Positions 1 through 64,000 of a stretch of DNA of 64,000 nt are shown here, piece after piece (the stretch's first letter is position 1; every line of letters starts with the position of its first letter). The notes under the pieces were generated by a model that ran no database searches, had not been told where the DNA came from, and was given only the letters and a program-made list of their open reading frames with translations. Position numbers and translations under genes: made by a program. The stretch is from assembly GCF_900177245.1 (NCBI RefSeq), contig NZ_FXBM01000003.1, positions 186,001 to 250,000 on the forward strand, given 5' to 3'. The stretch is from Rathayibacter oskolensis (GTDB taxonomy: Bacteria; Actinomycetota; Actinomycetes; Actinomycetales; Microbacteriaceae).

Positions 1-210
1 CACCTCGGCGCCCGCCGCCGCGAGCTCCAGCGCCAGAGTCGCCGTCTTGGGCTCCAGGACGAGCACCAGGCCGATGCGCAGCCCCCGCACGCTGCCGCTC
101 TCGCGCAGCTGACCGACGACACCGCGGGTGACCGGCATGAACCGCGCGGCCCAGTCGATCTTGTCCTGCCCCTGCTGCCAGAGCGAGGCGTCGCGGATGG
201 AGGCGCTCAC
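1..210 (-). CDS. Adenosylhomocysteinase-like protein, N-terminal part (runs off left edge)
   Basis: Seventy codons are visible, starting at a GTG that overlaps the previous gene's stop (GTGA). The residues match the substrate-binding start of S-adenosylhomocysteine hydrolase: a DASLWQQGQDKIDWAARFMP stretch, then GLRIGLVLVLEPKTATLAL and AAAGAEV. In real SAHH the corresponding strand reads LHxxxxTA, and its His takes part in catalysis. Here that position is Val (LVLEPKTA), so the protein is probably not a standard hydrolase. The rest lies outside the window, so length and the NAD domain cannot be judged. Translational coupling to the neighbour suggests the two proteins work together. Confidence 0.72.
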   Translation of the reverse strand, partial: MSASIRDASLWQQGQDKIDWAARFMPVTRGVVGQLRESGSVRGLRIGLVLVLEPKTATLALELAAAGAEV

Positions 211-923
211 GCGAGCAGCTCCAGAGCGAGCGCGCGATCGGCGCGGGCGTGAAGTTCGTGAAGGGGCGCGGCGGGATCGGCGGCCGTCGCGTCGCGGAGC
301 GCGAGCGCGAAGCGGGCGCGGAGGCTCTCTCCGGTGCGCCGCGTCGACGCGTCGGCGACCTCGCGCGCCACCAGGAGGAAGGCCTCGCGGTCGGCAGTCA
401 TCAGCCGAGCGATACCGGGCCGGCCGGAGGCGGGGTCGGTCGGCGCGATGACGGTCGGAGGCTCCTCCTGCTCGCCGGCGTCGACGAGGAGGAGGGGACC
501 GCCGCCTCCGAGCGCACCGGGCGTCACCGGGTCGGCGAGCTCGCCGGTCGCGAAGGCGATCACCGCGTCGCCCAGCCGGGCGGACTCCGTGGTCGCGACG
601 TCGAGGCCCTGCTGGGCCAGCTCGACGAGAGCGACGGGGTCGTCTCCGACCACGACGACGCGGGCACCCATGGCCGCCGTGCGGGTCGCCAGCTCGGCGG
701 CGAGCCGACCCGAGCCGAGCACGGCGACGCGGGTGTGGGCGAAGGAGAGGTTGCTCGCGCTCGCCGCCGCGCGCAGGACGGCCTGGGCCCAGGCGGAGCG
801 GGTGAGCGCCGCGACCACTCGCGAGGCTTCCGTCGGTGCAGCGGCGGCGTCGGCGTCGGCCAGCCGCTCGAGCAGGAGGGATCGTTCGTGCTCGCGACGC
901 AGCGGAGTGAGGGTGGCGGACAT
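207..923 (-). CDS. Rossmann-fold protein resembling the NAD-binding domain of adenosylhomocysteinase
   Basis: This is a 238-residue protein. Residues about 45-150 follow the SAHH NAD-binding domain: a helix (SAWAQAVLRAA), a glycine loop (VAVLGSGRLA, GxGxxA), then GARVVVVGDDPVALVELAQQ and a late FATGE matching the VTATG strand of SAHH. The flanks (residues 1-40 and 165-238) are Ala/Arg-rich helices I do not recognise. There is no substrate-binding domain. The next gene begins with SAHH substrate-domain sequence and overlaps by 4 nt, so the pair looks like SAHH split and reordered. A GGAG ribosome site lies about 7 nt upstream. Function is unknown; a generic NAD-binding regulator is an alternative. 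Confidence 0.7.
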   Translation of the reverse strand: MSATLTPLRREHERSLLLERLADADAAAAPTEASRVVAALTRSAWAQAVLRAAASASNLSFAHTRVAVLGSGRLAAELATRTAAMGARVVVVGDDPVALVELAQQGLDVATTESARLGDAVIAFATGELADPVTPGALGGGGPLLLVDAGEQEEPPTVIAPTDPASGRPGIARLMTADREAFLLVAREVADASTRRTGESLRARFALALRDATAADPAAPLHELHARADRALALELLA

Positions 924-1146
924 CGGGAGCTCCAGGTGGTGGCGATCGCGCCGGGGCGGGGCCGGCGGCGGAGCGCTTCTAAGCGGTTAGCGTGTGACCA
1001 TAGTCGCGCCGTATTTCGACCGACCGCTCGTTTATTACGACGACGTGAAACATTCGCCCGTGCCGGTCGAGCAGCTGCCGAAGGCGGCGTGCCGAGACCC
1101 ACCTCGCGACGACCTCCGCCGATGCACTCCCCCTCACCCGCACGCA
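924..1146. promoter_or_regulatory. Intergenic region upstream of the SAHH-like pair
   Basis: This stretch separates the SAHH-like pair from the terminator of the ice-binding-type gene, both read leftward. It is more A/T-rich than its surroundings around 985-1050, where the promoter of the pair most likely lies. I see no clear -35/-10 pair or operator and claim nothing more. Confidence 0.3.
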
Positions 1147-1182
1147 GCGATGCACCGGACCCCTGGGGATCCGGTGCATCGC
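1147..1182 (-). terminator. Terminator hairpin after the ice-binding-type gene
   Basis: There is a perfect 13-bp inverted repeat (GCGATGCACCGGA at 1147-1159 and its complement at 1170-1182) around a 10-nt loop. It starts 17 nt after the stop codon of the leftward gene. No clear T-tract follows, which is common in high-G+C actinobacteria. Confidence 0.7.
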
Positions 1183-1199
1183 TGTCGTCAGGAGTTCGG

Positions 1200-3386
1200 T
1201 CAGCCCTTCAGGTGCTTCTCACGTCCTCGGCGCTGGGCGAGCATCAGGAGTGCAGCACCGCCGAGCAGGACGAGCATCGCGACCGATGCCGTCACGGCCA
1301 TCGACGTGCCGTCGGTGCCCGTCGAGGCGAGTCCGACCTGGGGTCCCTGCGGTCCCCGGGGTCCGGCGACGGGGACCGTCGTCGAGTCGGAGGCGGAGGG
1401 TCGCGGTCCGGCCACCGGCGGCACGGCCGTCGGCGTGCTGGTCGGCGTCACCGTCGGGGTGACCGTCGGGGTCGGCGTGGCCGTCGGCGTCACCGTCGGG
1501 GTGACCGTCGGAGTCGGCGTAGCCGTCGGGGTGACCGTCGGAGTCGGCGTAGCCGTCGGCGTCACCGTGGGCGTCGGCGTGACCGTCGGAGTCCCCGTCG
1601 GCGTGACCGTCGGCGTCGGCGTGACCGTCGGAGTCACCGTCGGCGTCACCGTCGGGGTGACCGTCGGGGTGACCGTCGGAGTCGGCGTGACCGTCGGCGT
1701 CGGCGTGGGCGTCACGGTCGGAGTCGGCGTGGGACTCGGCGTCACGGTCGGAGTCGGCGTCGGCGTCACCGTCGGTGTGACGGTCGGAGTCGGCGTCGGG
1801 GTCACCGTCGGTGTGCCCGTCGGTGTGACGGTCGGAGTCGGCGTCGGGGTCACCGTGGGCGTGACCGTCGGGGTCACCGTGGGCGTGACCGTCGGGGTCA
1901 CCGTGGGCGTGACCGTCGGGGTCACCGTGGGCGTCACCGTCGGAGTCACAGTAGGCGTCACCGTCGGGGTCACCGTGGGCGTCACCGTCGGAGTCACAGT
2001 AGGCGTCACCGTCGGAGTCACCGTGGGCGTCACCGTCGGAGTCACAGTAGGCGTCACCGTCGGAGTCACCGTGGGCGTCACCGTCGGAGTCACAGTAGGC
2101 GTCACCGTAGGCGTCACCGTGGGAGTGACGGTCGGCGTCACCGTCGGCGTGACCGTCGGGGTCACCGTGGGGGTCACCGTGGGGGTCACCGTGGGGGTCA
2201 CCGTGGGGGTCACCGTGGGGGTCACCGTGGGCGTCACAGTCGGCGTGACCGTCGGGGTCACCGTGGGCGTCACAGTCGGGGTGACCGTCGGAGTCACCGT
2301 GGGGGTGACGGTCGGAGTCACCGTCGGCGTGACCGTCGGGGTCACCGTGGGCGTGACGGTCGGGGTCACCGTGGGGGTCACAGTCGGCGTCACAGTCGGC
2401 GTCACCGTCGGGGTCACGGTAGGCGTGACCGTCGGCGTCACCGTGGGAGTGACCGTCGGCGTCACGGTCGGGGTGACCGTCGGGGTCACGGTCGGGGTGA
2501 CAGTCGGCGTCACCGTGGGAGTGACCGTCGGGGTCACAGTCGGCGTCACCGTGGGGGTGACGGTCGGCGTGACCGTCGGAGTCACGGTCGGCGTCACCGT
2601 AGGAGTGATCGTGGGCTCAGGGGTAGCGGTGCAGGCCGACGACTGGAACAGGTTGGTGTCCAGCGTCACGGCTCCGTTCCTGGCGAGCGTCCGTCCGTCG
2701 ACGGAGGCACTCGTGGTCAGGGTGATCGAGGTGAGCGCGAGGATCGAGCCCGAGAAGTCAGTCCCCGTACCGAGGGTCGCCGAGCTCCCGACCTGCCAGA
2801 ACACATTGCACGCCTGCGCTCCGTTGATGAGCGAGACCGAGCTGGCCGACCCGGTCGTCAGCGTGCTTCCCACCTGGAAGACGAAGATCGATCCGGGCGA
2901 CCCCTGCGCGTCGAGGGTGACCGTCCCCGTGATCCCGATGGGGCCGGCCGCCTTGTAGACGCCCGGCAGGAACGTGCGTCCGACCAGGTCTCCCTCGATG
3001 TCGCCGTCCGGCGCCTGGGAGGCGAGCTGGTTGTAGGCGACGACGAGGTCCGACTGCGCCTGGATCGCGATGGCGTCGGAGGCGTGGATCTCCCCGCTCA
3101 CGGTTCCCGGCGGGAACCCGGTGATCGCCGTTCCCGGGCTGACACCCAGGTCGTCGGGCAGGACGGTCGGGCCCGTGTTGGTCACGGTCGAGCCGCCGAG
3201 CACCGAGAAGTCGCCCGCCGTGCCGAGGTTCGGCGCGGTCGCCGCCTGAGCGGGCGAACCGATGATGAATCCGACGGCGAGAACGGCGATGCCCGCGGTG
3301 GCGGCGACGGCGCCTCGAGCGCCTCGCACCCCTCGGGCTCGTCGTCCGGCGCGGACGGCCGTCGAACGTTCGGTCATGTTCGGCAT
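1200..3386 (-). CDS. Secreted, wall-anchored ice-binding-like (DUF3494) protein with long TVTP repeat
   Basis: A 728-residue surface protein. Residues 1-48 are a signal peptide ending in AQA. Residues about 49-250 are a DUF3494 beta-helix domain as in type 1 ice-binding proteins ([19 protein letters not shown] near the start, [41 protein letters not shown]). About residue 258-650 is almost pure TVTP, changing to TPTP/TATP variants near the end. The C-terminus has LASTG, a hydrophobic helix and a basic tail, i.e. a sorting signal of the LAxTG type used by class E sortases; such a sortase is at 43.5 kb. ATG at 3377 is an alternative start. Ice binding itself is inferred: DUF3494 proteins also occur as adhesins. 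Confidence 0.88.
1437..2613 (-). repeat. 12-bp tandem repeat encoding TVTP
   Basis: Roughly 95 head-to-tail copies of a 12-bp unit (plus-strand pattern GTCACCGTCGGN with third-position changes) lie inside the ice-binding-type gene. Unit length is a multiple of three, so gain or loss of copies keeps the frame. Synonymous variation is spread in blocks, for example a GTGGGGGTCACC run near 2165-2225, as expected from repeated slippage or unequal exchange. The left end degenerates into TPTP/TATP/TGTP-coding units. Confidence 0.95.
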
Positions 3387-3612
3387 GCAAGGCCAACGAT
3401 CTGCTCACGTCAGCGTGAGCCCGTACACCCGAGGTGAGTGGCTCGAAGAGTAAGCCTGTGCGAACGCATGCGTACAGGCGCCTCGGCGGCCCTGCTTCGC
3501 GAGATCACCTGGTTCCCGCCGATGTCGTTTATATAGTGACTCTTTCGGGGGGTGCGACACCGAGCGCGGCCGCGTCGATCCTCTCCCTCGGGCCGTGTTC
3601 TAGGCTGACCGG
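3387..3612. promoter_or_regulatory. Divergent promoter region, ice-binding-type gene / LacI regulator
   Basis: This 226-nt gap lies between two divergent genes. It contains an A/T-rich block (GTTTATATAGTGA near 3527-3540) unusual for this genome, likely the -10 region for the LacI-family gene. I see no convincing palindromic operator, so regulation of the leftward gene by the LacI protein is only a possibility raised by position. Confidence 0.4.
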
Positions 3613-4611
3613 ATGTCCCCCCGGCCGCGGCGCCCCACCCTCGCCGATGTCGCACGCGCCGCGGGCACCTCGACCACCGTGGTCAGCTACGTCGTCAACG
3701 ACGGGCCCCGCCCCGTGTCGAACGAGCTCCGCTCCCGCGTCGAGGCCGCGATCGCCGAGCTCGGCTACCGCCGCAACTCCCTCGCCGAGGCGCTCAGCGT
3801 CGGTCGCTCGAACCTCGTCGGCCTCCTCGTCCCCGACTCCTCCAACGCCTTCTTCGGCGAGCTCGCCCGCCACATCGAGCACGAGGCCCGCGGCCGCTCC
3901 CTGCTGACCCTCCTCGGCAACACCGAGTACGACCCGGAGGTGGAGCGCGGCTACGAGCGCACCTTCGCCGACCTGCGCACGGCGGGCACCCTCCTCGTCA
4001 CGATCGACCCGGCGAGCGCCGCCGACTCCGGCCCCCGCGTCTTCCTGCACTCCGCCCCGCCGACCGACGCGGAGCCGAGCGTCGCGTTCGACGACGAGCA
4101 GGGCACCCGCGCGGCCGTCGAGCACCTGCTCTGGCACGGCTACGACGATCTGCACTGCGTCACCGGACCTGACGACTTCGGCCCCTCCGGTCTCCGCGCG
4201 CGCTACTGGGCCGAGGCCGTGTCCGAGGCCCTCCCGCACGGCGAGGGCCGCCTCCACCGCGTGCCGATGGACCGCGTGTCGTCCGAGCAGGCGCTCCGCC
4301 TCGTCCTGCGGACCGAGCGCCCTCGCGCTGTCTTCGCCACCACCGACGAGCATGCGCTCGCCCTGCTGCGCGCTGCGTCGCAGGAGGGGATCGACGTCCC
4401 GTCCGAGCTCGCGATCGTCGGTTTCGACGGCATCCGAGAGGCGCTCCTCGGAGGCGTCCGCGTCACGACCGTCGCCGTCCCCGTGCGCGACATGGCCCGC
4501 ATCGCCTTCGAGCTCCTCGAGGAGTCCCTCTCCGACTCCGGTCCCCGCCACGTCCTCCTGCCGACGACCCTCGTCCTCGGCGAGACCTGCGGCTGCCCGC
4601 CCCCCGCCTGA
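3613..4611 (+). CDS. LacI-family transcriptional regulator
   Basis: 332 residues, the usual length. The N-terminus (residues 8-60) is a LacI helix-turn-helix: TLADVARAAGTSTTVVSYVV followed by the hinge helix region GYRRNSLAEAL. Residues about 65-330 are a periplasmic-binding-protein-like sugar sensor (VGLLVPDSSNAFFGELAR; later VFATTDEHALALL and ELAIVGFDGI). The C-terminal LGETCGC resembles the common LacI-family ending. The effector cannot be told from sequence and there is no sugar operon next door, so the target may be the divergent surface-protein gene, itself, or a distant locus. Confidence 0.93.
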   Translation: MSPRPRRPTLADVARAAGTSTTVVSYVVNDGPRPVSNELRSRVEAAIAELGYRRNSLAEALSVGRSNLVGLLVPDSSNAFFGELARHIEHEARGRSLLTLLGNTEYDPEVERGYERTFADLRTAGTLLVTIDPASAADSGPRVFLHSAPPTDAEPSVAFDDEQGTRAAVEHLLWHGYDDLHCVTGPDDFGPSGLRARYWAEAVSEALPHGEGRLHRVPMDRVSSEQALRLVLRTERPRAVFATTDEHALALLRAASQEGIDVPSELAIVGFDGIREALLGGVRVTTVAVPVRDMARIAFELLEESLSDSGPRHVLLPTTLVLGETCGCPPPA

Positions 4612-4645
4612 CCCGTCCCGCACGCCCCGCCCCGCCCCTGCCGAG

Positions 4646-4704
4646 GGAACCCGTTCTCGCCGAGACACCACCTCCGGCGGGCCACCTCGGCGCGAACGGG
4701 TTCC
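4646..4704. terminator. Bidirectional terminator between convergent genes
   Basis: Two 19-nt arms (4646-4664 and 4686-4704) are complementary at 18 of 19 positions around a 21-nt loop. They lie between the convergent LacI gene and the oxidoreductase gene, 34 and 43 nt from their stops. Position and symmetry fit a terminator serving both strands. Confidence 0.75.
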
Positions 4705-4747
4705 TTCGACCCGCCAGTCCAGCCCCCGCGCCTGCGGGGAGCCGGGC

Positions 4748-5620
4748 TCAGCCGATCGCGGAGAGCCGGCCGATCACGCCCTCGCCCAGCCGCGCGACGT
4801 ACCCCTCCGGGTCGGGACCCTGCGGCGCCAGCTCGACCAGCGAGATCCCGAGCGCCGCGTACTCCTCCATCGCCCGGACGAAACCGTCGGGGTCGCCGAT
4901 CGGGTCGCCGCCTCCGATGATCGTCTTCGTGATCGAGTCGTAGTCGCGACCGAGATCGTCGCAGTGCCGCCGCAGCACGTCGAGCTTGTGCGCGACTCCC
5001 TCGGCACCGGTCGCGAACAGGTTGCAGGCGTCGCCGTACTCCGCGACCAGTCGCAGCGTCTTCTTCTCGCCCCCGCCGCCGATCAGGATCGGCGGACCCG
5101 GCTTCTGGATCGGCTCCGGGTGGTTGAGCGTCTCGGCCAGCTGGAAGTGCGTACCGGTGTAGGGCCCGTCGTTCTCGCTCCACATCTGCCGGCAGATCTG
5201 CAGGGTCTCCTCGAGCCGCTCGAACCGCTCCTTCAGCGCCGGGTACGGCACCCCGAGCCCGAGGTGCTCGCGCTCGTACCAGGCGGCGCCGATGCCGAGC
5301 ATCGCGCGACCGCCCGACAGCACGTCGAGCGTGGTCACGATCTTCGCGAGCAGCCCCGGGTGCCGGTAGGTCACCCCGGTCACCAGAAGCCCCAGCCGGA
5401 GGCGTTCCGTGCGGCCCGCGACGAACCCCAGCGAGGTGTATCCCTCGAGCATCGGGTCCTCACTCGTCGCGAACTGCTCCATCTGGAAGTAGTGGTCCAT
5501 CAGCGTGAACCACTCGCAGCCGATGTCCTCCGCCGTCCGCGCCGTGGCCCCGAGGATCGGAGCGATCCCCGCACTGCCGCCCGGCAGCGTGAAGTTCATG
5601 AAGTGGATGCCTACCTGCAT
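4748..5620 (-). CDS. LLM-class F420-dependent oxidoreductase
   Basis: 290 residues with the luciferase-like (alpha/beta)8 barrel of the F420-dependent subfamily. Typical pieces are the start MQVGIHFMNF, EWFTLMDHYFQM near residue 40, LGLLVTGVTYRHPGLLAKIV, GRAMLGIGAAWYEREH near 105, and KPGPPILIGGGGEKKTLRLV near 170, which in this family contacts the cofactor phosphate. Family members reduce varied substrates with F420H2; the substrate here is unknown. The gene is monocistronic or lies at the end of the leftward dnaB/S4 transcript, 154 nt downstream of the S4 gene. Confidence 0.9.
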   Translation of the reverse strand: MQVGIHFMNFTLPGGSAGIAPILGATARTAEDIGCEWFTLMDHYFQMEQFATSEDPMLEGYTSLGFVAGRTERLRLGLLVTGVTYRHPGLLAKIVTTLDVLSGGRAMLGIGAAWYEREHLGLGVPYPALKERFERLEETLQICRQMWSENDGPYTGTHFQLAETLNHPEPIQKPGPPILIGGGGEKKTLRLVAEYGDACNLFATGAEGVAHKLDVLRRHCDDLGRDYDSITKTIIGGGDPIGDPDGFVRAMEEYAALGISLVELAPQGPDPEGYVARLGEGVIGRLSAIG

Positions 5621-5774
5621 GCGTGCGCTCCTGACGTCGGTCGTCCTCCGAGCCTGTCACGCACGGGGCCGCGAACCCGCGCTCCCCCGACGCATTCCCT
5701 GCTGGACGGAGTCCCTCCTGAGCGGAGAACCCTCCTCAGGAGGGGTGCTCACTCCGGCGTCGACGCCGGGCCCC

Positions 5775-6002
5775 TCACGCACTGACGCGGAACCCGCGCC
5801 CGCCGATCCCGACGACGTCGCCGACGACCAGCTGACGCCCGCGACGCCGATCGACCTCGCCGTTCACGGTCACGAGACCGTCGGCGATCGCCTCCTTGAC
5901 CTCGCCACCGGAATCGAGGATGCCGGCGAACTTCAGGAACTGCCCGAGACGGATGGACTCGCCGCCGATCGCGACCTCCTCGACCGGAGCCGCGTCGTTC
6001 AC
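5775..6002 (-). CDS. Small S4-domain RNA-binding protein
   Basis: A 75-residue protein, GTG start, 5 nt after the dnaB stop. The body is an S4 RNA-binding fold of the YaaA/RlbA kind: IRLGQFLKFAGILDSGGEVK, then GLVTVNGEVDRRRGRQL and GDVV. The start GTG was chosen because it begins just upstream of the conserved domain and gives the usual length (70-75 residues). It is probably co-transcribed with dnaB. Family members are thought to bind structured RNA, but a specific role here is not known. Confidence 0.87.
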   Translation of the reverse strand: MNDAAPVEEVAIGGESIRLGQFLKFAGILDSGGEVKEAIADGLVTVNGEVDRRRGRQLVVGDVVGIGGRGFRVSA

Positions 6003-6007
6003 GGGCG

Positions 6008-7393
6008 TCACACCGCCGGGATGTCGGCGAACCGCGAGAAGTGCCCGTGGAAGCCCACGGTCACCGTGCGCGTCGGTCCGTTGCGGTGCTTGGCCACGAT
6101 CAGGTCGGCCTCTCCTGCGCGCGGGTTGTCCTTCTCGTAGGCGCTCTCGCGGTGCAGGAGGATCACCATGTCGGCGTCCTGCTCGATCGAGCCGGACTCG
6201 CGGAGGTCGGAGATCGCCGGGAGCTTGTCGGCGCGCTGCTCCGGACCTCGGTTCAGCTGCGACAGAGCGATGACCGGCACCTGCAGCTCCTTCGCGAGGA
6301 GCTTCAGCGCACGGGAGAACTCCGAGACCTCCTGCTGGCGGCTCTCGACCTTCTTGCCCGAGGTCATCAGCTGCAGGTAGTCGATGACGACCATCTTGAG
6401 CCCCACGCGCTGCTTCAGCCGACGGCACTTGGCCCGGATCTCGACCAGCGTCATGTTCGGCGAGTCGTCGATGTAGAGCGGGGCGTCGTTGATCCGGCCC
6501 CGGGTGGAGGCGATCGTCGTCCAGTCGCGGGCGTCGACGGTGCCCTTGCGCATGTGCTGCAGCGGCACCGACGCCTCGGCCGAGAGCAAACGCATCGCGA
6601 TCTCGCTGCGCCCCATCTCGAGCGAGAAGAAGATCGTGGCCATGTCGTGCTTGATCGCCGCCGCGCGGGCGAAGTCGAGCGCGAGCGTCGACTTTCCGAG
6701 GGCGGGTCGCGCGGCGACGATGATCATCTGACCGGGGTGGAAGCCGTTGGTCAGATCGTCGAGGTCGGCGAATCCGGTGGGCACGCCGGTGAAGGCGCCG
6801 CCCTTGTGCGCGGCCGCCTCGATCTCGTCGATGGCCACGGTGACCGCGTCGGTCAGCGGCACGTAGTCCTCGGCCGTCTCGGTGCCGGTGACGTTGTAGA
6901 TCTCGGCCTGCGCGGTGTTGACGAGGTCGAGGACCTCGCCCTCGCCCTGGTAGCCCATCTGCGCGATGCGGGTGCCCGCCTCCACCAGCCGGCGGAGCAG
7001 GGCGCGCTCGGCCACGATCGAGGCGTAGTACCCGGCGTTGGCCGCCGTCGGCACCATGCTCGTGAGTGTGTGCAGGTAGTCGGCGCCACCCGCGCGCTGC
7101 AGCTCGCCCTGCTTGGTCAGCTCGTCGGTGACGGCGATGACGTCGGTCGGCTCGCCGTGCGAGTACAGCGCCAGGATCGCGTCGAAGACGATCTCGTGCT
7201 TCGGGATGTAGAAGTCGGTGCCCTTGACGCTCTCGACGACGTCGGCGACCGCGTCCTTCGAGAGCAGCATGCCGCCGAGGGCCGACTGCTCGGCCAGAAG
7301 GTCGTGCGGAGGCGTCCGCTCGTTCGTCCGGGGCGAGTCGCCCCGCCCGTCGCGTCCGTCCGAACCGGGAACCGCCAGGTGCGCGATCGTCAT
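6008..7393 (-). CDS. dnaB: Replicative DNA helicase DnaB
   Basis: 461 residues. The N-terminal domain (PHDLLAEQSALGGMLLSKDA) is followed by the RecA-like C-terminal motor with Walker A ARPALGKSTLALD and the FFSLEMGRSEIAMRL helix; KMVVIDYLQLM is the Walker B region, and the end shows SGSIEQDADMVILLHRE. DnaB is the hexameric fork helicase. The ATG at 7393 is preceded by AGGAGG at good spacing; an upstream extension in frame lacks such a site. No intein interrupts the gene, although actinobacterial dnaB often has one. The helicase loader DciA is also in this window. Upstream lies an unusual cluster of DnaA-box-like sites. Confidence 0.97.
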   Translation of the reverse strand: MTIAHLAVPGSDGRDGRGDSPRTNERTPPHDLLAEQSALGGMLLSKDAVADVVESVKGTDFYIPKHEIVFDAILALYSHGEPTDVIAVTDELTKQGELQRAGGADYLHTLTSMVPTAANAGYYASIVAERALLRRLVEAGTRIAQMGYQGEGEVLDLVNTAQAEIYNVTGTETAEDYVPLTDAVTVAIDEIEAAAHKGGAFTGVPTGFADLDDLTNGFHPGQMIIVAARPALGKSTLALDFARAAAIKHDMATIFFSLEMGRSEIAMRLLSAEASVPLQHMRKGTVDARDWTTIASTRGRINDAPLYIDDSPNMTLVEIRAKCRRLKQRVGLKMVVIDYLQLMTSGKKVESRQQEVSEFSRALKLLAKELQVPVIALSQLNRGPEQRADKLPAISDLRESGSIEQDADMVILLHRESAYEKDNPRAGEADLIVAKHRNGPTRTVTVGFHGHFSRFADIPAV

Positions 7394-7586
7394 GCTTCGC
7401 CTCCTCCTGTCGGGTGCCTCGCGGAACGGGTGAGCGTCTCGGCGGAGCCGTGATCGCGAGCGTCGGGTCCGGTCTACCAGCGACCTCCGACAGCGCACGC
7501 GCCGGTCGTCCCGAACGCCTGTCCCGCTCCCCTCGCGGGGCGCTGCGCCACCCTACGGACCACGCGACACCACGGTCAAACCAGCC
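7394..7586. promoter_or_regulatory. dnaB upstream leader
   Basis: This is the first part of the long gap between dnaB and rplI. Apart from the dnaB ribosome site (AGGAGG near 7404) I see no coding potential and no certain promoter. The dnaB promoter must lie here or within the DnaA-box-rich stretch beyond it. Confidence 0.35.
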
Positions 7587-7798
7587 TGTGGAGAGAACTG
7601 TGGAGAACGGACCGGAAACGCCGCGTGCTCTGTGGGCAACATGTGGACAACCCTGTGGGAACAGCGGCCGAGGAGAACTTTTTCCGGGCTCCTGACCAGC
7701 ACTTTCCTCCTCTCCACAGGTGTGTGTGGAAAAGAGTCTCCAGACCACGTTGAAGGTTGCTGTCGGGAAAGGGTGTATGTGGATGAAGCTGTGGAGAA
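7587..7798. promoter_or_regulatory. Cluster of DnaA-box-like sites upstream of dnaB
   Basis: Nine 9-mers of the NNNNCCACA type occur in 212 nt: one perfect TTGTCCACA (7642-7650, minus strand), two TTCTCCACA (7599-7607, 7790-7798), TTTTCCACA (7725-7733), TCATCCACA (7778-7786), TTGCCCACA (7631-7639), GTTCCCACA (7654-7662), and two CTCTCCACA (7587-7595 and 7710-7718, the latter on the plus strand). Eight of nine point the same way. The stretch is also locally A/T-rich. It may allow DnaA to control dnaB or titrate DnaA; binding is not proven. Confidence 0.7.
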
Positions 7799-7810
7799 CT
7801 GAACGACGAA

Positions 7811-7850
7811 GGGCGGTGCGGCAGGGCCCGGAAGCCCCACCGCACCGCCC
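7811..7850 (-). terminator. Terminator after rplI
   Basis: A perfect 11-bp inverted repeat (GGGCGGTGCGG at 7811-7821, complement at 7840-7850) with an 18-nt loop lies 20 nt past the rplI stop and ends the rpsF-ssb-rpsR-rplI transcript. Confidence 0.8.
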
Positions 7851-7870
7851 TCAGCGGCAGTCTCGCGACC

Positions 7871-8323
7871 TTACTTGGCCGCGACCACCTGCAGCTTCAC
7901 CGTGGCCTGGATGTCGTCGCGAAGACGCACCACGGCCTCGTGCTCGCCGACCGTCTTGATCGCGTTCGCGATGACGATCTTGCGCTTGTCGAGATCGCCG
8001 AAGCCGGCCGCTGCCACCGCGGAGGCGACATCGGACGTCTTCACCGAACCGAAGAGGCGGCCGTCCTTGCCGGCCTTGACCGTCAGCTTCACCCGGTTGG
8101 CCTCGAGGACCTGCTTGGTGTGCTGCGCCTCCTCGATGGTCTTGTGCTCACGAGCGGCACGAGCGGTCTTGATCTGCTCGACCTGCTTCTCGCCGCCGCG
8201 CGACCACGCGACGCCGAAGCCCTGCGGGATGAGGTAGTTGCGGGCGTACCCGTTCTTGACGTCGACGACGTCGCCGGCGGAGCCGAGACCGTCGACCTCG
8301 TGGGTCAGGATGACCTTGGACAT
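7871..8323 (-). CDS. rplI: 50S ribosomal protein L9
   Basis: 150 residues, full length. The N-terminal domain ([20 protein letters not shown], then [13 protein letters not shown]) is the rRNA-binding L9 signature; a long helix and a C-terminal domain ([16 protein letters not shown]) follow. L9 binds 23S rRNA and reaches across neighbouring ribosomes. It is the last gene of the rpsF-ssb-rpsR-rplI operon, 8 nt after rpsR, and is followed by a clear terminator. Confidence 0.98.
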
Positions 8324-8331
8324 ACCGTTAC

Positions 8332-8592
8332 CTACCTTCCGCTGCCGGCGTAGGGCAGGAGCGCCATCTCACGGGCGTTCTTGACGGCACGGGCGATGAG
8401 GCGCTGCTCCTGGACGGAGACGCCGGTGATGCGACGGGCGCGGATCTTCCCGCGCTCCGAGATGAACTTGCGGAGGGTCGGGACGTCCTTGTAGTCGATG
8501 ACGCCCACGCGGACCGACTTCGCGGGGGCCGCGTTCTTCGCGCCCTTGCCGCGGATCGGCTTGCGGCGGTCGCCGCTGCTCTTTCCAGCCAT
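8332..8592 (-). CDS. rpsR: 30S ribosomal protein S18
   Basis: 86 residues. The core [38 protein letters not shown] and the ending ALLPYAG are diagnostic. The N-terminal region where many S18 proteins carry zinc-binding cysteines (CxxC) has none here, so this is the zinc-free form. S18 forms a heterodimer with S6 on the small subunit, and S6 is encoded two genes upstream. Confidence 0.97.
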
Positions 8593-8694
8593 AGTGGTTT
8601 CCTTTGAGATTCTGGTTCGCCCCCTGGTCGCCCCGCGCTAGTGCGCGGAGCGATCGAGGCGTGATTCAGGTGAGGGCGCGTTCGAGCTCGAGGC

Positions 8695-9270
8695 TCAGAA
8701 CGGCGTCTCGTCGTTGTAGCTGCCCGGCGTGCTCCAGACGTCGCCACCGGCCGGCGCACTCGGCGCCCACGGCTCCTCGGCCTGGCCGCCACGGTTGCCT
8801 CCCGCGTTGCCGCCGGAGCCCCCCTGGTTGCCGCCGCCGAAACCGCCGCTGCCCTGGCTCGCACCCTGGCCGCCGCCGACCTGGCCGCGTCCACCACCGG
8901 CTCCACCGGCGGCGCGCGTGACCTGAGCGGTCGCGTAGCGCAGCGAGGGCCCGATCTCGTCGATCTCGAGCTCGATGCTGGTGCGCTTCTCGCCTTCCTT
9001 CGTCTCGTACGAGCGCTGCTTCAGGCGACCGGTCGCGATGACGCGGCTGCCCTTGGTCAGCGATCCGGCGACGTGCTCGGCGAACTCGCGCCAGACGGAG
9101 GCCCGGAGGAACAGCGCTTCGCCGTCCTTCCAGTCGTTCGCCTGACGGTCGAAGGTGCGCGGCGTGGAGGCGATGGTGAAGTTCGCGACCGCGAGCCCGT
9201 TCTGCGTGTAGCGCAGCTCGGGGTCGGACGTGAGGTTCCCCACCACGGTGATGATCGTCTCGCCGGCCAT
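8695..9270 (-). CDS. ssb: Single-stranded DNA-binding protein
   Basis: 191 residues. An OB fold occupies residues 1-110 ([50 protein letters not shown]). A Gly/Gln/Asn-rich flexible linker follows, and the acidic tip DETPF, which recruits repair and replication partners, closes the protein. It sits between rpsF and rpsR with 5 nt to rpsF and 102 nt to rpsR, the standard arrangement. It covers single-stranded DNA at the fork. Confidence 0.98.
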
Positions 9271-9275
9271 GAGCG

Positions 9276-9653
9276 CTACGCCTTGGGAGCGGCCGGAGCC
9301 TTGGCAGCCTTGCGGGCGGCCTTCTCGTCGGCGAGCTTCTTGGCGGCGGCGACCTGGGCGATGCCCTCTTCTGCACGCAGCACCTTGGTGCGCATGACGG
9401 CCTCCGACAGCTTCAGCTGACGGTCGAGCTCGTTCGCGGCGGTCGAGGTCGACGTGAAGTCGACGACGGCGTAGATGCCCTCGGACTTCTTGTTGATCTC
9501 GTACGCCAGACGACGGCGGCCCCAGACGTCGACCTTGTCGACGGATCCACCGTCGGTTCGGATGACGTTGAGGAACTTGTCGAGACTCGGAGCGACGGTG
9601 CGCTCATCGATCTCGGGATCGAGGATCACCATGAGTTCGTACTGATGCGTCAC
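9276..9653 (-). CDS. rpsF: 30S ribosomal protein S6
   Basis: 125 residues from a GTG at 9653, chosen because it puts [18 protein letters not shown] at the N-terminus as in other S6 proteins and has GGAGG just upstream. A longer in-frame start at 9722 would add 23 residues without family support. Later motifs are [20 protein letters not shown] and the C-terminal [14 protein letters not shown]. The tail is Ala/Lys-rich. It leads the rpsF-ssb-rpsR-rplI operon. Confidence 0.96.
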
Positions 9654-9888
9654 TAACCCACCTCCTTCGGACTGAACGGCCACGGTATTTCCGTGACAGG
9701 AGGGTATGTAGCATCTGCCCACTCCCGCGGACGCGAGTGCGTCTGGTCATGGACAACCTGACGACCCTACCATCCAGCAGGGTCGGCCCGCCGGGGAATC
9801 TCGCGGGATCGACGGCGGCTCGGCGCGAGACGCCGCAGGGGCAGCGCGAGATCCCGCAGCACCGGCTCGAGTCACCACCGCCTCGGGG

Positions 9889-11319
9889 TCAGCGCCCCGC
9901 CCACCACTCCCGCAGCCGCCGCGCCGCCTCCTCCTCGCCCAGTGGACCCTCCTCGAGCCGCAGCTCCAGCAGGAACCGGTAGGCGCGCCCCACCTCGGGC
10001 CCGGGCTCCAGGTCGAGGATCTCCATGATCCGCGTCCCGTCGAGGTCGGGTCGCTTCGAGGCGAGCTCCTCCTTCTCGGCGAGCTCGGCGATGCGGTGCT
10101 CGAGATCGTCGTAGGCGTGCGCGAGGCGATCGGCCTTGCGCCGGTTGCGCGTCGTGACGTCGGCGCGCGTGAGGATGTGGAGTCGCTCGAGCAGGGGCCC
10201 CGCGTCGGTCACGTAGCGGCGCACGGCGGAGTCGGTCCACGCTCCGTCCGTGTACCCGAAGAACCGCAGGTGCAGCTCGACGAGACGCGCCACCTCCGTC
10301 ACGGTCTGCTTGTCGAACTTGAGCGCGCGGAGCCGTCGGGCCGCGAGCTTGGACCCGACCAGATCGTGGTGGTGGAAGCTGACCACTCCCCCGGGCTCGA
10401 GCCGCCTCGTCGCGGGCTTGCCGATGTCGTGGAGCAGCGCCGCCAGTCGCAGCACCACGTCCGGCGCCGCCCCGGGGTGCCGCGACTCCTCGAGCGCGAT
10501 CGCCTGCTCGAGCACCGTCAGGCTGTGCGCGTAGACGTCCTTGTGGTGGTGGTGCTCGTCCTGCTCGAGGCGCAGCGCGGGCAGCTCCGGGAGGAAGTGG
10601 CCGGCCAGTCCGGTATCGACGAGCAGCTCGAGCCCGGCCCGCGGCGACGCCGTCGCGAGGAGCTTGCGCAGCTCCTCCTGCACCCGCTCGGCCGAGACGT
10701 CCTCGATCCGGGGTGCCAGCTCGGCCATCGCCCACTCGACCTCGTCGGTCGTGCGGAAGCCGAGCTGCGAGGTGAAGCGCGCCGCGCGCAGCATCCGCAG
10801 CGGGTCGTCCCCGAACGAGAGGTCGGCCTCGGAGGGGGTGCGCAGCCGGCCCGCGAGCAGATCCTCCACGCCGCCGGAGGGGTCGACCAGGACCACCTCG
10901 GGGATCCGCAGGGCCATCGCGTTGACCGTGAAGTCGCGGCGGACCAGGTCGCCCTCGAGCGAGTCGCCGAACTGGACCTCGGGCTTCCGGCTGACCCCGT
11001 CGTAGCTGTCGCTGCGGTAGGTCGTGATCTCGACCGTCTCGCCCGCGATGCGCGCACCGATCGTGCCGAACGCCCGTCCGATGTCCCAGTGCGCCTCGGC
11101 GATCGGGGCGACGATGCGCACGATGTCGTCGGGACGGGCGGAGGTGGTGAAGTCGAGGTCGTGGACGCCGTGTCCGAGGAAGGCGTCGCGCACGGGTCCA
11201 CCCACGAGGGCGAGCTCATGACCCTGGGCGGCGAAGGCGTCAGCGAGGCGGGCGACCGTCGGCGTCTCCGCGAGGGAGCGGAGGGTCTCGAGAGCGGTCT
11301 GGACGCTGTGCATTCGCAC
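9889..11319 (-). CDS. pcnA: CCA-adding tRNA nucleotidyltransferase / poly(A) polymerase family
   Basis: 476 residues. The class II nucleotidyltransferase head has LALVGGPVRDAFLG and the metal-binding HDLDFTT, then GDLVRRDFTVNAMAL and DDPLRMLRAARF. An HD domain follows (RLAALLHDIGKPATR and HHHDLVGSKLA), found in actinobacterial CCA enzymes. It builds or repairs the 3' CCA end of tRNA. The start is GTG at 11319 or, two codons later, ATG at 11313. It is divergent from the DUF6049-murJ pair, a conserved actinobacterial neighbourhood. Confidence 0.95.
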   Translation of the reverse strand: MRMHSVQTALETLRSLAETPTVARLADAFAAQGHELALVGGPVRDAFLGHGVHDLDFTTSARPDDIVRIVAPIAEAHWDIGRAFGTIGARIAGETVEITTYRSDSYDGVSRKPEVQFGDSLEGDLVRRDFTVNAMALRIPEVVLVDPSGGVEDLLAGRLRTPSEADLSFGDDPLRMLRAARFTSQLGFRTTDEVEWAMAELAPRIEDVSAERVQEELRKLLATASPRAGLELLVDTGLAGHFLPELPALRLEQDEHHHHKDVYAHSLTVLEQAIALEESRHPGAAPDVVLRLAALLHDIGKPATRRLEPGGVVSFHHHDLVGSKLAARRLRALKFDKQTVTEVARLVELHLRFFGYTDGAWTDSAVRRYVTDAGPLLERLHILTRADVTTRNRRKADRLAHAYDDLEHRIAELAEKEELASKRPDLDGTRIMEILDLEPGPEVGRAYRFLLELRLEEGPLGEEEAARRLREWWAGR

Positions 11320-11459
11320 GATCCTAGTCGGAGCGGGTGTCCCGGGACGGGCGGGGAAGCGGCCCCGTGCGCGCGTAACCAGCTGACGGGGTTAGCCCTC
11401 TCCGGGGGGTGTCCGGAGGGTTCGGAGAACGCACCGCCTGCCGCTCGGAGGCCTGCACG

Positions 11460-11465
11460 TAGAAT
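11460..11465 (+). promoter_or_regulatory. Probable -10 element before DUF6049-murJ
   Basis: TAGAAT at 11460-11465 is a good actinobacterial -10 hexamer and lies 18 nt before the GTG start, with GGAGG between them. No recognisable -35 hexamer is present at the right distance. Confidence 0.45.
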
Positions 11466-11483
11466 CAGCGGCATGGAGGCCGA

Positions 11484-13715
11484 GTGAGTTCGATGCATCG
11501 GCGCGTCCTCACCCTCCCCCGACGCCGGCGACGGCGGGCGGTTCCGCAGCTCCTCCGTCTCGTCGGCGCTGCCGTTCTGTCGTTCGCGCTCGTCGGCGTC
11601 GCCTCCCCGGCGACCGCCTCCACCGGCACTCTGGAGCCGTCCGACCCCGCGTCGGGCACCGTCACCGCGACCCTCGGCGCCGCGAACGACGGACTGCTGC
11701 TCCCGGGTCAGGATCTCCAGCTCTCGGTGTCGGTCCGCAACGGAACGACGGAGTCCATCGACGCCGCTCGAGTCGAGGTGACCCTCGACGCCGACACCCT
11801 CGACTCCCGGGTCGAGCTCGACGAGTGGCTCGACGGCGAGGGCGACGACGAGGGCTCGGCGGCCGGTGACGGCGCCGACCTCCGCCTGCTGCCCTCGAGC
11901 TCCGCGCAGGTCACGATCACCGTCCCTGCCGCGGCGATCCCCTTCTCCTCCGACGCCGGCGCGCTCGGCTCGCACGCCGTCGCCGTGACCGTCACCAGCC
12001 CGGGTGGCACGGTCGCCACGGCCCGGAGCGCCGTCGAGCTCACCACGGGCGTCCCCGCCGAGCGCGAGACCGGTGTGAGCGTGCTCGTCCCCCTCACCGT
12101 GCCCGACACCTCCGACGGCCTCATCACCGCCGAGACGCTGCGCGACTACACGCAGAGCACCGGGACCCTCTCGCGCCAGCTCGACTCGGTGCTGGGCCGC
12201 GCCGTCGCGATCGGAGTCGACCCGCGCATCCTCGCGTCCATCCGGATCCTGGGCGCCTCCGCCCCCGAGTCGGCGGTTGCCTGGCTCGATCGGCTCGAGG
12301 CCGCGCCGAACGAGGTCTTCGCGCTGCCCTACGGCGACGCCGACGTCGCGGCCCAGGCCCAGGCCGGCCTTCCGACGCTGCTCACCCCGACCTCGTTCGA
12401 GTACGGCGTCGACAGCACCCTCTTCGCAGAGGCGCCGAGCACCGAGACCCCGGCCCCCACCGGGACCGAGGCGCCGGCCGACGACACGACGGAGGACGAG
12501 GACCTCCCCGCCCGTCCGACGACGGAGTCGCTGCTCGCGTTCGACTGGTCGCCGACCATCGGCAGCATCGCGTGGCCCGACGATCTGACGGTCCGCACCG
12601 ACGACCTCGGGGTCTATGTCACGAGTGGCATGAACCGCACTGTCGTCTCCTCCGCCAACCTGACGCTGCCCGACGGCGTCTCGACGGCGACCACCGCCAG
12701 CGTCTCCGGCAGCGACCTGATCGTCGCCGACAGCGCCCTCTCCTCCGCCTTCGACGCCGCCGTCAGCTCGCCGACCGACGCGGAGTGGCGGGCGTCGGTG
12801 ACGAGCATCACCGCCGGCCTCGCGCAGGTGCAGCGGGAGGGGGAGGCGCCCGATGTCGTGATCGCCCTCGATCGCGGTGCAGCGATCGACGGCGTTCGGC
12901 TCTCGCAGACGCTCGACGCGATCGACGCGCTGCCCTTCGCCGACGGCACCTCGCTCGCGGTCGCCCTCACCGTGCCGCAGACCGCCGACGTCGCGGTCGT
13001 CGACTCGCCCGAGTCGGAGGAGCGCCTCGCGAACGTCTCCGACCTCCTCACCGCCGCCTCCCGCATCGAGTCCTTCTCCACCGTCCTCACCGAGCCCGAG
13101 ATGCTGAGCGGCAAGCGCCGGAACGACCTTCTGGCGCTGCTCGCCGTGACCTGGCGGGAGGACCCCACCGGCTGGGACGAGGCGGTGACCGCGAGCGAGG
13201 AGCTGGCCGACAGCACGATGTCCTCGGTCACGATCGAGGCCTCCGACAGCGTCCTGCAGCTCTCGCGCGATTCGAGCATCCCCGTCTACGTCCGCAACGA
13301 TCTGCCGTGGCCTGTCTCCGTCCGGATCCAGGCGTCGACGTCGAACGCGGTCCTCGACATCGACGAGGCCTCCGTCGAGCCGACCGACATCGACGCCCGT
13401 TCCCAGGGCCGCGTGCTCATCCCCGTCAAGGCGCGCGTCGGCAACGGCGAGACCAGCCTGCGGATGCAGCTCACCGCCCTCGACGGAACCGCGATCGGTG
13501 CGCCGTCGAGCGTCGTGACCAGCGTCCGTGCCGACTGGGAGACCGTCGGCACCCTCGTGCTCGGGATCGTGCTCGTCGTCGTCTTCGGCGCCGGCATCCT
13601 CCGCAACATCCGCCGGCGCCGTCGTGGCGACCCGGTCGAGGAGGAGGAGGACCCGAACGCCCCGCTCGCGGTCCAGCCCGGCCTCGACGACGGACGGACG
13701 GACCCGCGTGGCTAG
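11484..13715 (+). CDS. DUF6049 family secreted/membrane protein
   Basis: 743 residues. A signal sequence (AAVLSFALVGVASPATAS, about residues 28-46) leads a long extracytoplasmic region with beta-sandwich-like segments. A single C-terminal membrane helix (about residues 685-710, GTLVLGIVLVVVFGAGILRN) and an acidic cytoplasmic tail close it. The position between pcnA and murJ matches the M. tuberculosis Rv3909 locus, the DUF6049 family, whose function is unknown. It overlaps murJ by 8 nt, so a role with the lipid II flippase in wall synthesis is a reasonable inference. GTG start with GGAGG just upstream. Confidence 0.85.
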   Translation: MSSMHRRVLTLPRRRRRRAVPQLLRLVGAAVLSFALVGVASPATASTGTLEPSDPASGTVTATLGAANDGLLLPGQDLQLSVSVRNGTTESIDAARVEVTLDADTLDSRVELDEWLDGEGDDEGSAAGDGADLRLLPSSSAQVTITVPAAAIPFSSDAGALGSHAVAVTVTSPGGTVATARSAVELTTGVPAERETGVSVLVPLTVPDTSDGLITAETLRDYTQSTGTLSRQLDSVLGRAVAIGVDPRILASIRILGASAPESAVAWLDRLEAAPNEVFALPYGDADVAAQAQAGLPTLLTPTSFEYGVDSTLFAEAPSTETPAPTGTEAPADDTTEDEDLPARPTTESLLAFDWSPTIGSIAWPDDLTVRTDDLGVYVTSGMNRTVVSSANLTLPDGVSTATTASVSGSDLIVADSALSSAFDAAVSSPTDAEWRASVTSITAGLAQVQREGEAPDVVIALDRGAAIDGVRLSQTLDAIDALPFADGTSLAVALTVPQTADVAVVDSPESEERLANVSDLLTAASRIESFSTVLTEPEMLSGKRRNDLLALLAVTWREDPTGWDEAVTASEELADSTMSSVTIEASDSVLQLSRDSSIPVYVRNDLPWPVSVRIQASTSNAVLDIDEASVEPTDIDARSQGRVLIPVKARVGNGETSLRMQLTALDGTAIGAPSSVVTSVRADWETVGTLVLGIVLVVVFGAGILRNIRRRRRGDPVEEEEDPNAPLAVQPGLDDGRTDPRG

Positions 13716-15318
13716 CTTCTCCCTCGGACGCGCGAGCGCCGTCCTCGCCTCCGGCACGATGGTCTCGCGAGTCCTCGGCTTCGTGATGTCGCTGATCTTC
13801 ACGCAGACCGTCGGACTGACCGGTCAGGGCGCCGACGCCTTCACCGTCGCCAACGGCCTGCCGAACACGATCTACGCGATCATCGCGGGAGGCGCCCTCA
13901 ACGCCGTCCTCGTGCCGCAGATCGTGCGCGCGGGCCTGCAGGCCGACGGTGGGCGGCGGTACATCGACAAACTGCTGACACTCGCTCTGGTCGTCCTGGT
14001 GCTCGCAGCCGTGTTCGCGACCCTGGCGGCTCCCCTGCTCATCCAGCTCGCCGCTGGGCAGTACGGACCCGAGCAGACCCGCCTCGCTGTGACCTTCGCC
14101 TACTGGTGCCTCCCCCAGATCTTCTTCTACGGGCTCTACACAGTCCTCGGCGAAGTACTGAACGCCCGGGGATCGTTCGGCCCCTTCACCTGGACGCCGG
14201 TCGTCAACAACGTCGTCACCATCGCGGGGCTGTTCGCCTTCCAGCAGCTGTTCGGTGCCGACGGCGGCGGGCAGCGCGCGGCGACGGAGTGGACCCCGGA
14301 GATGATCGTCGTCCTCGCCGGCTCGGCGACCCTCGGCGTCGCACTGCAGGCGATCCTGCTCGTCTTCTTCTGGAAGCGAGTGGGCCTGCGCTACCGTCCC
14401 GACTTCAGCTTCCGCGGGGTCGGTCTGGGCCGGGCCGGGAAGATCGCCGGCTGGACCTTCGCGACACTCCTGCTCACCGTCGCCGCGGGCTTCCTCGAGA
14501 ACTTCACCGTGAGCGGCGCGTCGGGCGAGAACGCGTCCGCGACGGCGCTGCAGAAGGCGTGGCTCGTCTTCATGCTGCCGCACTCGATCGTCGCGGTGTC
14601 CATCGCCACCGCCTACTTCACCAAGATGAGCGGGCATGCGTCGCGGGGCGAGATCGGCGACTTCCGGCGCGACGTCTCCACGTCGATCAGGGTGGTCGGT
14701 CTCTTCCTGTTCTTCTCCGCCGCCGCCCTGGTCGTCTGCGCCGGATCGTTCGCGACGATCTTCGCGCCGGACGACCCCGAGGCGGCCGGCCAGATGGCGC
14801 AGATCATCATCGCCCACGTCATCGTCCTCCCCCTCTTCTCGACGCTCGCGATCGTGCAGCGGGGCTTCTACGCCCTCGACGACGGCCGCACCCCGTTCTT
14901 CTACACACTCGCGCAGACGGCCGTCATCACAGCGGGCTGCCTGATCGCGCTCGGCCTCCCCTCCGACTCCACGACGTTCTTCGTCGCCCTCTCGATCTCG
15001 GCGGGTGTGGCGCTGCAGGCCCTCCTGGCCTGCGTGCTGCTGCGGCGCAAGCTCGGAGGCTGGGGCGGCACCCGCATCGTCTTCCGCTTCGCCCAGTACG
15101 CGCTCGCGACCCTGCCGACGATGGGAGCGGGGGTGCTGGTGATGTTCCTCCTCACCCGCGCCGGCGGCCTCCCCACCGCCGGAGTCGTCGGGGCGCTCGG
15201 GTCGATGGTCATCGCCGGCGTCGCGATGGCAGTCGTCTACTTCGCCGTCCTCTGGCTGCTGCGCGTCCCGGAGCTGCGCGCGATGGCGGCACCGCTCCTC
15301 CGCCGCCTCGGGCGCTGA
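13708..15318 (+). CDS. murJ: Lipid II flippase MurJ
   Basis: 536 residues, GTG start overlapping the DUF6049 stop by 8 nt. It is a MATE-like polytopic membrane protein of about 14 helices. Diagnostic early motifs are ASGTMVSRVLGFV and NGLPNTIYAIIAGGALNAVL, with VPQIVRAG next; QIFFYGLYTVLGEVLNARG is typical of MurJ/MviN. It moves lipid-linked peptidoglycan precursor across the membrane. Unlike mycobacterial MviN it has no C-terminal pseudokinase domain. Confidence 0.95.
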   Translation: MASFSLGRASAVLASGTMVSRVLGFVMSLIFTQTVGLTGQGADAFTVANGLPNTIYAIIAGGALNAVLVPQIVRAGLQADGGRRYIDKLLTLALVVLVLAAVFATLAAPLLIQLAAGQYGPEQTRLAVTFAYWCLPQIFFYGLYTVLGEVLNARGSFGPFTWTPVVNNVVTIAGLFAFQQLFGADGGGQRAATEWTPEMIVVLAGSATLGVALQAILLVFFWKRVGLRYRPDFSFRGVGLGRAGKIAGWTFATLLLTVAAGFLENFTVSGASGENASATALQKAWLVFMLPHSIVAVSIATAYFTKMSGHASRGEIGDFRRDVSTSIRVVGLFLFFSAAALVVCAGSFATIFAPDDPEAAGQMAQIIIAHVIVLPLFSTLAIVQRGFYALDDGRTPFFYTLAQTAVITAGCLIALGLPSDSTTFFVALSISAGVALQALLACVLLRRKLGGWGGTRIVFRFAQYALATLPTMGAGVLVMFLLTRAGGLPTAGVVGALGSMVIAGVAMAVVYFAVLWLLRVPELRAMAAPLLRRLGR

Positions 15319-15448
15319 CCGTCGCGTCGCGTCCACTCCGACCCTGAGTGGTCACCCCGGAAGGGGTGCGCCGTCGCGCCCGACGTGGAAGGGTGGGCGC
15401 GTCTCCGGCAGAGCCGCCCTCCTCCGCCCCGCCCACCCGGAAGGCACG

Positions 15449-16222
15449 ATGCGCTCCACCTTCGTCCTGCTCCGCTTGCTGGTCGCACTCGCCGTCCTCG
15501 CGGCGACGACCGTCAGCTTCGTCGACTCCTACTCGTTCTGGGTCGAGGCGCGGTTCCGCGACCGCTCGACGCTGATCGTCAACTTCTTCAGCTACATCAC
15601 CGTCGAGACCTGCCTCGTCGCCGCGGTCGTCCTCCTCATCGGCGCTGTCGTGCTCGCTCGCGGCACGATCCCGGAGCCGCGCTGGTTCGCCTGGCTGCGC
15701 GCGGCCGTCGTCTGCTACATGGTCGTCATCGGCGTGGTCTACAACCTCCTGCTGCGCGGCACGGTGGTCACGGGCGCGGGCGCGGGCCAGGAGTGGACCA
15801 ACGAGGTCATGCACGTGGTCGCGCCGATCGCGCTCGTCCTCGACTGGCTCTTCGCCCCGGGTCGACGGAGGCTGTCGTGGGCGGTCGTGCCCGGGATCCT
15901 GGCGTTCCCCGTCGCGTGGTTCCTCTACACGATGCTCCGGGCCCCGCTGGTCTACGACCAGATGAAGCACGAGCAGGTCTGGTACCCCTACCCGTTCCTC
16001 GACCCGCGCCTGGCGGACCCTCCGGTCGTCCCGGGTGGCCTGATCGCCGTGGTGTTCTACGTCGTGGTGATGACCGCGGTCTTCGCCGGCGCCGCATGGG
16101 TGACCGTGCTCCTGTCGAGACGAGGAGTCGGTCGCCGCCGGAGCGACGACGTCCACGCCGAGGAAGTCCCGGTCACTGAGCAGATCGCTCGAGCTCGTCG
16201 GAGACCGCTCACTCGACCCTGA
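15449..16222 (+). CDS. Pr6Pr-family (FAR-17a/AIG1-like) membrane protein
   Basis: 257 residues with about six membrane helices. Family features include the start region FVDSYSFWVEARFRD, the SYITVETCLV helix, VYNLLLRG, NEVMHVVAPIALVLDWLFAP with the conserved His, and the late WYPYPFLDP. Homologues are membrane proteins near the FAR-17a/AIG1 superfamily, some of which are lipid hydrolases, but the bacterial role is unsettled. The cytoplasmic tail is basic. The gene appears single, between murJ and trxB. Confidence 0.82.
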   Translation: MRSTFVLLRLLVALAVLAATTVSFVDSYSFWVEARFRDRSTLIVNFFSYITVETCLVAAVVLLIGAVVLARGTIPEPRWFAWLRAAVVCYMVVIGVVYNLLLRGTVVTGAGAGQEWTNEVMHVVAPIALVLDWLFAPGRRRLSWAVVPGILAFPVAWFLYTMLRAPLVYDQMKHEQVWYPYPFLDPRLADPPVVPGGLIAVVFYVVVMTAVFAGAAWVTVLLSRRGVGRRRSDDVHAEEVPVTEQIARARRRPLTRP

Positions 16223-16249
16223 CCGCCGACCGAGTGCCCGGGTCGCGGC

Positions 16250-16275
16250 GGAATAGCCCCCACCTAGGATGTGTT
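16250..16275 (+). promoter_or_regulatory. SigR/SigH-type promoter before trxB
   Basis: GGAAT at 16250-16254, an 18-nt spacer, then GTT at 16273-16275 match the disulfide-stress sigma-factor consensus GGAAT-N18/19-GTT known for trxBA in Streptomyces and mycobacteria. The site lies about 100 nt before the trxB start, so trxB-trxA are probably induced by thiol oxidation. Confidence 0.72.
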
Positions 16276-16378
16276 GTAGACCTCGGAGCCGGGAGAGAAC
16301 AGAGCGCCGGATCCACGCTCCGCACCCCGTGCGGATCACCGAACAGCCATCGCTCAGCACAGACCTCGAGGAGTTGCC

Positions 16379-17353
16379 GTGCGCGACATCGTCATCATCG
16401 GATCCGGCCCCGCCGGCTGGACAGCCGCCATCTATGCGGCACGCGCTGAGCTGAACCCCGTCGTGGTCGCCTCGTCGGTCGAGATCGGCGGCGACCTGAT
16501 GAACACCACCGACGTCGAGAACTTCCCCGGCTTCCCCGACGGGATCCTCGGCCCGGAGCTGATGACCTCGATGCAGAAGCAGGCCGAGAAGTTCGGCGCC
16601 GAGACCTTCTACGACGACGTCACCTCGCTCGATCTCGAGGGCGAGGTCAAGACCGTGCACCTCGGTTCGGGAGAGAGCATCGAGGCGAAGACGGTCGTCG
16701 TCGCCACGGGTTCCGCCTATCGCAAGCTCGGTCTCCACGACGAGGAGCGTCTCTCGGGACACGGTGTCTCATGGTGCGCCACCTGCGACGGCTTCTTCTT
16801 CAAGGGCAAGACGATCGCCGTCGTCGGCGGGGGCGACTCCGCGATGGAGGAGGCGACCTTCCTCACCAAGCACGCCGCGAAGGTCTACATCATCCACCGC
16901 AAGGACTCGCTCCGCGCCTCGAAGGTCATGCAGAAGCGCGCCTTCGACAACGAGAAGATCGAGTTCATCTGGAACTCCGAGGTGATCGGCATCACCGGCG
17001 AGAGCCACGTCAACGGCGTGAAGCTGCGCGACACGGTCGCCGGCACCGAGTCCCACCTCGAGCTCGACGGCCTGTTCATCGCGATCGGCAACGACCCGCG
17101 GACGCACGTCGTCCACGGCAAGCTCGACCTCACGACCGATGGCAACATCGCCGTCGTCGGCCGCTCGTCGCAGACCTCCGTTCCCGGCGTCTTCGCCGCG
17201 GGCGACGTGATCGACCCGACCTACCGTCAGGCCGTCACCGCCGCCGCCTCCGGAACGGTCGCAGCCCTCGACGCGGAGCACTACCTCGCTTCGCTCGCCG
17301 ACGGCACCGCGTCGAGTGAGGGCACGCCGCACGCCGAGCTGCTCGCACTCTGA
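16379..17353 (+). CDS. trxB: Thioredoxin-disulfide reductase
   Basis: 324 residues. The N-terminal FAD motif is IIGSGPAGWTAAIYAA, the redox-active dithiol is CATC (residues about 134-137, WCATCDGFFF), the NADPH site GGGDSAMEEA, and the C-terminal FAD loop VFAAGDVIDPTYRQAVTAAA. The enzyme passes electrons from NADPH to thioredoxin, encoded 53 nt downstream. The GTG start gives the standard N-terminus RDIVIIGSGP. A SigR-type promoter precedes it. Confidence 0.97.
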   Translation: MRDIVIIGSGPAGWTAAIYAARAELNPVVVASSVEIGGDLMNTTDVENFPGFPDGILGPELMTSMQKQAEKFGAETFYDDVTSLDLEGEVKTVHLGSGESIEAKTVVVATGSAYRKLGLHDEERLSGHGVSWCATCDGFFFKGKTIAVVGGGDSAMEEATFLTKHAAKVYIIHRKDSLRASKVMQKRAFDNEKIEFIWNSEVIGITGESHVNGVKLRDTVAGTESHLELDGLFIAIGNDPRTHVVHGKLDLTTDGNIAVVGRSSQTSVPGVFAAGDVIDPTYRQAVTAAASGTVAALDAEHYLASLADGTASSEGTPHAELLAL

Positions 17354-17406
17354 CTCAACTACCCACGATCGAGCCGGCACGACCGACTCACGAAGGAGAA
17401 ACCGCC

Positions 17407-17730
17407 ATGTCCACCGCTAAGAGCGTCACCGACGCGTCGTTCCAGACCGACGTCCTCGACTCCGACAAGACCGTTCTGGTCGACTTCTGGGCCGAGTGGT
17501 GCGGACCGTGTCGCATGGTCTCGCCGATCCTCGACCAGATCTCCGCCGAGCACGGCGAGAAGATCGAGATCGTCAAGCTCAACGTCGACGAGAACCCGCA
17601 GACCGCGGCGAAGTACCAGATCACGTCGATCCCCGCGATGAAGGTCTACCAGAAGGGTGAGGTGGTCAAGACCGTCATCGGCGCGAAGCCGAAGCCGGCT
17701 CTCGAGGCCGACCTCGCCGCCTTCCTCTGA
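17407..17730 (+). CDS. trxA: Thioredoxin
   Basis: 107 residues, classic size. The active site is WAEWCGPCRM around residues 29-38; the cis-proline segment TSIPAMKVYQKGE and the C-terminal helix are present. It reduces protein disulfides and is recycled by TrxB. An AAGGAG ribosome site lies directly upstream. It is co-transcribed with trxB and closed by a strong terminator. Confidence 0.97.
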   Translation: MSTAKSVTDASFQTDVLDSDKTVLVDFWAEWCGPCRMVSPILDQISAEHGEKIEIVKLNVDENPQTAAKYQITSIPAMKVYQKGEVVKTVIGAKPKPALEADLAAFL

Positions 17731-17746
17731 TCCTCTGATCACGGTC

Positions 17747-17780
17747 GAAGCCCCCGCGTCCCTCCGGATGCGGGGGCTTC
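17747..17780 (+). terminator. Terminator after trxA
   Basis: A perfect 11-bp stem (GAAGCCCCCGC at 17747-17757, complement at 17770-17780) with a 12-nt loop lies 16 nt past the trxA stop. Confidence 0.85.
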
Positions 17781-17795
17781 GTCGTCCCATGCCGC

Positions 17796-17809
17796 GTTTC
17801 ACGTGAAAC
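17796..17809. other. parS site 1
   Basis: GTTTCACGTGAAAC is the 14-nt core of the ParB-binding palindrome TGTTTCACGTGAAACA, with the two outermost positions differing. It lies between the trxA terminator and the aminotransferase gene. Confidence 0.85.
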
Positions 17810-17998
17810 GGAGGAGCAACCCACCGTCCGGACCCTCTCCGCTGGTCGATTAGCGCGCGGCGCGTATGGGGGTCCCCCGATCCACCACTCCCCGAGTGGC
17901 GCTCCCCTCTCCCGGCGTCCTCGCCGACCCGGCCGGTACAGTGGACAGACCCGGAGCCGACACCCGGGCACCCCGTCCCCCGAGCGAAGCGACCCATC

Positions 17999-19303
17999 GT
18001 GACCAACCGCGGAACCAATCTCGACCCCTGGTACGACTCCTACGCCGAGCGCACCGCCGGCCTGGCCGCCAGCGAGGTCCGCGCCCTCTTCGCCGTCGCC
18101 TCCCGCCCCGAGGTCGTGTCGCTGGCCGGCGGGATGCCGTTCGTCTCCGCGCTCCCTCAGGACCTCGTGACCGGTGCCATCGAGTCCGTGATGCGCGAGC
18201 AGGGCCCGGTGGCACTCCAGTACGGCTCCGGGCAGGGAGTCCCCGTGCTCCGCGAGCAGATCCTCGAGGTGATGGCCCTCGAGGGGATCTCGGCCAGCGC
18301 CGATGACATCGTCGTGACCACCGGATCCCAGCACGCTCTGGAGCTGGTCTCCAAGCTCTTCCTCGACCCCGGAGACGTCGTGCTCTCGGAGGGGCCGAGC
18401 TACGTGACCGCGATGGTCATCTTCCGCTCGTACCAGGCGCAGATCGAGCACGTGCCGATGGACGAGCACGGCCTCATCCCCGCCGCGCTGCGCGAGCACA
18501 TCACGCGGGTGCGGGCCGCCGGCAAGACGATCAAGTTCCTCTACACGATCCCCACCTTCCACAACCCCGCCGGGGTAACCGTCTCGTGGGAACGCCGCGT
18601 CGAGATCCTCGAGATCTGCAAGTCCGAAGGGATCCTCGTCCTCGAGGACAACCCGTACGGGCTGCTCTACTTCGAGGACGTCCCGCCGAAGGCGATGCGA
18701 TCGCTCGAGGAGGACGGCGTCATCTACCTCGGCACGTTCTCGAAGACCCTGGCCCCGGGCTTCCGCGTGGGATGGGCACTCGCTCCGCATGCCATCCGCG
18801 AGCGGCTCATCCTCGCCAACGAGGCGGCCGTCCTCAGCCCCTCCTCCTTCAGCCAGCTCGTGATCTCGAAGTACCTCGAGACCGCCGACTGGCGCGGTCA
18901 GATCGACACCTTCCGCGGTGTGTACCGGGAGCGCAAGGAGGCGATGCTGCGCGGACTGCAGACCCACCTGCCCGCGCTCTCCTGGACGAACCCGAACGGC
19001 GGCTTCTACGTCTGGCTCACCCTGCCGGACGAGCTCGACTCCAAGGCGATGCTCCCCCGCGCGGTGAAGGAGCTGGTCGCCTACACCCCCGGAACCGCGT
19101 TCTACGGGAACGGCGACGGCCGTCAGAACATCAGACTCTCGTTCTGCTATCCGACGCCGGAGCGGATCGGCGACGGCATCCGCAGGCTCGCCACCGTCAT
19201 CAACGGCGAGCTCGACCTGCTGTCGACCTTCGCCGGTACCGGGTCGATGAGGGCCGTCGAGGTCGACGAGCGCGACAGCGCCCTCCCGCCGAACATCTCC
19301 TGA
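17999..19303 (+). CDS. PLP-dependent aminotransferase, class I/II (2-aminoadipate-like)
   Basis: 434 residues. The PLP-binding lysine is in GTFSKTLAPGFRVGW; other class I marks are LAGGMPFVSALPQD, YGSGQGVPVLREQI, TTGSQHALELVSKLFLDPGD and TIPTFHNPAGVTVS. The overall pattern resembles the LysN/ARO8 or PdxR-derived subgroup, but there is no GntR DNA-binding domain. Substrate not assignable. It sits next to parS and the Ddl-like gene as in related actinobacteria; 40 nt separate it from that gene, so they are probably one operon. GTG start. Confidence 0.9.
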   Translation: MTNRGTNLDPWYDSYAERTAGLAASEVRALFAVASRPEVVSLAGGMPFVSALPQDLVTGAIESVMREQGPVALQYGSGQGVPVLREQILEVMALEGISASADDIVVTTGSQHALELVSKLFLDPGDVVLSEGPSYVTAMVIFRSYQAQIEHVPMDEHGLIPAALREHITRVRAAGKTIKFLYTIPTFHNPAGVTVSWERRVEILEICKSEGILVLEDNPYGLLYFEDVPPKAMRSLEEDGVIYLGTFSKTLAPGFRVGWALAPHAIRERLILANEAAVLSPSSFSQLVISKYLETADWRGQIDTFRGVYRERKEAMLRGLQTHLPALSWTNPNGGFYVWLTLPDELDSKAMLPRAVKELVAYTPGTAFYGNGDGRQNIRLSFCYPTPERIGDGIRRLATVINGELDLLSTFAGTGSMRAVEVDERDSALPPNIS

Positions 19304-19343
19304 CCCCTCCGCGCCGAGAAGATCGAACACAAAAGGCCTGATC

Positions 19344-20309
19344 ATGACTGATTTCTCCGTCCTCGATCGTACTCTCGACATCGTCGTCATCAGCGGTGGG
19401 ATCAGCCATGAGCGGGATGTGTCGCTGCGGTCCGGGCGCCGCGTGGCCGACCGCCTGTCGGCGATGGGTCACCGCGTCTCGCACCGCGAGCCGGACGCGA
19501 ACCTGCTGTCGCACCTCCTCGCACACCGGCCCGATCTCGTGTGGCCCGCCGTGCACGGAGCGAGTGGCGAGGACGGCGCGCTCCTGGGCCTCCTCGAGGC
19601 AGCCGGCTTCGCCTACGTCGGGTCTCGTACCGATGCCGCACGGCTCGCCTGGTTCAAGCCGACCGCGAAGACCCTCGTGCAGCGCGCCGGATTCGCCACT
19701 CCGAGGTCGATCACCCTCCCGCGCGAGACGTTCCGCGAGCTCGGGGCCGCAGGCATCCTGGAGCAGGTCGAGGCGCACCTGCCGGGCCCGCTGGTCGTCA
19801 AGCCGGCTCAGGGCGGCTCTGCCCAGGGTGTCAGCGTCGTCTCCGCCTCCGGTGAGCTCCCCCGCGCGATGGTCGAGGCCTACACCTACGGTGAGGTCGT
19901 GCTCATCGAGCAGCAGATCCTCGGCACCGAGGTGTCTGTCGGTGTCCTCGACCTGGGTGACGGTGCCTTCGCGCTTCCTCCCGTCGAGATCGAGCCGGTC
20001 GAGGGCCGATACACCTTCGAGGCGCGGTACAACGCGGGTGAGACCCGCTTCTACACTCCCGCGCGACTCCCGGAGTCGGTGCTGAGCGAGGTCTCCCGTG
20101 TCGCGGTCGCGATCCACGACCTCCTCGGCCTGCGCCACCTCTCCCGCATCGACTTCATCGTCGACGGCGAGGGTGTCCCGTGGTTCTTCGACGCGAACGT
20201 CCTGCCCGGCATGACCGAGACGTCACTCGTTCCTCAGGCCATCGAGGCTTCGGGCCGCTACCTCGGCGACGTGTACTCCACCCTCGCGAAGCTCGCAGCC
20301 AGCGCGTGA
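19344..20309 (+). CDS. D-alanine--D-alanine ligase-like ATP-grasp protein
   Basis: 321 residues. It shows the Ddl N-terminus (VVISGGISHERDVSLRSGRR), WPAVHGASGEDGALLGLLEA, the ATP-grasp loop VVKPAQGGSAQGVSVV and the metal-binding end FIVDGEGVPWFFDANVLPGM. In classical Ddl the last motif reads EvNtlPGmT; here it is DANVLPGMT, so the first acidic ligand is shifted or replaced. It may be a second, non-canonical ligase beside a housekeeping Ddl elsewhere. It probably forms an operon with the upstream aminotransferase. Confidence 0.82.
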   Translation: MTDFSVLDRTLDIVVISGGISHERDVSLRSGRRVADRLSAMGHRVSHREPDANLLSHLLAHRPDLVWPAVHGASGEDGALLGLLEAAGFAYVGSRTDAARLAWFKPTAKTLVQRAGFATPRSITLPRETFRELGAAGILEQVEAHLPGPLVVKPAQGGSAQGVSVVSASGELPRAMVEAYTYGEVVLIEQQILGTEVSVGVLDLGDGAFALPPVEIEPVEGRYTFEARYNAGETRFYTPARLPESVLSEVSRVAVAIHDLLGLRHLSRIDFIVDGEGVPWFFDANVLPGMTETSLVPQAIEASGRYLGDVYSTLAKLAASA

Positions 20310-20318
20310 CCCCGCCGA

Positions 20319-20334
20319 TGTTTCACGTGAAACA
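20319..20334. other. parS site 2
   Basis: A perfect 16-nt TGTTTCACGTGAAACA palindrome lies 10 nt after the Ddl-like gene stop. Confidence 0.93.
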
Positions 20335-20454
20335 TCGCTCGTGGCGTTGATCTCGAATTCGGGCCAGGCATACGTCACCTCTGCGGGCCACTCGATCACC
20401 GGATGTCAGCCCGCGTCAGCTCGCTCTTCAGTGTCAGCCCGGCTCCGGCACTCG

Positions 20455-20490
20455 CTGGTCGAGTAGCCGTGAGTTGGCGCATCGAGACCG
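20455..20490 (+). repeat. Dispersed CTGGTCGAGTAG repeat, copy 1
   Basis: This copy reads CTGGTCGAGTAG at one end and ATCGAGACCG at the other, with a diverged middle. It is the weakest member of a family of six intergenic copies in this window. It lies between two parS sites. Confidence 0.65.
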
Positions 20491-20555
20491 ACCTTCTGAC
20501 GATCCAGGCACGCGTGACTGAGGCGTTCTCTGGCCATCGGCCCGGTCAAACCCGA

Positions 20556-20571
20556 TGTTTCACGTGAAACA
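20556..20571. other. parS site 3
   Basis: A perfect TGTTTCACGTGAAACA palindrome ends 7 nt from the parB stop codon, in the gap between the convergent Ddl-like and parB genes. Confidence 0.93.
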
Positions 20572-20578
20572 TCGAGGC

Positions 20579-21547
20579 CTACGGCGCGAGTGAGACCTCG
20601 GTGGGCTCGCCGATCTCGGACAGGATCCGGTTCAGGTCCTGAATGCTCGCGAAGTCGATGACCATCTGACCCTTGCGGGCGCCCAGCGTGACCTTGACCC
20701 GGGTGTTGAGCCGGTCGCCGAGGTGATCCGCCACCGAGCTGAGGTGTCCCGCGTGACCGCCCGGCTCCTCCTGCGTCTCCCGCTTCGTCGAGCGCGGCGC
20801 CTTGAGCTGAGCCGCGGCCGCCTCCGCCGCTCGGACGGACAGGTCCTCGTTCACGATCTTGTCCGCCAGGCGCCGCATCAGCTCGACGTCGTCGAGCGAT
20901 AGCACTGCTCGAGCATGCCCCGCGCTGAGCACACCGGCCGCCACCCGTGCCTGCACGTCGGCGGGCAACCGCAGCAGACGCAGCGTGTTCGAGATCTGCG
21001 GGCGCGAACGCCCCAGCCGCGTCGCGAGCGCCTCCTGGGTGATGCCGAAGTCGCTCAGCAGCTGCTGGTAGGCGGACGCCTCCTCGAGGGGGTTGAGTTC
21101 GGCTCGATGCAGGTTCTCGAGGAGCGCGTCCCGCAGCATGTTCTCGTCGGCGGTGTCCTTGACGACCGCGGGAATCGTGTCGAGACCCGCCGCCTTCGAG
21201 GCGCGGAAGCGGCGCTCCCCCATCACCAGCTCGTACTTCGCCCCGCCGCGACCCGTGATGGGCCGCACCACGATGGGCTGCAGCACTCCGAACTCACTGA
21301 TGCTGTGCACCAGCTCGGCCAGATCGTCCTGGTCGAACACCGACCGCGGCTGAGCGGCGTTCGGGACGATCTCGTCAAGCGGCAGCCGGGCCAGCCGTGC
21401 GCCGGGAACCTGGAGCAGCTCGTCCGACTGCTCAGCGTCGGCGTTCATGTCGGGGAAGAACACATCGACCGGACGCGATCGCGTGTCGTCTCCCGTCGGG
21501 ATCAGTGCGCCGATCCCGCGGCCGAGCCCGGTTCGCTTGGTGGCCAT
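20579..21547 (-). CDS. parB: Chromosome partitioning protein ParB
   Basis: 322 residues from the ATG at 21547, which overlaps the parA stop (TGATG). The start fits the family opening KRTGLGRGIGALIP. Then come the CTP-binding/arginine segment (LVMGERRFRASKAAGL), the GVLQPIVVRP region, the helix-turn-helix (ITQEALATRLGRSRPQISNT) that reads parS, and a C-terminal dimerisation region. ParB loads at parS and spreads to organise the origin. An in-frame extension upstream of 21547 lies inside parA and is rejected. Confidence 0.97.
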   Translation of the reverse strand: MATKRTGLGRGIGALIPTGDDTRSRPVDVFFPDMNADAEQSDELLQVPGARLARLPLDEIVPNAAQPRSVFDQDDLAELVHSISEFGVLQPIVVRPITGRGGAKYELVMGERRFRASKAAGLDTIPAVVKDTADENMLRDALLENLHRAELNPLEEASAYQQLLSDFGITQEALATRLGRSRPQISNTLRLLRLPADVQARVAAGVLSAGHARAVLSLDDVELMRRLADKIVNEDLSVRAAEAAAAQLKAPRSTKRETQEEPGGHAGHLSSVADHLGDRLNTRVKVTLGARKGQMVIDFASIQDLNRILSEIGEPTEVSLAP

Positions 21548-22566
21548 CAGCGTGCCTCGCCTTCCTTCGTGGTTGCGACGACGGAGCGTGCGCCGCGGCG
21601 GGCGATCTCTGCCGCCGCTTCGAGATACGCCAGCGAACCCGACGACTGCGGGTCGTAGCTGATGACGCTCTGTCCGTAGCTCGGAGCCTCCGAGATCCGC
21701 ACGTTCCTGGGGATCACGGCCTTCAGGACCTCCTTGGGGAAGTGCTCGCGCACCTCCGCGGCGACCTGGTGCGACAGGTTGGTGCGCCCGTCGAACATCG
21801 TCAGCAGGATCGTCGACACTCCGAGGTTCGGGTTCAGGTGGCGCTCGATCAGGTCGATGTTCTTGAGGAGCTGGCTCAGCCCCTCCAGCGCGTAGTACTC
21901 GCACTGGATCGGGATGAGGACCTCCCGGGCGGCCACGAAAGCGTTGATCGTCAGAAGGCCCAGCGATGGCGGGCAGTCGATGAACACGTAGTCGAACGGC
22001 TCGTCCATCCCGTCGAGCATGCGATCGAGTGCCCGTCGGAGGCGCTGCTCGCGCGCGACCAGGGACACGAGCTCGATCTCGGCGCCGGCCAGGTGGATCG
22101 TGGCCGGCACTCCGTAGAGAGTGTCGAACTCGGGGCTCTTCTGGACGACGTCGGCGAGCGGAGTGTCGTTCACGATCACGTCGTAGACGCTCGTCGTCTC
22201 GGCGCGGTGCTCGATGCCGAGTGCCGTCGAGGCGTTGCCCTGCGGATCGAGGTCGATGACGAGGACCTTGGCAGAACCCCGAGCGAGACCCGCGGCAAGG
22301 TTCACCGTCGTCGTGGTCTTCCCGACGCCGCCCTTCTGGTTCGAGATCGTGATGACCCGCGTCGACTCCGGCTTGGGGAGCGGTTCGGCCGCGAGGAGCG
22401 CACGTCGCCGCGTCATGTCCGCGATCTCGCGGGCAAGGGGCGTCGAGGAGTCGAATCCGCCGGGCACTGCGGCAGGATCGGGATGTTTCACGTGAAACCT
22501 TCGCTCAGCGGATGGATCGGGCAGCAGGACCGCGGATACCGACGTCGGCGGATTCTCGAATCTCAC
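21547..22566 (-). CDS. parA: Chromosome partitioning ATPase ParA (Soj)
   Basis: Up to 339 residues. The ATPase core begins RVITISNQKGGVGKTTTTVN (Walker A with the signature lysine), followed by VLVIDLDPQGNASTALG and FDYVFIDCPPSLGLLTINA. It moves ParB-parS complexes. The start is uncertain: GTG at 22566 lacks a good ribosome site, while the GTG inside the parS palindrome (22493-22491) has GAAGG at 6-nt spacing and would give a protein about 25 residues shorter. It is coupled to parB by a 1-nt overlap. Confidence 0.95.
   Translation of the reverse strand: MRFENPPTSVSAVLLPDPSAERRFHVKHPDPAAVPGGFDSSTPLAREIADMTRRRALLAAEPLPKPESTRVITISNQKGGVGKTTTTVNLAAGLARGSAKVLVIDLDPQGNASTALGIEHRAETTSVYDVIVNDTPLADVVQKSPEFDTLYGVPATIHLAGAEIELVSLVAREQRLRRALDRMLDGMDEPFDYVFIDCPPSLGLLTINAFVAAREVLIPIQCEYYALEGLSQLLKNIDLIERHLNPNLGVSTILLTMFDGRTNLSHQVAAEVREHFPKEVLKAVIPRNVRISEAPSYGQSVISYDPQSSGSLAYLEAAAEIARRGARSVVATTKEGEAR
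22484..22499. other. parS site 4, inside the parA reading frame
   Basis: TGTTTCACGTGAAACC matches the consensus at 15 of 16 positions. On the minus strand it encodes RFHVKH near the ParA N-terminus and contains a GTG that could be the real start codon. Confidence 0.9.
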
Positions 22567-22581
22567 GCGAGGCCGGAGCGA

Positions 22582-23211
22582 TCAACCCACTGTAGCTCGG
22601 ACCACCCGCGTCGCCTCGGAGAGCACGCCGTCGCCCAGGACGATCACCTCGGGCGGAGAGAGACGGAACCGGCGGATCTGCTTCGCCGCTGCGTCGATCT
22701 CCTTCTCCGCATTGATCCCCTTGAGCAGGACGAGCTCGCCTCCCGATCGCAGCAGCGGCGCGGTGATCGGGATGAGCTTCGACAGTGAGCTGACCGCGCG
22801 GGCCGTCACCTGATCGAGCGGCTCCGGCAGCTCGACCTCCTCGGCTCGCGCGCGGAGAACCGAGACATTCTCGAGTTCGAGACCCTCGATCTGCTCATGG
22901 AGCCAGGTGACACGGCGCTCCATCGGTTCGATCAGGACGAACCGCACATCCGGCCGCAGGATGCCCAGCACGAGCCCGGGGAGGCCCGCACCGCTTCCCA
23001 CGTCGCCGACCACTCCCGGACGCAGCAGAGGGGCGACCAGGGCGCTGTTGAGCACGTGACGCGTCCACAGCCGCGGCAGCTCGAGCGGGCCGATGAGGCC
23101 GCGCTCCTCGCCCTGGTCGGCGAGCGACCGCGTGAAGCGACGGAGCAGCGGCAACCGCTCCCCCGCGATGACGGAGGCTACTGCGGGCTCCGGCTCGAGG
23201 GTCGGCTCCAC
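22582..23211 (-). CDS. rsmG: 16S rRNA (guanine(527)-N7)-methyltransferase RsmG
   Basis: 209 residues, GTG start 4 nt after jag. The SAM-binding fold is shown by VVGDVGSGAGLPGLVLGILR and FVLIEPMERRVTWLHEQIE; upstream LWTRHVLNSALVAP and downstream TARAVSSLSKLIPITAPLL are RsmG hallmarks. It methylates G527 in the 530 loop of 16S rRNA; loss causes low-level streptomycin resistance in other bacteria. It is part of the conserved leftward parAB-rsmG-jag-yidC-rnpA-rpmH block. Confidence 0.97.
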   Translation of the reverse strand: MEPTLEPEPAVASVIAGERLPLLRRFTRSLADQGEERGLIGPLELPRLWTRHVLNSALVAPLLRPGVVGDVGSGAGLPGLVLGILRPDVRFVLIEPMERRVTWLHEQIEGLELENVSVLRARAEEVELPEPLDQVTARAVSSLSKLIPITAPLLRSGGELVLLKGINAEKEIDAAAKQIRRFRLSPPEVIVLGDGVLSEATRVVRATVG

Positions 23212-23215
23212 GGGG

Positions 23216-23800
23216 TCAGCCGCGGGTGATGACGGTGTGACGCTCGCGCGCCTCGCCCCGCGACTCCGAGACGAACCCGCGCTCGCCCACCATGTCGTGC
23301 ACGAGCTTGCGCTCGTACGAGGACATCGGCGGGAGGGAGGCCGACGTGGCGCCCTCCTCGATCCGCTCGATCGCGCGGTCGACCAGCTGCGCGAGCTCGG
23401 CCTCGCGAGCGTCGCGGGAGCCGCCGATGTCGAGGATGAGGCGCGAGAACGCGCCGGTCTTCGTCTGGACGGCGAGGCGGGTCAGCTCCTGGAGCGCCTG
23501 GACGGCGTCCGGACGCGAGAGGACCCGGAGATTGGTGTCACCCGACGCCGTGACCGACAGGTAGACGCGACCGTTGCGCACCTCGATGTCGATGTCGCCG
23601 TCGAGGTCGCAGATGTCGAGGAACTCCTCGATGTAGTCGGCGGCGACGTCGCCCTCCTCCTCGAGCTGCGAGAGGGTCGACGGCGGATTCTCGACCCGCT
23701 GCTCGGCGACCGGCGGATCCGTCTGCACGGTCTCGTCACGCTGCACGGGCTCGGCTGCGAGCCCGTGGCCGTCGGTGATCGTCTGCGTCGAATCGGTCAT
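23216..23800 (-). CDS. jag: Jag/KhpB-type RNA-binding protein
   Basis: 194 residues. After an acidic N-terminal stretch, a KH-like domain (ISGSSRV-type core is modified: VSVTASGDTNLRVLSRPDAV around residues 95-120) and a C-terminal R3H domain (MSSYERKLVHDMVGERGFVS) bind single-stranded nucleic acid. The Jag N-terminal domain is missing, as is usual in Actinobacteria. Gene position between yidC and rsmG is conserved. In Firmicutes KhpB influences cell division and elongation; a similar role here is inference. Confidence 0.92.
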   Translation of the reverse strand: MTDSTQTITDGHGLAAEPVQRDETVQTDPPVAEQRVENPPSTLSQLEEEGDVAADYIEEFLDICDLDGDIDIEVRNGRVYLSVTASGDTNLRVLSRPDAVQALQELTRLAVQTKTGAFSRLILDIGGSRDAREAELAQLVDRAIERIEEGATSASLPPMSSYERKLVHDMVGERGFVSESRGEARERHTVITRG

Positions 23801-23807
23801 GTCGGGT

Positions 23808-24767
23808 CTACTTCTTTCCGGCTTGCTTCTTGGAGCGGTTCTTGCCGACGGGCTGCTGCCGCTGGACGGCCTTCTTCTCGACGAGCGTGGTCTCTCCGGA
23901 GTCGGTCGTCTCCTCGACGAGCTTGCCCTTCCGACGCAGGCGCTCCTCGCGGGCCTTCGCCGCCTCGCTGCCGGGCGTGGGCATGTTCCGGATGACGACG
24001 AACTGCTGGATCATCGTCCAGAGGTTCGAGGTCAGCCAGTAGAACATCACGCCGAGGGGGAAGGCGAAGCCCGAGAAGGCGAACACCAGCGGCAGGATGT
24101 AGAGCAGGATGCGCTGCTGCTTGAAGGTCGGCGAGGCCTTGGCCTCGGGCGACATGTTCTTCGAGACGATCTGCAGCTGGGTGATGAACTGCGACGCGGT
24201 CATCAGGATCACCATGATGACGGCGATGACGACGACCAGCTCCTGGCCACCCTCCTGCAGGGCGCCCTGGATCGACTGATGCAGCGGTGCGATGCCGAAG
24301 AGGTTCGCCTCGCCGAACTGACGCGCGAGGGTGTCGTTCAGCGGCCCGACGCCGGCCTCACTCCGCTGGGCGTCGTTCAGCACCGAGAACAGGCTGAAGA
24401 AGATCGGCATCTGGATCAGCAGCGGGAGGCACGAGGCGAGCGGGTTGGTGCCCGTCTTCTTGTAGAGCTCCATGGTCTCGCGCGACATAGCCTCGCGGGA
24501 GAGCTGGTCGCGCTTGCCCTTGTACTTGTCCTGGATCTTCTTCAGCTGCGGTGCCACCTCGAGCATCCGCCGCTGGCTCTTGATCTGCTTGACGAAGATC
24601 GGGATCAGGGCGGCGCGGATGACGAGGACGAGGCCCACGATCGCCAGCACCCAGGTGATGCCGGCGGCCGCCTCCAGGCCGGTCAGGGTGAGCAGCTGAT
24701 GGAAGGCGACGAGGATCAGCTCGACCACCCATTTGAGTGGCCAGAGAATCGTGCCGAGGAGGTCCAT
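23808..24767 (-). CDS. yidC: Membrane protein insertase YidC
   Basis: 319 residues, the short Gram-positive form. About five membrane segments: early WPLKWVVELILVAFHQLL, then ITWVLAIVGLVLVIRAALIP with the conserved Arg of the hydrophilic groove, the cytoplasmic hairpin rich in K/E (KKIQDKYKGKRDQLS), NPLASCLPLLIQMPIFFSLF, and late helices. The tail is Lys-rich (KNRSKKQAGKK) and may touch the ribosome. It inserts membrane proteins. It lies 9 nt after yidD. Confidence 0.97.
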   Translation of the reverse strand: MDLLGTILWPLKWVVELILVAFHQLLTLTGLEAAAGITWVLAIVGLVLVIRAALIPIFVKQIKSQRRMLEVAPQLKKIQDKYKGKRDQLSREAMSRETMELYKKTGTNPLASCLPLLIQMPIFFSLFSVLNDAQRSEAGVGPLNDTLARQFGEANLFGIAPLHQSIQGALQEGGQELVVVIAVIMVILMTASQFITQLQIVSKNMSPEAKASPTFKQQRILLYILPLVFAFSGFAFPLGVMFYWLTSNLWTMIQQFVVIRNMPTPGSEAAKAREERLRRKGKLVEETTDSGETTLVEKKAVQRQQPVGKNRSKKQAGKK

Positions 24768-24776
24768 GGGTGGGGG

Positions 24777-25151
24777 TCAGTCCTTTCGAGGACTCACGAC
24801 GAAGCCGAATCGCGTGACAGCGAAGCGGCTCCGGCCGGAAGCCGGTCGGTGCAGGGGGATCGAGGTCGGTACGTCGTCGACACCGCCGGCCGCCCACGGG
24901 TGGCAGCGGAGGAGCCGGCGAGCTGCGAGGACGGAGCCGAGGACGAGCCCATGGAGCTGGACCGCCTGCAGCGCGTACGCGGAGCACGAGGGGTAGTAGC
25001 GGCACACGTCGCCGTAGAGAGGCGACACGACGGCTCGATACACCCGGAGGAGCAGGACGCCGACGTTGCGCGGGAGCAGGAGGATCCCCCAGCCGATGCG
25101 GACGAGCCACGACGGGATCCGCGATGCGGCGTCGAGCGTCACGGAGCTCAT
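24777..25151 (-). CDS. yidD: Membrane protein insertion efficiency factor YidD
   Basis: 124 residues from the ATG at 25151, which overlaps the rnpA stop (ATGA). The family core is LLRVYRAVVSPLYGDVCRYY followed by PSCSAYALQAVQLHG and LLRCHPWAAGGVDDVP, with the paired cysteines typical of YidD. It is an amphipathic helix protein helping YidC. The C-terminal 30 residues extend beyond the usual short form. A longer start upstream lies within rnpA and is rejected. Confidence 0.94.
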   Translation of the reverse strand: MSSVTLDAASRIPSWLVRIGWGILLLPRNVGVLLLRVYRAVVSPLYGDVCRYYPSCSAYALQAVQLHGLVLGSVLAARRLLRCHPWAAGGVDDVPTSIPLHRPASGRSRFAVTRFGFVVSPRKD

Positions 25152-25501
25152 GCTCGACGCCCGGCGGAGCGGGCCGGCCGCGACACCGCGGTCACGACCT
25201 CCTCGCGGAGCTCCGGCCACGACGCGTCGGCACTGCCGGGCAGCGCGCGGATGACGACGTCGGTCCCGGGATCGACCTGCGACACGAGTTCGAAGGCCAC
25301 GGCCTTGAGGCGGCGGCGGACGGTGTTCCGCGTCACCGCCGATCCGACGGTCTTGGCCACGATGAAACCGAATCGCACCGGAGTCGACCCGGAGGTCTTC
25401 CGGACATACGTGACGGTGTGCGGTCCCGTGGACCGCACACCGCGACGGACGACAGTCCGGTACTCGCCTCCGTGGACGATGCGATTCGCTCTGGCCAGCA
25501 C
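25148..25501 (-). CDS. rnpA: Ribonuclease P protein component
   Basis: 117 residues, GTG start 19 nt after rpmH. The diagnostic RNR motif is AVTRNTVRRRLKAV; VRFGFIVAKTVGSAV precedes it. It pairs with the catalytic M1-type RNA to mature tRNA 5' ends. The rpmH-rnpA-yidD-yidC order is nearly universal. Confidence 0.97.
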   Translation of the reverse strand: MLARANRIVHGGEYRTVVRRGVRSTGPHTVTYVRKTSGSTPVRFGFIVAKTVGSAVTRNTVRRRLKAVAFELVSQVDPGTDVVIRALPGSADASWPELREEVVTAVSRPARSAGRRA

Positions 25502-25520
25502 CGCTGGACGGATCGCTCGG

Positions 25521-25658
25521 CTACGCCGAGAGCTCGGTGCGCCCCTTGGCGCGACGAGCGCTCAGGATGCCACGGCCGGCGCGCGTGCGCATACGCAGGC
25601 GGAAGCCGTGCACCTTGGCGCGACGGCGGTTGTTCGGCTGGAAGGTTCGCTTGCTCAT
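25521..25658 (-). CDS. rpmH: 50S ribosomal protein L34
   Basis: 45 residues, too short for many gene finders. The sequence begins [20 protein letters not shown] and contains [16 protein letters not shown], identical in layout to other actinobacterial L34. It leads the leftward rpmH-rnpA-yidD-yidC-jag-rsmG-parA-parB run and is divergent from dnaA, as at most bacterial origins. Confidence 0.98.
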
Positions 25659-26214
25659 AGTTCAATCTCCACGTGGGTGTTCCGCGGGCCCAGCGGGGCC
25701 CACGCGGTGGCGGGGGCTCCGGTCTCCCGGGAAGAAGGGGTGCCCGGCTTCGACTCGGCTCGATCCGTGAGGAACGGGCGCGCGACTCCGGGCAGGCGTC
25801 AACTGATTAAAACTACGGCCTGTTCTCCCGGCGGTCAAATGTGGGACGGGCGAAACCTCGATTCTGCATGCGGCGTCGCGCGTTCCGCGCATTGACACGC
25901 GGGAGTCGCTGTGGTGGATTTGTCTCCCATCGGCTCCGTTCGTTACCGTGTTGAGCCGCAGTTATCCACAGGTACGAACGGCCCCGACCCGCGTCCGCGC
26001 TGGAATCGGGCCGAGCCGGTGGATAACCCTGTGCATGGATCGAGCCACCGACCGGTCGGCCCGCGCACCGCACCACTCCCGTGTCCGACCGAGTCGGCGC
26101 ACGGAGTCCGCCTCCGGCAGGAGCCGGATCACCGCGAGAGAGACGCGGGTCCGCAGTCGCGGACGACGCCCCACCGGCGACCAGGATGTCGACAGCGACG
26201 AGGACCGAGGACAG
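25659..26214. promoter_or_regulatory. rpmH-dnaA intergenic region with DnaA boxes
   Basis: This 556-nt divergent region has no gene. A perfect TTATCCACA lies at 25972-25980 and an 8/9 match on the other strand (TTATCCACC) at 26018-26026. The stretch near 25795-25835 is A/T-richer and probably carries the rpmH promoter. The two boxes bracket the likely dnaA promoter, consistent with autoregulation. A GAGG ribosome site precedes dnaA. Confidence 0.75.
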
Positions 26215-27639
26215 ATGGCAGACGACACGTCGATGGTCGACGCCTGGAACGTGATCCTCGGAGCCCTCTCGCAGGACGAGCGCATCACCGCTCCGCTCTA
26301 CGGGTTCGTCTCGCTCGTCGAGCCCAAGGGGATCATGGCGGGCACCTTCTATCTGGAGGTCCCGAACGAGTTCACCCGCGGCATGCTCGAGCAGCGCGTC
26401 CGGGTCCCTCTCCTCAGCGCCATCGGCACGCTCGACGACTCCTTCGGGGTGTCGACCTTCGCCTTCGTGGTGAATCCCGACATCGAGCACGAGCCGTTGA
26501 GCTCGCCCTCCGCCTCGGAGTCGATGAACCCGTTCGAGCCCATCACCGGGTCGTCGGCGGCGGTCACCCCGATCCGCGTCGTCGAGGAGCTGCGGACCGT
26601 GCCCGCGACCGACACGCGCCTCAATCCCAAGTACAGCTTCGACAACTTCGTCATCGGAGGCTCCAACCGCTTCGCGCACGCCGCCGCGGTCGCGGTCGCC
26701 GAGGCCCCCGCCAAGGCCTACAACCCGCTCTTCGTCTACGGCGACTCCGGGCTGGGCAAGACGCACCTCCTCCACGCCATCGGCCACTACGCGATGAGCC
26801 TCTACCCGGGCATCCGGGTCAGGTACGTGTCGTCGGAGGAGTTCACGAACGACTTCATCAACTCGATCGCGAACAACAGGGGCAACGCGTTCCACGGGCG
26901 CTACCGCAACGTCGACATCCTCCTGATCGACGACATCCAGTTCCTGCAGGGCAAGGCGGAGACGCAGGAGGCGTTCTTCCACACCTTCAATCAGCTGCAC
27001 GACCACAACAAGCAGGTCGTGATCACCTCGGACCTGCCGCCGAAGGCCCTGACCGGCTTCGAGGACCGCATGCGCTCCCGGTTCGAGTGGGGTCTGATCA
27101 CCGACGTCCAGGCGCCCGACCTCGAGACGCGCATCGCGATCCTCCGCAAGAAGGCCGTCAGCGAGAAGCTGCTCGTTCCCGACGACATCCTCGAGTTCAT
27201 GGCGTCGAAGGTGTCGAGCAACATCCGCGAGCTCGAGGGGACGCTGATCCGCGTCACCGCGTTCGCGAGCCTCAACCGCACCCCGGTCGACATGTCGCTC
27301 GTTCAGACGGTGCTGAAGGATCTGATCACGCTCGACGAGGACAACGTCATCTCGCCGGTCGACATCATCAATCACACCGCCGACTACTTCAAGCTGACCG
27401 TCGACGACCTGTACGGCTCCTCCCGCTCGCAGGCCGTCGCCACGGCACGCCAGATCGCGATGTACCTCTGCCGCGAACTGACGAACCTGTCGCTGCCCAA
27501 GATCGGCCAGCTGTTCGGGAACCGCGACCACACCACGGTGATGTACGCGAACAAGAAGATCTCGGAGCTCATGAAGGAGCGCCGCAGCATCTACAACCAG
27601 GTCACGGAGCTGACCACCCGCATCAAGACGAACCGCTAG
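26215..27639 (+). CDS. dnaA: Chromosomal replication initiator DnaA
   Basis: 474 residues from the ATG at 26215 (start chosen for the GAGG site; in-frame codons upstream are not conserved-like). Domain I covers residues 1-90, a short linker follows, then the AAA+ core: YSFDNFVIGGSNRFAHAAA, Walker A GDSGLGKTHLL, Walker B VDILLIDDIQFLQ, sensor ITSDLPPKALTG. Domain IV ends with the DNA-binding signature FGNRDHTTVMYANKKI. It binds the boxes described upstream and in oriC. Confidence 0.98.
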   Translation: MADDTSMVDAWNVILGALSQDERITAPLYGFVSLVEPKGIMAGTFYLEVPNEFTRGMLEQRVRVPLLSAIGTLDDSFGVSTFAFVVNPDIEHEPLSSPSASESMNPFEPITGSSAAVTPIRVVEELRTVPATDTRLNPKYSFDNFVIGGSNRFAHAAAVAVAEAPAKAYNPLFVYGDSGLGKTHLLHAIGHYAMSLYPGIRVRYVSSEEFTNDFINSIANNRGNAFHGRYRNVDILLIDDIQFLQGKAETQEAFFHTFNQLHDHNKQVVITSDLPPKALTGFEDRMRSRFEWGLITDVQAPDLETRIAILRKKAVSEKLLVPDDILEFMASKVSSNIRELEGTLIRVTAFASLNRTPVDMSLVQTVLKDLITLDEDNVISPVDIINHTADYFKLTVDDLYGSSRSQAVATARQIAMYLCRELTNLSLPKIGQLFGNRDHTTVMYANKKISELMKERRSIYNQVTELTTRIKTNR

Positions 27640-27660
27640 CCGTCCCTCGTCGGGCGGGCG

Positions 27661-27697
27661 GGTCTCGATACCCGCCGGCGGCGGCTGCTCGACCAGC
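27661..27697 (-). repeat. Dispersed CTGGTCGAGTAG repeat, copy 2
   Basis: Read on the minus strand it gives CTGGTCGAGCAGCCGCC and ends TATCGAGACC. It lies just after dnaA, 57 nt before another copy in the opposite orientation. Confidence 0.75.
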
Positions 27698-27754
27698 AGG
27701 CACGGCATCCGTGTCGTCCGCTCCGCGGCCGGTCTAAGAACCGCGCAGTCTCCG

Positions 27755-27790
27755 CTGGCCGAGTAGTCGCGCAGCGGCGTGCCGAGACCC
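27755..27790 (+). repeat. Dispersed CTGGTCGAGTAG repeat, copy 3
   Basis: It reads CTGGCCGAGTAGTCGCGCAG then GCGTGCCGAGACC, one or two changes from the family pattern. Within the oriC gap, between dnaA and the first DnaA boxes. Confidence 0.75.
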
Positions 27791-28221
27791 GCAGTCCCTC
27801 CGCCCCGCGCCTCCGACACGCGCAGCGTTCGACGGATCGAACGGATTCCGTCGATTTCCACACGTGTGAGGAACCTGTGGATAACTGTGGACAACCGGCC
27901 GAGATCTGTGCGCCGAGAGCCCCCGCCTGTGGAACCCCGACCCGCGCCGTCGATCTGTCCCCAGGGCGTCCACCGACGCGCTCACACCTCCTCCACAGAG
28001 CGGTGGGGTCCGCATCCCCGTCCGGAGTAGGGGCCCGCAGGGTTTTCCACAGTTTCCACACGTGTTAACACTGTTAACGCAGTTCTCTCTTTAATCAGGG
28101 GCGAACGACAACCTCTCCACAGAGCCCGAGCCGAGCACCGGCCGCACCGCTTCCGGGCGCGGCAACGCTGACGAGTACGATGGGCGTCGGTCTTCGTCCA
28201 CGACTCGTCAGGGGTGTTCTC

Positions 28222-29373
28222 GTGAGGTTCCAAGCCAACCGCGATGTCTTCAGCGAGGCGGTGTCGTTCGCGGTCAAGCTGCTCCCGCAGCGCACGACCC
28301 TGCCGATCCTCTCGGGCGTCCTCATCGAGGCGACCACCGAGGGGCTGACCCTGTCGTCCTTCGACTACGAGGTCTCGGCGCAGACGCAGATCGCCGCCGA
28401 TGTCGAGGAGACGGGGACGATCCTCGTCTCGGGCCGGCTCCTCGCCGACATCGCGAACCGCCTGCCGAACGCTCCCGTCCGCGTCTCGACCCAGGAGTCG
28501 CGCGTCTCGGTCTCGGCCGGCTCCGCGCACTTCACCCTCCTCCAGATGCCGGTCGAGGAGTATCCGAGCATCCCCGAGATCGACGCCTCCACGGGCCTCG
28601 TCCCCGCCGACGCCTTCGCGGCCGCCATCTCGCAGGTCGCCGTCGCCGCCTCGCGCGACGACGTCACCCCGGTCATCACCGGGGTGCAGCTCGAGATCAC
28701 CGAGAACACCATCGGGCTGGTCGCGACCGACCGCTACCGCGTCGCCGTTCGCGAGATCGACTGGGACAACGGCGACAACCCCGCCCCCGCCTCGCCCCTG
28801 ACCGCTCTGGTGCCGGCACGCACTCTGCAGGAGGTCGGCAAGACCTTCGGCCACTCGGGCATCGTGTCCGTCGCGATCACGAACCGCGACGAGCGCGAGC
28901 TCATCGCCTTCACCGCCGACCGCAAGACCGTCACCTCGTTGCTCATCAAGGGCAACTTCCCGCCCGTCAAGCGGCTCTTCCCCGCCTCCGTCGAGAACTA
29001 CGCCGTGATGGCGACGAGCGACCTGATCGAGGCCACCCGTCGCGTCTCACTGGTGCTCGAGCGCGAGGCCGCGCTGCGCTTCAGCTTCAGCAGCGACGGG
29101 CTCACCCTCGAGGCGATCGGATCCGAGCAGGCTCAGGCCTCCGAGACGATCGACGCGATCGTGACCGGCACCGACGTGGTCGTCTCGCTCAAGCCGCAGT
29201 TCCTGCTCGACGGGCTCGCCGCCGTGCACTCCGAGTTCGTCCGGATCGCGTTCACGAAGACCGAGAACCCCAACAAGCCCGGTCCTGTGCTCATCACCGC
29301 CCAGACGTCCCGCGACCAGCCGGGCACCGACAGCTACCGCTACCTGCTCCAGCCCAACCTGCTCCTGCGCTGA
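28222..29373 (+). CDS. dnaN: DNA polymerase III beta sliding clamp
   Basis: 383 residues, GTG start at 28222 giving the standard RFQANRDVFSEAVSFAVKLL. Three clamp domains follow: LPILSGVLIEAT, VTPVITGVQLEITENTIGLV and FNFPPVKRLFP-like GNFPPVKRLFPASVENYAVM. The end SYRYLLQPNLLLR is close to the usual clamp C-terminus. It rings DNA and tethers polymerases. An earlier in-frame start lacks family support. Confidence 0.97.
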   Translation: MRFQANRDVFSEAVSFAVKLLPQRTTLPILSGVLIEATTEGLTLSSFDYEVSAQTQIAADVEETGTILVSGRLLADIANRLPNAPVRVSTQESRVSVSAGSAHFTLLQMPVEEYPSIPEIDASTGLVPADAFAAAISQVAVAASRDDVTPVITGVQLEITENTIGLVATDRYRVAVREIDWDNGDNPAPASPLTALVPARTLQEVGKTFGHSGIVSVAITNRDERELIAFTADRKTVTSLLIKGNFPPVKRLFPASVENYAVMATSDLIEATRRVSLVLEREAALRFSFSSDGLTLEAIGSEQAQASETIDAIVTGTDVVVSLKPQFLLDGLAAVHSEFVRIAFTKTENPNKPGPVLITAQTSRDQPGTDSYRYLLQPNLLLR

Positions 29374-29461
29374 AGCCCCGCTGCTCCGCTCGCACCGTCG
29401 CGACCGACCCGCTCCCGACGAGCGCCCGCCCGCCGGACATCGAACTCCAGGAAGGTTCACC

Positions 29462-30349
29462 ATGCACATCGGACTCGTCGGACTCGGCAAGATGGGCGAC
29501 AACATGCGCTCCCGCCTCCGTGAGAAGGGGGTGGAGGTGACCGGATACGACCGCAACCCGGACGTGTCCGACGCCGCGTCCCTCGACGACATGATCGCCG
29601 CGATCCCCGCTCCCCGCATCGTCTGGGTCATGGTCCCCGCCGGAGACATCACGGACGCGGTCGTCAAGGACCTGTCGGAGAAGCTGAGCGAGGGCGACCT
29701 CGTCATCGACGGCGGCAACTCGCGCTTCACCGAGGACTTCAAGCACGACGCGCTGCTCAAGCCCAAGGGCGTGCACTACATCGACGCCGGTGTCTCCGGC
29801 GGCGTCTGGGGCCTGCAGAACGGCTACGGCCTCATGGTCGGCGGCCCGAAGGAGCTCGTCGAGTACGCCATGCCCGTCTTCGACGCGCTGCGCCCCGAGG
29901 GCCCCCGCGAGGAGGGCTTCGTGCACGTGGGAGAGGTCGGAGCCGGCCACTACGCGAAGATGGTCCACAACGGCATCGAGTACGCGCTGATGCAGGCGTT
30001 CGCCGAGGGCTACGAGCTCCTCGAGACCCGCGACGACATCATCAAGGACGTCACCGGCACGTTCAAGGCGTGGCAGCGCGGGACCGTGGTCCGCTCCTGG
30101 CTGCTCGAGCTCCTCGTGCGCGCGCTCGAGCAGGACCCGGACTTCAAAAACATCGAGGGCTACGTCCAGGACTCCGGCGAGGGCCGCTGGACCATCGAGG
30201 AGGCGATCAACAACGCCGTCCCGGTGCCCACGATCAGCGCCTCGATCTTCGCGCGCTTCGTCTCGCGCCAGGAGGACTCCCCCGCGATGAAGGCCGTCGC
30301 GGCACTCCGCAACCAGTTCGGCGGGCACTCCGTCAAAGCGGTGGACTGA
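29462..30349 (+). CDS. gnd: 6-phosphogluconate dehydrogenase, short (NAD-type) form
   Basis: 295 residues, the short GndA/YqeC class rather than the 470-residue form. The Rossmann start is MHIGLVGLGKMGDNM with YDRNPD; DLVIDGGNSRFTEDF, the substrate loop YIDAGVSGGVWGLQNGYG and the catalytic lysine region VGAGHYAKMVHNGIEYALMQ follow. It converts 6-phosphogluconate to ribulose 5-phosphate. Position between dnaN and recF is conserved in many actinobacteria. GGAAGG lies upstream. Confidence 0.95.
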   Translation: MHIGLVGLGKMGDNMRSRLREKGVEVTGYDRNPDVSDAASLDDMIAAIPAPRIVWVMVPAGDITDAVVKDLSEKLSEGDLVIDGGNSRFTEDFKHDALLKPKGVHYIDAGVSGGVWGLQNGYGLMVGGPKELVEYAMPVFDALRPEGPREEGFVHVGEVGAGHYAKMVHNGIEYALMQAFAEGYELLETRDDIIKDVTGTFKAWQRGTVVRSWLLELLVRALEQDPDFKNIEGYVQDSGEGRWTIEEAINNAVPVPTISASIFARFVSRQEDSPAMKAVAALRNQFGGHSVKAVD

Positions 30350-30443
30350 GTCCACCGGTCCGGACTGACTGCGCCAGTCCTCACGGCAGTCGGCTTCTCG
30401 AGAGGGTGACGTCCCGGAGAGCCGGTTCCGAACGGCGACCTAC

Positions 30444-30493
30444 GGCCCGCCGCCACCGTGAGACAAGGGATGCTCTCACGGCGTCGGCGGGCC
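30444..30493 (+). terminator. Hairpin after gnd
   Basis: Two 20-nt arms (30444-30463 and 30474-30493) are complementary at 18 of 20 positions around a 10-nt loop, 94 nt past gnd. It is a probable terminator separating gnd from recF. Confidence 0.68.
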
Positions 30494-30584
30494 TACGGCC
30501 GCCTATCCCTGAGGGAGGCTGCCCCATCTGACGGAAGACCCATCGGGTCGGAGAGTCGGACGTTCCGGCCCGCTCGCCCTGCAT

Positions 30585-30618
30585 GCTGGTCGAGTAGCGC
30601 AGCGGGCGTCTCGAGACC
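30585..30618 (+). repeat. Dispersed CTGGTCGAGTAG repeat, copy 4
   Basis: GCTGGTCGAGTAGCGCAGCG followed by GGCGTCTCGAGACC, the best-preserved copy. It is an imperfect palindrome between gnd and recF. Confidence 0.8.
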
Positions 30619-30721
30619 TACCGGCACCAGAAGGTCGGATGTGCGGGGGCACGCTGCTGGACAGGCGTGGACCGGGGGAGGTCCGATCGGCAGCGGCCGG
30701 AGGAGTGGAGGAGGTGGCGAC

Positions 30722-31949
30722 GTGCAGGTGACGCAGCTGGCGCTGAGCGACTTCCGCAACTACGCCTCCGTCGATGTCGGGCTCGTGCCGGGGCCGAACC
30801 TGTTCGTGGGGCGCAACGGGCAGGGCAAGACGAACCTCGTCGAGTCGCTCGGCTACCTCTCCACTCTCGGATCGCACCGGGTCTCCACCGACCAGGCCCT
30901 CATCCGCGCCGGCCGCGACAGCGCCGTGATCCGCGCGCGGCTGCGGAACGGCGAGCGGGAGCTGCTGGCCGAGGTGCAGCTCAACCGCTCCTCCCCCAAT
31001 CGCGCGCAGATCAACCGCGGCGGCATCAAGCCGCGCGAGCTGCCCCGCTTCTTCTCGAGCGTCCTCTTCGCTCCCGAGGATCTGCTCCTGATCCGGGGCG
31101 ACCCATCGGCCCGCCGGCGCTTCCTCGATCAGCTGGTCGTGCTCCGATCGCCGCGGATGAGCGCGGTGCAGTCCGACTACGAGCGCGTCCTCCGCCAGCG
31201 CAACTCGCTCCTCAAGTCGGCGAGGGCGAGCGGCATCCGCGACACGGCCAAGCTCGGCACCCTCGACATCTGGGACGAGCGCCTTATCGCGCTCGGCTCC
31301 GAGATCATGCTGTCGCGGCTCACGCTGGTGGAGGAGCTGTCCGTCCCGGTCCGCGCGGCCTACGAGGCCGTCGCCGGCGCCGACCAGCGGCCGCTCCTCC
31401 GCCCGCGTCTCAGCATCGAGGGGGCGGTCGACGACGACGGCGAGCCCGTCGACGCGACCGACTCCGCCCCGTCGTCCGCCGACTCCGCAGCCCTCGCCGC
31501 CGGATTCGCCACGGCGCTGACCTCGGTGCGCCGCCGCGAGCTCGATCGCGGCATCTCGCTCGTCGGTCCGCACCGCGACGACGTGCAGTTCGAGCTCAAC
31601 GACCTGCCGGCCAAGGGCTACGCCAGTCACGGCGAGAGCTGGTCGTTCGCCCTCGCCCTGAAGCTGGGTGCGGCCGAGCTGCTGCGCCGGGACTCGCCGA
31701 TGGGCGATCCGGTGCTGATGCTCGACGACGTCTTCGCCGAGCTGGATGCGCGGCGACGCGAGCGCCTCGCCTCCGTGGTCGGTGACTACGAGCAGGTGCT
31801 GATCACGGCGGCCGTGCTCGACGACGTCCCCCCGGCTCTCGCCGCCCACACCGTGCGCATCGAGGCGGGCAGCATCGTCGCGTCGGACGAGCCCGCTGCA
31901 GCCGACCCGGCGATCGCGGCCGTTGACGGCGCCCCGGAGGAGCCGGACC

Positions 31950-31957
<8 letters not shown>
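30722..31957 (+). CDS. recF: DNA replication and repair protein RecF
   Basis: 411 residues, GTG start after GGAGGAGG. It opens with LALSDFRNYASVDVGL, Walker A GRNGQGKTNLVESL, the INRGGIKPRELPRFFSSVLF and FAPEDLLLIRGDPSARRRFL motifs of RecF, and ends with Walker B DPVLMLDDVFAELDARRRE. An SMC-like ATPase that helps RecA load at gaps. It overlaps the next gene by 8 nt (shared GTGCCTGA). A stretch of about 20 residues near 235-260 (VDDDGEPVDATD) is a low-complexity insertion. Confidence 0.97.
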
Positions 31958-34704
<2,747 letters not shown>

Positions 34705-34718
34705 TTCCCCAGCATGGC

Positions 34719-34757
34719 GGCTGCCCGGATCGCATCGCGATCCGAAAGGCGGCAGCC
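34719..34757 (+). terminator. Nested hairpin between gyrB and gyrA
   Basis: GGCTGCC (34719-34725) pairs with GGCAGCC (34751-34757) and, inside it, CGGATCGC (34726-34733) pairs with GCGATCCG (34737-34744), leaving a 3-nt loop and a 6-nt bulge. It begins 14 nt after the gyrB stop and is either a terminator or an attenuator. Confidence 0.6.
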
Positions 34758-34941
34758 CCGCGGCACACGGCCGCGGCAGGTGACCACCTCGAACACGTGA
34801 CGGCGACCCTCAATGGGTCGCATCCCCGACAAGAACGCGACAGCGACCTTCACTCGCCCTCCACACCACACCAACTGACACCCAGCGCGACCGCCCCCGA
34901 CCACGACCCGGGGACCGGAACCATCTGAGAGACCAGAGACC

Positions 34942-37545
34942 ATGGCAGACGAACCCATCACCCCCACCGGCCCCGACGAGGGCGAGGACATCGTCACCGA
35001 GACCGGAGTCGTGATCCACGGGCACGACAAGATCGAGCCGGTGGACCTGCAGCTCGAGATGCAGCGCTCCTACCTCGACTACGCGATGAGCGTCATCGTC
35101 GGTCGCGCGCTGCCCGAGGTGCGCGACGGCCTGAAGCCCGTCCACCGCCGGGTGATCTACGCGATGTACGACGGGGGATACCGCCCCGACAAGGCGTTCT
35201 CGAAGTGCTCGCGCGTCGTCGGCGACGTCATGGGCCAGTTCCACCCGCACGGTGACTCCGCCATCTACGACGCGCTGGTCCGCCTCGTTCAGCCGTGGAG
35301 CCTCCGCTACCCGCTGGCGCTGGGGCAGGGCAACTTCGGCTCCCCCGGCAACGACGGCGCGGCCGCCCCGCGGTACACCGAGACCAAGATGGCGCCGCTC
35401 GCCCTCGAGATGGTCCGCGACATCGACAAGAACACCGTCGACTTCCAGGACAACTACGACGGCCGCACCCGCGAGCCGGCGATCCTCCCGGCGCGCTTCC
35501 CCAACCTCCTCGTCAACGGCTCCGTGGGCATCGCGGTCGGCATGGCGACGAACATCCCCCCGCACAATCTCCGCGAGGTCGCAGCGGGCGCCAAGTGGGC
35601 GCTCGAGAACCCGGAGGCGACGCGCGAGGAGCTCCTCGAGGCGCTGCTCCAGCGCATCAAGGGACCCGACTTCCCCACCGGGGCTCAGATCCTCGGGGTG
35701 CGCGGAATCCAGGACGCCTACCGCACCGGCCGCGGCTCGATCACGATGCGCGCCGTCGTCTCGATCGAGGAGATCCAGGGCCGCACCTGCCTCGTCGTCA
35801 CCGAGCTGCCCTACCAGGTCAATCCCGACAACCTCGCGATCAAGATCGCCGAGCTGGTCAAGGACGGCCGCGTCTCCGGCATCGCCGACATCCGCGACGA
35901 GACCTCCGGCCGCACCGGCCAGCGACTCGTCGTCGTCCTCAAGCGCGACGCGGTCGCCAAGGTCGTGCTCAACAACCTCTACAAGCACACCCCGCTGCAG
36001 GAGAACTTCGGCGCGAACATGCTCGCGATCGTCGACGGGATCCCGCGCACCCTCTCGCTCGACGGCTTCATCCGCGCGTGGGTCGACCACCAGGTCGAGG
36101 TCATCGTCCGCCGCACCCAGTACCTGCTCGACGAGGCCGAGGCGCGCATCCACATCTTGCGCGGCTACCTCAAGGCGCTCGACGCGCTCGACGAGGTCAT
36201 CGCCCTCATCCGGCGCTCCCCCACCGTCGAGGAGGCGCGCGACGGCCTGATGGAGCTCCTCGACATCGACGAGGTGCAGTCGCGCGCGATCCTCGACATG
36301 CAGCTGCGCCGCCTCGCCGCGCTCGAGCGCCAGAAGATCACCGACGAGCACGACCGCATCCAGGCCGAGATCGAGGACTACAAGTCGATCCTCGCGAGCC
36401 CCGAGCGTCAGCGCACGATCATCTCGGACGAGCTCGACGAGATCGTCGACCGCTTCGGAGACGACCGGCGCACCGAGATCCTCTTCGGCTTCGACGGCGA
36501 CATGAGCGTCGAGGACCTGATCCCCGAGGAGGAGATGGTCGTCACCGTCACCCGCGGCGGCTACCTCAAGCGCACCCGCAGCGACTCCTACCGAGCCCAG
36601 CACCGGGGCGGACGCGGGGTGCGCGGGGCGCAGCTGAAGGCCGACGACATCGTCGAGCACTTCTTCGTCACCACCACCCACCACTGGCTGCTGTTCTTCA
36701 CGAACACGGGTCGCGTCTACCGCGCCAAGACCTACGAGCTGCAGGAGGCCGGCCGCGACGCCAAGGGCCAGCACATCGCCAATCTGCTCGCGCTCGAGCC
36801 GGGGGAGCAGATCGCGCAGATCCTCGACATCCGCGACTACGAAGCGGCGCGCTACCTCGTCCTCGCGACGCGTGACGGCCTCGTCAAGAAGACCGCTCTC
36901 TCCGAGTACGACACGAACCGCTCGGGCGGCATCATCGCGATCAAGCTGCGCGAGGGCGACGAGCTCGTCTCGGCACTGCTGGTCGAGGAGGACAGCGACG
37001 TGCTGCTCGTCTCGCGCAAGGGCATGTCGATCCGCTTCACGGCGTCCGACTCGGCCCTGCGTCCGATGGGCCGCTCCACCTCCGGAGTCATGGGCATGTC
37101 GTTCCGAGGCGACGACCACCTGCTCGACGCGAACGTCGTCAGCGACGAGGGCTACGTGTTCATCGTCACCGAGGGCGGCTACGCGAAGCGCACCGCGGTC
37201 GACCAGTACCGCCTCCAGGGGCGCGGTGGCCTGGGCATCAAGGTGGCCAAGCTCGAGGACAAGCGGGGCGATCTCGTCGGCGCGATCATCACCGGAGAGG
37301 ACGACGAGGTGCTCGTCGTCCTCGCGAGTGGCAAGGTGGTACGCTCTGCCGTGGCCGAGGTACCGGCCAAGGGTCGCGACACCATGGGAGTCGTCTTCGC
37401 ACGATTCGCAGAGGACGACCGCATCATCGCACTCGCCAAGAACACCGAACGCAATCTCGACGCCCAGGACGAGGATCCCGACGCCGCAGTGGCGTCCGGT
37501 GACTCCGACCCGGTGTCGGAGGAGGAGGGGTCCGTAGATGAGTAG
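34942..37545 (+). CDS. gyrA: DNA gyrase subunit A
   Basis: 867 residues. The breakage-reunion domain has the catalytic tyrosine in [15 protein letters not shown] and the quinolone pocket [17 protein letters not shown] with Ser and Asp at the usual resistance positions, so the pocket is wild-type-like. Six C-terminal beta-pinwheel blades follow, including [15 protein letters not shown] as the GyrA box. It overlaps the next gene by 8 nt. No intein, although mycobacterial relatives often have one. Confidence 0.98.
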
Positions 37546-37948
37546 CACCGTCGCCGAGAAGCTCGCCAAGAAGTCCGCAAAGAGCCCGGCGGCCAAGCAG
37601 GTCAGACTCAAGCTCGTCTACGTCGACTTCTGGTCGTCCGTGAAGCTCTCGTTCCTGCTCGGGCTCACGCTCGCGATCATCACGATCGTCGTCACCTACC
37701 TCGTCTACACCGTCCTCGCGCAGACGGGCGTGTTCGACGAGGTCAACGGACTGGTCCAGGACATCGCGGGTGCGGAGGCGTTCGACCTCAACACGATCAT
37801 CTCGCTGCCCCAGATCATGGGCTTCGCGGTCGTCGTCGCGGTGCTGAACACGATCGTGACCACCGCCCTCGGTGCGATCGTGGCGCTGCTCTACAACCTC
37901 AGCGTCAAGATCACCGGCGGCCTCCTGGTCGGCTTCACCAACCAGTAG
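37538..37948 (+). CDS. DUF3566 membrane protein
   Basis: 136 residues. A Lys-rich cytoplasmic start, [20 protein letters not shown] as first helix (about 38-62), a loop, and a second helix (about 88-115, [20 protein letters not shown]). The DUF3566 family always sits after gyrA in Actinobacteria (Rv0007 position); its function is unknown. It starts within the last codons of gyrA, so the two are translationally coupled. Confidence 0.9.
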
Positions 37949-37965
37949 GGTCGCGGAGCGGCCGA

Positions 37966-37995
37966 TTGGGATTCTGACCCGGCGTCGGGTAGAGT
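37966..37995 (+). promoter_or_regulatory. Probable promoter of tRNA-Ile
   Basis: TTGGGA at 37966-37971 and TAGAGT at 37990-37995 are separated by 18 nt and lie 16 nt before the tRNA. Spacing and sequence fit a housekeeping sigma promoter. Confidence 0.5.
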
Positions 37996-38011
37996 CTCAT
38001 CTGGCCATTTC

Positions 38012-38085
38012 GGGGGTATAGCTCAGGCGGTTAGAGCGCTTCACTGATAATGAAGAGGTCCCAGGTTCAAGTCCTGGTACCCCCA
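38012..38085 (+). tRNA. tRNA-Ile (GAT)
   Basis: 74 nt. The 7-bp acceptor stem GGGGGTA/TACCCCC with discriminator A, D arm AGCTCAGGCGGTTAGAGC, anticodon loop CTGATAA (anticodon GAT) on a CTTCA/TGAAG stem, and T arm CCAGGTTCAAGTCCTGG all form. CCA is not encoded. Confidence 0.97.
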
Positions 38086-38252
38086 CGGTGCCCATTGCGA
38101 GAGCCGCTCCTAGCGCGGCTCTCCGCAGTCGGCTTGTCGGAGCGGCCCGTTCCACGGAGCGGGTCGCGTCGGCTGCCGAGAATCGCTGGCACGCGATTCT
38201 CGCCTCCGCCTTCATCCGGCGGTGGATCCCTCCTGATCGGCTCGCCGATCAC

Positions 38253-38325
38253 GGGGCCTTAGCTCAGTTGGTAGAGCGCCTGCTTTGCAAGCAGGATGTC
38301 GGGAGTTCGATTCTCCCAGGCTCCA
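38253..38325 (+). tRNA. tRNA-Ala (TGC)
   Basis: 73 nt. Acceptor GGGGCCT/AGGCTCC (one G-T pair) with A, D arm AGCTCAGTTGGTAGAGC, anticodon stem CCTGC/GCAGG with loop TTTGCAA (anticodon TGC), T arm GGGAGTTCGATTCTCCC. CCA is not encoded. It lies 167 nt after tRNA-Ile, the pair usually seen near gyrA in actinobacteria. Confidence 0.97.
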
Positions 38326-38384
38326 CAGGTGTCGTCACCGCACGGCAGTGGCTTCTGAGTGATGGTCCTCGCAGCGGACCGTCG

Positions 38385-38418
38385 TCGCGAGTAGCCGCGC
38401 AGCGGGCGTGTCGAGATC
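38385..38418 (+). repeat. Dispersed CTGGTCGAGTAG repeat, copy 5
   Basis: TCGCGAGTAGCCGCGCAGCG then GGCGTGTCGAGATC; the left arm is diverged. Between tRNA-Ala and the lipoprotein gene. Confidence 0.7.
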
Positions 38419-38439
38419 CACCGGAGCGCCGCACCGGCT

Positions 38440-38964
38440 TCAGGCGTCCGCGCAGGCGCGGCCGAGGAAGCTCTCGACCGAGATGGTCTGCGAGGTGCCG
38501 TCGCGGACGTCGCCGATGATGATCTCCCCGACCGAGAGCGTGTCGAACTGCTCCGCCGTGAAGACGACGGGCCTCGCCACGACCGAGCGGTCCTCCGCGT
38601 AGGCACCGAGCGAGTAGTCGACACCGAGGGCGAAGCGCTCGATCTCGCGCTCCGCCGGCCAGATGGTACTGCCGGTGAGGTCGGTGGCGCCGAGCTCGCT
38701 GACCGCGTCGGGGGAGACCCACCGCGTGATCCGCCGTTGGCCGTCCCCGATGCTCAGCGGCGCCTGGTCGTCGGCCGAGAGGTCGAGGCCGTCGACGATC
38801 CCGGAGCAGACGACGACGACCCCGAGCACGCGCGCGTACTGACCACCGCGCCCCAACCCGACGGTCGCGGTCGAGACCGGCTCCGAGGCGCAGCCCGCGA
38901 GGGCCACCGCGGCCGCTGCAGCGAGCACGAGGGACGCGCTCACCTGTCGGTGGCGATGCCGCAT
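38440..38964 (-). CDS. Hypothetical lipoprotein
   Basis: 174 residues from the ATG at 38964 (GGGAGG upstream). The signal peptide ends in a lipobox, VALAGC, giving lipid attachment at about residue 24. The mature part has no recognised domain; it carries one further internal Cys and one near the C-terminus, which could form a disulfide (VVVVCSG and GRACADA). Read leftward beside the thioredoxin-fold gene. Function unknown. Confidence 0.75.
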   Translation of the reverse strand: MRHRHRQVSASLVLAAAAAVALAGCASEPVSTATVGLGRGGQYARVLGVVVVCSGIVDGLDLSADDQAPLSIGDGQRRITRWVSPDAVSELGATDLTGSTIWPAEREIERFALGVDYSLGAYAEDRSVVARPVVFTAEQFDTLSVGEIIIGDVRDGTSQTISVESFLGRACADA

Positions 38965-38983
38965 GAGACCTCCCGGGGTCACC

Positions 38984-39304
38984 CTACGGCGCGGCAGCGA
39001 CCACGGGCAGGGCCAGGGCCAGAGCGGAGAGGGCCTGGGGGAGCGAGGGCGCCCCCTCCGCCCGGAACACCGGCTCGCCCGCCGAACCTCGCACGATGAC
39101 GGTGGGAGTGGAGCGGATGCCGGCCGTCTCGGCGCGGCTCGACTCGAACGCGACGTCGAACTCCCGGATCTCGGCGGCGGGCACCAGCTCGGCGGCCCGC
39201 TCGAGGACCGAGCGTGCGGCGTGGCAGGCGCCGCAGAAGGCGGAGGTGTAGAGCTCGACGATCACACGAGGGAGAACGCTCGCGGCGCCCCCTCGATTCC
39301 CCAC
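38984..39304 (-). CDS. Thioredoxin-fold protein with CGAC motif
   Basis: 106 residues, GTG start 4 nt after the Nudix gene; a second GTG 13 codons on is possible. The fold is marked by VELYTSAFCGACHAARSVL (CxxC as CGAC), FDVAFESSRAETAGIRSTPT with the cis-Pro TPTVIVR, and a C-terminal hydrophobic helix. It is cytoplasmic, with no signal peptide. Likely a small disulfide reductase; partner unknown. Probably transcribed with the Nudix gene and perhaps with the lipoprotein. Confidence 0.85.
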   Translation of the reverse strand: MGNRGGAASVLPRVIVELYTSAFCGACHAARSVLERAAELVPAAEIREFDVAFESSRAETAGIRSTPTVIVRGSAGEPVFRAEGAPSLPQALSALALALPVVAAAP

Positions 39305-39308
39305 GGCC

Positions 39309-39737
39309 TCAGCGCAGCAGCCAGGCCTCGTTCATGCCGAGAGCGACATCGACCAGCTCGACCCGCTCGAGGGCCTCGACCTCTGCGAGAGGGAACCAGG
39401 CGGCGGCGTCGGTCGAGCCGTCGACCTCGTGGGTGAGCTCGCCTCCGACGATCCGGGCGCGGTAGACGACCCGGATGGCGTGCAGGGGACCGGCCTCGGG
39501 CACGCTGCGGCGATGCGCCGGGATGACATGGGAGTCGACGCCGATCAGCGCCTCCAGCTCGGCGTGGAAGCCGGTCTCCTCGAAGATCTCGCGGACCGCG
39601 GCGTCAGCCGGCGACTCGCCCTCGTCGATGCCTCCGCCCGGGAGCGTCCACGCCTCCCACGGCCCCTGGCTCCAATGCGCGAGCAGCATGCGATCGCCGT
39701 CGATGATCACGCCGTAGGCGGCTACCCGGATGTCCAC
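39309..39737 (-). CDS. Nudix hydrolase
   Basis: 142 residues, GTG start. The Nudix box is complete: GGGIDEGESPADAAVREIFE with EETGF immediately after, matching Gx5Ex7REUxEExGU. Upstream WTLPGGG is typical. Substrate not predictable; family members cleave nucleoside diphosphates linked to other groups, for example damaged nucleotides. First gene of a short leftward group with the thioredoxin-fold protein. Confidence 0.93.
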   Translation of the reverse strand: MDIRVAAYGVIIDGDRMLLAHWSQGPWEAWTLPGGGIDEGESPADAAVREIFEETGFHAELEALIGVDSHVIPAHRRSVPEAGPLHAIRVVYRARIVGGELTHEVDGSTDAAAWFPLAEVEALERVELVDVALGMNEAWLLR

Positions 39738-39781
39738 CGCGACAGCCTAACCCCGGAACGGGGACCCTCCGGACATGCGTC

Positions 39782-39814
39782 AGGGCCGGACCCCGCGATG
39801 CAGGATCCGGCCCT
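39782..39814 (-). terminator. Terminator after the 190-residue membrane protein gene
   Basis: AGGGCCGGA (39782-39790) pairs with TCCGGCCCT (39806-39814) across a 15-nt loop, 30 nt past the stop of the leftward gene at 39844. Confidence 0.75.
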
Positions 39815-39843
39815 TCCGTCGGAGATTCGAGAGGTGCCGAGCC

Positions 39844-40416
39844 TCAGGAGGCGGTCGACGCCGGGCTCTCGGCAGCGCTCGCCGGCTCGTCCTCGGCGAC
39901 CCACAGCTCGTCGTCGGCGCGGAACGTCTGCCAGACGGCGTAGCCGATGCCGCCGACGGCGACGAGTGCGGCGCCGATGGCGAAGACGGTGCCGACGTTC
40001 GACTTCTTCTTCGGGGGAGTGGTGAGCTCCTCCCAGCGCGCCTTGGAGATCTCGGCGAGCTTCGCGCGGTTCTTCGAGTCCTTCGCAGCCTCGAACGCCG
40101 CGGCGGCAGTGCCTCCGACGGCGGCGAAGGTCGGGAGGATCCGGTGCTTGTAGGCGTCGCGGGCCGAGGAGTACGTTCCCTCGACCGCCGAGACACCGGT
40201 GTCGTAGACCGGCTTCACGCGGGACTGGTACGTGTCCTTGACGAGGGGCACGACCTCCTTCTTCGCGTAGGTCGTGGCGTGACGACGGCTCTGCTCGAGA
40301 ACGGAAGCGGCGTGCGCCAGCACTTCCTGCTGCTCGCTCCAGACCGCCTCGGCGTTCTTGCGGAGACGCTTGAGATCCTTCTTGTGCTTACGTGACAGAC
40401 CCACTTGGTCCTCCAT
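39844..40416 (-). CDS. Single-span membrane protein with long charged helix, function unknown
   Basis: 190 residues. A basic N-terminus (LSRKHKKDLKRLRKNAEAV) and a long Ala/Lys/Glu helical region (residues about 25-130, with repeated Val-Tyr segments spaced like an amphipathic helix) precede one membrane helix (about 140-165, VGTVFAIGAALVAVGGIGYA) and an acidic tail. No enzyme motif. It may be a membrane-associated scaffold; I do not recognise the family. It stands alone between cyclophilin and Nudix genes. Confidence 0.8.
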   Translation of the reverse strand: MEDQVGLSRKHKKDLKRLRKNAEAVWSEQQEVLAHAASVLEQSRRHATTYAKKEVVPLVKDTYQSRVKPVYDTGVSAVEGTYSSARDAYKHRILPTFAAVGGTAAAAFEAAKDSKNRAKLAEISKARWEELTTPPKKKSNVGTVFAIGAALVAVGGIGYAVWQTFRADDELWVAEDEPASAAESPASTAS

Positions 40417-40537
40417 CGGCTACGAGCAGCGAACGCCTACATACTGCCACTCATCGATCGGCGTCCGCATCGCGCACCCAGCGCATTGACACCGTGCGTT
40501 GCGGAGCTCTACATACGCGCCATGCGAGAATGTGCCC

Positions 40538-41077
40538 ATGCCTTTGCACACCGCAGTCGCGACGTTCCACACCAACAAGGGCGACATCGTCGTCAACCTC
40601 TACGGGAATCACGCTCCCAAGACGGTCCGCAACTTCGTCGGTCTCGCGACCGGCGACATCGAGTGGACCCACCCGGCGACCGGCGCCAAGACCAAGGAGC
40701 CGCTCTACAACGGCACGGTCTTCCACCGGATCATCCCCGACTTCATGCTCCAGGGCGGCGACCCGCTCGGTCAGGGCATCGGCGGCCCGGGCTTCCAGTT
40801 CGACGACGAGATCAACCCCGAGCTCGACTTCACCGAGCCCTACATCCTCGCGATGGCGAACGCCGGCAAGCAGGCGGGGCGCGGCACCAACGGCTCGCAG
40901 TTCTTCATCACGGTCGCGCCGACGACGTGGCTCCAGGGCAAGCACACCATCTTCGGTGCGGTCGCCGACGAGGAGTCGAAGAAGCTGGTCCAGTCGCTGT
41001 CCTCCGTTCCGACCGATGGTCGCGACAAGCCGCTCGACGACGTCGTCATCGAGAGCGTCGAGATCACCGAGGTCTGA
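40538..41077 (+). CDS. ppiA: Peptidyl-prolyl cis-trans isomerase (cyclophilin)
   Basis: 179 residues from ATG at 40538. Cyclophilin core: VNLYGNHAPKTVRNFVGLAT, the catalytic Arg and Phe in VFHRIIPDFMLQGGDP, GRGTNGSQFFITVAPTTWL, and HTIFGAV. No signal peptide, so cytoplasmic. It speeds proline isomerisation in protein folding. The order ppiA-rhomboid downstream of gyrA equals Rv0009-Rv0110-type actinobacterial layouts. It is followed by a terminator. Confidence 0.96.
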   Translation: MPLHTAVATFHTNKGDIVVNLYGNHAPKTVRNFVGLATGDIEWTHPATGAKTKEPLYNGTVFHRIIPDFMLQGGDPLGQGIGGPGFQFDDEINPELDFTEPYILAMANAGKQAGRGTNGSQFFITVAPTTWLQGKHTIFGAVADEESKKLVQSLSSVPTDGRDKPLDDVVIESVEITEV

Positions 41078-41099
41078 TCGCCTCATCCACCATCCTCTC

Positions 41100-41129
41100 G
41101 AGGGCCGGGTCCGTTCGGGCCCGGCCCTC
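41100..41129 (+). terminator. Terminator after ppiA
   Basis: GAGGGCCGGG (41100-41109) pairs with CCCGGCCCTC (41120-41129) around a 10-nt loop, followed by GTTCTCC. It lies 22 nt past ppiA and only 21 nt before the rhomboid start. Confidence 0.78.
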
Positions 41130-41150
41130 GTTCTCCCCGGAGGCGCGTCA

Positions 41151-42029
41151 GTGACCCAGGTTCCGCCGAGCAGCACCACGACGTGCTACCGCCATCCCGA
41201 TCGGCAGAGCTTCGTGCGCTGCCAGCGGTGCGGCCGCACCATCTGCGGCGAGTGCCAGACCGCTGCGCCGGTCGGCGTCATCTGCCCCGACGACATGGCG
41301 CAGCAGCGCAGCCAGGCTCCGCGCACCCGCGGCCCGTTGATGGTGCGCCTGCGGAGCATGACCCGGGCCGATCAGCCCACCGTGACCTACGCGATCATCG
41401 CGCTCTGCGTCTTCGTCTGGATCCTCGAGGTCCTGCCGTTCGTCGGTGGGCCGGTGATCAACTCCCTCCTCTATGCACCCGCGTACACGCTCCCGGGCTT
41501 CGGAGCCGACTTCGAGCCGTGGCGGATGCTCACCTCGGTCTTCCTGCACAGCACATCGCTGTTCTTCGTCGTCCCGTTCCACCTGGTGCTGAACATGTAC
41601 ACGCTGTGGGTGTTCGGCATGGCGCTCGAGCGGATGCTCGGCCGCGGCCGCTACCTGGCGCTGTTCCTGCTGAGCGGCTTCGCCGGTTCCGTCGGCGTGC
41701 TGCTGCTCTCGAACCCGCTCACCCCGGTGCTCGGCGCCTCCGGAGCGATCTTCGGCCTGATGGGCGCCTACCTGGTGATCCTGAGGCACCTCGGCGGTCA
41801 GGCGTCGCAGCTGCTGGTGCTGGTCGGACTGAACCTGGTGATCGGCTTCCTCCCCGGGATGAACGTGGCATGGCAGGCGCATGTGGGCGGGCTCGTCGCC
41901 GGCGCCCTCATCGGGCTCGTCTACACGCGGACCCGTCAGCGCGCTCAGCGGAGGACCCAGAACCTCCTGGTGGCGTCGATCGGTGCCGGTCTCGTGGCGA
42001 TCACCGCGGCGGCGTACGTCCTAGCCTGA
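41151..42029 (+). CDS. Rhomboid family intramembrane serine protease
   Basis: 292 residues, GTG start. The N-terminal 45 residues hold a zinc-binding segment (CYRHPDRQSFVRCQRCGRTI, then CGECQ and CPDD). About six membrane helices follow. The catalytic serine is in LGASGAIFGLMGAY and the histidine in WQAHVGGLVAG; the loop HSTSLFFVVPFHLVLNMYTL matches rhomboid loop 1 and helix 2. It cleaves membrane proteins within the bilayer; substrate unknown. Confidence 0.94.
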   Translation: MTQVPPSSTTTCYRHPDRQSFVRCQRCGRTICGECQTAAPVGVICPDDMAQQRSQAPRTRGPLMVRLRSMTRADQPTVTYAIIALCVFVWILEVLPFVGGPVINSLLYAPAYTLPGFGADFEPWRMLTSVFLHSTSLFFVVPFHLVLNMYTLWVFGMALERMLGRGRYLALFLLSGFAGSVGVLLLSNPLTPVLGASGAIFGLMGAYLVILRHLGGQASQLLVLVGLNLVIGFLPGMNVAWQAHVGGLVAGALIGLVYTRTRQRAQRRTQNLLVASIGAGLVAITAAAYVLA

Positions 42030-42326
42030 CGCGTTCGGCGTTCGGGAGCGAGCGCGAGGCGGGTCTCCCCTGGGATAACCGGTCTCGACGGTTACGACCT
42101 CACGACTCGGCCACCGCGTTCTGCACACCCTCGCGTCGGGGTGGGGACGGAGTTATCCACAGTGTTGTTAACACTGGGGAGAACTACGGTCCTGTAATTC
42201 CCAGGACAGCCCTCCCGAGCCGCCCGACGGCTCGACGTCCCGCGTCGGAACGGGAATCGGGCCGCTACGGCTCCCGAACGGGCGCCCGAGGTACTTCTCC
42301 ACAGGAGTTTCCACAGCTGGGGATAA
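42030..42326. promoter_or_regulatory. DnaA-box-like cluster between convergent genes
   Basis: No gene here. It contains a perfect TTATCCACA (42153-42161), TTCTCCACA (42295-42303), GTTTCCACA (42307-42315), and TTATCCCCA and TTATCCCAG near-matches on the minus strand (42318-42326 and about 42070-42078). GTTGTTAACACTG at 42164-42176 resembles the oriC element GTGTTAACACTG. Both neighbours end here, so a promoter role is unlikely. Confidence 0.6.
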
Positions 42327-43136
42327 TTACAGGCGTGTAGTTCGCCGGCGGGTCGCCACGACGACCGTCGCATCGAGGTCGTCGTCGGTGAGGATCTCCG
42401 TCGCGAGACCCGCCTCGGTGAACGCCCCGGCCGTCGCTCCGGACTGGACGCGACTCGTCTCGATGACGACCCCACCCGACTCCGCGAGCCACTCGGGAGC
42501 CTCGCGTGCGATCCTCCGGTGCAGGTCGAGGCCGTCGGTCCCCCCGTCGAGCGAGAGGGCTGGCTCGTGGAGGCGTGCCTCGGGAGGCATGAGGGCGATG
42601 GCCGCGGTCGGCACGTAGGGCGCGTTCACCACCACGAGGTCGATGCCTCCGCGCTCCGACGCGGGCAGGGCGTCGAACAGGTCGCCCTCGAAGACCGGCG
42701 CGATCCCGGCGAGCGTGCGCCGCGCGCAGGCGACGGCGACGGGGGAGAGGTCTGCGGCGATCAGGCGGAGACCGGGCCGCTCCTCGGCGAGGGAGCGGGC
42801 GATCGCGCCCGCACCGCAGCACAGATCGAGAACGGTCGCGTCTGCTCGGCCGAGCATGCGGAGGGCGGTGTCGACGACGAACCCGGTCCGCACTCGCGGC
42901 ACGAACACTCCGGGAGCCACGGGGATCCGCAGACCGCGGAAGGCGACCCAGCCGAGGATCTGCTCCAGCGGCTCTCCGGCCTCGCGACGCCGCAGCAGCG
43001 AGTCGAGCACGCCCTCGGACCCGGACGCCTCCTCGAGGAGCTCGGCCTCCTCCTCCGCGAAGACGCAGCCCGCCGCGCGCAGTCGCGCGACGGACGACGA
43101 ACGCCCCGTCGGCGGGCCGGACGGGGCGTCGTTCAC
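42327..43136 (-). CDS. PrmC-related putative protein-(glutamine-N5) methyltransferase
   Basis: 269 residues. It has a PrmC-like N-terminal helix bundle with LEQILGWVAFRGLRI and VAPGVFVPRVRT, the SAM motif VLDLCCGAGAIARSLAE, and NAPYVPTAAIALMPPEARLH where true PrmC/HemK has NPPY. The NAPY change and C-terminus place it in the PrmC-related family of unknown substrate rather than release-factor PrmC. The start ATG has no good ribosome site, and a hairpin covers its first codons. Confidence 0.85.
   Translation of the reverse strand: MNDAPSGPPTGRSSSVARLRAAGCVFAEEEAELLEEASGSEGVLDSLLRRREAGEPLEQILGWVAFRGLRIPVAPGVFVPRVRTGFVVDTALRMLGRADATVLDLCCGAGAIARSLAEERPGLRLIAADLSPVAVACARRTLAGIAPVFEGDLFDALPASERGGIDLVVVNAPYVPTAAIALMPPEARLHEPALSLDGGTDGLDLHRRIAREAPEWLAESGGVVIETSRVQSGATAGAFTEAGLATEILTDDDLDATVVVATRRRTTRL
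43101..43129 (-). terminator. Terminator-like hairpin after crgA, inside next gene's start
   Basis: ACGCCCCGTC (43101-43110) pairs with GACGGGGCGT (43120-43129) around a 9-nt loop. It begins 20 nt past the crgA stop and lies over codons 3-12 of the PrmC-related gene. Confidence 0.6.
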
Positions 43137-43149
43137 GAGAGAGAAGGGA

Positions 43150-43392
43150 TCAGCGCCAGCGGGTCGTCATGAGGAACCCGATGAAGGCGATCCCGAAACC
43201 GATGAGGATGTTGAGATTGCCGAGATCGGGGATCGGCAGGAGGCCCTGGCTGACGTAGAAGACGATGATCCAGGCGAGCCCGAGCAGCATGAAGCCGAAC
43301 ATCACCGGCTTGAACCAGACCGGGTTGGGAGTGGTCTCTCCCGTTCGGGCGTCGTCGCGCTCGGGATTCGGGCTCTTCGTCGCTCGTGCCAT
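43150..43392 (-). CDS. crgA: Cell division protein CrgA
   Basis: 80 residues from ATG at 43392 (GGAGG directly upstream). Two membrane helices: PVMFGFMLLGLAWIIVFYVS and NILIGFGIAFIGFLMTTRWR, with the conserved NPVWFKP before the first and PIPDLGNLN between them. CrgA is an actinobacterial divisome factor that helps place FtsI and coordinate septation. The location between ppiA and the pknAB cluster matches Rv0011c. Divergent from the sortase gene. Confidence 0.95.
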   Translation of the reverse strand: MARATKSPNPERDDARTGETTPNPVWFKPVMFGFMLLGLAWIIVFYVSQGLLPIPDLGNLNILIGFGIAFIGFLMTTRWR

Positions 43393-43520
43393 GGCCTCCA
43401 CTGTACCGGGCCGAGGCGTCGACGCGGCAGTCGAGGCCCTGGTCGGGGCCTGTGGAGAGCCCTCCACAGACCGCGATCGAGCCGGACCGCCGGCATCCGA
43501 CGCGCGCTTAGACTCGACGC

Positions 43521-44324
43521 ATGACCGAGGAGCAGGCAGAGGCGGGACAGCTGCGCCCCCGGACGACGCGACGCCGGGCCCGCCCTCGACGCCGGATCTC
43601 GTTCTTCGGCGTGGTCGGCGAGCTGCTCATCACGGCCGGTGTCCTCGTCCTCCTCTTCCTCGGCTGGCAGCTGTGGTGGAACGACGCGGTCATCGCCGGT
43701 CAGCAGACCTCGGAGGCGGCCGAGCTGCGTCAGAGCTGGGGCGACACGGAGACCGTGCCGGCCCCCCAGCCGACCGAGACGGCGGGGGAGGCACCCGCCG
43801 GCTACGGAGACCCCGTCGTCGCGTCGGTCGCGGCGATCGACACGTCGTTCGGCAACCTCTACATCCCCCGGTACGGAGACGGCTGGGTCAGGACGATCGC
43901 CGAGGGCGTCGACGCGGCCGGGGTCCTCGACGAGGGCAGCATCGGCCACTACCCGGGCACGCAGATGCCGGGCGAGATCGGCAACTTCGCCCTCGCGGCG
44001 CACCGCAGCGCCTACGGGGGAGGCATGCACCTCATCGACGAGCTGCAGCTGGGCGATGCGATCTACATCGAGACGGCCGACGGCTGGTACACCTACCGGT
44101 TCCGCAACCTCGAGTACGTGCAGCCCTCCGACGTCCAGGTCATCGACCCGGTGCCGTGGACGACCGACGTCGCACCGACCGACCGCCTGATCACCCTCAC
44201 GAGCTGCAATCCGCTCTACTCCACCGCCGAGCGGATCATCGCCTACGGGGTACTCGAGTCGTGGCAGCCCCGCTCGGCCGGAGCGCCCGCCGAGATCGCG
44301 GCATCGCTCGCGCAGGAGGGCTGA
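43521..44324 (+). CDS. srtE: Class E sortase
   Basis: 267 residues. One N-terminal membrane helix (about 30-52, VGELLITAGVLVLLFLGWQL) anchors an extracellular beta-barrel: LYIPRYGDGWVRTIAEGV, IGHYPGTQMPGEIGNFALAA with His in LAAHRS, and the catalytic Cys in LITLTSCNPLYSTAERIIAY with the partner Arg. Class E enzymes recognise LAxTG and fix proteins to peptidoglycan; the ice-binding-type protein here ends with LASTG. The operon continues with two coupled genes. Confidence 0.94.
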   Translation: MTEEQAEAGQLRPRTTRRRARPRRRISFFGVVGELLITAGVLVLLFLGWQLWWNDAVIAGQQTSEAAELRQSWGDTETVPAPQPTETAGEAPAGYGDPVVASVAAIDTSFGNLYIPRYGDGWVRTIAEGVDAAGVLDEGSIGHYPGTQMPGEIGNFALAAHRSAYGGGMHLIDELQLGDAIYIETADGWYTYRFRNLEYVQPSDVQVIDPVPWTTDVAPTDRLITLTSCNPLYSTAERIIAYGVLESWQPRSAGAPAEIAASLAQEG

Positions 44325-44326
44325 GC

Positions 44327-44485
44327 GTGTACGCGGCACTGTGGCGCATCCTCCCCGGGCCCTGGTGGGTCCGGCTGCTTCTCGTGCTCGTGCTGGTGGC
44401 GGCCGTCCTGGCGGCTCTCGTCGAGTGGGTCTTCCCCTGGGTGCAGACGTTGGTCTTCGATCAGAACGTCACCGTCCAGGAGTGA
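44327..44485 (+). CDS. Small single-helix membrane protein
   Basis: 52 residues, GTG start 2 nt after the sortase stop. One helix (VRLLLVLVLVAAVLAALVEW, residues about 16-36) and a short end QNVTVQE. It overlaps the pabA start by 4 nt (GTGA). A companion of the sortase or filler; no known function. Conservation of this small frame in the same location in other actinobacteria would support it being real. Confidence 0.75.
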   Translation: MYAALWRILPGPWWVRLLLVLVLVAAVLAALVEWVFPWVQTLVFDQNVTVQE

Positions 44486-45096
44486 TCCGGACCGGGGGGT
44501 CCTCGACGACCCGCATCCTCGTCGTCGATCACCACGACAGCTTCGTCTTCACCCTGGTCGACTATCTCAGGGAGCTGGGCGCCGAGGTGCAGCTCGTCGA
44601 GGGCGGCGACCTCTCGGCCGGCGAGGCGATCGCACGTGCCGGTCGGAGCGACGGCGTCCTCCTGTCGCCGGGACCGGGGCGTCCGGAGGAGGCGACGACC
44701 TCGCTCGCCCTCGTGCAGAGCGCGGTCGACACCGGGAGGCCACTGCTCGGGGTGTGCCTCGGCCAGCAGGTGATCGCGCGCGCGCTCGGTGGGCGCGTGA
44801 CGACGGCACCGGTGCTGTTCCACGGTCGGACCTCGCCGGTGCTGCACGACGGCGATCGACTCTTCGCGGGGCTCCCCTCCGGCTTCGAGGCGATGCGCTA
44901 CCACTCGCTGGCGGTCGATCGCGCGTCGCTGCCCGAGGAGCTCGAGGTCATCGCGACGACGGGGGAGGACGTGGTGATGGGCGTCCGGCATCGACGTGCG
45001 CCGATCGTCGGGGTGCAGTTCCACCCGGAGTCGGTGCTCACGGAGGGCGGGCGCCGTCTTCTCGGCAATTGGCTGGGCGAAGTCCGGCCGGGCTAA
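44482..45096 (+). CDS. pabA: Anthranilate/aminodeoxychorismate synthase component II (glutamine amidotransferase)
   Basis: 204 residues, GTG start. Class I glutamine amidotransferase: RILVVDHHDSFVFTLVDYLR, GVLLSPGPGRPEEA, the nucleophile in LLGVCLGQQVIARALGG and the His/Glu pair in VGVQFHPESVLT. It delivers ammonia to a chorismate-using partner for folate or tryptophan. In M. tuberculosis this gene (Rv0013, trpG) sits at the same place, so trpG is an equally valid name. Confidence 0.93.
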   Translation: MIRTGGSSTTRILVVDHHDSFVFTLVDYLRELGAEVQLVEGGDLSAGEAIARAGRSDGVLLSPGPGRPEEATTSLALVQSAVDTGRPLLGVCLGQQVIARALGGRVTTAPVLFHGRTSPVLHDGDRLFAGLPSGFEAMRYHSLAVDRASLPEELEVIATTGEDVVMGVRHRRAPIVGVQFHPESVLTEGGRRLLGNWLGEVRPG

Positions 45097-45472
45097 GCCG
45101 GCGGCGGAGAAGTCGCAGGATCGGCCCCCTCTTCGATGGGTCCGAGCACGATTCCTGCTTCTCCGATCGCCTTTGCGCAGAAGTCGTCAGAGATATCGCC
45201 CGGCTATTCACGACGAGGAGTGCGAAAGTCTTGTCGGCCTCCTGTGCCCCGCTCGGGGGTGGTGCATACCCGTCAAGCGGCATGCGGTCTGCGCCACCGA
45301 GGCGCTAGGAGGGCGCCCCCGGCGGGCCGGATCGCCGCGAGAACGGGGCGCACACAGATCGGTCTCGGTCTGAAGCCCCCCAAGGTGGTGTCGCGATTTG
45401 ACGGACTCGCGACGGAGAATGCGGCGCTCCTTCCATGCATAATCGGAGGGCGTCAGCAGGGGGCTGCACGCG
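45097..45472. other. Gap between pabA and AraC-type regulator
   Basis: 376 nt with no supported gene, somewhat A/T-richer than neighbours. A 7-bp inverted repeat (GTCGCGA at 45390-45396 and TCGCGAC at 45407-45413) and a CATAAT at 45438-45443 lie just before the regulator and could be its operator and -10, but both are weak. No repeat or pseudogene remnant was recognised. Confidence 0.4.
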
Positions 45473-46486
45473 ATGACGACACTGTCGGGAGATCGTATGG
45501 TGGATCCGATTTCCTGGTCCTATTCGGGAATTCGCGAGATCGAGAGTCTCGGTCCGCGGATCGTCGTGAAGCCCGGAACTCTTCCGCGGATCTCCGGATC
45601 CGGCTTCGCCACGGGCGGGATGAATGCGACGCTCATGACGATGTCGCCCCTCCGGGTGCTCCGCGGGACGTGGGGTGCCGACGACGCCTCCGTCCTCAAC
45701 TTCACGTTCGTCGTCGAGGGGTTCATCCGCCTCGTCGGTCCCGAGCGGACGGTCCTGCTGCGACCGGGCTCGATCTCGTACCAGCCGGGGATGACGACGT
45801 TCACGACGGAGTCGACGACTCCGGCGACCGTTCTGCAGATCTCGCTCCGCTCGGACGAGATGCGCCGCTACGGCTTCGACACCGAGTCCGGCGTGTACGC
45901 GCTCGATCCCGACGCCCGATCCACCCGCGCCGCCTTCGCCTTCACCACCGCGTTCGCCCTGGCGGCCGAATCGGGCACCGGGCTTCCCGGAGAGGCCGAG
46001 GTCGGCGGTTTCACCCACGTGGTCAAGCAGCTGCTGGTCAGCGCGTTCCTCGCCGCGGTCGGCTCCCAGCCGGGGACCACCAGCGTGCGAGCCGCGACGC
46101 TCAGCAGGGCGCGCACCGTCATCGACCGCACCCACCGAACACCCCGCTGCACGCCGGAGGCCGTCGCCGACGCGGTGAACGTGTCGACCCGATCGCTGCA
46201 GCGCCTGTTCGAGGACGCGGGCACGACGGTCGCCAGCGAGATCGAGCGCTCGCGAGTCGCGAGCGCCGTCGAGCTGCTGCGCCGGCGGCCCCGGGAGGTG
46301 CCGCTCGAGGCGATCGCGAGCGCCTCGGGTTTCTCCTCCGCTGATCACCTGCGCCGTGCGCTGAAGCGCCGGGAGGGGCTGACCCCGAGCGATATCCGCG
46401 GGAGGATCGGCGCTCCCGTCGAGCGCGACGGGCAGGACAACCTGGTTCGGCTCGAGCAGCCGCTCGCCGGAGCCCGGCGCGCATAG
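45473..46486 (+). CDS. AraC/XylS-family transcriptional regulator
   Basis: 337 residues. The N-terminal half (1-215) resembles AraC-binding-like sensing domains (GFIRLVGPERTVLLRPGSIS and YQPGMTTF). The C-terminal 110 residues are the paired helix-turn-helix: CTPEAVADAVNVSTRSLQRL and VPLEAIASASGFSSADHLRR with ALKRREGLTPSDIR. The gene interrupts an otherwise conserved actinobacterial cluster (pabA to pknB) and is read toward pknB. Target unknown; no effector gene is nearby. Confidence 0.92.
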   Translation: MTTLSGDRMVDPISWSYSGIREIESLGPRIVVKPGTLPRISGSGFATGGMNATLMTMSPLRVLRGTWGADDASVLNFTFVVEGFIRLVGPERTVLLRPGSISYQPGMTTFTTESTTPATVLQISLRSDEMRRYGFDTESGVYALDPDARSTRAAFAFTTAFALAAESGTGLPGEAEVGGFTHVVKQLLVSAFLAAVGSQPGTTSVRAATLSRARTVIDRTHRTPRCTPEAVADAVNVSTRSLQRLFEDAGTTVASEIERSRVASAVELLRRRPREVPLEAIASASGFSSADHLRRALKRREGLTPSDIRGRIGAPVERDGQDNLVRLEQPLAGARRA

Positions 46487-46567
46487 TCGCCCGTCGGGGG
46501 CAGCCGCCCCGCCCGGTCGCTCGCCCCGCCCGGTCAGTCGCCCTTGTTGGTCAGCAGACGTGATCGA

Positions 46568-48271
46568 TCAGCCGGCGCAGTACCCGAGCGTCACCGTGGA
46601 GCCCTGAGGGACGTCTCCCGGAGGAAGCGACTGCGTGGTGATGGGCGGATTCGCCCGCACCGAGTCGCAGGTCTCGTCAGGAGCCTCGACGCCGATGAGC
46701 TGCAGCTGCTCGCCGGCGAGGGTCGCCAGTGCGCTGCTCAGCGACTGGCCGACCAGATCGGGGAGTGCGACATTGCCCGAGGAGACGACGAGATCGACCG
46801 CGGAGCCCGGCGTGGCCTGCTGCCCGGCGGCGGGGGAGCTCGAGAGCACGACGTCGGCGGCGACGGTCGGCGAGTTCTGCCGGGTCTGCGAGCCCTCGAC
46901 GAGGCCCGCCTCCGTCAGCGCCGCGATGGCGTCGCCGAGCGCCGTGCCCGCGATCTCGGGAACGGCGATGGGCTCGGCGCCCTGAGAGACGTAGACGCGG
47001 ATCACCGTCTCGGGCGCGACGATCGTGCCCGATCCCGGATCGGTGCGGATCACGTCGCCGGCGGCCACCGTGTCGCTGAACTCGGTGAGCTCGCTCGGCA
47101 CCAGATCGAGTGCCGTCAGGGTCGCCTGAGCGCTGTCGTAGCTCGTGCCGGTCAGGGTCGGCACCTCCCGTGACTGCGAGGGGAGGGTGGTGGTGGGCTG
47201 GAGTGTGAGGACCCAGATCACCAGGGCCGCGACGATCACCGCGAGGACGACGATCGACGACCAGATCCACAGCACGGGGGGCCGACGCTGCGTCCGCACG
47301 ATCGAGTTGTCCTCGGCGAGCTGCCTCAGGGCGAGCTCGGAGTCGTTCATGCCTCCCTGGCTGCGCGCCGCGAAGAGCGAGGTCGTCAGCTCGTCGATCG
47401 GCCGGTGGTCGGGGAGGCGCCCGGCGGCCGCGTCGCGCAGATCGTCGCGGAACTCGGCGGCGCCCTGGAAGCGCTCGTAGCGGTCCTTCGAGAGGGCCCG
47501 GGCGACGACGGCGTCGAGTCCGGGACTCACCGCGGGGTTGATCGAGCTCGGCGCGGGCGGGGTCTCGCTGACGTGCTGGTACGCGACCGCCACCGGGGTG
47601 TCGCCGCGGAAGGGCGCGCGCCCGGTGAGGAGCTCGAAGAGGACGATGCCCGCCGAGTAGAGGTCGCTGCGGGCGTCGACCTGCTCGCCCTTCGCCTGCT
47701 CGGGGGAGAAGTAGGCGGCGGTGCCGAGGATGGCCGTGGTCTGAGCGACGGTGGCGGCCGAGTCGGAGACGGCGCGCGCGATGCCGAAGTCCATCACCTT
47801 CACCTGACCCGACGGGGTGATCATGATGTTGCCGGGCTTGATGTCGCGGTGCACGACTCCGGCTCGGTGCGAGTACTCGAGGGCCGTGAGGATCCCCTCG
47901 GTGATGCGCACGGCCTCGTCGACGTCGACCGGGCCCTCGGCGATGACGTCCTTGAGCAGGCGGCCCTCGATGTGCTCCATGATGATGAACGGACGGCGGC
48001 TCTCTGCGCCGTTCTCGTCGAGGGAGACCTCCTCGCCGGCGTCGAAGACGCGGACGATGGTCGGGTGCGACATGCGGGACGCGGCCTGCGCCTCCTGCCG
48101 GAACCGCAGCCGGAACGCGGAGTCGGAGGAGAGGGAGAGCTTCAGCTCCTTGATGGCGACCGTCCGCCCGAGGCGGGTGTCGGTGCCGAGGTAGACCTCG
48201 GACATGCCGCCGCGCCCGAGCCGGGGCCCGACCTGATACCGTCCAGCGATCAGGCGACCCTCATCCGTCAC
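46568..48271 (-). CDS. pknB: Serine/threonine protein kinase PknB with PASTA domains
   Basis: 567 residues, GTG at 48271 chosen for AGGGGAG at good distance. Kinase residues 1-280: loop GRGGMSEVYLG, AIKEL lysine, HRDIKPGNIM, DFGIARA, APE-like SPEQAKG. One membrane helix (about residues 343-368) leads to three PASTA domains (VPTLTGTSYDSAQATLTALD, VPEIAGTALGDAIAALTEAG, LPDLVGQSLSSALATL). PASTA domains sense muropeptides or lipid II; the kinase controls wall growth. The 216-nt gap to pknA suggests a separate promoter. Confidence 0.95.
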   Translation of the reverse strand: MTDEGRLIAGRYQVGPRLGRGGMSEVYLGTDTRLGRTVAIKELKLSLSSDSAFRLRFRQEAQAASRMSHPTIVRVFDAGEEVSLDENGAESRRPFIIMEHIEGRLLKDVIAEGPVDVDEAVRITEGILTALEYSHRAGVVHRDIKPGNIMITPSGQVKVMDFGIARAVSDSAATVAQTTAILGTAAYFSPEQAKGEQVDARSDLYSAGIVLFELLTGRAPFRGDTPVAVAYQHVSETPPAPSSINPAVSPGLDAVVARALSKDRYERFQGAAEFRDDLRDAAAGRLPDHRPIDELTTSLFAARSQGGMNDSELALRQLAEDNSIVRTQRRPPVLWIWSSIVVLAVIVAALVIWVLTLQPTTTLPSQSREVPTLTGTSYDSAQATLTALDLVPSELTEFSDTVAAGDVIRTDPGSGTIVAPETVIRVYVSQGAEPIAVPEIAGTALGDAIAALTEAGLVEGSQTRQNSPTVAADVVLSSSPAAGQQATPGSAVDLVVSSGNVALPDLVGQSLSSALATLAGEQLQLIGVEAPDETCDSVRANPPITTQSLPPGDVPQGSTVTLGYCAG

Positions 48272-48409
48272 GCGCACGCTCCCCTGTACTTCCCGTGTGG
48301 CACGGCCCCCGGGGGAGCCACGGCAAGTGTACATTCGGCCCCCGGCACTTCCCGTCGGGCGCGGCCGGGGGGCAGAAGCGGGAGAGTGGCCGGGGTTCGC
48401 AGCGAGGTC

Positions 48410-48447
48410 GGTCTCGGTACGCCGCCTGCGGCGGCTGCTCGACCAGG
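48410..48447 (-). repeat. Dispersed CTGGTCGAGTAG repeat, copy 6
   Basis: On the minus strand it reads CCTGGTCGAGCAGCCGCCGC then GTACCGAGACC. It lies in the 216-nt gap between pknA and pknB. Confidence 0.75.
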
Positions 48448-48487
48448 AGGCGTCGACGCCGGCGGTCCTCCCGCGTCGCGCCGGCGG

Positions 48488-50266
48488 CTACTCGGCGGGG
48501 GTGCTCGACGAGGTGGGCGTCCTCGTCGCGGACGGGGTCGGCGTTGGGGCGGGGGCGTCGACCGTGACGGTCAGGGTCGGGGAGGCGGCCGACTCCGTCT
48601 CGCCGCAGATGACGGTGTAGGTGACGTCGATGGTGCCCGCCTCCGGGCCCGCCTGGATCGTGGCGGTCGTCGAGTTCGACGGGTTGGTGCTCGTCACCGC
48701 CGCGCCCTCTCCGGAGACCGTGGTGCGGTACCCGGTGACCGACGTGCCGCTCGGGCACTGGTTGTAGTTGCTCCAGGTCACGTTGAAGACGGCTCCCGTC
48801 GCGACGCTCGACGCGGCCGGCGTCACGGTCGGGACCGCGCTCGGCGCATCGGGGACGGCGACCTCGGTGTAGGTGGTCACCACGATGGTGGTGCCCTTGA
48901 CGACGTTGGCGGTCGGATTGACGTCTTCGACGAGCCCGACCTGGTCGGCGGAGGCGGCGCTCGAGCCGTCCTCGCGCGAGACGCCCATGCCGAGCTCGGT
49001 GAGCTCGGCCTGCACCTCGTCGAACGGGCGCCCGACGTAGGCGGCCCGGTCGATGACCTCGGTGCTCGAGGTGGGGGTCGGCGTGGGAGTGGGGGTCGGT
49101 GTGGGAGTCGGGCTCGGAGTCTGGCTCTGCGTGACGCTCGGCGTGGGATCGGCCTGCGTCCCGCCTCCGGTCGTCAGCGCGAAGATCGTGCCGGCGATCA
49201 CGACCGCGAGGATCACGATCAGCGCGAGCAGCGGCCAGGTCCACGGGCTGCGCTTGCGCGGCTCCTCGGCCGCGAGCGGGGCGTCCTCGACTCCCACCAG
49301 GGCGCCGACGCCGAGGGCCGTCGTCGCGTTCGAGGGGAGCACGGTGGTGGCCTGCGTCGAGCCGGGGGCGGACGGCAGGACGGTGGTGGCCTGCGTCGTC
49401 GGCAGATCCCCCGCCACGGCGGGCACGGCGAGGGCCGCGCCCCGGACGTCGCCGGAGCGCAGGGCCTGCGCGGCGCGGGCGAGGTGCGCGGCGGTCGCCG
49501 GCCGGTCGGCCGGCTTCTTGGCGATGCAGGAGTAGACGAGGTTCCGCACGGGCTCGGCGACCGTGACCGGCAGCTCCGGAGGCGTGTCGTTGATCTGAGC
49601 CATGGCGATCGCGACCTGCGACTCGCCCGTGAACGGGCGGCGCCCGGCCAGGCACTCGTAGGCGACGATGCCGAGCGAGTAGATGTCGGTGGCGGGCGAC
49701 GCGGGCTGACCGCTCGCCTGCTCCGGGGAGAGGTACTGGACGGTGCCCATGACCTGACCGGTCGCCGTCAGCGGCACCTGGTCGGCGATGCGCGCGATGC
49801 CGAAGTCGGTGATCTTGACGCGGCCGTCGGGCGTGATCAGCAGGTTGCCCGGTTTGACGTCGCGGTGCACGAGACCCGCGGCGTGGGCGGCGTGCAGGGC
49901 GAGCGCGGTCTGCGCGACGATGTCGAGGACCTTGTCGGTCGAGAGGACCCGCTCGCGCTCGAGGACGGTCGAGAGCGCCTCGCCGGGGACGAGCTCCATC
50001 ACGAGGTAGGCCGAGCCGTCCTCCTCGCCGTAGTCGTAGACGTTGGCGATGCCCTCGTGGTTCACGAGCGCTGCGTGACGCGCCTCGGCGCGGAACCTCT
50101 CGAGGAAGCCCGGATCGCCGAGGTACTCGTCCTTCAGGATCTTGATCGCGATGGTGCGGCCGATCACGAGATCGGTCGCCTGCCACACCTCTCCCATGCC
50201 GCCGATGGCGATCCGGGACTGCAGCTCGTAACGTCCCCCGAAGGTGAGCCCTGTGGTGGGTCTCAT
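48488..50266 (-). CDS. pknA: Serine/threonine protein kinase PknA-like with extracellular Ig-like domain
   Basis: 592 residues, overlapping pbpA by 4 nt. Kinase residues 1-285 (GGMGEVWQATD, AIKIL, HRDVKPGNLLI, DFGIARI). A membrane helix (about 343-366) is followed by a TPTPTP-rich linker, one PASTA-like repeat (YVGRPFDEVQAELTELGMGV) and a further beta-sandwich (VFNVTWSNYNQCPSGTSVTG to TYTVICGETESA, with a Cys pair), then a Thr/Pro tail. Mycobacterial PknA lacks such a large outer part. Part of the RodA/PBP operon. Confidence 0.92.
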   Translation of the reverse strand: MRPTTGLTFGGRYELQSRIAIGGMGEVWQATDLVIGRTIAIKILKDEYLGDPGFLERFRAEARHAALVNHEGIANVYDYGEEDGSAYLVMELVPGEALSTVLERERVLSTDKVLDIVAQTALALHAAHAAGLVHRDVKPGNLLITPDGRVKITDFGIARIADQVPLTATGQVMGTVQYLSPEQASGQPASPATDIYSLGIVAYECLAGRRPFTGESQVAIAMAQINDTPPELPVTVAEPVRNLVYSCIAKKPADRPATAAHLARAAQALRSGDVRGAALAVPAVAGDLPTTQATTVLPSAPGSTQATTVLPSNATTALGVGALVGVEDAPLAAEEPRKRSPWTWPLLALIVILAVVIAGTIFALTTGGGTQADPTPSVTQSQTPSPTPTPTPTPTPTPTSSTEVIDRAAYVGRPFDEVQAELTELGMGVSREDGSSAASADQVGLVEDVNPTANVVKGTTIVVTTYTEVAVPDAPSAVPTVTPAASSVATGAVFNVTWSNYNQCPSGTSVTGYRTTVSGEGAAVTSTNPSNSTTATIQAGPEAGTIDVTYTVICGETESAASPTLTVTVDAPAPTPTPSATRTPTSSSTPAE

Positions 50267-51717
50267 TTGTTCAGCACCGCCTCTAGTACCTGTTGTCCGA
50301 TGGGTGCGGCGAGGAGATTGCCGTACCCGGTCTGGCCGAGCCCCCCGCCGTCCTCGACGAGGACGGTGATGGCGTACTGCGGGTCGTCCGCAGGCGCGAA
50401 TCCGGTGAACCAGAGGGTGTAGGGGTCGTCCCCGCCGTTCTCGGCGGTGCCGGTCTTACCGGCCACGGTGACGCCCCCTATTGTTGCATTCGTCGCCGCG
50501 CCGTCCTCGACGCTGGCGACCATCATGGCCTTCACGGCGTCCGCCGTCTCCTGGCTGACGGCCCGCCCGAGGGACCTCTCCTCGAACTGCTGCAGCACGC
50601 TCAGATCCTGCGAGCGGATCACGTCGACGAGACTCGGCTGCATGACCTCTCCGCCGTTCGCGATGGCCGCCGAGACCATCGCGATCTGCAGCGGGGTCGC
50701 CCGGACCTCGTACTGGCCGAAGGCCGTGAGGGCCGTCTGCGCGTCGTCCGTCGTCTGCGGGTAGGTGCTCGCCTCCACCGACATCGGGATCTCGATCTCG
50801 GTGTCGAACCCGAACTTCTCGGCCTGCCCGCGGATCGCGTCGGCGCCCAGCTCGACGCCCATCTCGGCCATCGGGACGTTGCACGAGAGCGAGACCGCCG
50901 TCGCGAGCGTGACCGTGTCTCCGGAGCCGCAGAGCCCGCCTCCGGAGTTCGTCACCTGCGTGCTCGTCCCGGGGAGGGTGTAGGCCTGCTGGTTCGGGAA
51001 GCTCGACTCGGGAGTGAAGCGGCCCGACTCGAGCGCGGCGGAGGCGACGACCAGCTTGAAGACCGAGCCCGGCGGGTTCAGGGATCCGCCGATGGCGCGG
51101 TTCACGAGCGGCTCCGAGGAGTCGTCGTTCAGCGCCTGGTAGGCCGCGAGCACGTCGTCGGTGTCGTGAGAGGCGAGCGAGGTCGGATCGAAGGTGGGCT
51201 TGGAGACCATCGCGAGGATGCGGCCGGTCGCCGGCTCGGTCACCACGACGGCGCCGGTGTAGTCGCCGAGCGCGTCGAACGCGGCCTGCTGAGCGACGGG
51301 GTCGATCGAGAGCTCGACGGAGGCGCCCTTCGGGTCCTGGCCGGACACGAGGTTGTCGATCTCGTCGAAGAACTGCGAGTCGGAGGTGCCGGAGAGGTAG
51401 TCGTTGAGCGAGCGCTCGATGCCGGTCGTGCCCTGGTTGAGGGTGAAGTAGCCCGTCACCGCCGAGTAGAGCGGGCCGTTCGCGTACTGGCGCTGGAACT
51501 TGTAGACGTCGTCGGACGGCGTCGACGAGGCGATCGGCTCGCCGCCGACCAGGATCGCACCGCGCTCGGTCGAGAAGCTCTCGTAGAGCGTGCGGGTGTT
51601 GCGCGCGTCGACGGACAGCGCATCGGCCTGCAGCACCTGGATGGTGGTCGTCGACAGGAAGAGGGCGACGAACATGGCCAGGACGACGAAGCTCACGCGC
51701 TTCAGTTCTCGGTTCAT
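50263..51717 (-). CDS. pbpA: Penicillin-binding protein (PbpA / PBP2-like transpeptidase)
   Basis: 484 residues. An N-terminal membrane helix (about 8-30, VSFVVLAMFVALFLSTTTIQ), a pedestal domain, then the transpeptidase: SxxK as PPGSVFKLVVASA, SxN as SLSCNVPMAEMG, and KTG as VAGKTGTAENGG. It crosslinks peptidoglycan in concert with the RodA polymerase encoded just upstream. Its stop overlaps pknA. Confidence 0.96.
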   Translation of the reverse strand: MNRELKRVSFVVLAMFVALFLSTTTIQVLQADALSVDARNTRTLYESFSTERGAILVGGEPIASSTPSDDVYKFQRQYANGPLYSAVTGYFTLNQGTTGIERSLNDYLSGTSDSQFFDEIDNLVSGQDPKGASVELSIDPVAQQAAFDALGDYTGAVVVTEPATGRILAMVSKPTFDPTSLASHDTDDVLAAYQALNDDSSEPLVNRAIGGSLNPPGSVFKLVVASAALESGRFTPESSFPNQQAYTLPGTSTQVTNSGGGLCGSGDTVTLATAVSLSCNVPMAEMGVELGADAIRGQAEKFGFDTEIEIPMSVEASTYPQTTDDAQTALTAFGQYEVRATPLQIAMVSAAIANGGEVMQPSLVDVIRSQDLSVLQQFEERSLGRAVSQETADAVKAMMVASVEDGAATNATIGGVTVAGKTGTAENGGDDPYTLWFTGFAPADDPQYAITVLVEDGGGLGQTGYGNLLAAPIGQQVLEAVLNK

Positions 51718-51741
51718 GACTGTTCCGGATTCATCGACGGA

Positions 51742-53124
51742 TCACACCACCAGACGAGGCTGATTGCGCACTGTGTCGGACAGGCGGAGCAGGACGGCGA
51801 CGATCATCCAGTTCGCGACCAGCGACGAGCCGCCGGCGGCGAGGAACGGCGTCGTCAGGCCGGTGAGCGGGATGACCCGGGTGACGCCTCCGATCACGAT
51901 GAAGCACTGGAGGGCGATCACGAACGAGAGCCCGACGCCCAGCAGACGGCCGAAGTCGTCCTGACCGGCGAAGCCGATGCGGAAGCCCCGCGAGACGAGC
52001 AGGAGGTAGAGGCCGAAGATCGCGAAGAGACCCGCGAGGCCGAGCTCCTCGCCGAGGCTCGCGATGATGTAGTCGGACTGGGGGACCGGGGTGATGTCGG
52101 GCATGCCCTGACCGAGACCGGTGCCGAGGAGGCCGCCGTGCGCGAGTCCGAACAGACCCTGCACGAGCTGATAGCTGCCTCCGGGGTCTGCGCTGTAGCG
52201 CTCGCTGCTGAACGCGTCGAGCCAGTTCGCGAAGCGGTTGCCGACGTAGCCGAGCGTCTGGCTCGCGATGATCGCACCGCCGAGGAACAGGCCGACGCCG
52301 ATCAGGACCCAGCTCGTGCGCCCCGTGGCGACGTAGAGCATCACCAGGAACAGGCCGAAGTAGAGCAGCGCGGTGCCGAGGTCGCGCTGGAAGACGATCA
52401 CGGCCATCGACACGGCCCAGACCACGAGGATCGGGCCGAGGTCGCGCAGCCGCGGGAAGCGCATCCTGAGGAAGGTCGTGCCGACCATCGAGAGCGAGTC
52501 GCGGTTGCGGACGAGGTAGCCCGCGAAGAACACCGCGAGCGCGATCTTCGCGATCTCGCCGGGCTGGAAGCTGAAGAAGTCGCCGATCCCGATCCACACG
52601 CGGGCCCCGCTGACCTCCTTGCCGATGAAGGGGAGCAGCGGCAGCAGGAGCAGCACGATCGCGGCGAACCCGGCGACGTAGGTGTAGCGGAAGAGGACCC
52701 GGTGGTTGCGGATGACCAGCAGCACCACGATCGCCGCGACGACGGCCAGCGCGCTCCAGATGATCTGGCGCACCGCGACCGACTCCCAGCCGGTCGCGCC
52801 GTCGGCGATGTCGATGCGGTAGATCTCGGCGACGCCGAGGCCGTTGAGGACGGTGGCGATGGGGAGGAGGAAGGGATCCGCCTCCGGAGCCGCGAACCGC
52901 AGCACCACGTGCACGACCAGCACGAGCGCCGACAGTCCGGCGCCGAGCGAGACGAGCGTGGTGTCGATCGCGCCGAGAGCGCCGAGCTGCACCAGGAGGA
53001 TCGCGGAGGCGTCGATCAGGCACGCGCCGAGCAGGAGGAGCAGCTCGAGATTGCGCAGGCGCTGCTTGAGCACGCGCGGGCGCTCTCGCTTCGGCGTCTC
53101 GAGTCGGGGGGCGGTGGCGGTCAC
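51742..53124 (-). CDS. rodA: SEDS peptidoglycan polymerase RodA/FtsW family
   Basis: 460 residues, GTG at 53124 overlapping the pstP stop (GTGA). About 12 membrane helices. SEDS motifs: FQPGEIAKIALAVFFAGYL, QRDLGTALLYFGLFLVMLY, the catalytic-loop residues in FSSERYSADPGGSYQLVQGL, GLFGLAHGGLLGTGLGQG, and the late SDYIIASLGEELGLAGLF and PLTGLTTPFLAAGGSS. Pairs with PbpA for elongation. A much longer frame starting at 53829 is in pstP antiphase and rejected. Confidence 0.96.
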   Translation of the reverse strand: MTATAPRLETPKRERPRVLKQRLRNLELLLLLGACLIDASAILLVQLGALGAIDTTLVSLGAGLSALVLVVHVVLRFAAPEADPFLLPIATVLNGLGVAEIYRIDIADGATGWESVAVRQIIWSALAVVAAIVVLLVIRNHRVLFRYTYVAGFAAIVLLLLPLLPFIGKEVSGARVWIGIGDFFSFQPGEIAKIALAVFFAGYLVRNRDSLSMVGTTFLRMRFPRLRDLGPILVVWAVSMAVIVFQRDLGTALLYFGLFLVMLYVATGRTSWVLIGVGLFLGGAIIASQTLGYVGNRFANWLDAFSSERYSADPGGSYQLVQGLFGLAHGGLLGTGLGQGMPDITPVPQSDYIIASLGEELGLAGLFAIFGLYLLLVSRGFRIGFAGQDDFGRLLGVGLSFVIALQCFIVIGGVTRVIPLTGLTTPFLAAGGSSLVANWMIVAVLLRLSDTVRNQPRLVV

Positions 53125-54413
53125 GGTGCTCCGTTCGCGTCCGTCAGGCGCTCGACGATGTCGACCGCGCCGGCGTAGGAGTCGGCGCTGATCGTCTGCT
53201 CGAGCTGCTCGACGTCGTACTCGCGGAGGGAGTCGACCGGGATGCCGGTGTCCTCCTTGACCGAGGAGAGCGAGAGCGGGCCGACCGACTGCTGGATGCC
53301 CTGGTAGATGATCACGGTGTCGCCGTCGGTCCCGACGTAGAAGCGCGACTGGGTCCAGTCGTAGGCGAGCAGGACGCCGAGGAACCCGGCGATCAGCACG
53401 AGCGAGAGCCCCACCAGCCAGGTGATCCGGCGGCGCAGATGGCGGCGGCGGTCCTCCTCGATCAGCTCGTCGAGGTAGTCCTCGGAGGCCGGCTCGAAGT
53501 GGGTCGGCCCCTGCGCCGCGGGGGCGCGGGTGTGCAGGCGGAGACCCGGGATGCGGATCCGGTTCTGCGAGTCGTCGGTGCTGATGGGCGTCGGGGCCGC
53601 CGCGGAGCCGACCATCACCGGCTCGGGGCTCGGCTCGAGCATCTGCGCGGTGTCGTTCTCGCCCGGGACGTCGAGGATCACGACCGTGACGTTGTCGGGT
53701 GCGCCGTGCGAGAGGCTGTCGCGGATGAGCCGGTCGGCCACCTGCTGCGCGGACTCGCTCCGCGAGAGCTCCTTGAGGATCTCGTCGTGCGGCACGACTC
53801 CCGAGAGTCCGTCGGAGCAGATCAGCCACCGGTCGCCCGGCTCGGTCTCGAGGGTCAGCGTGTCGATCTCGGGGTTGGTGTGCACGTCGCCGAGGACCCG
53901 CATGAGGACGGAGCGGCGCGGATGCGTCATCGCCTCCTCCTCGGTGATGCGCCCGGAGTCGACGAGGCGCTGCACGAAGGTGTGGTCGGTGGTGACCTGC
54001 TCGAGCTTGCCCTCGCGCAGCACGTAGATGCGGGAGTCGCCGATGTGGGCGATCGCGACCGACTCGCCCACCCGCACGATCGCGCTGACCGTCGTGCCCA
54101 TGCCGGTCAGCTCCGGGTGATCGATGACCGCCTCGGCGAGCAGGGTGTTCGCCGCGAGGAGGGTGCGCTTGAGCTCGTCCTCGGCCTCGTAGGTGGAGGC
54201 GTAGCGGCGGTCGGCCTCCGCGATGCGCTTGATCGCGATAGAGGAGGCGACATCGCCTCCCGCATGACCGCCCATGCCGTCGGCGACGACGAAGAGCTGG
54301 CGCCCGGCATAGCCGGAGTCCTGGTTGTTGGAGCGGATCCGCCCGACGTGCGAGACGGCGGCGCTCTCACGCACGGCGCCCGACTCCGCGGCGCTCTCCC
54401 GGGTGGATGCCAC
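53121..54413 (-). CDS. pstP: PP2C-type Ser/Thr phosphatase PstP
   Basis: 430 residues, GTG start. The catalytic domain (10-245) has the metal-binding sets SHVGRIRSNNQDSGYAG, FVVADGMGGHAGGDVASSIA, AHIGDSRIYVLREGKL, LICSDGLSGVVPHDEIL and HGAPDNVTVVILDV. A linker and one membrane helix (about 325-347, ITWLVGLSLVLIAGFLGVLL) lead to an extracellular tail. It reverses PknA/PknB phosphorylation. It lies 3 nt after fhaB. Confidence 0.96.
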   Translation of the reverse strand: MASTRESAAESGAVRESAAVSHVGRIRSNNQDSGYAGRQLFVVADGMGGHAGGDVASSIAIKRIAEADRRYASTYEAEDELKRTLLAANTLLAEAVIDHPELTGMGTTVSAIVRVGESVAIAHIGDSRIYVLREGKLEQVTTDHTFVQRLVDSGRITEEEAMTHPRRSVLMRVLGDVHTNPEIDTLTLETEPGDRWLICSDGLSGVVPHDEILKELSRSESAQQVADRLIRDSLSHGAPDNVTVVILDVPGENDTAQMLEPSPEPVMVGSAAAPTPISTDDSQNRIRIPGLRLHTRAPAAQGPTHFEPASEDYLDELIEEDRRRHLRRRITWLVGLSLVLIAGFLGVLLAYDWTQSRFYVGTDGDTVIIYQGIQQSVGPLSLSSVKEDTGIPVDSLREYDVEQLEQTISADSYAGAVDIVERLTDANGAP

Positions 54414-54416
54414 GCG

Positions 54417-55007
54417 CTACGACCGCCGCAGTTCGAAGGTGGTCGTGCCGACCTTGACGGGGGTGTTCAGCGGCACCTTCGTGGGCGCGCCGACCCGCCG
54501 GCCGTCGAGGTAGGTGCCGTTGGTCGAGTCGAGATCCTGGATCATCCACTCGTCATTCCAGATCAGGAGGCGGGCGTGGTGCGTCGAGGTGTAGTCGTCG
54601 CGGATCACGAGCGCCGACTCCGCGGAGCGGCCGATCGTGAGGGGCTCGCCGTTCAGCTCGAGCTCGGTGCCGCGCTTCGGGCCCGAGGTGATGACGAGGC
54701 GGTGAGCGGTGTGGACGGTGGCCACGCCTCCCGAATCGGTGCGCTCGGCCTGCGTCTCGCGGGGGCGCCTGGCGGAGGGGGCGGCGGGCTGCTGCGCGGC
54801 GGCGGCCGGCGCGGGGGCGACGACGGGCTGCGCGGCCGTGACGAACGGGGCGTCGTTCTGACCGGCGGGCTGCTGGGCGCCCGCGGGCAGCTTGCGCACC
54901 CGCTGCCCGAAGAGATCGGAGCGCAGCGCGTAGACGATGCCGAACACGAAGAACCAGAGCAGCGCGAGGAACGCGATGCGCAGGATGAAGAGGGTGAGCT
55001 CGCTCAT
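54417..55007 (-). CDS. fhaB: FHA-domain protein FhaB (FipA)
   Basis: 196 residues. An N-terminal membrane helix (about 4-28, LTLFILRIAFLALLWFFVFG), a Pro/Ala/Gln-rich linker, and a C-terminal FHA domain: LTIGRSAESALVIRDDYTS, THHARLLI, LDSTNGTYLDGRRV. It reads phosphothreonine on its partners and links PknA/B signalling to division; in mycobacteria it contacts FtsZ/FtsQ. The start overlaps the fhaA stop (ATGA). Confidence 0.95.
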   Translation of the reverse strand: MSELTLFILRIAFLALLWFFVFGIVYALRSDLFGQRVRKLPAGAQQPAGQNDAPFVTAAQPVVAPAPAAAAQQPAAPSARRPRETQAERTDSGGVATVHTAHRLVITSGPKRGTELELNGEPLTIGRSAESALVIRDDYTSTHHARLLIWNDEWMIQDLDSTNGTYLDGRRVGAPTKVPLNTPVKVGTTTFELRRS

Positions 55008-55762
55008 AGCCGGTCGTCCCAGAATCCGTCGGAGGAGCGCCCGGCCGGACCGGACGACGAGCGGGGGGCCCGCGCGGGTGCGGAGCCCTGGACGACGCGG
55101 AAGACGATCCGCGTGCGGCCGATCGAGATGGTCTGCTCGGGGGAGAGGGGAGCCTGGGTGACGGGCTTGCCGTCGAGCTTGGAGCCGTTGGTCGAGCCGA
55201 GGTCGTGCACCTGGGCGCGGGTGCCGTCCCAGAGGATCTCGACGTGCTTGCGGGAGGTGCCGGAGTCGTCGATGGTGATGTCGGCGTCGCTGCCCCGGCC
55301 GATGACCGTGCGGGCCTTCGTGAGGGGGTAGCGCTTGCCGTCGATGTCGAGCACCGGCGAGTAGGCGACCGTGCCCTTGACGCTCCGGGAGTCGACCTCG
55401 ACCATCCCGTCGCTCAGCGACTCGTCCGCGGCCAGGGAGATCTCGATGGGGCCGGAGAAGCGGTAGCCCTGCTTCTTGGCGTGCTCGGTCGCCACCGTGG
55501 TCAGCTCGTCGATGAGCGTCGAGCCGAGCCGCTCCATGCGGTCGAGGTCGGCGGCGGACATGCGCAGTGCGAGGCGGTTGGGGACCAGGATGCGGTCGCG
55601 GCTGACGACCGCGGCGGTGGTGTCGAGCTCCCTGCGGAGCGCCGACGCGAGCTCGACCGGCTGCAGCCCCGACTTGAAGGTCCTGGCGAACGCGCCGTTG
55701 ACGACGCGCTCGAGTCCCTTCTCGAAGTTGTCCAGTATGCCCACGGTCTTCTTCCGGTTCAT
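55004..55762 (-). CDS. fhaA: FHA-domain protein FhaA with DUF3662 domain
   Basis: 252 residues. The N-terminal DUF3662 domain (VGILDNFEKGLERVVNGAFA, then RTFKSGLQPVELASALRREL) precedes a C-terminal FHA domain (TVIGRGSDADITIDDSGTSR, KHVEI, LGSTNGSKLDGKPV). It binds the phosphorylated pseudokinase of MviN in mycobacteria; the local MurJ lacks that domain, so its partner may differ. First gene of the leftward fhaA-fhaB-pstP-rodA-pbpA-pknA operon. GAGAGG ribosome site. Confidence 0.94.
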   Translation of the reverse strand: MNRKKTVGILDNFEKGLERVVNGAFARTFKSGLQPVELASALRRELDTTAAVVSRDRILVPNRLALRMSAADLDRMERLGSTLIDELTTVATEHAKKQGYRFSGPIEISLAADESLSDGMVEVDSRSVKGTVAYSPVLDIDGKRYPLTKARTVIGRGSDADITIDDSGTSRKHVEILWDGTRAQVHDLGSTNGSKLDGKPVTQAPLSPEQTISIGRTRIVFRVVQGSAPARAPRSSSGPAGRSSDGFWDDRL

Positions 55763-56063
55763 CGCCTCTCGGCGGCCACGCTCGGATCGGGGTGTCTGTG
55801 CGCCCCTCGCCGAGTCCGATCTGGTCTGCGCCGCGCACGGCTACGGGCATGTTACTGGGATGCTCTGGACGCGGGCTCCTCCGAGGGGTTTCGGAGTGCG
55901 GCGCGGGGTGCGGTGCACCGTCGCTGCCGCGGTGCACGCCGATGTGCGGAATCCGGCGTGCACGGCCGCATCGAGCGTGCACGGGGTGAGCGGAGAGGCC
56001 GGCGGTGCGGCTGCCGGGCGCGGGGTGCTAGTCTTTCTCGTCGGCGCTTCGGTGCCGTGGTGA

Positions 56064-56150
56064 GCGCGAGTGGCGGAATAGGCAGACGCGCACGGTTCAG
56101 GTCCGTGTGCCCGAAAGGGCGTGGGGGTTCAACTCCCCCCTCGCGCACCA
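56064..56150 (+). tRNA. tRNA-Leu (CAG)
   Basis: 87 nt with encoded CCA. Acceptor GCGCGAG/CTCGCGC, D arm TGGCGGAATAGGCAGACGC, anticodon loop with CAG, a long variable arm (TGCCCGAAAGGGCGT) as in class II tRNAs, and T arm GGGGGTTCAACTCCCCC. Decodes CUG, the most used Leu codon in high-G+C genomes. Right after fhaA, divergent from it, as in related genomes. Confidence 0.97.
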
Positions 56151-56159
56151 GCAGTGGAC

Positions 56160-56191
56160 AAGCCCCCAATCGGAGATCCGGTCGGGGGCTT
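56160..56191 (+). terminator. Terminator after tRNA-Leu
   Basis: AAGCCCCC (56160-56167) pairs with GGGGGCTT (56184-56191) around a 16-nt loop, 10 nt past the tRNA. Confidence 0.75.
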
Positions 56192-56260
56192 CGTCGTCTT
56201 CGCGTCGCGGACTGGACGGCCGACGAGCGCTCTGCCGTCCGGGCGCGGGCGCGAGCCGTC

Positions 56261-57004
56261 TCAGGAGTCGCCGCGCACGCTGCGGACGCGGGCGGTGCGC
56301 GGGTAGGCGGCCGGATCGCGGGGGCCCGCCTCCGGGAACTCGAAGAGGTCGATCATCAACTGCAGCGGGTAGGCCAGGGTCTGCTCGACCGTGTGCACGA
56401 GCGCGCCGTCGACGGAGAGGGCGACGCCCGCCTCCGACCACTCGGCGGCGTAGCGGTGCGGCTCGGCGGTGTCGATCGGCAGATCGAGGTCGACGATGTC
56501 GGTGCGGAGCCGCGGATCGTTGACCGCCTTCACTCCGAGGCGCACGGTCGAGCGGCGCTCGCCGCGGAGGGAGCCGAACAGCTCGGCGACGGTGATCTCG
56601 CCGGAGTCGTCCGGACCGGACTCCTCGACTCCGACCAGCCAGATCGCGAGCATGCACGCCGGGTGAGGGCTCGCCTCGAGCACCGCCTCGACCCGGCCGC
56701 TGCGGGGAGTCCACCACCGCCGGGTCGGCACCTCGGTGCGCACCCGCAGCCCGGGGAGGTGGCGGTGCGTGCCCCGATCGGAGCCGACCGGCCCGGAGAA
56801 GGAGCCGGTCTGCAGGTTCGAGACGCGCATCGGGCCGTCCTCGTCGCGCCAGGCCGGCTGGTCGGCGTCGATGCGCAGGAGCAGACCGTCGCCGTCGAGG
56901 TCGTAGCGGGCCCGGGAGCGCTCGGGAGTGGTCCACTGCGGCAGGTAGTGGTCGACCCAGCGCTCGGGATCCAGGCGCCCCTCGTCGAATCCGTCGGTGA
57001 ACAC
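56261..57004 (-). CDS. GH16-like family protein with altered catalytic motif
   Basis: 247 residues from GTG at 57004 (a GTG at 57061 would overlap the previous gene by 52 nt). The opening FTDGFDEGRLDPERWVDHYL and QWTTPE, GLLLRIDADQPAW, MLAIWLVGVEESG and the late HRYAAEWSEAGVALSVDGAL are typical of GH16/concanavalin-like enzymes. The active-site strand reads GEITVAELFG, whereas GH16 needs ExDxxE: the Asp is Thr. There is no signal peptide. It may be a non-catalytic sugar binder. Last gene of the unknown operon. Confidence 0.75.
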   Translation of the reverse strand: MFTDGFDEGRLDPERWVDHYLPQWTTPERSRARYDLDGDGLLLRIDADQPAWRDEDGPMRVSNLQTGSFSGPVGSDRGTHRHLPGLRVRTEVPTRRWWTPRSGRVEAVLEASPHPACMLAIWLVGVEESGPDDSGEITVAELFGSLRGERRSTVRLGVKAVNDPRLRTDIVDLDLPIDTAEPHRYAAEWSEAGVALSVDGALVHTVEQTLAYPLQLMIDLFEFPEAGPRDPAAYPRTARVRSVRGDS

Positions 57005-57009
57005 GGCCG

Positions 57010-58233
57010 TCAGCGCGGTGCGGTCGACGGACCGTCGAGGAGGAGGCAGGCGGTGGACCACGCCGAGAAGACAGCGGGGGGCCGATCGCCGAGATCGCTC
57101 GCGGCCAGAGCGCCGACCTCGGTGGTCAGCTGCAGGAGCAGGCAGGTCGTCACCAGCTGGCGGGAGCGGTCGCGACCCAGCAGGCCGGAGGTCAGGAGGG
57201 CGCGTTCCTCGTCACCGCTCGCGCGCGGCAGCCAGACGTCGACGGCGGTCGTCAGCCACGGGTCGCCGAGGGGGGAGCTGAGGTCTCCGGTGGCCAGCGC
57301 ATCCCAGTCCACCCTGTCGAGGGCGGCCAGGCGCTCCTCGATGCGCCGGCCGCGGGTCGTCGCGTCCCGCGCCTCCTGGCGGGTGCGCTCGCGCTCGCGG
57401 CGCCGCTCGGCGGCCCGTGCCAGCACGCGTTCGAGGCGCTCGTCCGTCGCATCGACCACCACCCGCCGATGGCGGCGGATGTCGAGGAGGATCTGCGGCA
57501 GCGTGATCGCGCGCTCCGGCGGGACGCGGGTGATCTCCGCCCCCACTCCGAACCGCTCCACCAGATCGGCGGCGAACGACGGCAGCACCACCCACACCTC
57601 CCGCGGCCGCGCGGCCAGCTCGGCGTCGATCAGTCGCAGGCCCCTGCGGTCGCCGCACGCGACGGCGAAGGACGGCACCGACGCGGAGCGGGCGCGGAAT
57701 CCGGCGACCATGGCCAGCTCGCCCTCGTCCGGCCCCTCGGACACGTTCTCGTGGAACACCTTCGTGGTGCCCGACCACAGCAGCAGCACCGCTCCTTCGG
57801 CAGGGGGGACGGTCGACACCGACATCTCGGGGGCCGGCGCGCGCGCGAAGCTCGTCCGCCGGTCCGCCTCCTCCGACGCGAGACCCGCGTAGAGCGCCCG
57901 GACCGCCTGGTCGGCGGGCTTGCCGTAGCTGCGGACCGCCCCGACGGGCAGCTCGGTCGTCAGAGCCGTCCAGTCGATCAGATCCGCCAGCAGGCGAGCC
58001 AGCCGAGCGCTCGCGCCGCGCACGTGATCGGCCTCGTCGAGGTCGTAGAACTGGGACTGCACCGAGCTGATGTCGGCCCTGGTGCGGGCGAGCCTCCGCG
58101 CGAGCTTCTGCCTCTCCTCCGTCACCTCCGGCTCGGCGCCCTCCTCCTGCTCCGGATCCTCCGCCGGAGGAGTCGCGCGGAAGCCGCGGAAGATGTTCTC
58201 GGTGTCGAGGAGGAGCTCGGAGAGGCCCGTCAT
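57010..58233 (-). CDS. Unknown protein of the 57-64 kb operon (407 residues)
   Basis: 407 residues, ATG overlapping the preceding gene's stop (ATGA). I do not recognise it. An acidic N-terminal part (residues 20-40 rich in Glu/Pro) leads into a basic helix. A central part has alternating strands and helices (GAVLLLWSGTTKVFHENV, VACGDRRGLRLIDAELAA, REVWVVLPSFAADLVERFG) reminiscent of a Rossmann-like fold without a nucleotide motif. A strongly charged coiled-coil stretch (ERVLARAAERRRERERTRQE) lies around residues 265-300. No membrane segment. Confidence 0.78.
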   Translation of the reverse strand: MTGLSELLLDTENIFRGFRATPPAEDPEQEEGAEPEVTEERQKLARRLARTRADISSVQSQFYDLDEADHVRGASARLARLLADLIDWTALTTELPVGAVRSYGKPADQAVRALYAGLASEEADRRTSFARAPAPEMSVSTVPPAEGAVLLLWSGTTKVFHENVSEGPDEGELAMVAGFRARSASVPSFAVACGDRRGLRLIDAELAARPREVWVVLPSFAADLVERFGVGAEITRVPPERAITLPQILLDIRRHRRVVVDATDERLERVLARAAERRRERERTRQEARDATTRGRRIEERLAALDRVDWDALATGDLSSPLGDPWLTTAVDVWLPRASGDEERALLTSGLLGRDRSRQLVTTCLLLQLTTEVGALAASDLGDRPPAVFSAWSTACLLLDGPSTAPR

Positions 58234-59507
58234 CGCTCGTCGCCGAGGTCGAGGCCCGCAGCCCGGAGCTCGGCGAGGAAGGGGTCGGCCCAGGCGCCCT
58301 CGGGCACGGTTCCCCGCGAGACCGCGCGACGCGCCTGGTCCACCCGCGCGTCGACGACGGCGGCGATCGCGGCCCGGTCGGCACTGCGCTCGGCCTCGCT
58401 GCGGGGCGTGAATCCGTCGGCCCCGACCGCGTCGCTGTAGACCGTGACCAGCACCTCCGACAGCCGAGCCGTCGCGTCGAGGTCGGTCTCGCCGTCGTAC
58501 CCGCCCGCCACCGCGGTCAGCGCGACGCCCGCCACCAGACCGTCGCCGTAGTCCACGCGCGCGAACAGGCCGCCCAGCGGGAGGCGCCGCTCGACCGCTC
58601 CCGCGTCGGCATCGACCATGACCCGGAACTGCCGCCGGCCGTCGAACTCGAAGATCTGCCAGCGCACGGCGTCGTCCTCCGCCGAGACGACCCGGGGCGG
58701 CACCGCCAGCGGATCCACCGACGCCGAGCCGCTGAGATCTGCACCGCCCGCAGACCCGAAGCGGTCGGCGGAGGAGCCGGAGGAGGCCCGCATCGCGCGC
58801 TCGTCCACCGGGATCGTGAGCAGCTCGAGGTCGAGATCGTCGAGCTCGCGCGCCACCAGCTCGTCCTCGCGACCGGCGCGGGCTTCGGCCTCGGCCAGCT
58901 CGGCGTAGCCGTCGGAGTCGGGGTCGCCGCTCTCGAGGAGTGCGTGCGCCGCCCGCTGCAGGATCGAGTCGGCGTAGACGAGCAGCGGCCTGCCGCCCAG
59001 CAGCGACTGGTGCCGGAGGCGCAGCGCCCCCAGCGGCGCCACCTGGGGCTCGAGCAGGAGACGGGCGAGCGCGTCGTCGTCACCCAGTGCCACCTCGCAG
59101 TCGAACGCCACATCGCCGGCCTCGACGTCGAGCAGCCAGGCGGGCAGCTTCGGGATGGTGTCGGTGCGGGTGGGCCACCAGCGGCGCAGCCACAGAGCGA
59201 GACCGAGGCGGAGCAGGGTCGCGCGCAGCGGGTGAGCCGCCTCCTCCGGGGATCGGGTGATCGGTTCGGAGCCGGCCGTCGCCGCGGATTCGGCCACTTC
59301 GGCGCCGAGAACGAGCGGGAGCCACCACATCGCCGCGTCGAGGTCGTGGATCACGGCGCGCAGGTCGGGTTCGGGCTCGTCGACCGCGAAGGCGACGTGC
59401 CCGCCGCTCAGGGCGACGAGCGTGTGGCGGCGCTCGAGCGAGGCGGGGAAGCCGACGGGGGCGACGACCACCAGGTCGCCGTCACGGCTGATGAGCAGTT
59501 CTGTCAT
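58230..59507 (-). CDS. Unknown protein of the 57-64 kb operon (425 residues)
   Basis: 425 residues from ATG at 59507, itself overlapping the upstream stop (ATGA). No family recognised. It begins with a compact beta-rich segment (MTELLISRDGDLVVVAPVGF, then ALSGGHVAFAVDEPEPDL), followed by a Trp-rich helix region (AMWWLPLVLGAEV, LALWLRRWWPTRT). The middle is acidic and Asp/Glu-rich (DPDSDGYAELAEAEARAGRE). A last segment (WQIFEFDGRRQFRVMVDADA) is again beta-like. No signal peptide or membrane helix. A cytoplasmic partner of the two flanking proteins is the simplest guess. Confidence 0.78.
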   Translation of the reverse strand: MTELLISRDGDLVVVAPVGFPASLERRHTLVALSGGHVAFAVDEPEPDLRAVIHDLDAAMWWLPLVLGAEVAESAATAGSEPITRSPEEAAHPLRATLLRLGLALWLRRWWPTRTDTIPKLPAWLLDVEAGDVAFDCEVALGDDDALARLLLEPQVAPLGALRLRHQSLLGGRPLLVYADSILQRAAHALLESGDPDSDGYAELAEAEARAGREDELVARELDDLDLELLTIPVDERAMRASSGSSADRFGSAGGADLSGSASVDPLAVPPRVVSAEDDAVRWQIFEFDGRRQFRVMVDADAGAVERRLPLGGLFARVDYGDGLVAGVALTAVAGGYDGETDLDATARLSEVLVTVYSDAVGADGFTPRSEAERSADRAAIAAVVDARVDQARRAVSRGTVPEGAWADPFLAELRAAGLDLGDER

Positions 59508-61345
59508 GATCCGATCCCGATTCCTGGGGGTGTGTCGCGGCCCATCGCCGTGCGTATCTGCAGTGCTGCCAGCTCGAAGGGCACGGTCGGGAACCCCGCC
59601 CGCTCCGCCTCGAGCGACCACGCCGCCCACCGCTCCGCTGCGCCGGCTCGCGCCGCCGCGTCGGGCGTCGGCGCCCCCACCACCAGCACGAACCGGTCGA
59701 CCTCGTCGTCGCCGACCGTCTCGCGGGCGACACCGAGGGTCTCGGCCGTCGCCGAGACGATCGGCAGGTCGGGACGAGGGCCGGCGGGGAGCCGTGCCGG
59801 GTCGTCCGCCGTCGCCGTCGACGGGTAGCCGTCACCGCCCGGGCCCGAGCCGTCCGGTGGGCCGCCCGGGGCGCCTCCGGTGACGCCCACCAGGTTCACG
59901 GCCTGCTTGAGAACGTCGTCGGTGCGCTTCTTCGTCGAGACGAAGGCGGCGTGGATGCGGGACCACGCGACCTCGCCGGTCGGCGGAGTGGACGAGGTCA
60001 GGCCGAGCCGCAGCACGTGGGTCCACAGGCGGCCCGCGTAGTAGGGCCCGGCATCGCGGAGGTAGGCGCGCACGATCGGGTTGCGCACCTGATCGCCGTA
60101 GGTGCTGAACGCCCGCGACACCACCGCGCGCCACGACACCACCATCTGCCGATAGCCGCCGACGAGCCGATCAGCGGGGTCCGCCGCCTCCGAGGCCGTC
60201 ACCAGCGTCCCGCCGCCGTCGTCCCAGGTGGCGCCCGACATCGCGGACATGCCCGTGGCGAGCATCGCGCGGGACCACGACTCCGGAAGGCCGTAGACGC
60301 GCGTCGACGCCCCGATCACCCTGCGGAAGGCGTCCTCGGCCGTGAGCTCGGGCGGGAACCTCGCGTCGTTGTCCTTGACGACGCGGAAGAGCCGGGAGTG
60401 GATGCTCGCGTCGAGCGGGTACGCGGGCGTGGCGCGCAGGTCGTCGCCCGCCCTGCCCGCGACTCCCGGAAGCGCTCCGGTGAGCGCCGGCCGGACCGGC
60501 GCGGATCCGCCGGTCAGCGACAGGCTCGCGGCCGGGGACCACTGCCGGGAATCGGCCGCCGCGACGAGAGCCCGCCAACGCTGCTCGCCCGCGTCCGACA
60601 CCACCGTGACCACGCGGTCGGTTCCGTCCTCGACGGCGAGGGTGCACTGGTTCACGAACCTCTCCAGCGCGGCTCGCCACCCCGCGTCGTCGCGTGCGCG
60701 CGCATCCCTCTCGGCGGAGGTCGCCTCGCGGACTGCGCCGCCCTCCTCCACCCACCCCGCGGGGAGGCCGTCGACGGATCCGCCGGCCCACGCCTCCTCG
60801 AGGAGCATCGTCAGCTCCTGGGCGTGATCCCTCACGGCGCGAGCGAGGTCGGTGCTCCGGATGCCGTGCCGCGCCAGCGCCCGACCTCTGATCGACAGCG
60901 CCTCCGACGCCCGCCGGGCCAGAGCCGCGGGCTCCAGCGTCCAGGGCTCGGGAAGCTCCTCGGCCAGCGCGACAGCAGTCGGAGCGGTGACGGCGGCCGC
61001 ATCGTCGCGGATCACGCGCTCGAGCCTGTTGGCCTCGATCAGGGCCGCCCACCAGACCGCCGCCGCCCGGAGGGAGGCGCGCCCCTCGACCAGGAGCGCA
61101 CGCACCTGCTCGGCGGCGTCGTCCGACAGCACGGTCCTCGGCGAGCTGAGCGCGGTCTTGCTCAGCACACCCGCGAGCACCGGCGGCAGCAGGTACTCCC
61201 GAGCGCTCTTCGTCGGCTGCCCCAGGGACCCGGTGAACGCGCGCAGCTGCAGCACCTCGGGCGCCGAATGGGGCCAGACCTCGGCAAGGACGGACGTGAG
61301 CAGCACAGCGGTGATCCCGACGAAGTAGTGGTCGACTGGTGTCAA
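59504..61345 (-). CDS. Unknown large protein of the 57-64 kb operon (about 613 residues)
   Basis: About 613 residues; start uncertain. No ATG or GTG precedes the sequence-like region, so TTG at 61345 (56 nt after the upstream stop) or GTG at 61306 are candidates. I do not recognise it. It is mostly helical, Ala/Glu/Arg-rich, with a Trp-rich middle (VVSWRAVVSRAFSTYGDQ, WTHVLRLGL) and a Gly/Pro-rich hinge near residues 505-530 (GGAPGGPPDGSGPGG). A short hydrophobic stretch near the start is not a clear signal. It overlaps the next gene by 4 nt. Confidence 0.7.
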   Translation of the reverse strand: MTPVDHYFVGITAVLLTSVLAEVWPHSAPEVLQLRAFTGSLGQPTKSAREYLLPPVLAGVLSKTALSSPRTVLSDDAAEQVRALLVEGRASLRAAAVWWAALIEANRLERVIRDDAAAVTAPTAVALAEELPEPWTLEPAALARRASEALSIRGRALARHGIRSTDLARAVRDHAQELTMLLEEAWAGGSVDGLPAGWVEEGGAVREATSAERDARARDDAGWRAALERFVNQCTLAVEDGTDRVVTVVSDAGEQRWRALVAAADSRQWSPAASLSLTGGSAPVRPALTGALPGVAGRAGDDLRATPAYPLDASIHSRLFRVVKDNDARFPPELTAEDAFRRVIGASTRVYGLPESWSRAMLATGMSAMSGATWDDGGGTLVTASEAADPADRLVGGYRQMVVSWRAVVSRAFSTYGDQVRNPIVRAYLRDAGPYYAGRLWTHVLRLGLTSSTPPTGEVAWSRIHAAFVSTKKRTDDVLKQAVNLVGVTGGAPGGPPDGSGPGGDGYPSTATADDPARLPAGPRPDLPIVSATAETLGVARETVGDDEVDRFVLVVGAPTPDAAARAGAAERWAAWSLEAERAGFPTVPFELAALQIRTAMGRDTPPGIGIGS

Positions 61346-61401
61346 TCTAGCGGCACACCCCGTCGCCCGCGTGGTCCCCGTCGAGACCCGCTGCGCTCCC
61401 G

Positions 61402-62610
61402 TCACGGGCAGGTGCCGGAGGCGACACCCCGCGAGACGACGACCGTCCGGTTCTGCGCCGCGGCCTGCTCGATCAGCCGACCCTCGGCGTCGCGGTCGGA
61501 GACGCGGCACGGCCACGAGGATCCGTAGCCCACGATGCGCACGGCCGACACGTCGATTCCGAGGGCCGCGGCGAGGGGCAGGGCCGCTGCGAGGCCGCGC
61601 TCCTCCGAGAGGGGCACGTTGACGGTGTCGTCGCCGACGGAGCTCGTCGACGCCTCGACCAGCACCTCGCCCTCGCAGCCGGCGAGGGCCTGCGCGATCT
61701 CGGCGATGGTCGCCAGCGCCGACGCCTCGTCGACGAACTCGGCCGAGTCGCTCCGGTAGCCGATGGCGGCGTCGGGGAGGACGCGGCGGCAGTCCCCGGC
61801 CACCACCACCGGCGGGCGCGAGACGTCGATCGGAGTGACGGCGGGCAGATCGGCGGTCGGCTGGGGCTGAGCGACCAGCGAGTCGCTGCTCCAGTCGACC
61901 TCGGCGCCCGACGCCTCGAAGAACGCCTGCCACTGCGACTGCAGCGCCGCGCGCGCCGTGCTGGTCAGCTCGCCCTGCGGACTCACCACCACTCCCAGTC
62001 TCGGAGCCGACACCGTCACGCCCTCGAGGTCGGGCACTCCGCCGGCCTCCTCGAGGGCGGCGATCCTGTCGGCGGGCTCGCTGAACAGGGCGCCGTCCAG
62101 CATGGCGAGGCTCCCCGCGGTCTGCAGCATGCTGTCGAGGATCACCATCGTCCGCGACCGCGCGTCGGAGGAGAAGGGCGTGGACCCGAGCGCGATCGCC
62201 TCCGTGAGGTCGGCCTCCGCCGACTCCGGGTGAGCCGCGATCGTCGCCGCCGCTGCCGTGTTCTTCACCTGGTCGAGCCGGTCGGAGCGGGAGCGGCCGT
62301 TCGCGGGCAGCTCGTCGAGGGTCAGATCGAAGAGCACGCGGGGCGACCCCTCGACGCCGATGACGACCAGCCGGTCGCCGACCGCGTCGATCCGGTCGAG
62401 CGCCTCGAGGACCATGCCGGTCGAGACGGCCGGCGAGTTCGCGCGGGTGCCGGCGATGATCACGACCTCGTCGCCGCCCGTGCTCTCGACCGGGACGCAG
62501 CCCGCGAGCACGGACGCTCCCAGTGCTGCGGCGGCGAGCAGTGCCAGGCGGGCGCGGGCACGGCGGGCGCGGGCACGGCGGCTCGCGCGAGTGGGGGTGG
62601 TGGCGATCAT
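61402..62610 (-). CDS. Lipoprotein with von Willebrand-like part and OmpA-like domain
   Basis: 402 residues from ATG at 62610 (GAAGAAGG upstream). A basic N-terminus, hydrophobic stretch and lipobox VLAGC (Cys at about residue 36) mark a lipoprotein. A middle part looks like a von Willebrand A-type fold without the metal motif (EVVIIAGTRANSPAVSTG and TMVILDSMLQTAGSLAMLDG). The last 100 residues resemble an OmpA peptidoglycan-binding domain: LSEERGLAAALPLAAALGID, VRIVGYGSSWPC, and QNRTVVVS where OmpA has NRRVE. OmpA-like domains are rare on Gram-positive lipoproteins. Confidence 0.82.
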   Translation of the reverse strand: MIATTPTRASRRARARRARARLALLAAAALGASVLAGCVPVESTGGDEVVIIAGTRANSPAVSTGMVLEALDRIDAVGDRLVVIGVEGSPRVLFDLTLDELPANGRSRSDRLDQVKNTAAAATIAAHPESAEADLTEAIALGSTPFSSDARSRTMVILDSMLQTAGSLAMLDGALFSEPADRIAALEEAGGVPDLEGVTVSAPRLGVVVSPQGELTSTARAALQSQWQAFFEASGAEVDWSSDSLVAQPQPTADLPAVTPIDVSRPPVVVAGDCRRVLPDAAIGYRSDSAEFVDEASALATIAEIAQALAGCEGEVLVEASTSSVGDDTVNVPLSEERGLAAALPLAAALGIDVSAVRIVGYGSSWPCRVSDRDAEGRLIEQAAAQNRTVVVSRGVASGTCP

Positions 62611-62696
62611 GGTGGTGTCCTTCTTCCTGTGAGGGGGGCTGAGGGGCGGTCGGGTCGCCGCCCCCTCAGCGCGAGTACCGGTCCCGATCGGGAGGG

Positions 62697-62879
62697 TCAC
62701 ATCCAGCGCTTCGCGTGCTGCGGGCACACGAGGCCGGTGCCGCAGTCGCAGCGGCGGCCGCGCCAGCCGCCGAGGCACGACGGGCACAGCTGCAGGGGCG
62801 ACGAGCACCAGGCGCAGGCGCCGTGGTCGCGCTCGTCGACTCGGGAGCGCACGAACATCCAGCGCAGCAGGCGGTTCAT
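62697..62879 (-). CDS. Small cysteine-rich (zinc-ribbon-like) protein
   Basis: 60 residues, ATG overlapping the membrane-protein stop (ATGA). It carries CAWC, CPSC, CDC and a final Cys-Pro-Gln-His, in the order CxxC...CxxC...CxC...CxxH, with Trp/Gly between them. This spacing can bind two zinc ions. No family is recognised. The basic start (NRLLRWMFVRSR) may touch nucleic acid or membrane. Tight coupling to the membrane-protein gene argues that it is real. Confidence 0.8.
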   Translation of the reverse strand: MNRLLRWMFVRSRVDERDHGACAWCSSPLQLCPSCLGGWRGRRCDCGTGLVCPQHAKRWM

Positions 62880-64000
62880 CGAGCCGCCGCCGCGTCGTCA
62901 TCGCCCTGGCCGCGTGCCGCCTCGGGGCTCGCCGCGGCGCCGGGGACCACGAGGTGCAGCGGCTCGGTGGCGCTCCCGGAGGCGGGCTCCCGCCTCCACG
63001 ACGTCGCCCAGTCCGGCAGGTCGAGCGAACCGAGGTCGTCCGATTCCCGCTCGGGGACCCACACCGCGGTGGGTGCCGGGCGGGTCTCCTCGACCCGCAC
63101 CTCCACCGCGCCCGTCATCTCGGGGGTCCCGTGCGCGAGGGCGAGCTCCTGGGAGTACTCGGCCTTGATCACGTCGGCCTGCGCGGCGAGCTTCGTCGGC
63201 TCGATCGCCCAGATGCCGTCGGTGATCCCGATGTCCGAGATCTGGTAGTCGATCTGCCGCTCCACGGCCCCCGCCCGCTCCTTCACGTCGGCGAGGTCGG
63301 TCTCGAGCACCTCCACCGCCACCCGGGCGTGCAGCTCGCGCTCGCGGGCCGGATTGTGGCGGAGGCTCATCACCAGCACGGTCATGCCCATCCCCAGGAG
63401 GAAGAACACCCACATCGCTGTCGTCAGGCCCTGGTACTCGACGATGAACGGCAGGCTGCCCTCGGCGACGCTGCCGCTGCCGGTGACGGCGAGCAGCTCC
63501 TGCTGGGCGCGGTCGTACTCGCTGAGCGCGTGCGCCGCCTCGGCGGCCCCGCGGAGGGTGCCCAGCAGCACGCCGGCGCTCAGCCAGGTCGCTCCTCCGA
63601 GCACCACCGTGAGAACCGAGCGGGTGGCGAGCGCCCGGCCGCGGCGCAGCAGCTCGGCAGCCGGAGGCGTCGCGGCCGCGGTGGACGCCTCATCGCGGGG
63701 CGCGGGACGCTTCGCGCGCCGGAGCGCAGCGAGGTCGGCGATCGCGCGGCCCACCTGATGGGGCAGAACGGTCAACGCGACGACGACGGCGCCGGCGAAC
63801 AGCACCGGGATCCACGGATTCTCGGGGCGCAGGATCTGGTCGAGCGAGTCGCTCGCCGCGGCGAACTCGATCGAGGCCACCCCCAGCACCACGGCGGCGT
63901 CGATGATCGCCAGCCGCAGCAGCACGCGGCGATGGTCGCTGGCCGTCGCGGCGATCGGGGATCCCGTCCTGATCGCTCCGTCATCGTCCTCGCGGGTGCC
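62876..64000 (-). CDS. Four-helix membrane protein with long cytoplasmic tail (runs off right edge)
   Basis: The frame stays open to the window edge, so the start is not seen; GTG at 63925 is one possible start but the preceding 25 codons read as ordinary protein. Four hydrophobic helices (LLRLAIIDAAVVLGVASIEF, WIPVLFAGAVVVALTVLP, SVLTVVLGGATWLSAGVLLG, MWVFFLLGMGMTVLVMSL) are followed by a 160-residue charged tail with a helical start (VAVEVLETDLADVKERAGAV). No family recognised. It leads the visible part of the operon and may anchor the complex. Confidence 0.78.
   Translation of the reverse strand, partial: GTREDDDGAIRTGSPIAATASDHRRVLLRLAIIDAAVVLGVASIEFAAASDSLDQILRPENPWIPVLFAGAVVVALTVLPHQVGRAIADLAALRRAKRPAPRDEASTAAATPPAAELLRRGRALATRSVLTVVLGGATWLSAGVLLGTLRGAAEAAHALSEYDRAQQELLAVTGSGSVAEGSLPFIVEYQGLTTAMWVFFLLGMGMTVLVMSLRHNPARERELHARVAVEVLETDLADVKERAGAVERQIDYQISDIGITDGIWAIEPTKLAAQADVIKAEYSQELALAHGTPEMTGAVEVRVEETRPAPTAVWVPERESDDLGSLDLPDWATSWRREPASGSATEPLHLVVPGAAASPEAARGQGDDDAAAAR

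What the first reader, a model, noticed from the sequence alone, without database searches (positions are those of the whole stretch)
57010..64000. Undescribed tightly coupled operon: membrane anchor, zinc-ribbon, OmpA-like lipoprotein and three unknown proteins
Six genes run leftward; three junctions are 4-nt stop/start overlaps (62879/62876, 59507/59504, 58233/58230), a sign of proteins made in fixed ratio. None of the three large proteins (about 613, 425 and 407 residues) shows a known motif, yet the set includes a four-helix membrane protein and a peptidoglycan-binding-type lipoprotein. This looks like an envelope-spanning machine with a cytoplasmic part. Overlaps and topology are seen; the machine idea is inference.
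Basis: partly seen in the sequence, partly recalled or inferred. Interest (0 to 1): 0.72.

Follow-up and report, generated by a model that had tools for sequence, protein, structure and literature searches.

The report
Variant of an undescribed caspase-like cassette
Two of the six genes belong to a pair that, in many actinobacteria, sits beside genes for a caspase-like protein-cutting enzyme and a helper repeat protein, so this operon is probably the envelope-linked arm of an uncharacterised bacterial protease signalling system.

Summary
In detail: six leftward genes are real, with four 4-nt overlaps, not three (the fourth is 61402-61405). The operon runs past the window edge. In the only close relative found (L001, Rathayibacter sp. 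Leaf185) it continues into a coiled-coil-like gene, opposite a divergent gene with a CHAT (caspase-like) domain.

Profile searches showed that the 633-aa (P4) and 425-aa (P5) proteins belong to two actinobacterial families without a trustworthy Pfam, NCBIfam or PADLOC model. In the 30 P4 loci outside the window, P5 is next door in 30. Within 8 kb there is a CHAT protein in 29 (the exception is a 5-kb contig), a TPR or TPR-like protein in 27 and a 19-kDa-antigen-type lipoprotein in 19. The CHAT His and Cys are conserved in 25 of 25 aligned. CATRA caspase/TPR systems are similar in kind but share neither P4 nor P5.

The window holds a variant with other envelope parts (4-TM protein, OmpA-like lipoprotein, zinc ribbon). 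It is an accessory insert beside tRNA-Leu, absent there in the 13 other genus genomes compared.

Best reading: envelope-gated caspase-like signalling. The cassette is well supported; trigger, substrate and outcome are inferred.

The parts
62876..64000 (-). Four-TM membrane protein (5' end beyond the window; 520 aa in L001)
   Evidence: 89% identity to L001; four hydrophobic segments; weak matches only: DUF7169 0.0012 below cut-off, ZorB1 PADLOC 8.2e-5 and NCBIfam 0.031 with 13.7 of 400 bits; 1 of 349 family genomes
62697..62879 (-). 60-aa Cys-rich (zinc-ribbon-like) protein; overlaps the membrane gene by 4 nt
   Evidence: dN/dS 0.15 and 97% identity to L001; no family match; the zinc-ribbon label is from the Cys spacing by eye
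61402..62610 (-). Lipoprotein: lipobox, N-terminal domain of unknown kind, C-terminal OmpA-like domain
   Evidence: AlphaFold model unusable (pLDDT 36.9)
59504..61405 (-). P4 family protein (633 aa), first of the conserved P4-P5 pair; GTG start overlaps the lipoprotein stop by 4 nt
   Evidence: (24 of 345 class genomes); in 11 members Pfam gave only DUF6417 (0.0045) and Helicase_C_3 (0.043), each in one member
58230..59507 (-). P5 family protein (425 aa) with conserved W...WWP residues; 4-nt overlap with P4
   Evidence: 6 of 398 family genomes; no Pfam match in 14 members; tree
57010..58233 (-). P6 protein (407 aa), found only in L001 and G337 (L041); NYN-like acidic motifs by eye only; 4-nt overlap with P5
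   Evidence: profile comparison with NYN negative; AlphaFold model unusable (pLDDT 43.7); 2 of 297 order genomes, 1 of 15 genus genomes
56261..57061 (-). GH16-like glycosidase: a resident of the site, NOT part of the system
   Evidence: PF00722 3.4e-5; related gene at the same site without the operon in L078, L084 and L085
56064..56150 (+). tRNA-Leu(CAG), conserved edge of the insertion site
   Evidence: in 13 of 13 other genus genomes compared

Best explanation
The operon is the Rathayibacter variant of an undescribed actinobacterial cassette whose core is P4 + P5 + a TPR protein + a CHAT caspase-like cysteine protease, often with a surface lipoprotein.

Proposed working: the lipoprotein and the four-TM protein register a disturbance at the envelope. 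The coiled-coil part and P4/P5 pass it on as adaptors or inhibitors. The TPR-CHAT protease, held inactive, is released and cuts a target protein, giving growth arrest, death or a regulatory switch. P6 (possibly a nuclease-like effector or a substrate) is an extra of this sub-branch.

Shown: the gene set, its conservation, and the CHAT dyad. Inferred: complex formation, direction of signalling, substrate and outcome. That the window's own genome carries the CHAT gene is also inferred, from L001, because the window ends first.
For: P4 family in 24 of 345 class genomes. The 30 P4 loci outside the window are those 24 plus three family loci (L005, L042, L048) and three of six plasmid records. Of 30, within 8 kb of P4: P5 30; CHAT 28 by my profile, plus L001 P0008 by Pfam = 29, the miss being the 5,080-bp contig L060; TPR profiles 27; lipoprotein profile 19; P6 2.

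CHAT domain by Pfam: P0018 8.1e-15, L036 1.9e-13, L041 6.5e-14, L045 2.3e-10, L098 7.7e-9, P0008 1.5e-11. His (VGH) and Cys (ACxS) conserved in 25 of 25 aligned (P0008 and the plasmid loci are not in that alignment). TPR by Pfam in L036 (weak), L045 and L041 and L099. In L099 the TPR and CHAT proteins are one 978-aa ORF by my profiles. Lipoprotein = PF05481, 1e-22 to 3.3e-29 in 4 of 4 tested. The P5 tree joins window, L001, L041 and L047 (98/94). L041 links both forms: cassette CHAT, P4, P5 and P6.

CHAT is rare in the genus: 9 of 15 Rathayibacter genomes have none and G001 has two, so one beside the operon is unlikely by chance. Precedent: TPR-CHAT Csx29 is an activated protease that cuts Csx30 (PMC10028731, abstract, introduction and section headings seen).
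Against: The CHAT gene lies outside the window, and in L001 it is on the other strand. P0008 is not a close relative of the cassette CHATs: own profile 8e-4 only with all filters off, hhalign probability 3.8%. Its Pfam CHAT match covers only the C-terminal part (profile 175-288) and its TPR signal is weak (0.02).

Of the 27 'TPR' loci, 25 rest on one profile (in L041 the TPR protein also bears a kinase domain) and two (L005, L042) on another whose members Pfam does not confirm as TPR. In L099 Pfam listed TPR but no CHAT at E<=0.01. L048 shows no TPR neighbour. The lipoprotein is lacking in 11 of 30 loci, L041 among them.

Two of the 30 loci (L042, L048) were found through P5. Many of the 30 are related genomes, not independent events. 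A lone P5-like gene occurs in G317 as two identical copies without P4 or CHAT. The tree program warns that the join of L041 with the Rathayibacter pair may be a long-branch artefact. No direct evidence exists for complex formation, protease activity or a trigger. Both structure predictions failed.
Confidence: 0.62

Rival explanations
1. Housekeeping envelope-stress or cell-wall proteolysis: the cassette is a vertically kept regulatory protease, not a death or defence system. (This and the next rival are outcomes within the cassette reading, so their odds overlap with it.)
For: In some genomes the cassette has recurring chromosomal neighbours: L045, L046 and L050 share flanking genes, and L035, L037, L038, L039 and L051 share a neighbour of about 1,085-1,100 aa (judged by length and start of the protein). 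A lipoprotein is often part of it. PADLOC has no match for the core proteins tested. A P4 relative was not found in 50,697 phage records.
Against: In Rathayibacter it is an accessory insert at a tRNA site that carries other cargo in other genomes (Schlafen/AlbA_2, DUF3800). It also sits on large plasmids. It is patchy: P4 in 24 of 345, P5 in 6 of 398 genomes.
Confidence: 0.3
2. Anti-phage or anti-competitor abortive system, analogous to CATRA or Craspase: sensing triggers CHAT and kills or arrests the cell.
For: CHAT+TPR composition as in the CATRA locus L110 and in type III-E Csx29; accessory island beside tRNA-Leu with defence-like alternatives at the site.
Against: No convincing PADLOC match. 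Recurring neighbours in some lineages look vertical. Envelope lipoproteins are unusual in such systems (recalled).
Confidence: 0.3
3. Envelope-spanning structural or transport machine with a cytoplasmic part, no proteolysis.
For: Four-TM protein, OmpA-like lipoprotein, four 4-nt overlaps.
Against: The membrane protein is not found with P4/P5 outside the Rathayibacter pair (1 of 349); the commonest partners are CHAT and TPR; no ATPase or channel family found in the window proteins.
Confidence: 0.07
4. Chance cluster of unrelated cargo genes in a hot spot.
For: The site holds different cargo in other genomes; a lone P5-like gene in G317.
Against: P4-P5 pair in 30 of 30 P4 loci, P6 again behind P5 in L041, purifying selection.
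Confidence: 0.04

Closest known systems
CATRA caspase/TPR conflict systems (Pfam CATRA-N PF20269, CATRA-C PF20270)
   Same: Actinobacterial operons with TPR and CHAT parts plus families of unknown function (L110)
   Different: No CATRA domain in the window proteins or in the P4 and P5 members scanned; CATRA-C in 0 of 10 genomes carrying P4 or P5 (where no control genome rang; the same model did ring in 11 of 226 class genomes); six CATRA loci hold none of P4, P5, cassette CHAT or cassette TPR at E<=0.01; profile comparison negative
Type III-E Craspase TPR-CHAT (Csx29) with Csx30
   Same: TPR plus CHAT protease; fused in L099 by my profiles
   Different: CRISPR context not searched for; partners here are P4/P5 and often a lipoprotein
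Mycobacterium 19-kDa lipoprotein antigen family (PF05481)
   Same: The small lipoprotein of the cassette belongs here in 4 of 4 tested
   Different: The window has an OmpA-like lipoprotein instead; in the search listings I saw no paper that puts PF05481 beside CHAT
Zorya (ZorA/ZorB)
   Same: Weak ZorB1-profile match over about 74 residues around one TM helix
   Different: Far below the NCBIfam cut-off (13.7 of 400 bits); no other Zorya protein matched among the window operon's proteins

Membership tests
CHAT cysteine peptidases | PF12770 domain in the cassette protease | tested here: met
   Above cut-off in P0008, P0018, L036, L041, L045, L098, six of the seven scanned; none at E<=0.01 for the fused L099 ORF
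CHAT cysteine peptidases | Catalytic His and Cys | tested here: met
   25 of 25 aligned cassette CHATs; P0008 has VMGVHGG and LASCNSQ
CHAT cysteine peptidases | CHAT gene in the window's own genome | not testable with these tools
   Window ends at 64000 inside the operon; no own genome held
CATRA systems | CATRA-N/CATRA-C domain protein | tested here: not met
   positive control L110
CATRA systems | TPR plus CHAT proteins in the operon | tested here: met
   In relatives; in L001 one divergent gene with weak TPR signal; not visible in the window itself
Craspase (type III-E CRISPR) | Cas7-11/gRAMP effector and CRISPR array next door | not tested
   No dedicated search was run
Zorya | ZorA and ZorB (MotA/MotB-like) pair | tested here: not met
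   Only a sub-threshold ZorB match
OmpA-like peptidoglycan binders | PF00691 domain | tested here: inconclusive
   7.7e-5 and 7.9e-6, 23.4 and 26.6 bits against a cut-off of 27.2; PDB OprF domain 2.6e-5
OmpA-like peptidoglycan binders | Binding Asp and Arg of the GHTD...LSxxRA motif (motif recalled) | tested here: inconclusive
   By eye: Arg kept (LSEERG), Asp position reads Ser (EASTS) in both copies
NYN nucleases (for P6) | NYN profile | tested here: not met
   No Pfam match; hhalign with three NYN proteins negative, aligning only the GD stretch; model unusable

The most novel reading that the evidence does not exclude
A bacterial transmembrane caspase pathway: an extracytoplasmic lipoprotein and a membrane relay gate a cytoplasmic TPR-CHAT protease through two new adaptor families, a functional parallel to animal death-receptor signalling, spread across actinobacteria (probably including mycobacteria and streptomycetes) and undescribed so far.
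Probability: 0.25. Interest if true: 0.88.

Novelty: new variant of a known kind. Interest (0 to 1): 0.62.

Why it matters
A caspase-like protease, a TPR partner, two families of unknown function and often a lipoprotein of the 19-kDa antigen family travel together in actinobacteria, including large plasmids of Streptomyces and Nocardia. That gives a concrete hypothesis for several unannotated genes at once and links surface lipoproteins to internal proteolysis. My searches of the held open-access library found no paper describing this set: ('CHAT domain' with 'mycobacteri') returned zero papers; I saw listings only, and nothing in them pointed to it. Most subscription papers are not held, so this is weak evidence of absence.

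Tried and rejected
Structure prediction of P6 (pLDDT 43.7) and of the lipoprotein (36.9), each with a two-row alignment, failed; no fold search was made with them. NYN nuclease for P6: suggested by DxEN and GD stretches, not supported by profile comparison, kept only as a weak lead. PDB profile searches for P4 and P5: nothing at E<=1; for P6 only chance-level matches; for CHAT P0018 only chance-level matches. CATRA membership: rejected. Zorya: rejected. GH16 gene as a seventh member: rejected. No P4 relative in phage records or, with the one pattern tried, in viral contigs. P4 of the window in plasmids: none; with two distant family members as queries, the same six plasmid records, of which three were fetched. 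The lone P5 neighbour in G317 is not a hidden P4. Rfam: nothing in 55700-64000. Promoter/terminator scan of 55900-57200 uninformative.

Rows and choices dropped: L061 left out of the P5 tree as an identical copy of L047; G308 not fetched for the site comparison, so 13 of the 14 other genus genomes were seen. P4 alignment A7 used 11 and P5 alignment A6 used 14 chosen members, not all hits. Genome tallies are lower bounds: large groups were sampled and only a few candidates per genome were scored.
Full report
Observation. The six leftward genes are present as described. The large gene is better started at GTG 61405 (633 aa), because the same GTGA overlap and a near-identical N-terminus occur in L001. 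Five of the six genes show purifying selection against L001 (dN/dS 0.15 to 0.48). The membrane gene is 89% identical at protein level over the visible part. 4-nt overlaps are not rare here: 9 of 48 codirectional junctions in a rough gene call. They suggest translational coupling but prove no fixed ratio.

Known families. Pfam, NCBIfam, PADLOC and PHROGs give nothing firm for the 60-aa, 633-aa, 425-aa and 407-aa proteins. The lipoprotein has an OmpA-like C-terminus, just below Pfam's cut-off and supported by PDB hits. The Asp normally used to bind peptidoglycan (motif recalled) appears replaced by Ser in both copies, so peptidoglycan binding is uncertain. The membrane protein has four hydrophobic segments and sub-threshold DUF7169 and ZorB-like stretches.

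Nearest relative. One scan of 84,980 species genomes with P4 as a single sequence found one locus, L001 in Rathayibacter sp. Leaf185. There the same order continues upstream into a 233-aa coiled-coil-like gene (label by eye). Divergently, a 998-aa protein carries a C-terminal CHAT domain (1.5e-11) and a weak TPR signal.

Wider family. A distant P4 hit in G021 (L005; E 6.8e-5, 31% identity) lies in a cluster with a TPR-like protein, a P5 relative, a lipoprotein and a CHAT protein. Profiles made from these (A1, A2) found P5 in 6 of 398 family genomes and P4 in 24 of 345 class genomes. I fetched the neighbourhoods of all 24, of three further family genomes (two found through P5) and of three of six plasmid records: 30 P4 loci outside the window. 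P5 is next door in 30. Within 8 kb, CHAT is present in 28 by profile, 29 counting P0008; the remaining one is a 5,080-bp contig. TPR profiles match in 27 (25 by one profile; two, L005 and L042, by another whose members Pfam does not confirm as TPR). A lipoprotein is present in 19 and P6 in 2. P4 and P5 overlap by exactly 4 nt in 18 of 30 by my start calls. The named holders are Nocardia farcinica NCTC11134 plasmid 2 and Streptomyces sp. NBC_01237, NBC_01591, NBC_00046, NBC_00012 and NBC_01590 plasmids. In NBC_01237 one 978-aa ORF matches both my TPR and my CHAT profiles, though Pfam listed only its TPR part at E<=0.01.

Catalysis and lipoprotein. The CHAT His (VGH) and Cys (ACxS) are invariant in 25 of 25 aligned cassette CHATs. 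The small lipoprotein is of the Mycobacterium 19-kDa antigen family in 4 of 4 tested, out of 19 loci with my lipoprotein profile.

The window's sub-branch. A P5 tree joins window, L001, L041 (G337) and the lone L047 at 98/94, with a warning that long branches meet here and the join may be false. L041 connects the forms: cassette CHAT, P4, P5, then P6, with a divergent kinase-TPR protein. The Rathayibacter form seems to have a different TPR-CHAT gene and a different envelope set: membrane protein, zinc ribbon, OmpA-like lipoprotein, coiled coil. That these stand in for the small lipoprotein is inference; 11 of 30 loci lack that lipoprotein by my profile.

Insertion site. The tRNA-Leu(CAG) and fhaA edge is present in all 13 other genus genomes that I fetched (of 14), and none has the operon there. 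P6 was found in 1 of 15 genus genomes. The GH16 gene beside the operon is a resident, since a related gene occurs there without the operon in three genomes. Two genomes carry instead a gene of about 590 aa at the site; the one tested is Schlafen/AlbA_2. Another carries a DUF3800 gene. The operon G+C is 74.4% against 70.1% for the window. So it is an accessory insert at a variable site.

Is CHAT beside the operon in L001 a coincidence? CHAT is rare in the genus: 9 of 15 genomes have none, G001 has two. P0008 is divergent, seen by Pfam but only marginally by the cassette profile and not by profile comparison. With the wider pattern, coincidence is unlikely but not excluded.

Relation to CATRA. 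CATRA systems are the nearest known kind; PMC8195603 (passages seen) calls them caspase-dependent ternary conflict systems. CATRA-C was found in 0 of 10 genomes carrying P4 or P5, a search in which no control genome rang. The same model rang in 11 of 226 class genomes, 10 over the cut-off. Six CATRA loci hold none of P4, P5, cassette CHAT or cassette TPR. One of them, L110, was confirmed with Pfam CATRA-N, CATRA-C and a TPR-CHAT protein. PMC8195603 credits two papers for CATRA: one (PMC7159879, find and outline seen) has no 'CATRA' or 'CHAT' in its held text, and the other, by the DOI I recalled, is not held. So I cannot say whether it mentions this cassette.

Mechanism. The best-supported inference is regulated proteolysis: TPR-CHAT is the enzyme, P4 and P5 are regular partners (adaptor, inhibitor or substrate), and the lipoprotein with the membrane protein supplies an envelope input. 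Csx29, a TPR-CHAT protease activated in a complex to cut an inhibitor protein (PMC10028731, abstract, introduction and headings seen), shows that such a switch exists in nature. What triggers this one, what it cuts, and whether the outcome is death, defence or stress control is unknown; I split the odds about evenly between defence and envelope-stress control.

Limits. The CHAT gene of the window's own genome is outside the window and no own genome is held. Many loci are related. Both structure predictions were unusable. P6's NYN-like look rests on motifs by eye and failed the profile test. Genome tallies are lower bounds, since groups were sampled and few candidates per genome were scored.

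Noticed in passing
window 56064-57061 and L083/L087/L084: The stretch beside tRNA-Leu(CAG)-fhaA is a variable site in the genus: Schlafen/AlbA_2 protein in L083 (a like-sized gene with a similar start in L087), DUF3800 in L084, GH16-like gene in three genomes, the operon in two.
   Followed up: partly
L041:4828-7392: A Ser/Thr kinase fused to TPR repeats sits divergent from the CHAT-P4-P5-P6 cluster in G337, a possible kinase input to the cassette.
   Followed up: no
L099:8646-11582: TPR and CHAT proteins of the cassette appear fused in one ORF on a Streptomyces plasmid (own profiles; Pfam shows only TPR at E<=0.01).
   Followed up: partly
L036:5557-6027, L005:11232-11795, L042:11058-11594, L040:10323-10865: Lipoproteins of the Mycobacterium 19-kDa antigen family (PF05481) stand in or beside the CHAT cassette.
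   Followed up: partly
L047:9815-10618 and L061 (G317): A lone 267-aa P5-like gene, two identical copies on two contigs, without P4, CHAT or TPR; the only P5 seen outside the pair.
   Followed up: partly
L001:2344-2802 (minus): A 152-aa protein without Pfam match lies just beyond the CHAT gene in L001 and may belong to the island.
   Followed up: no
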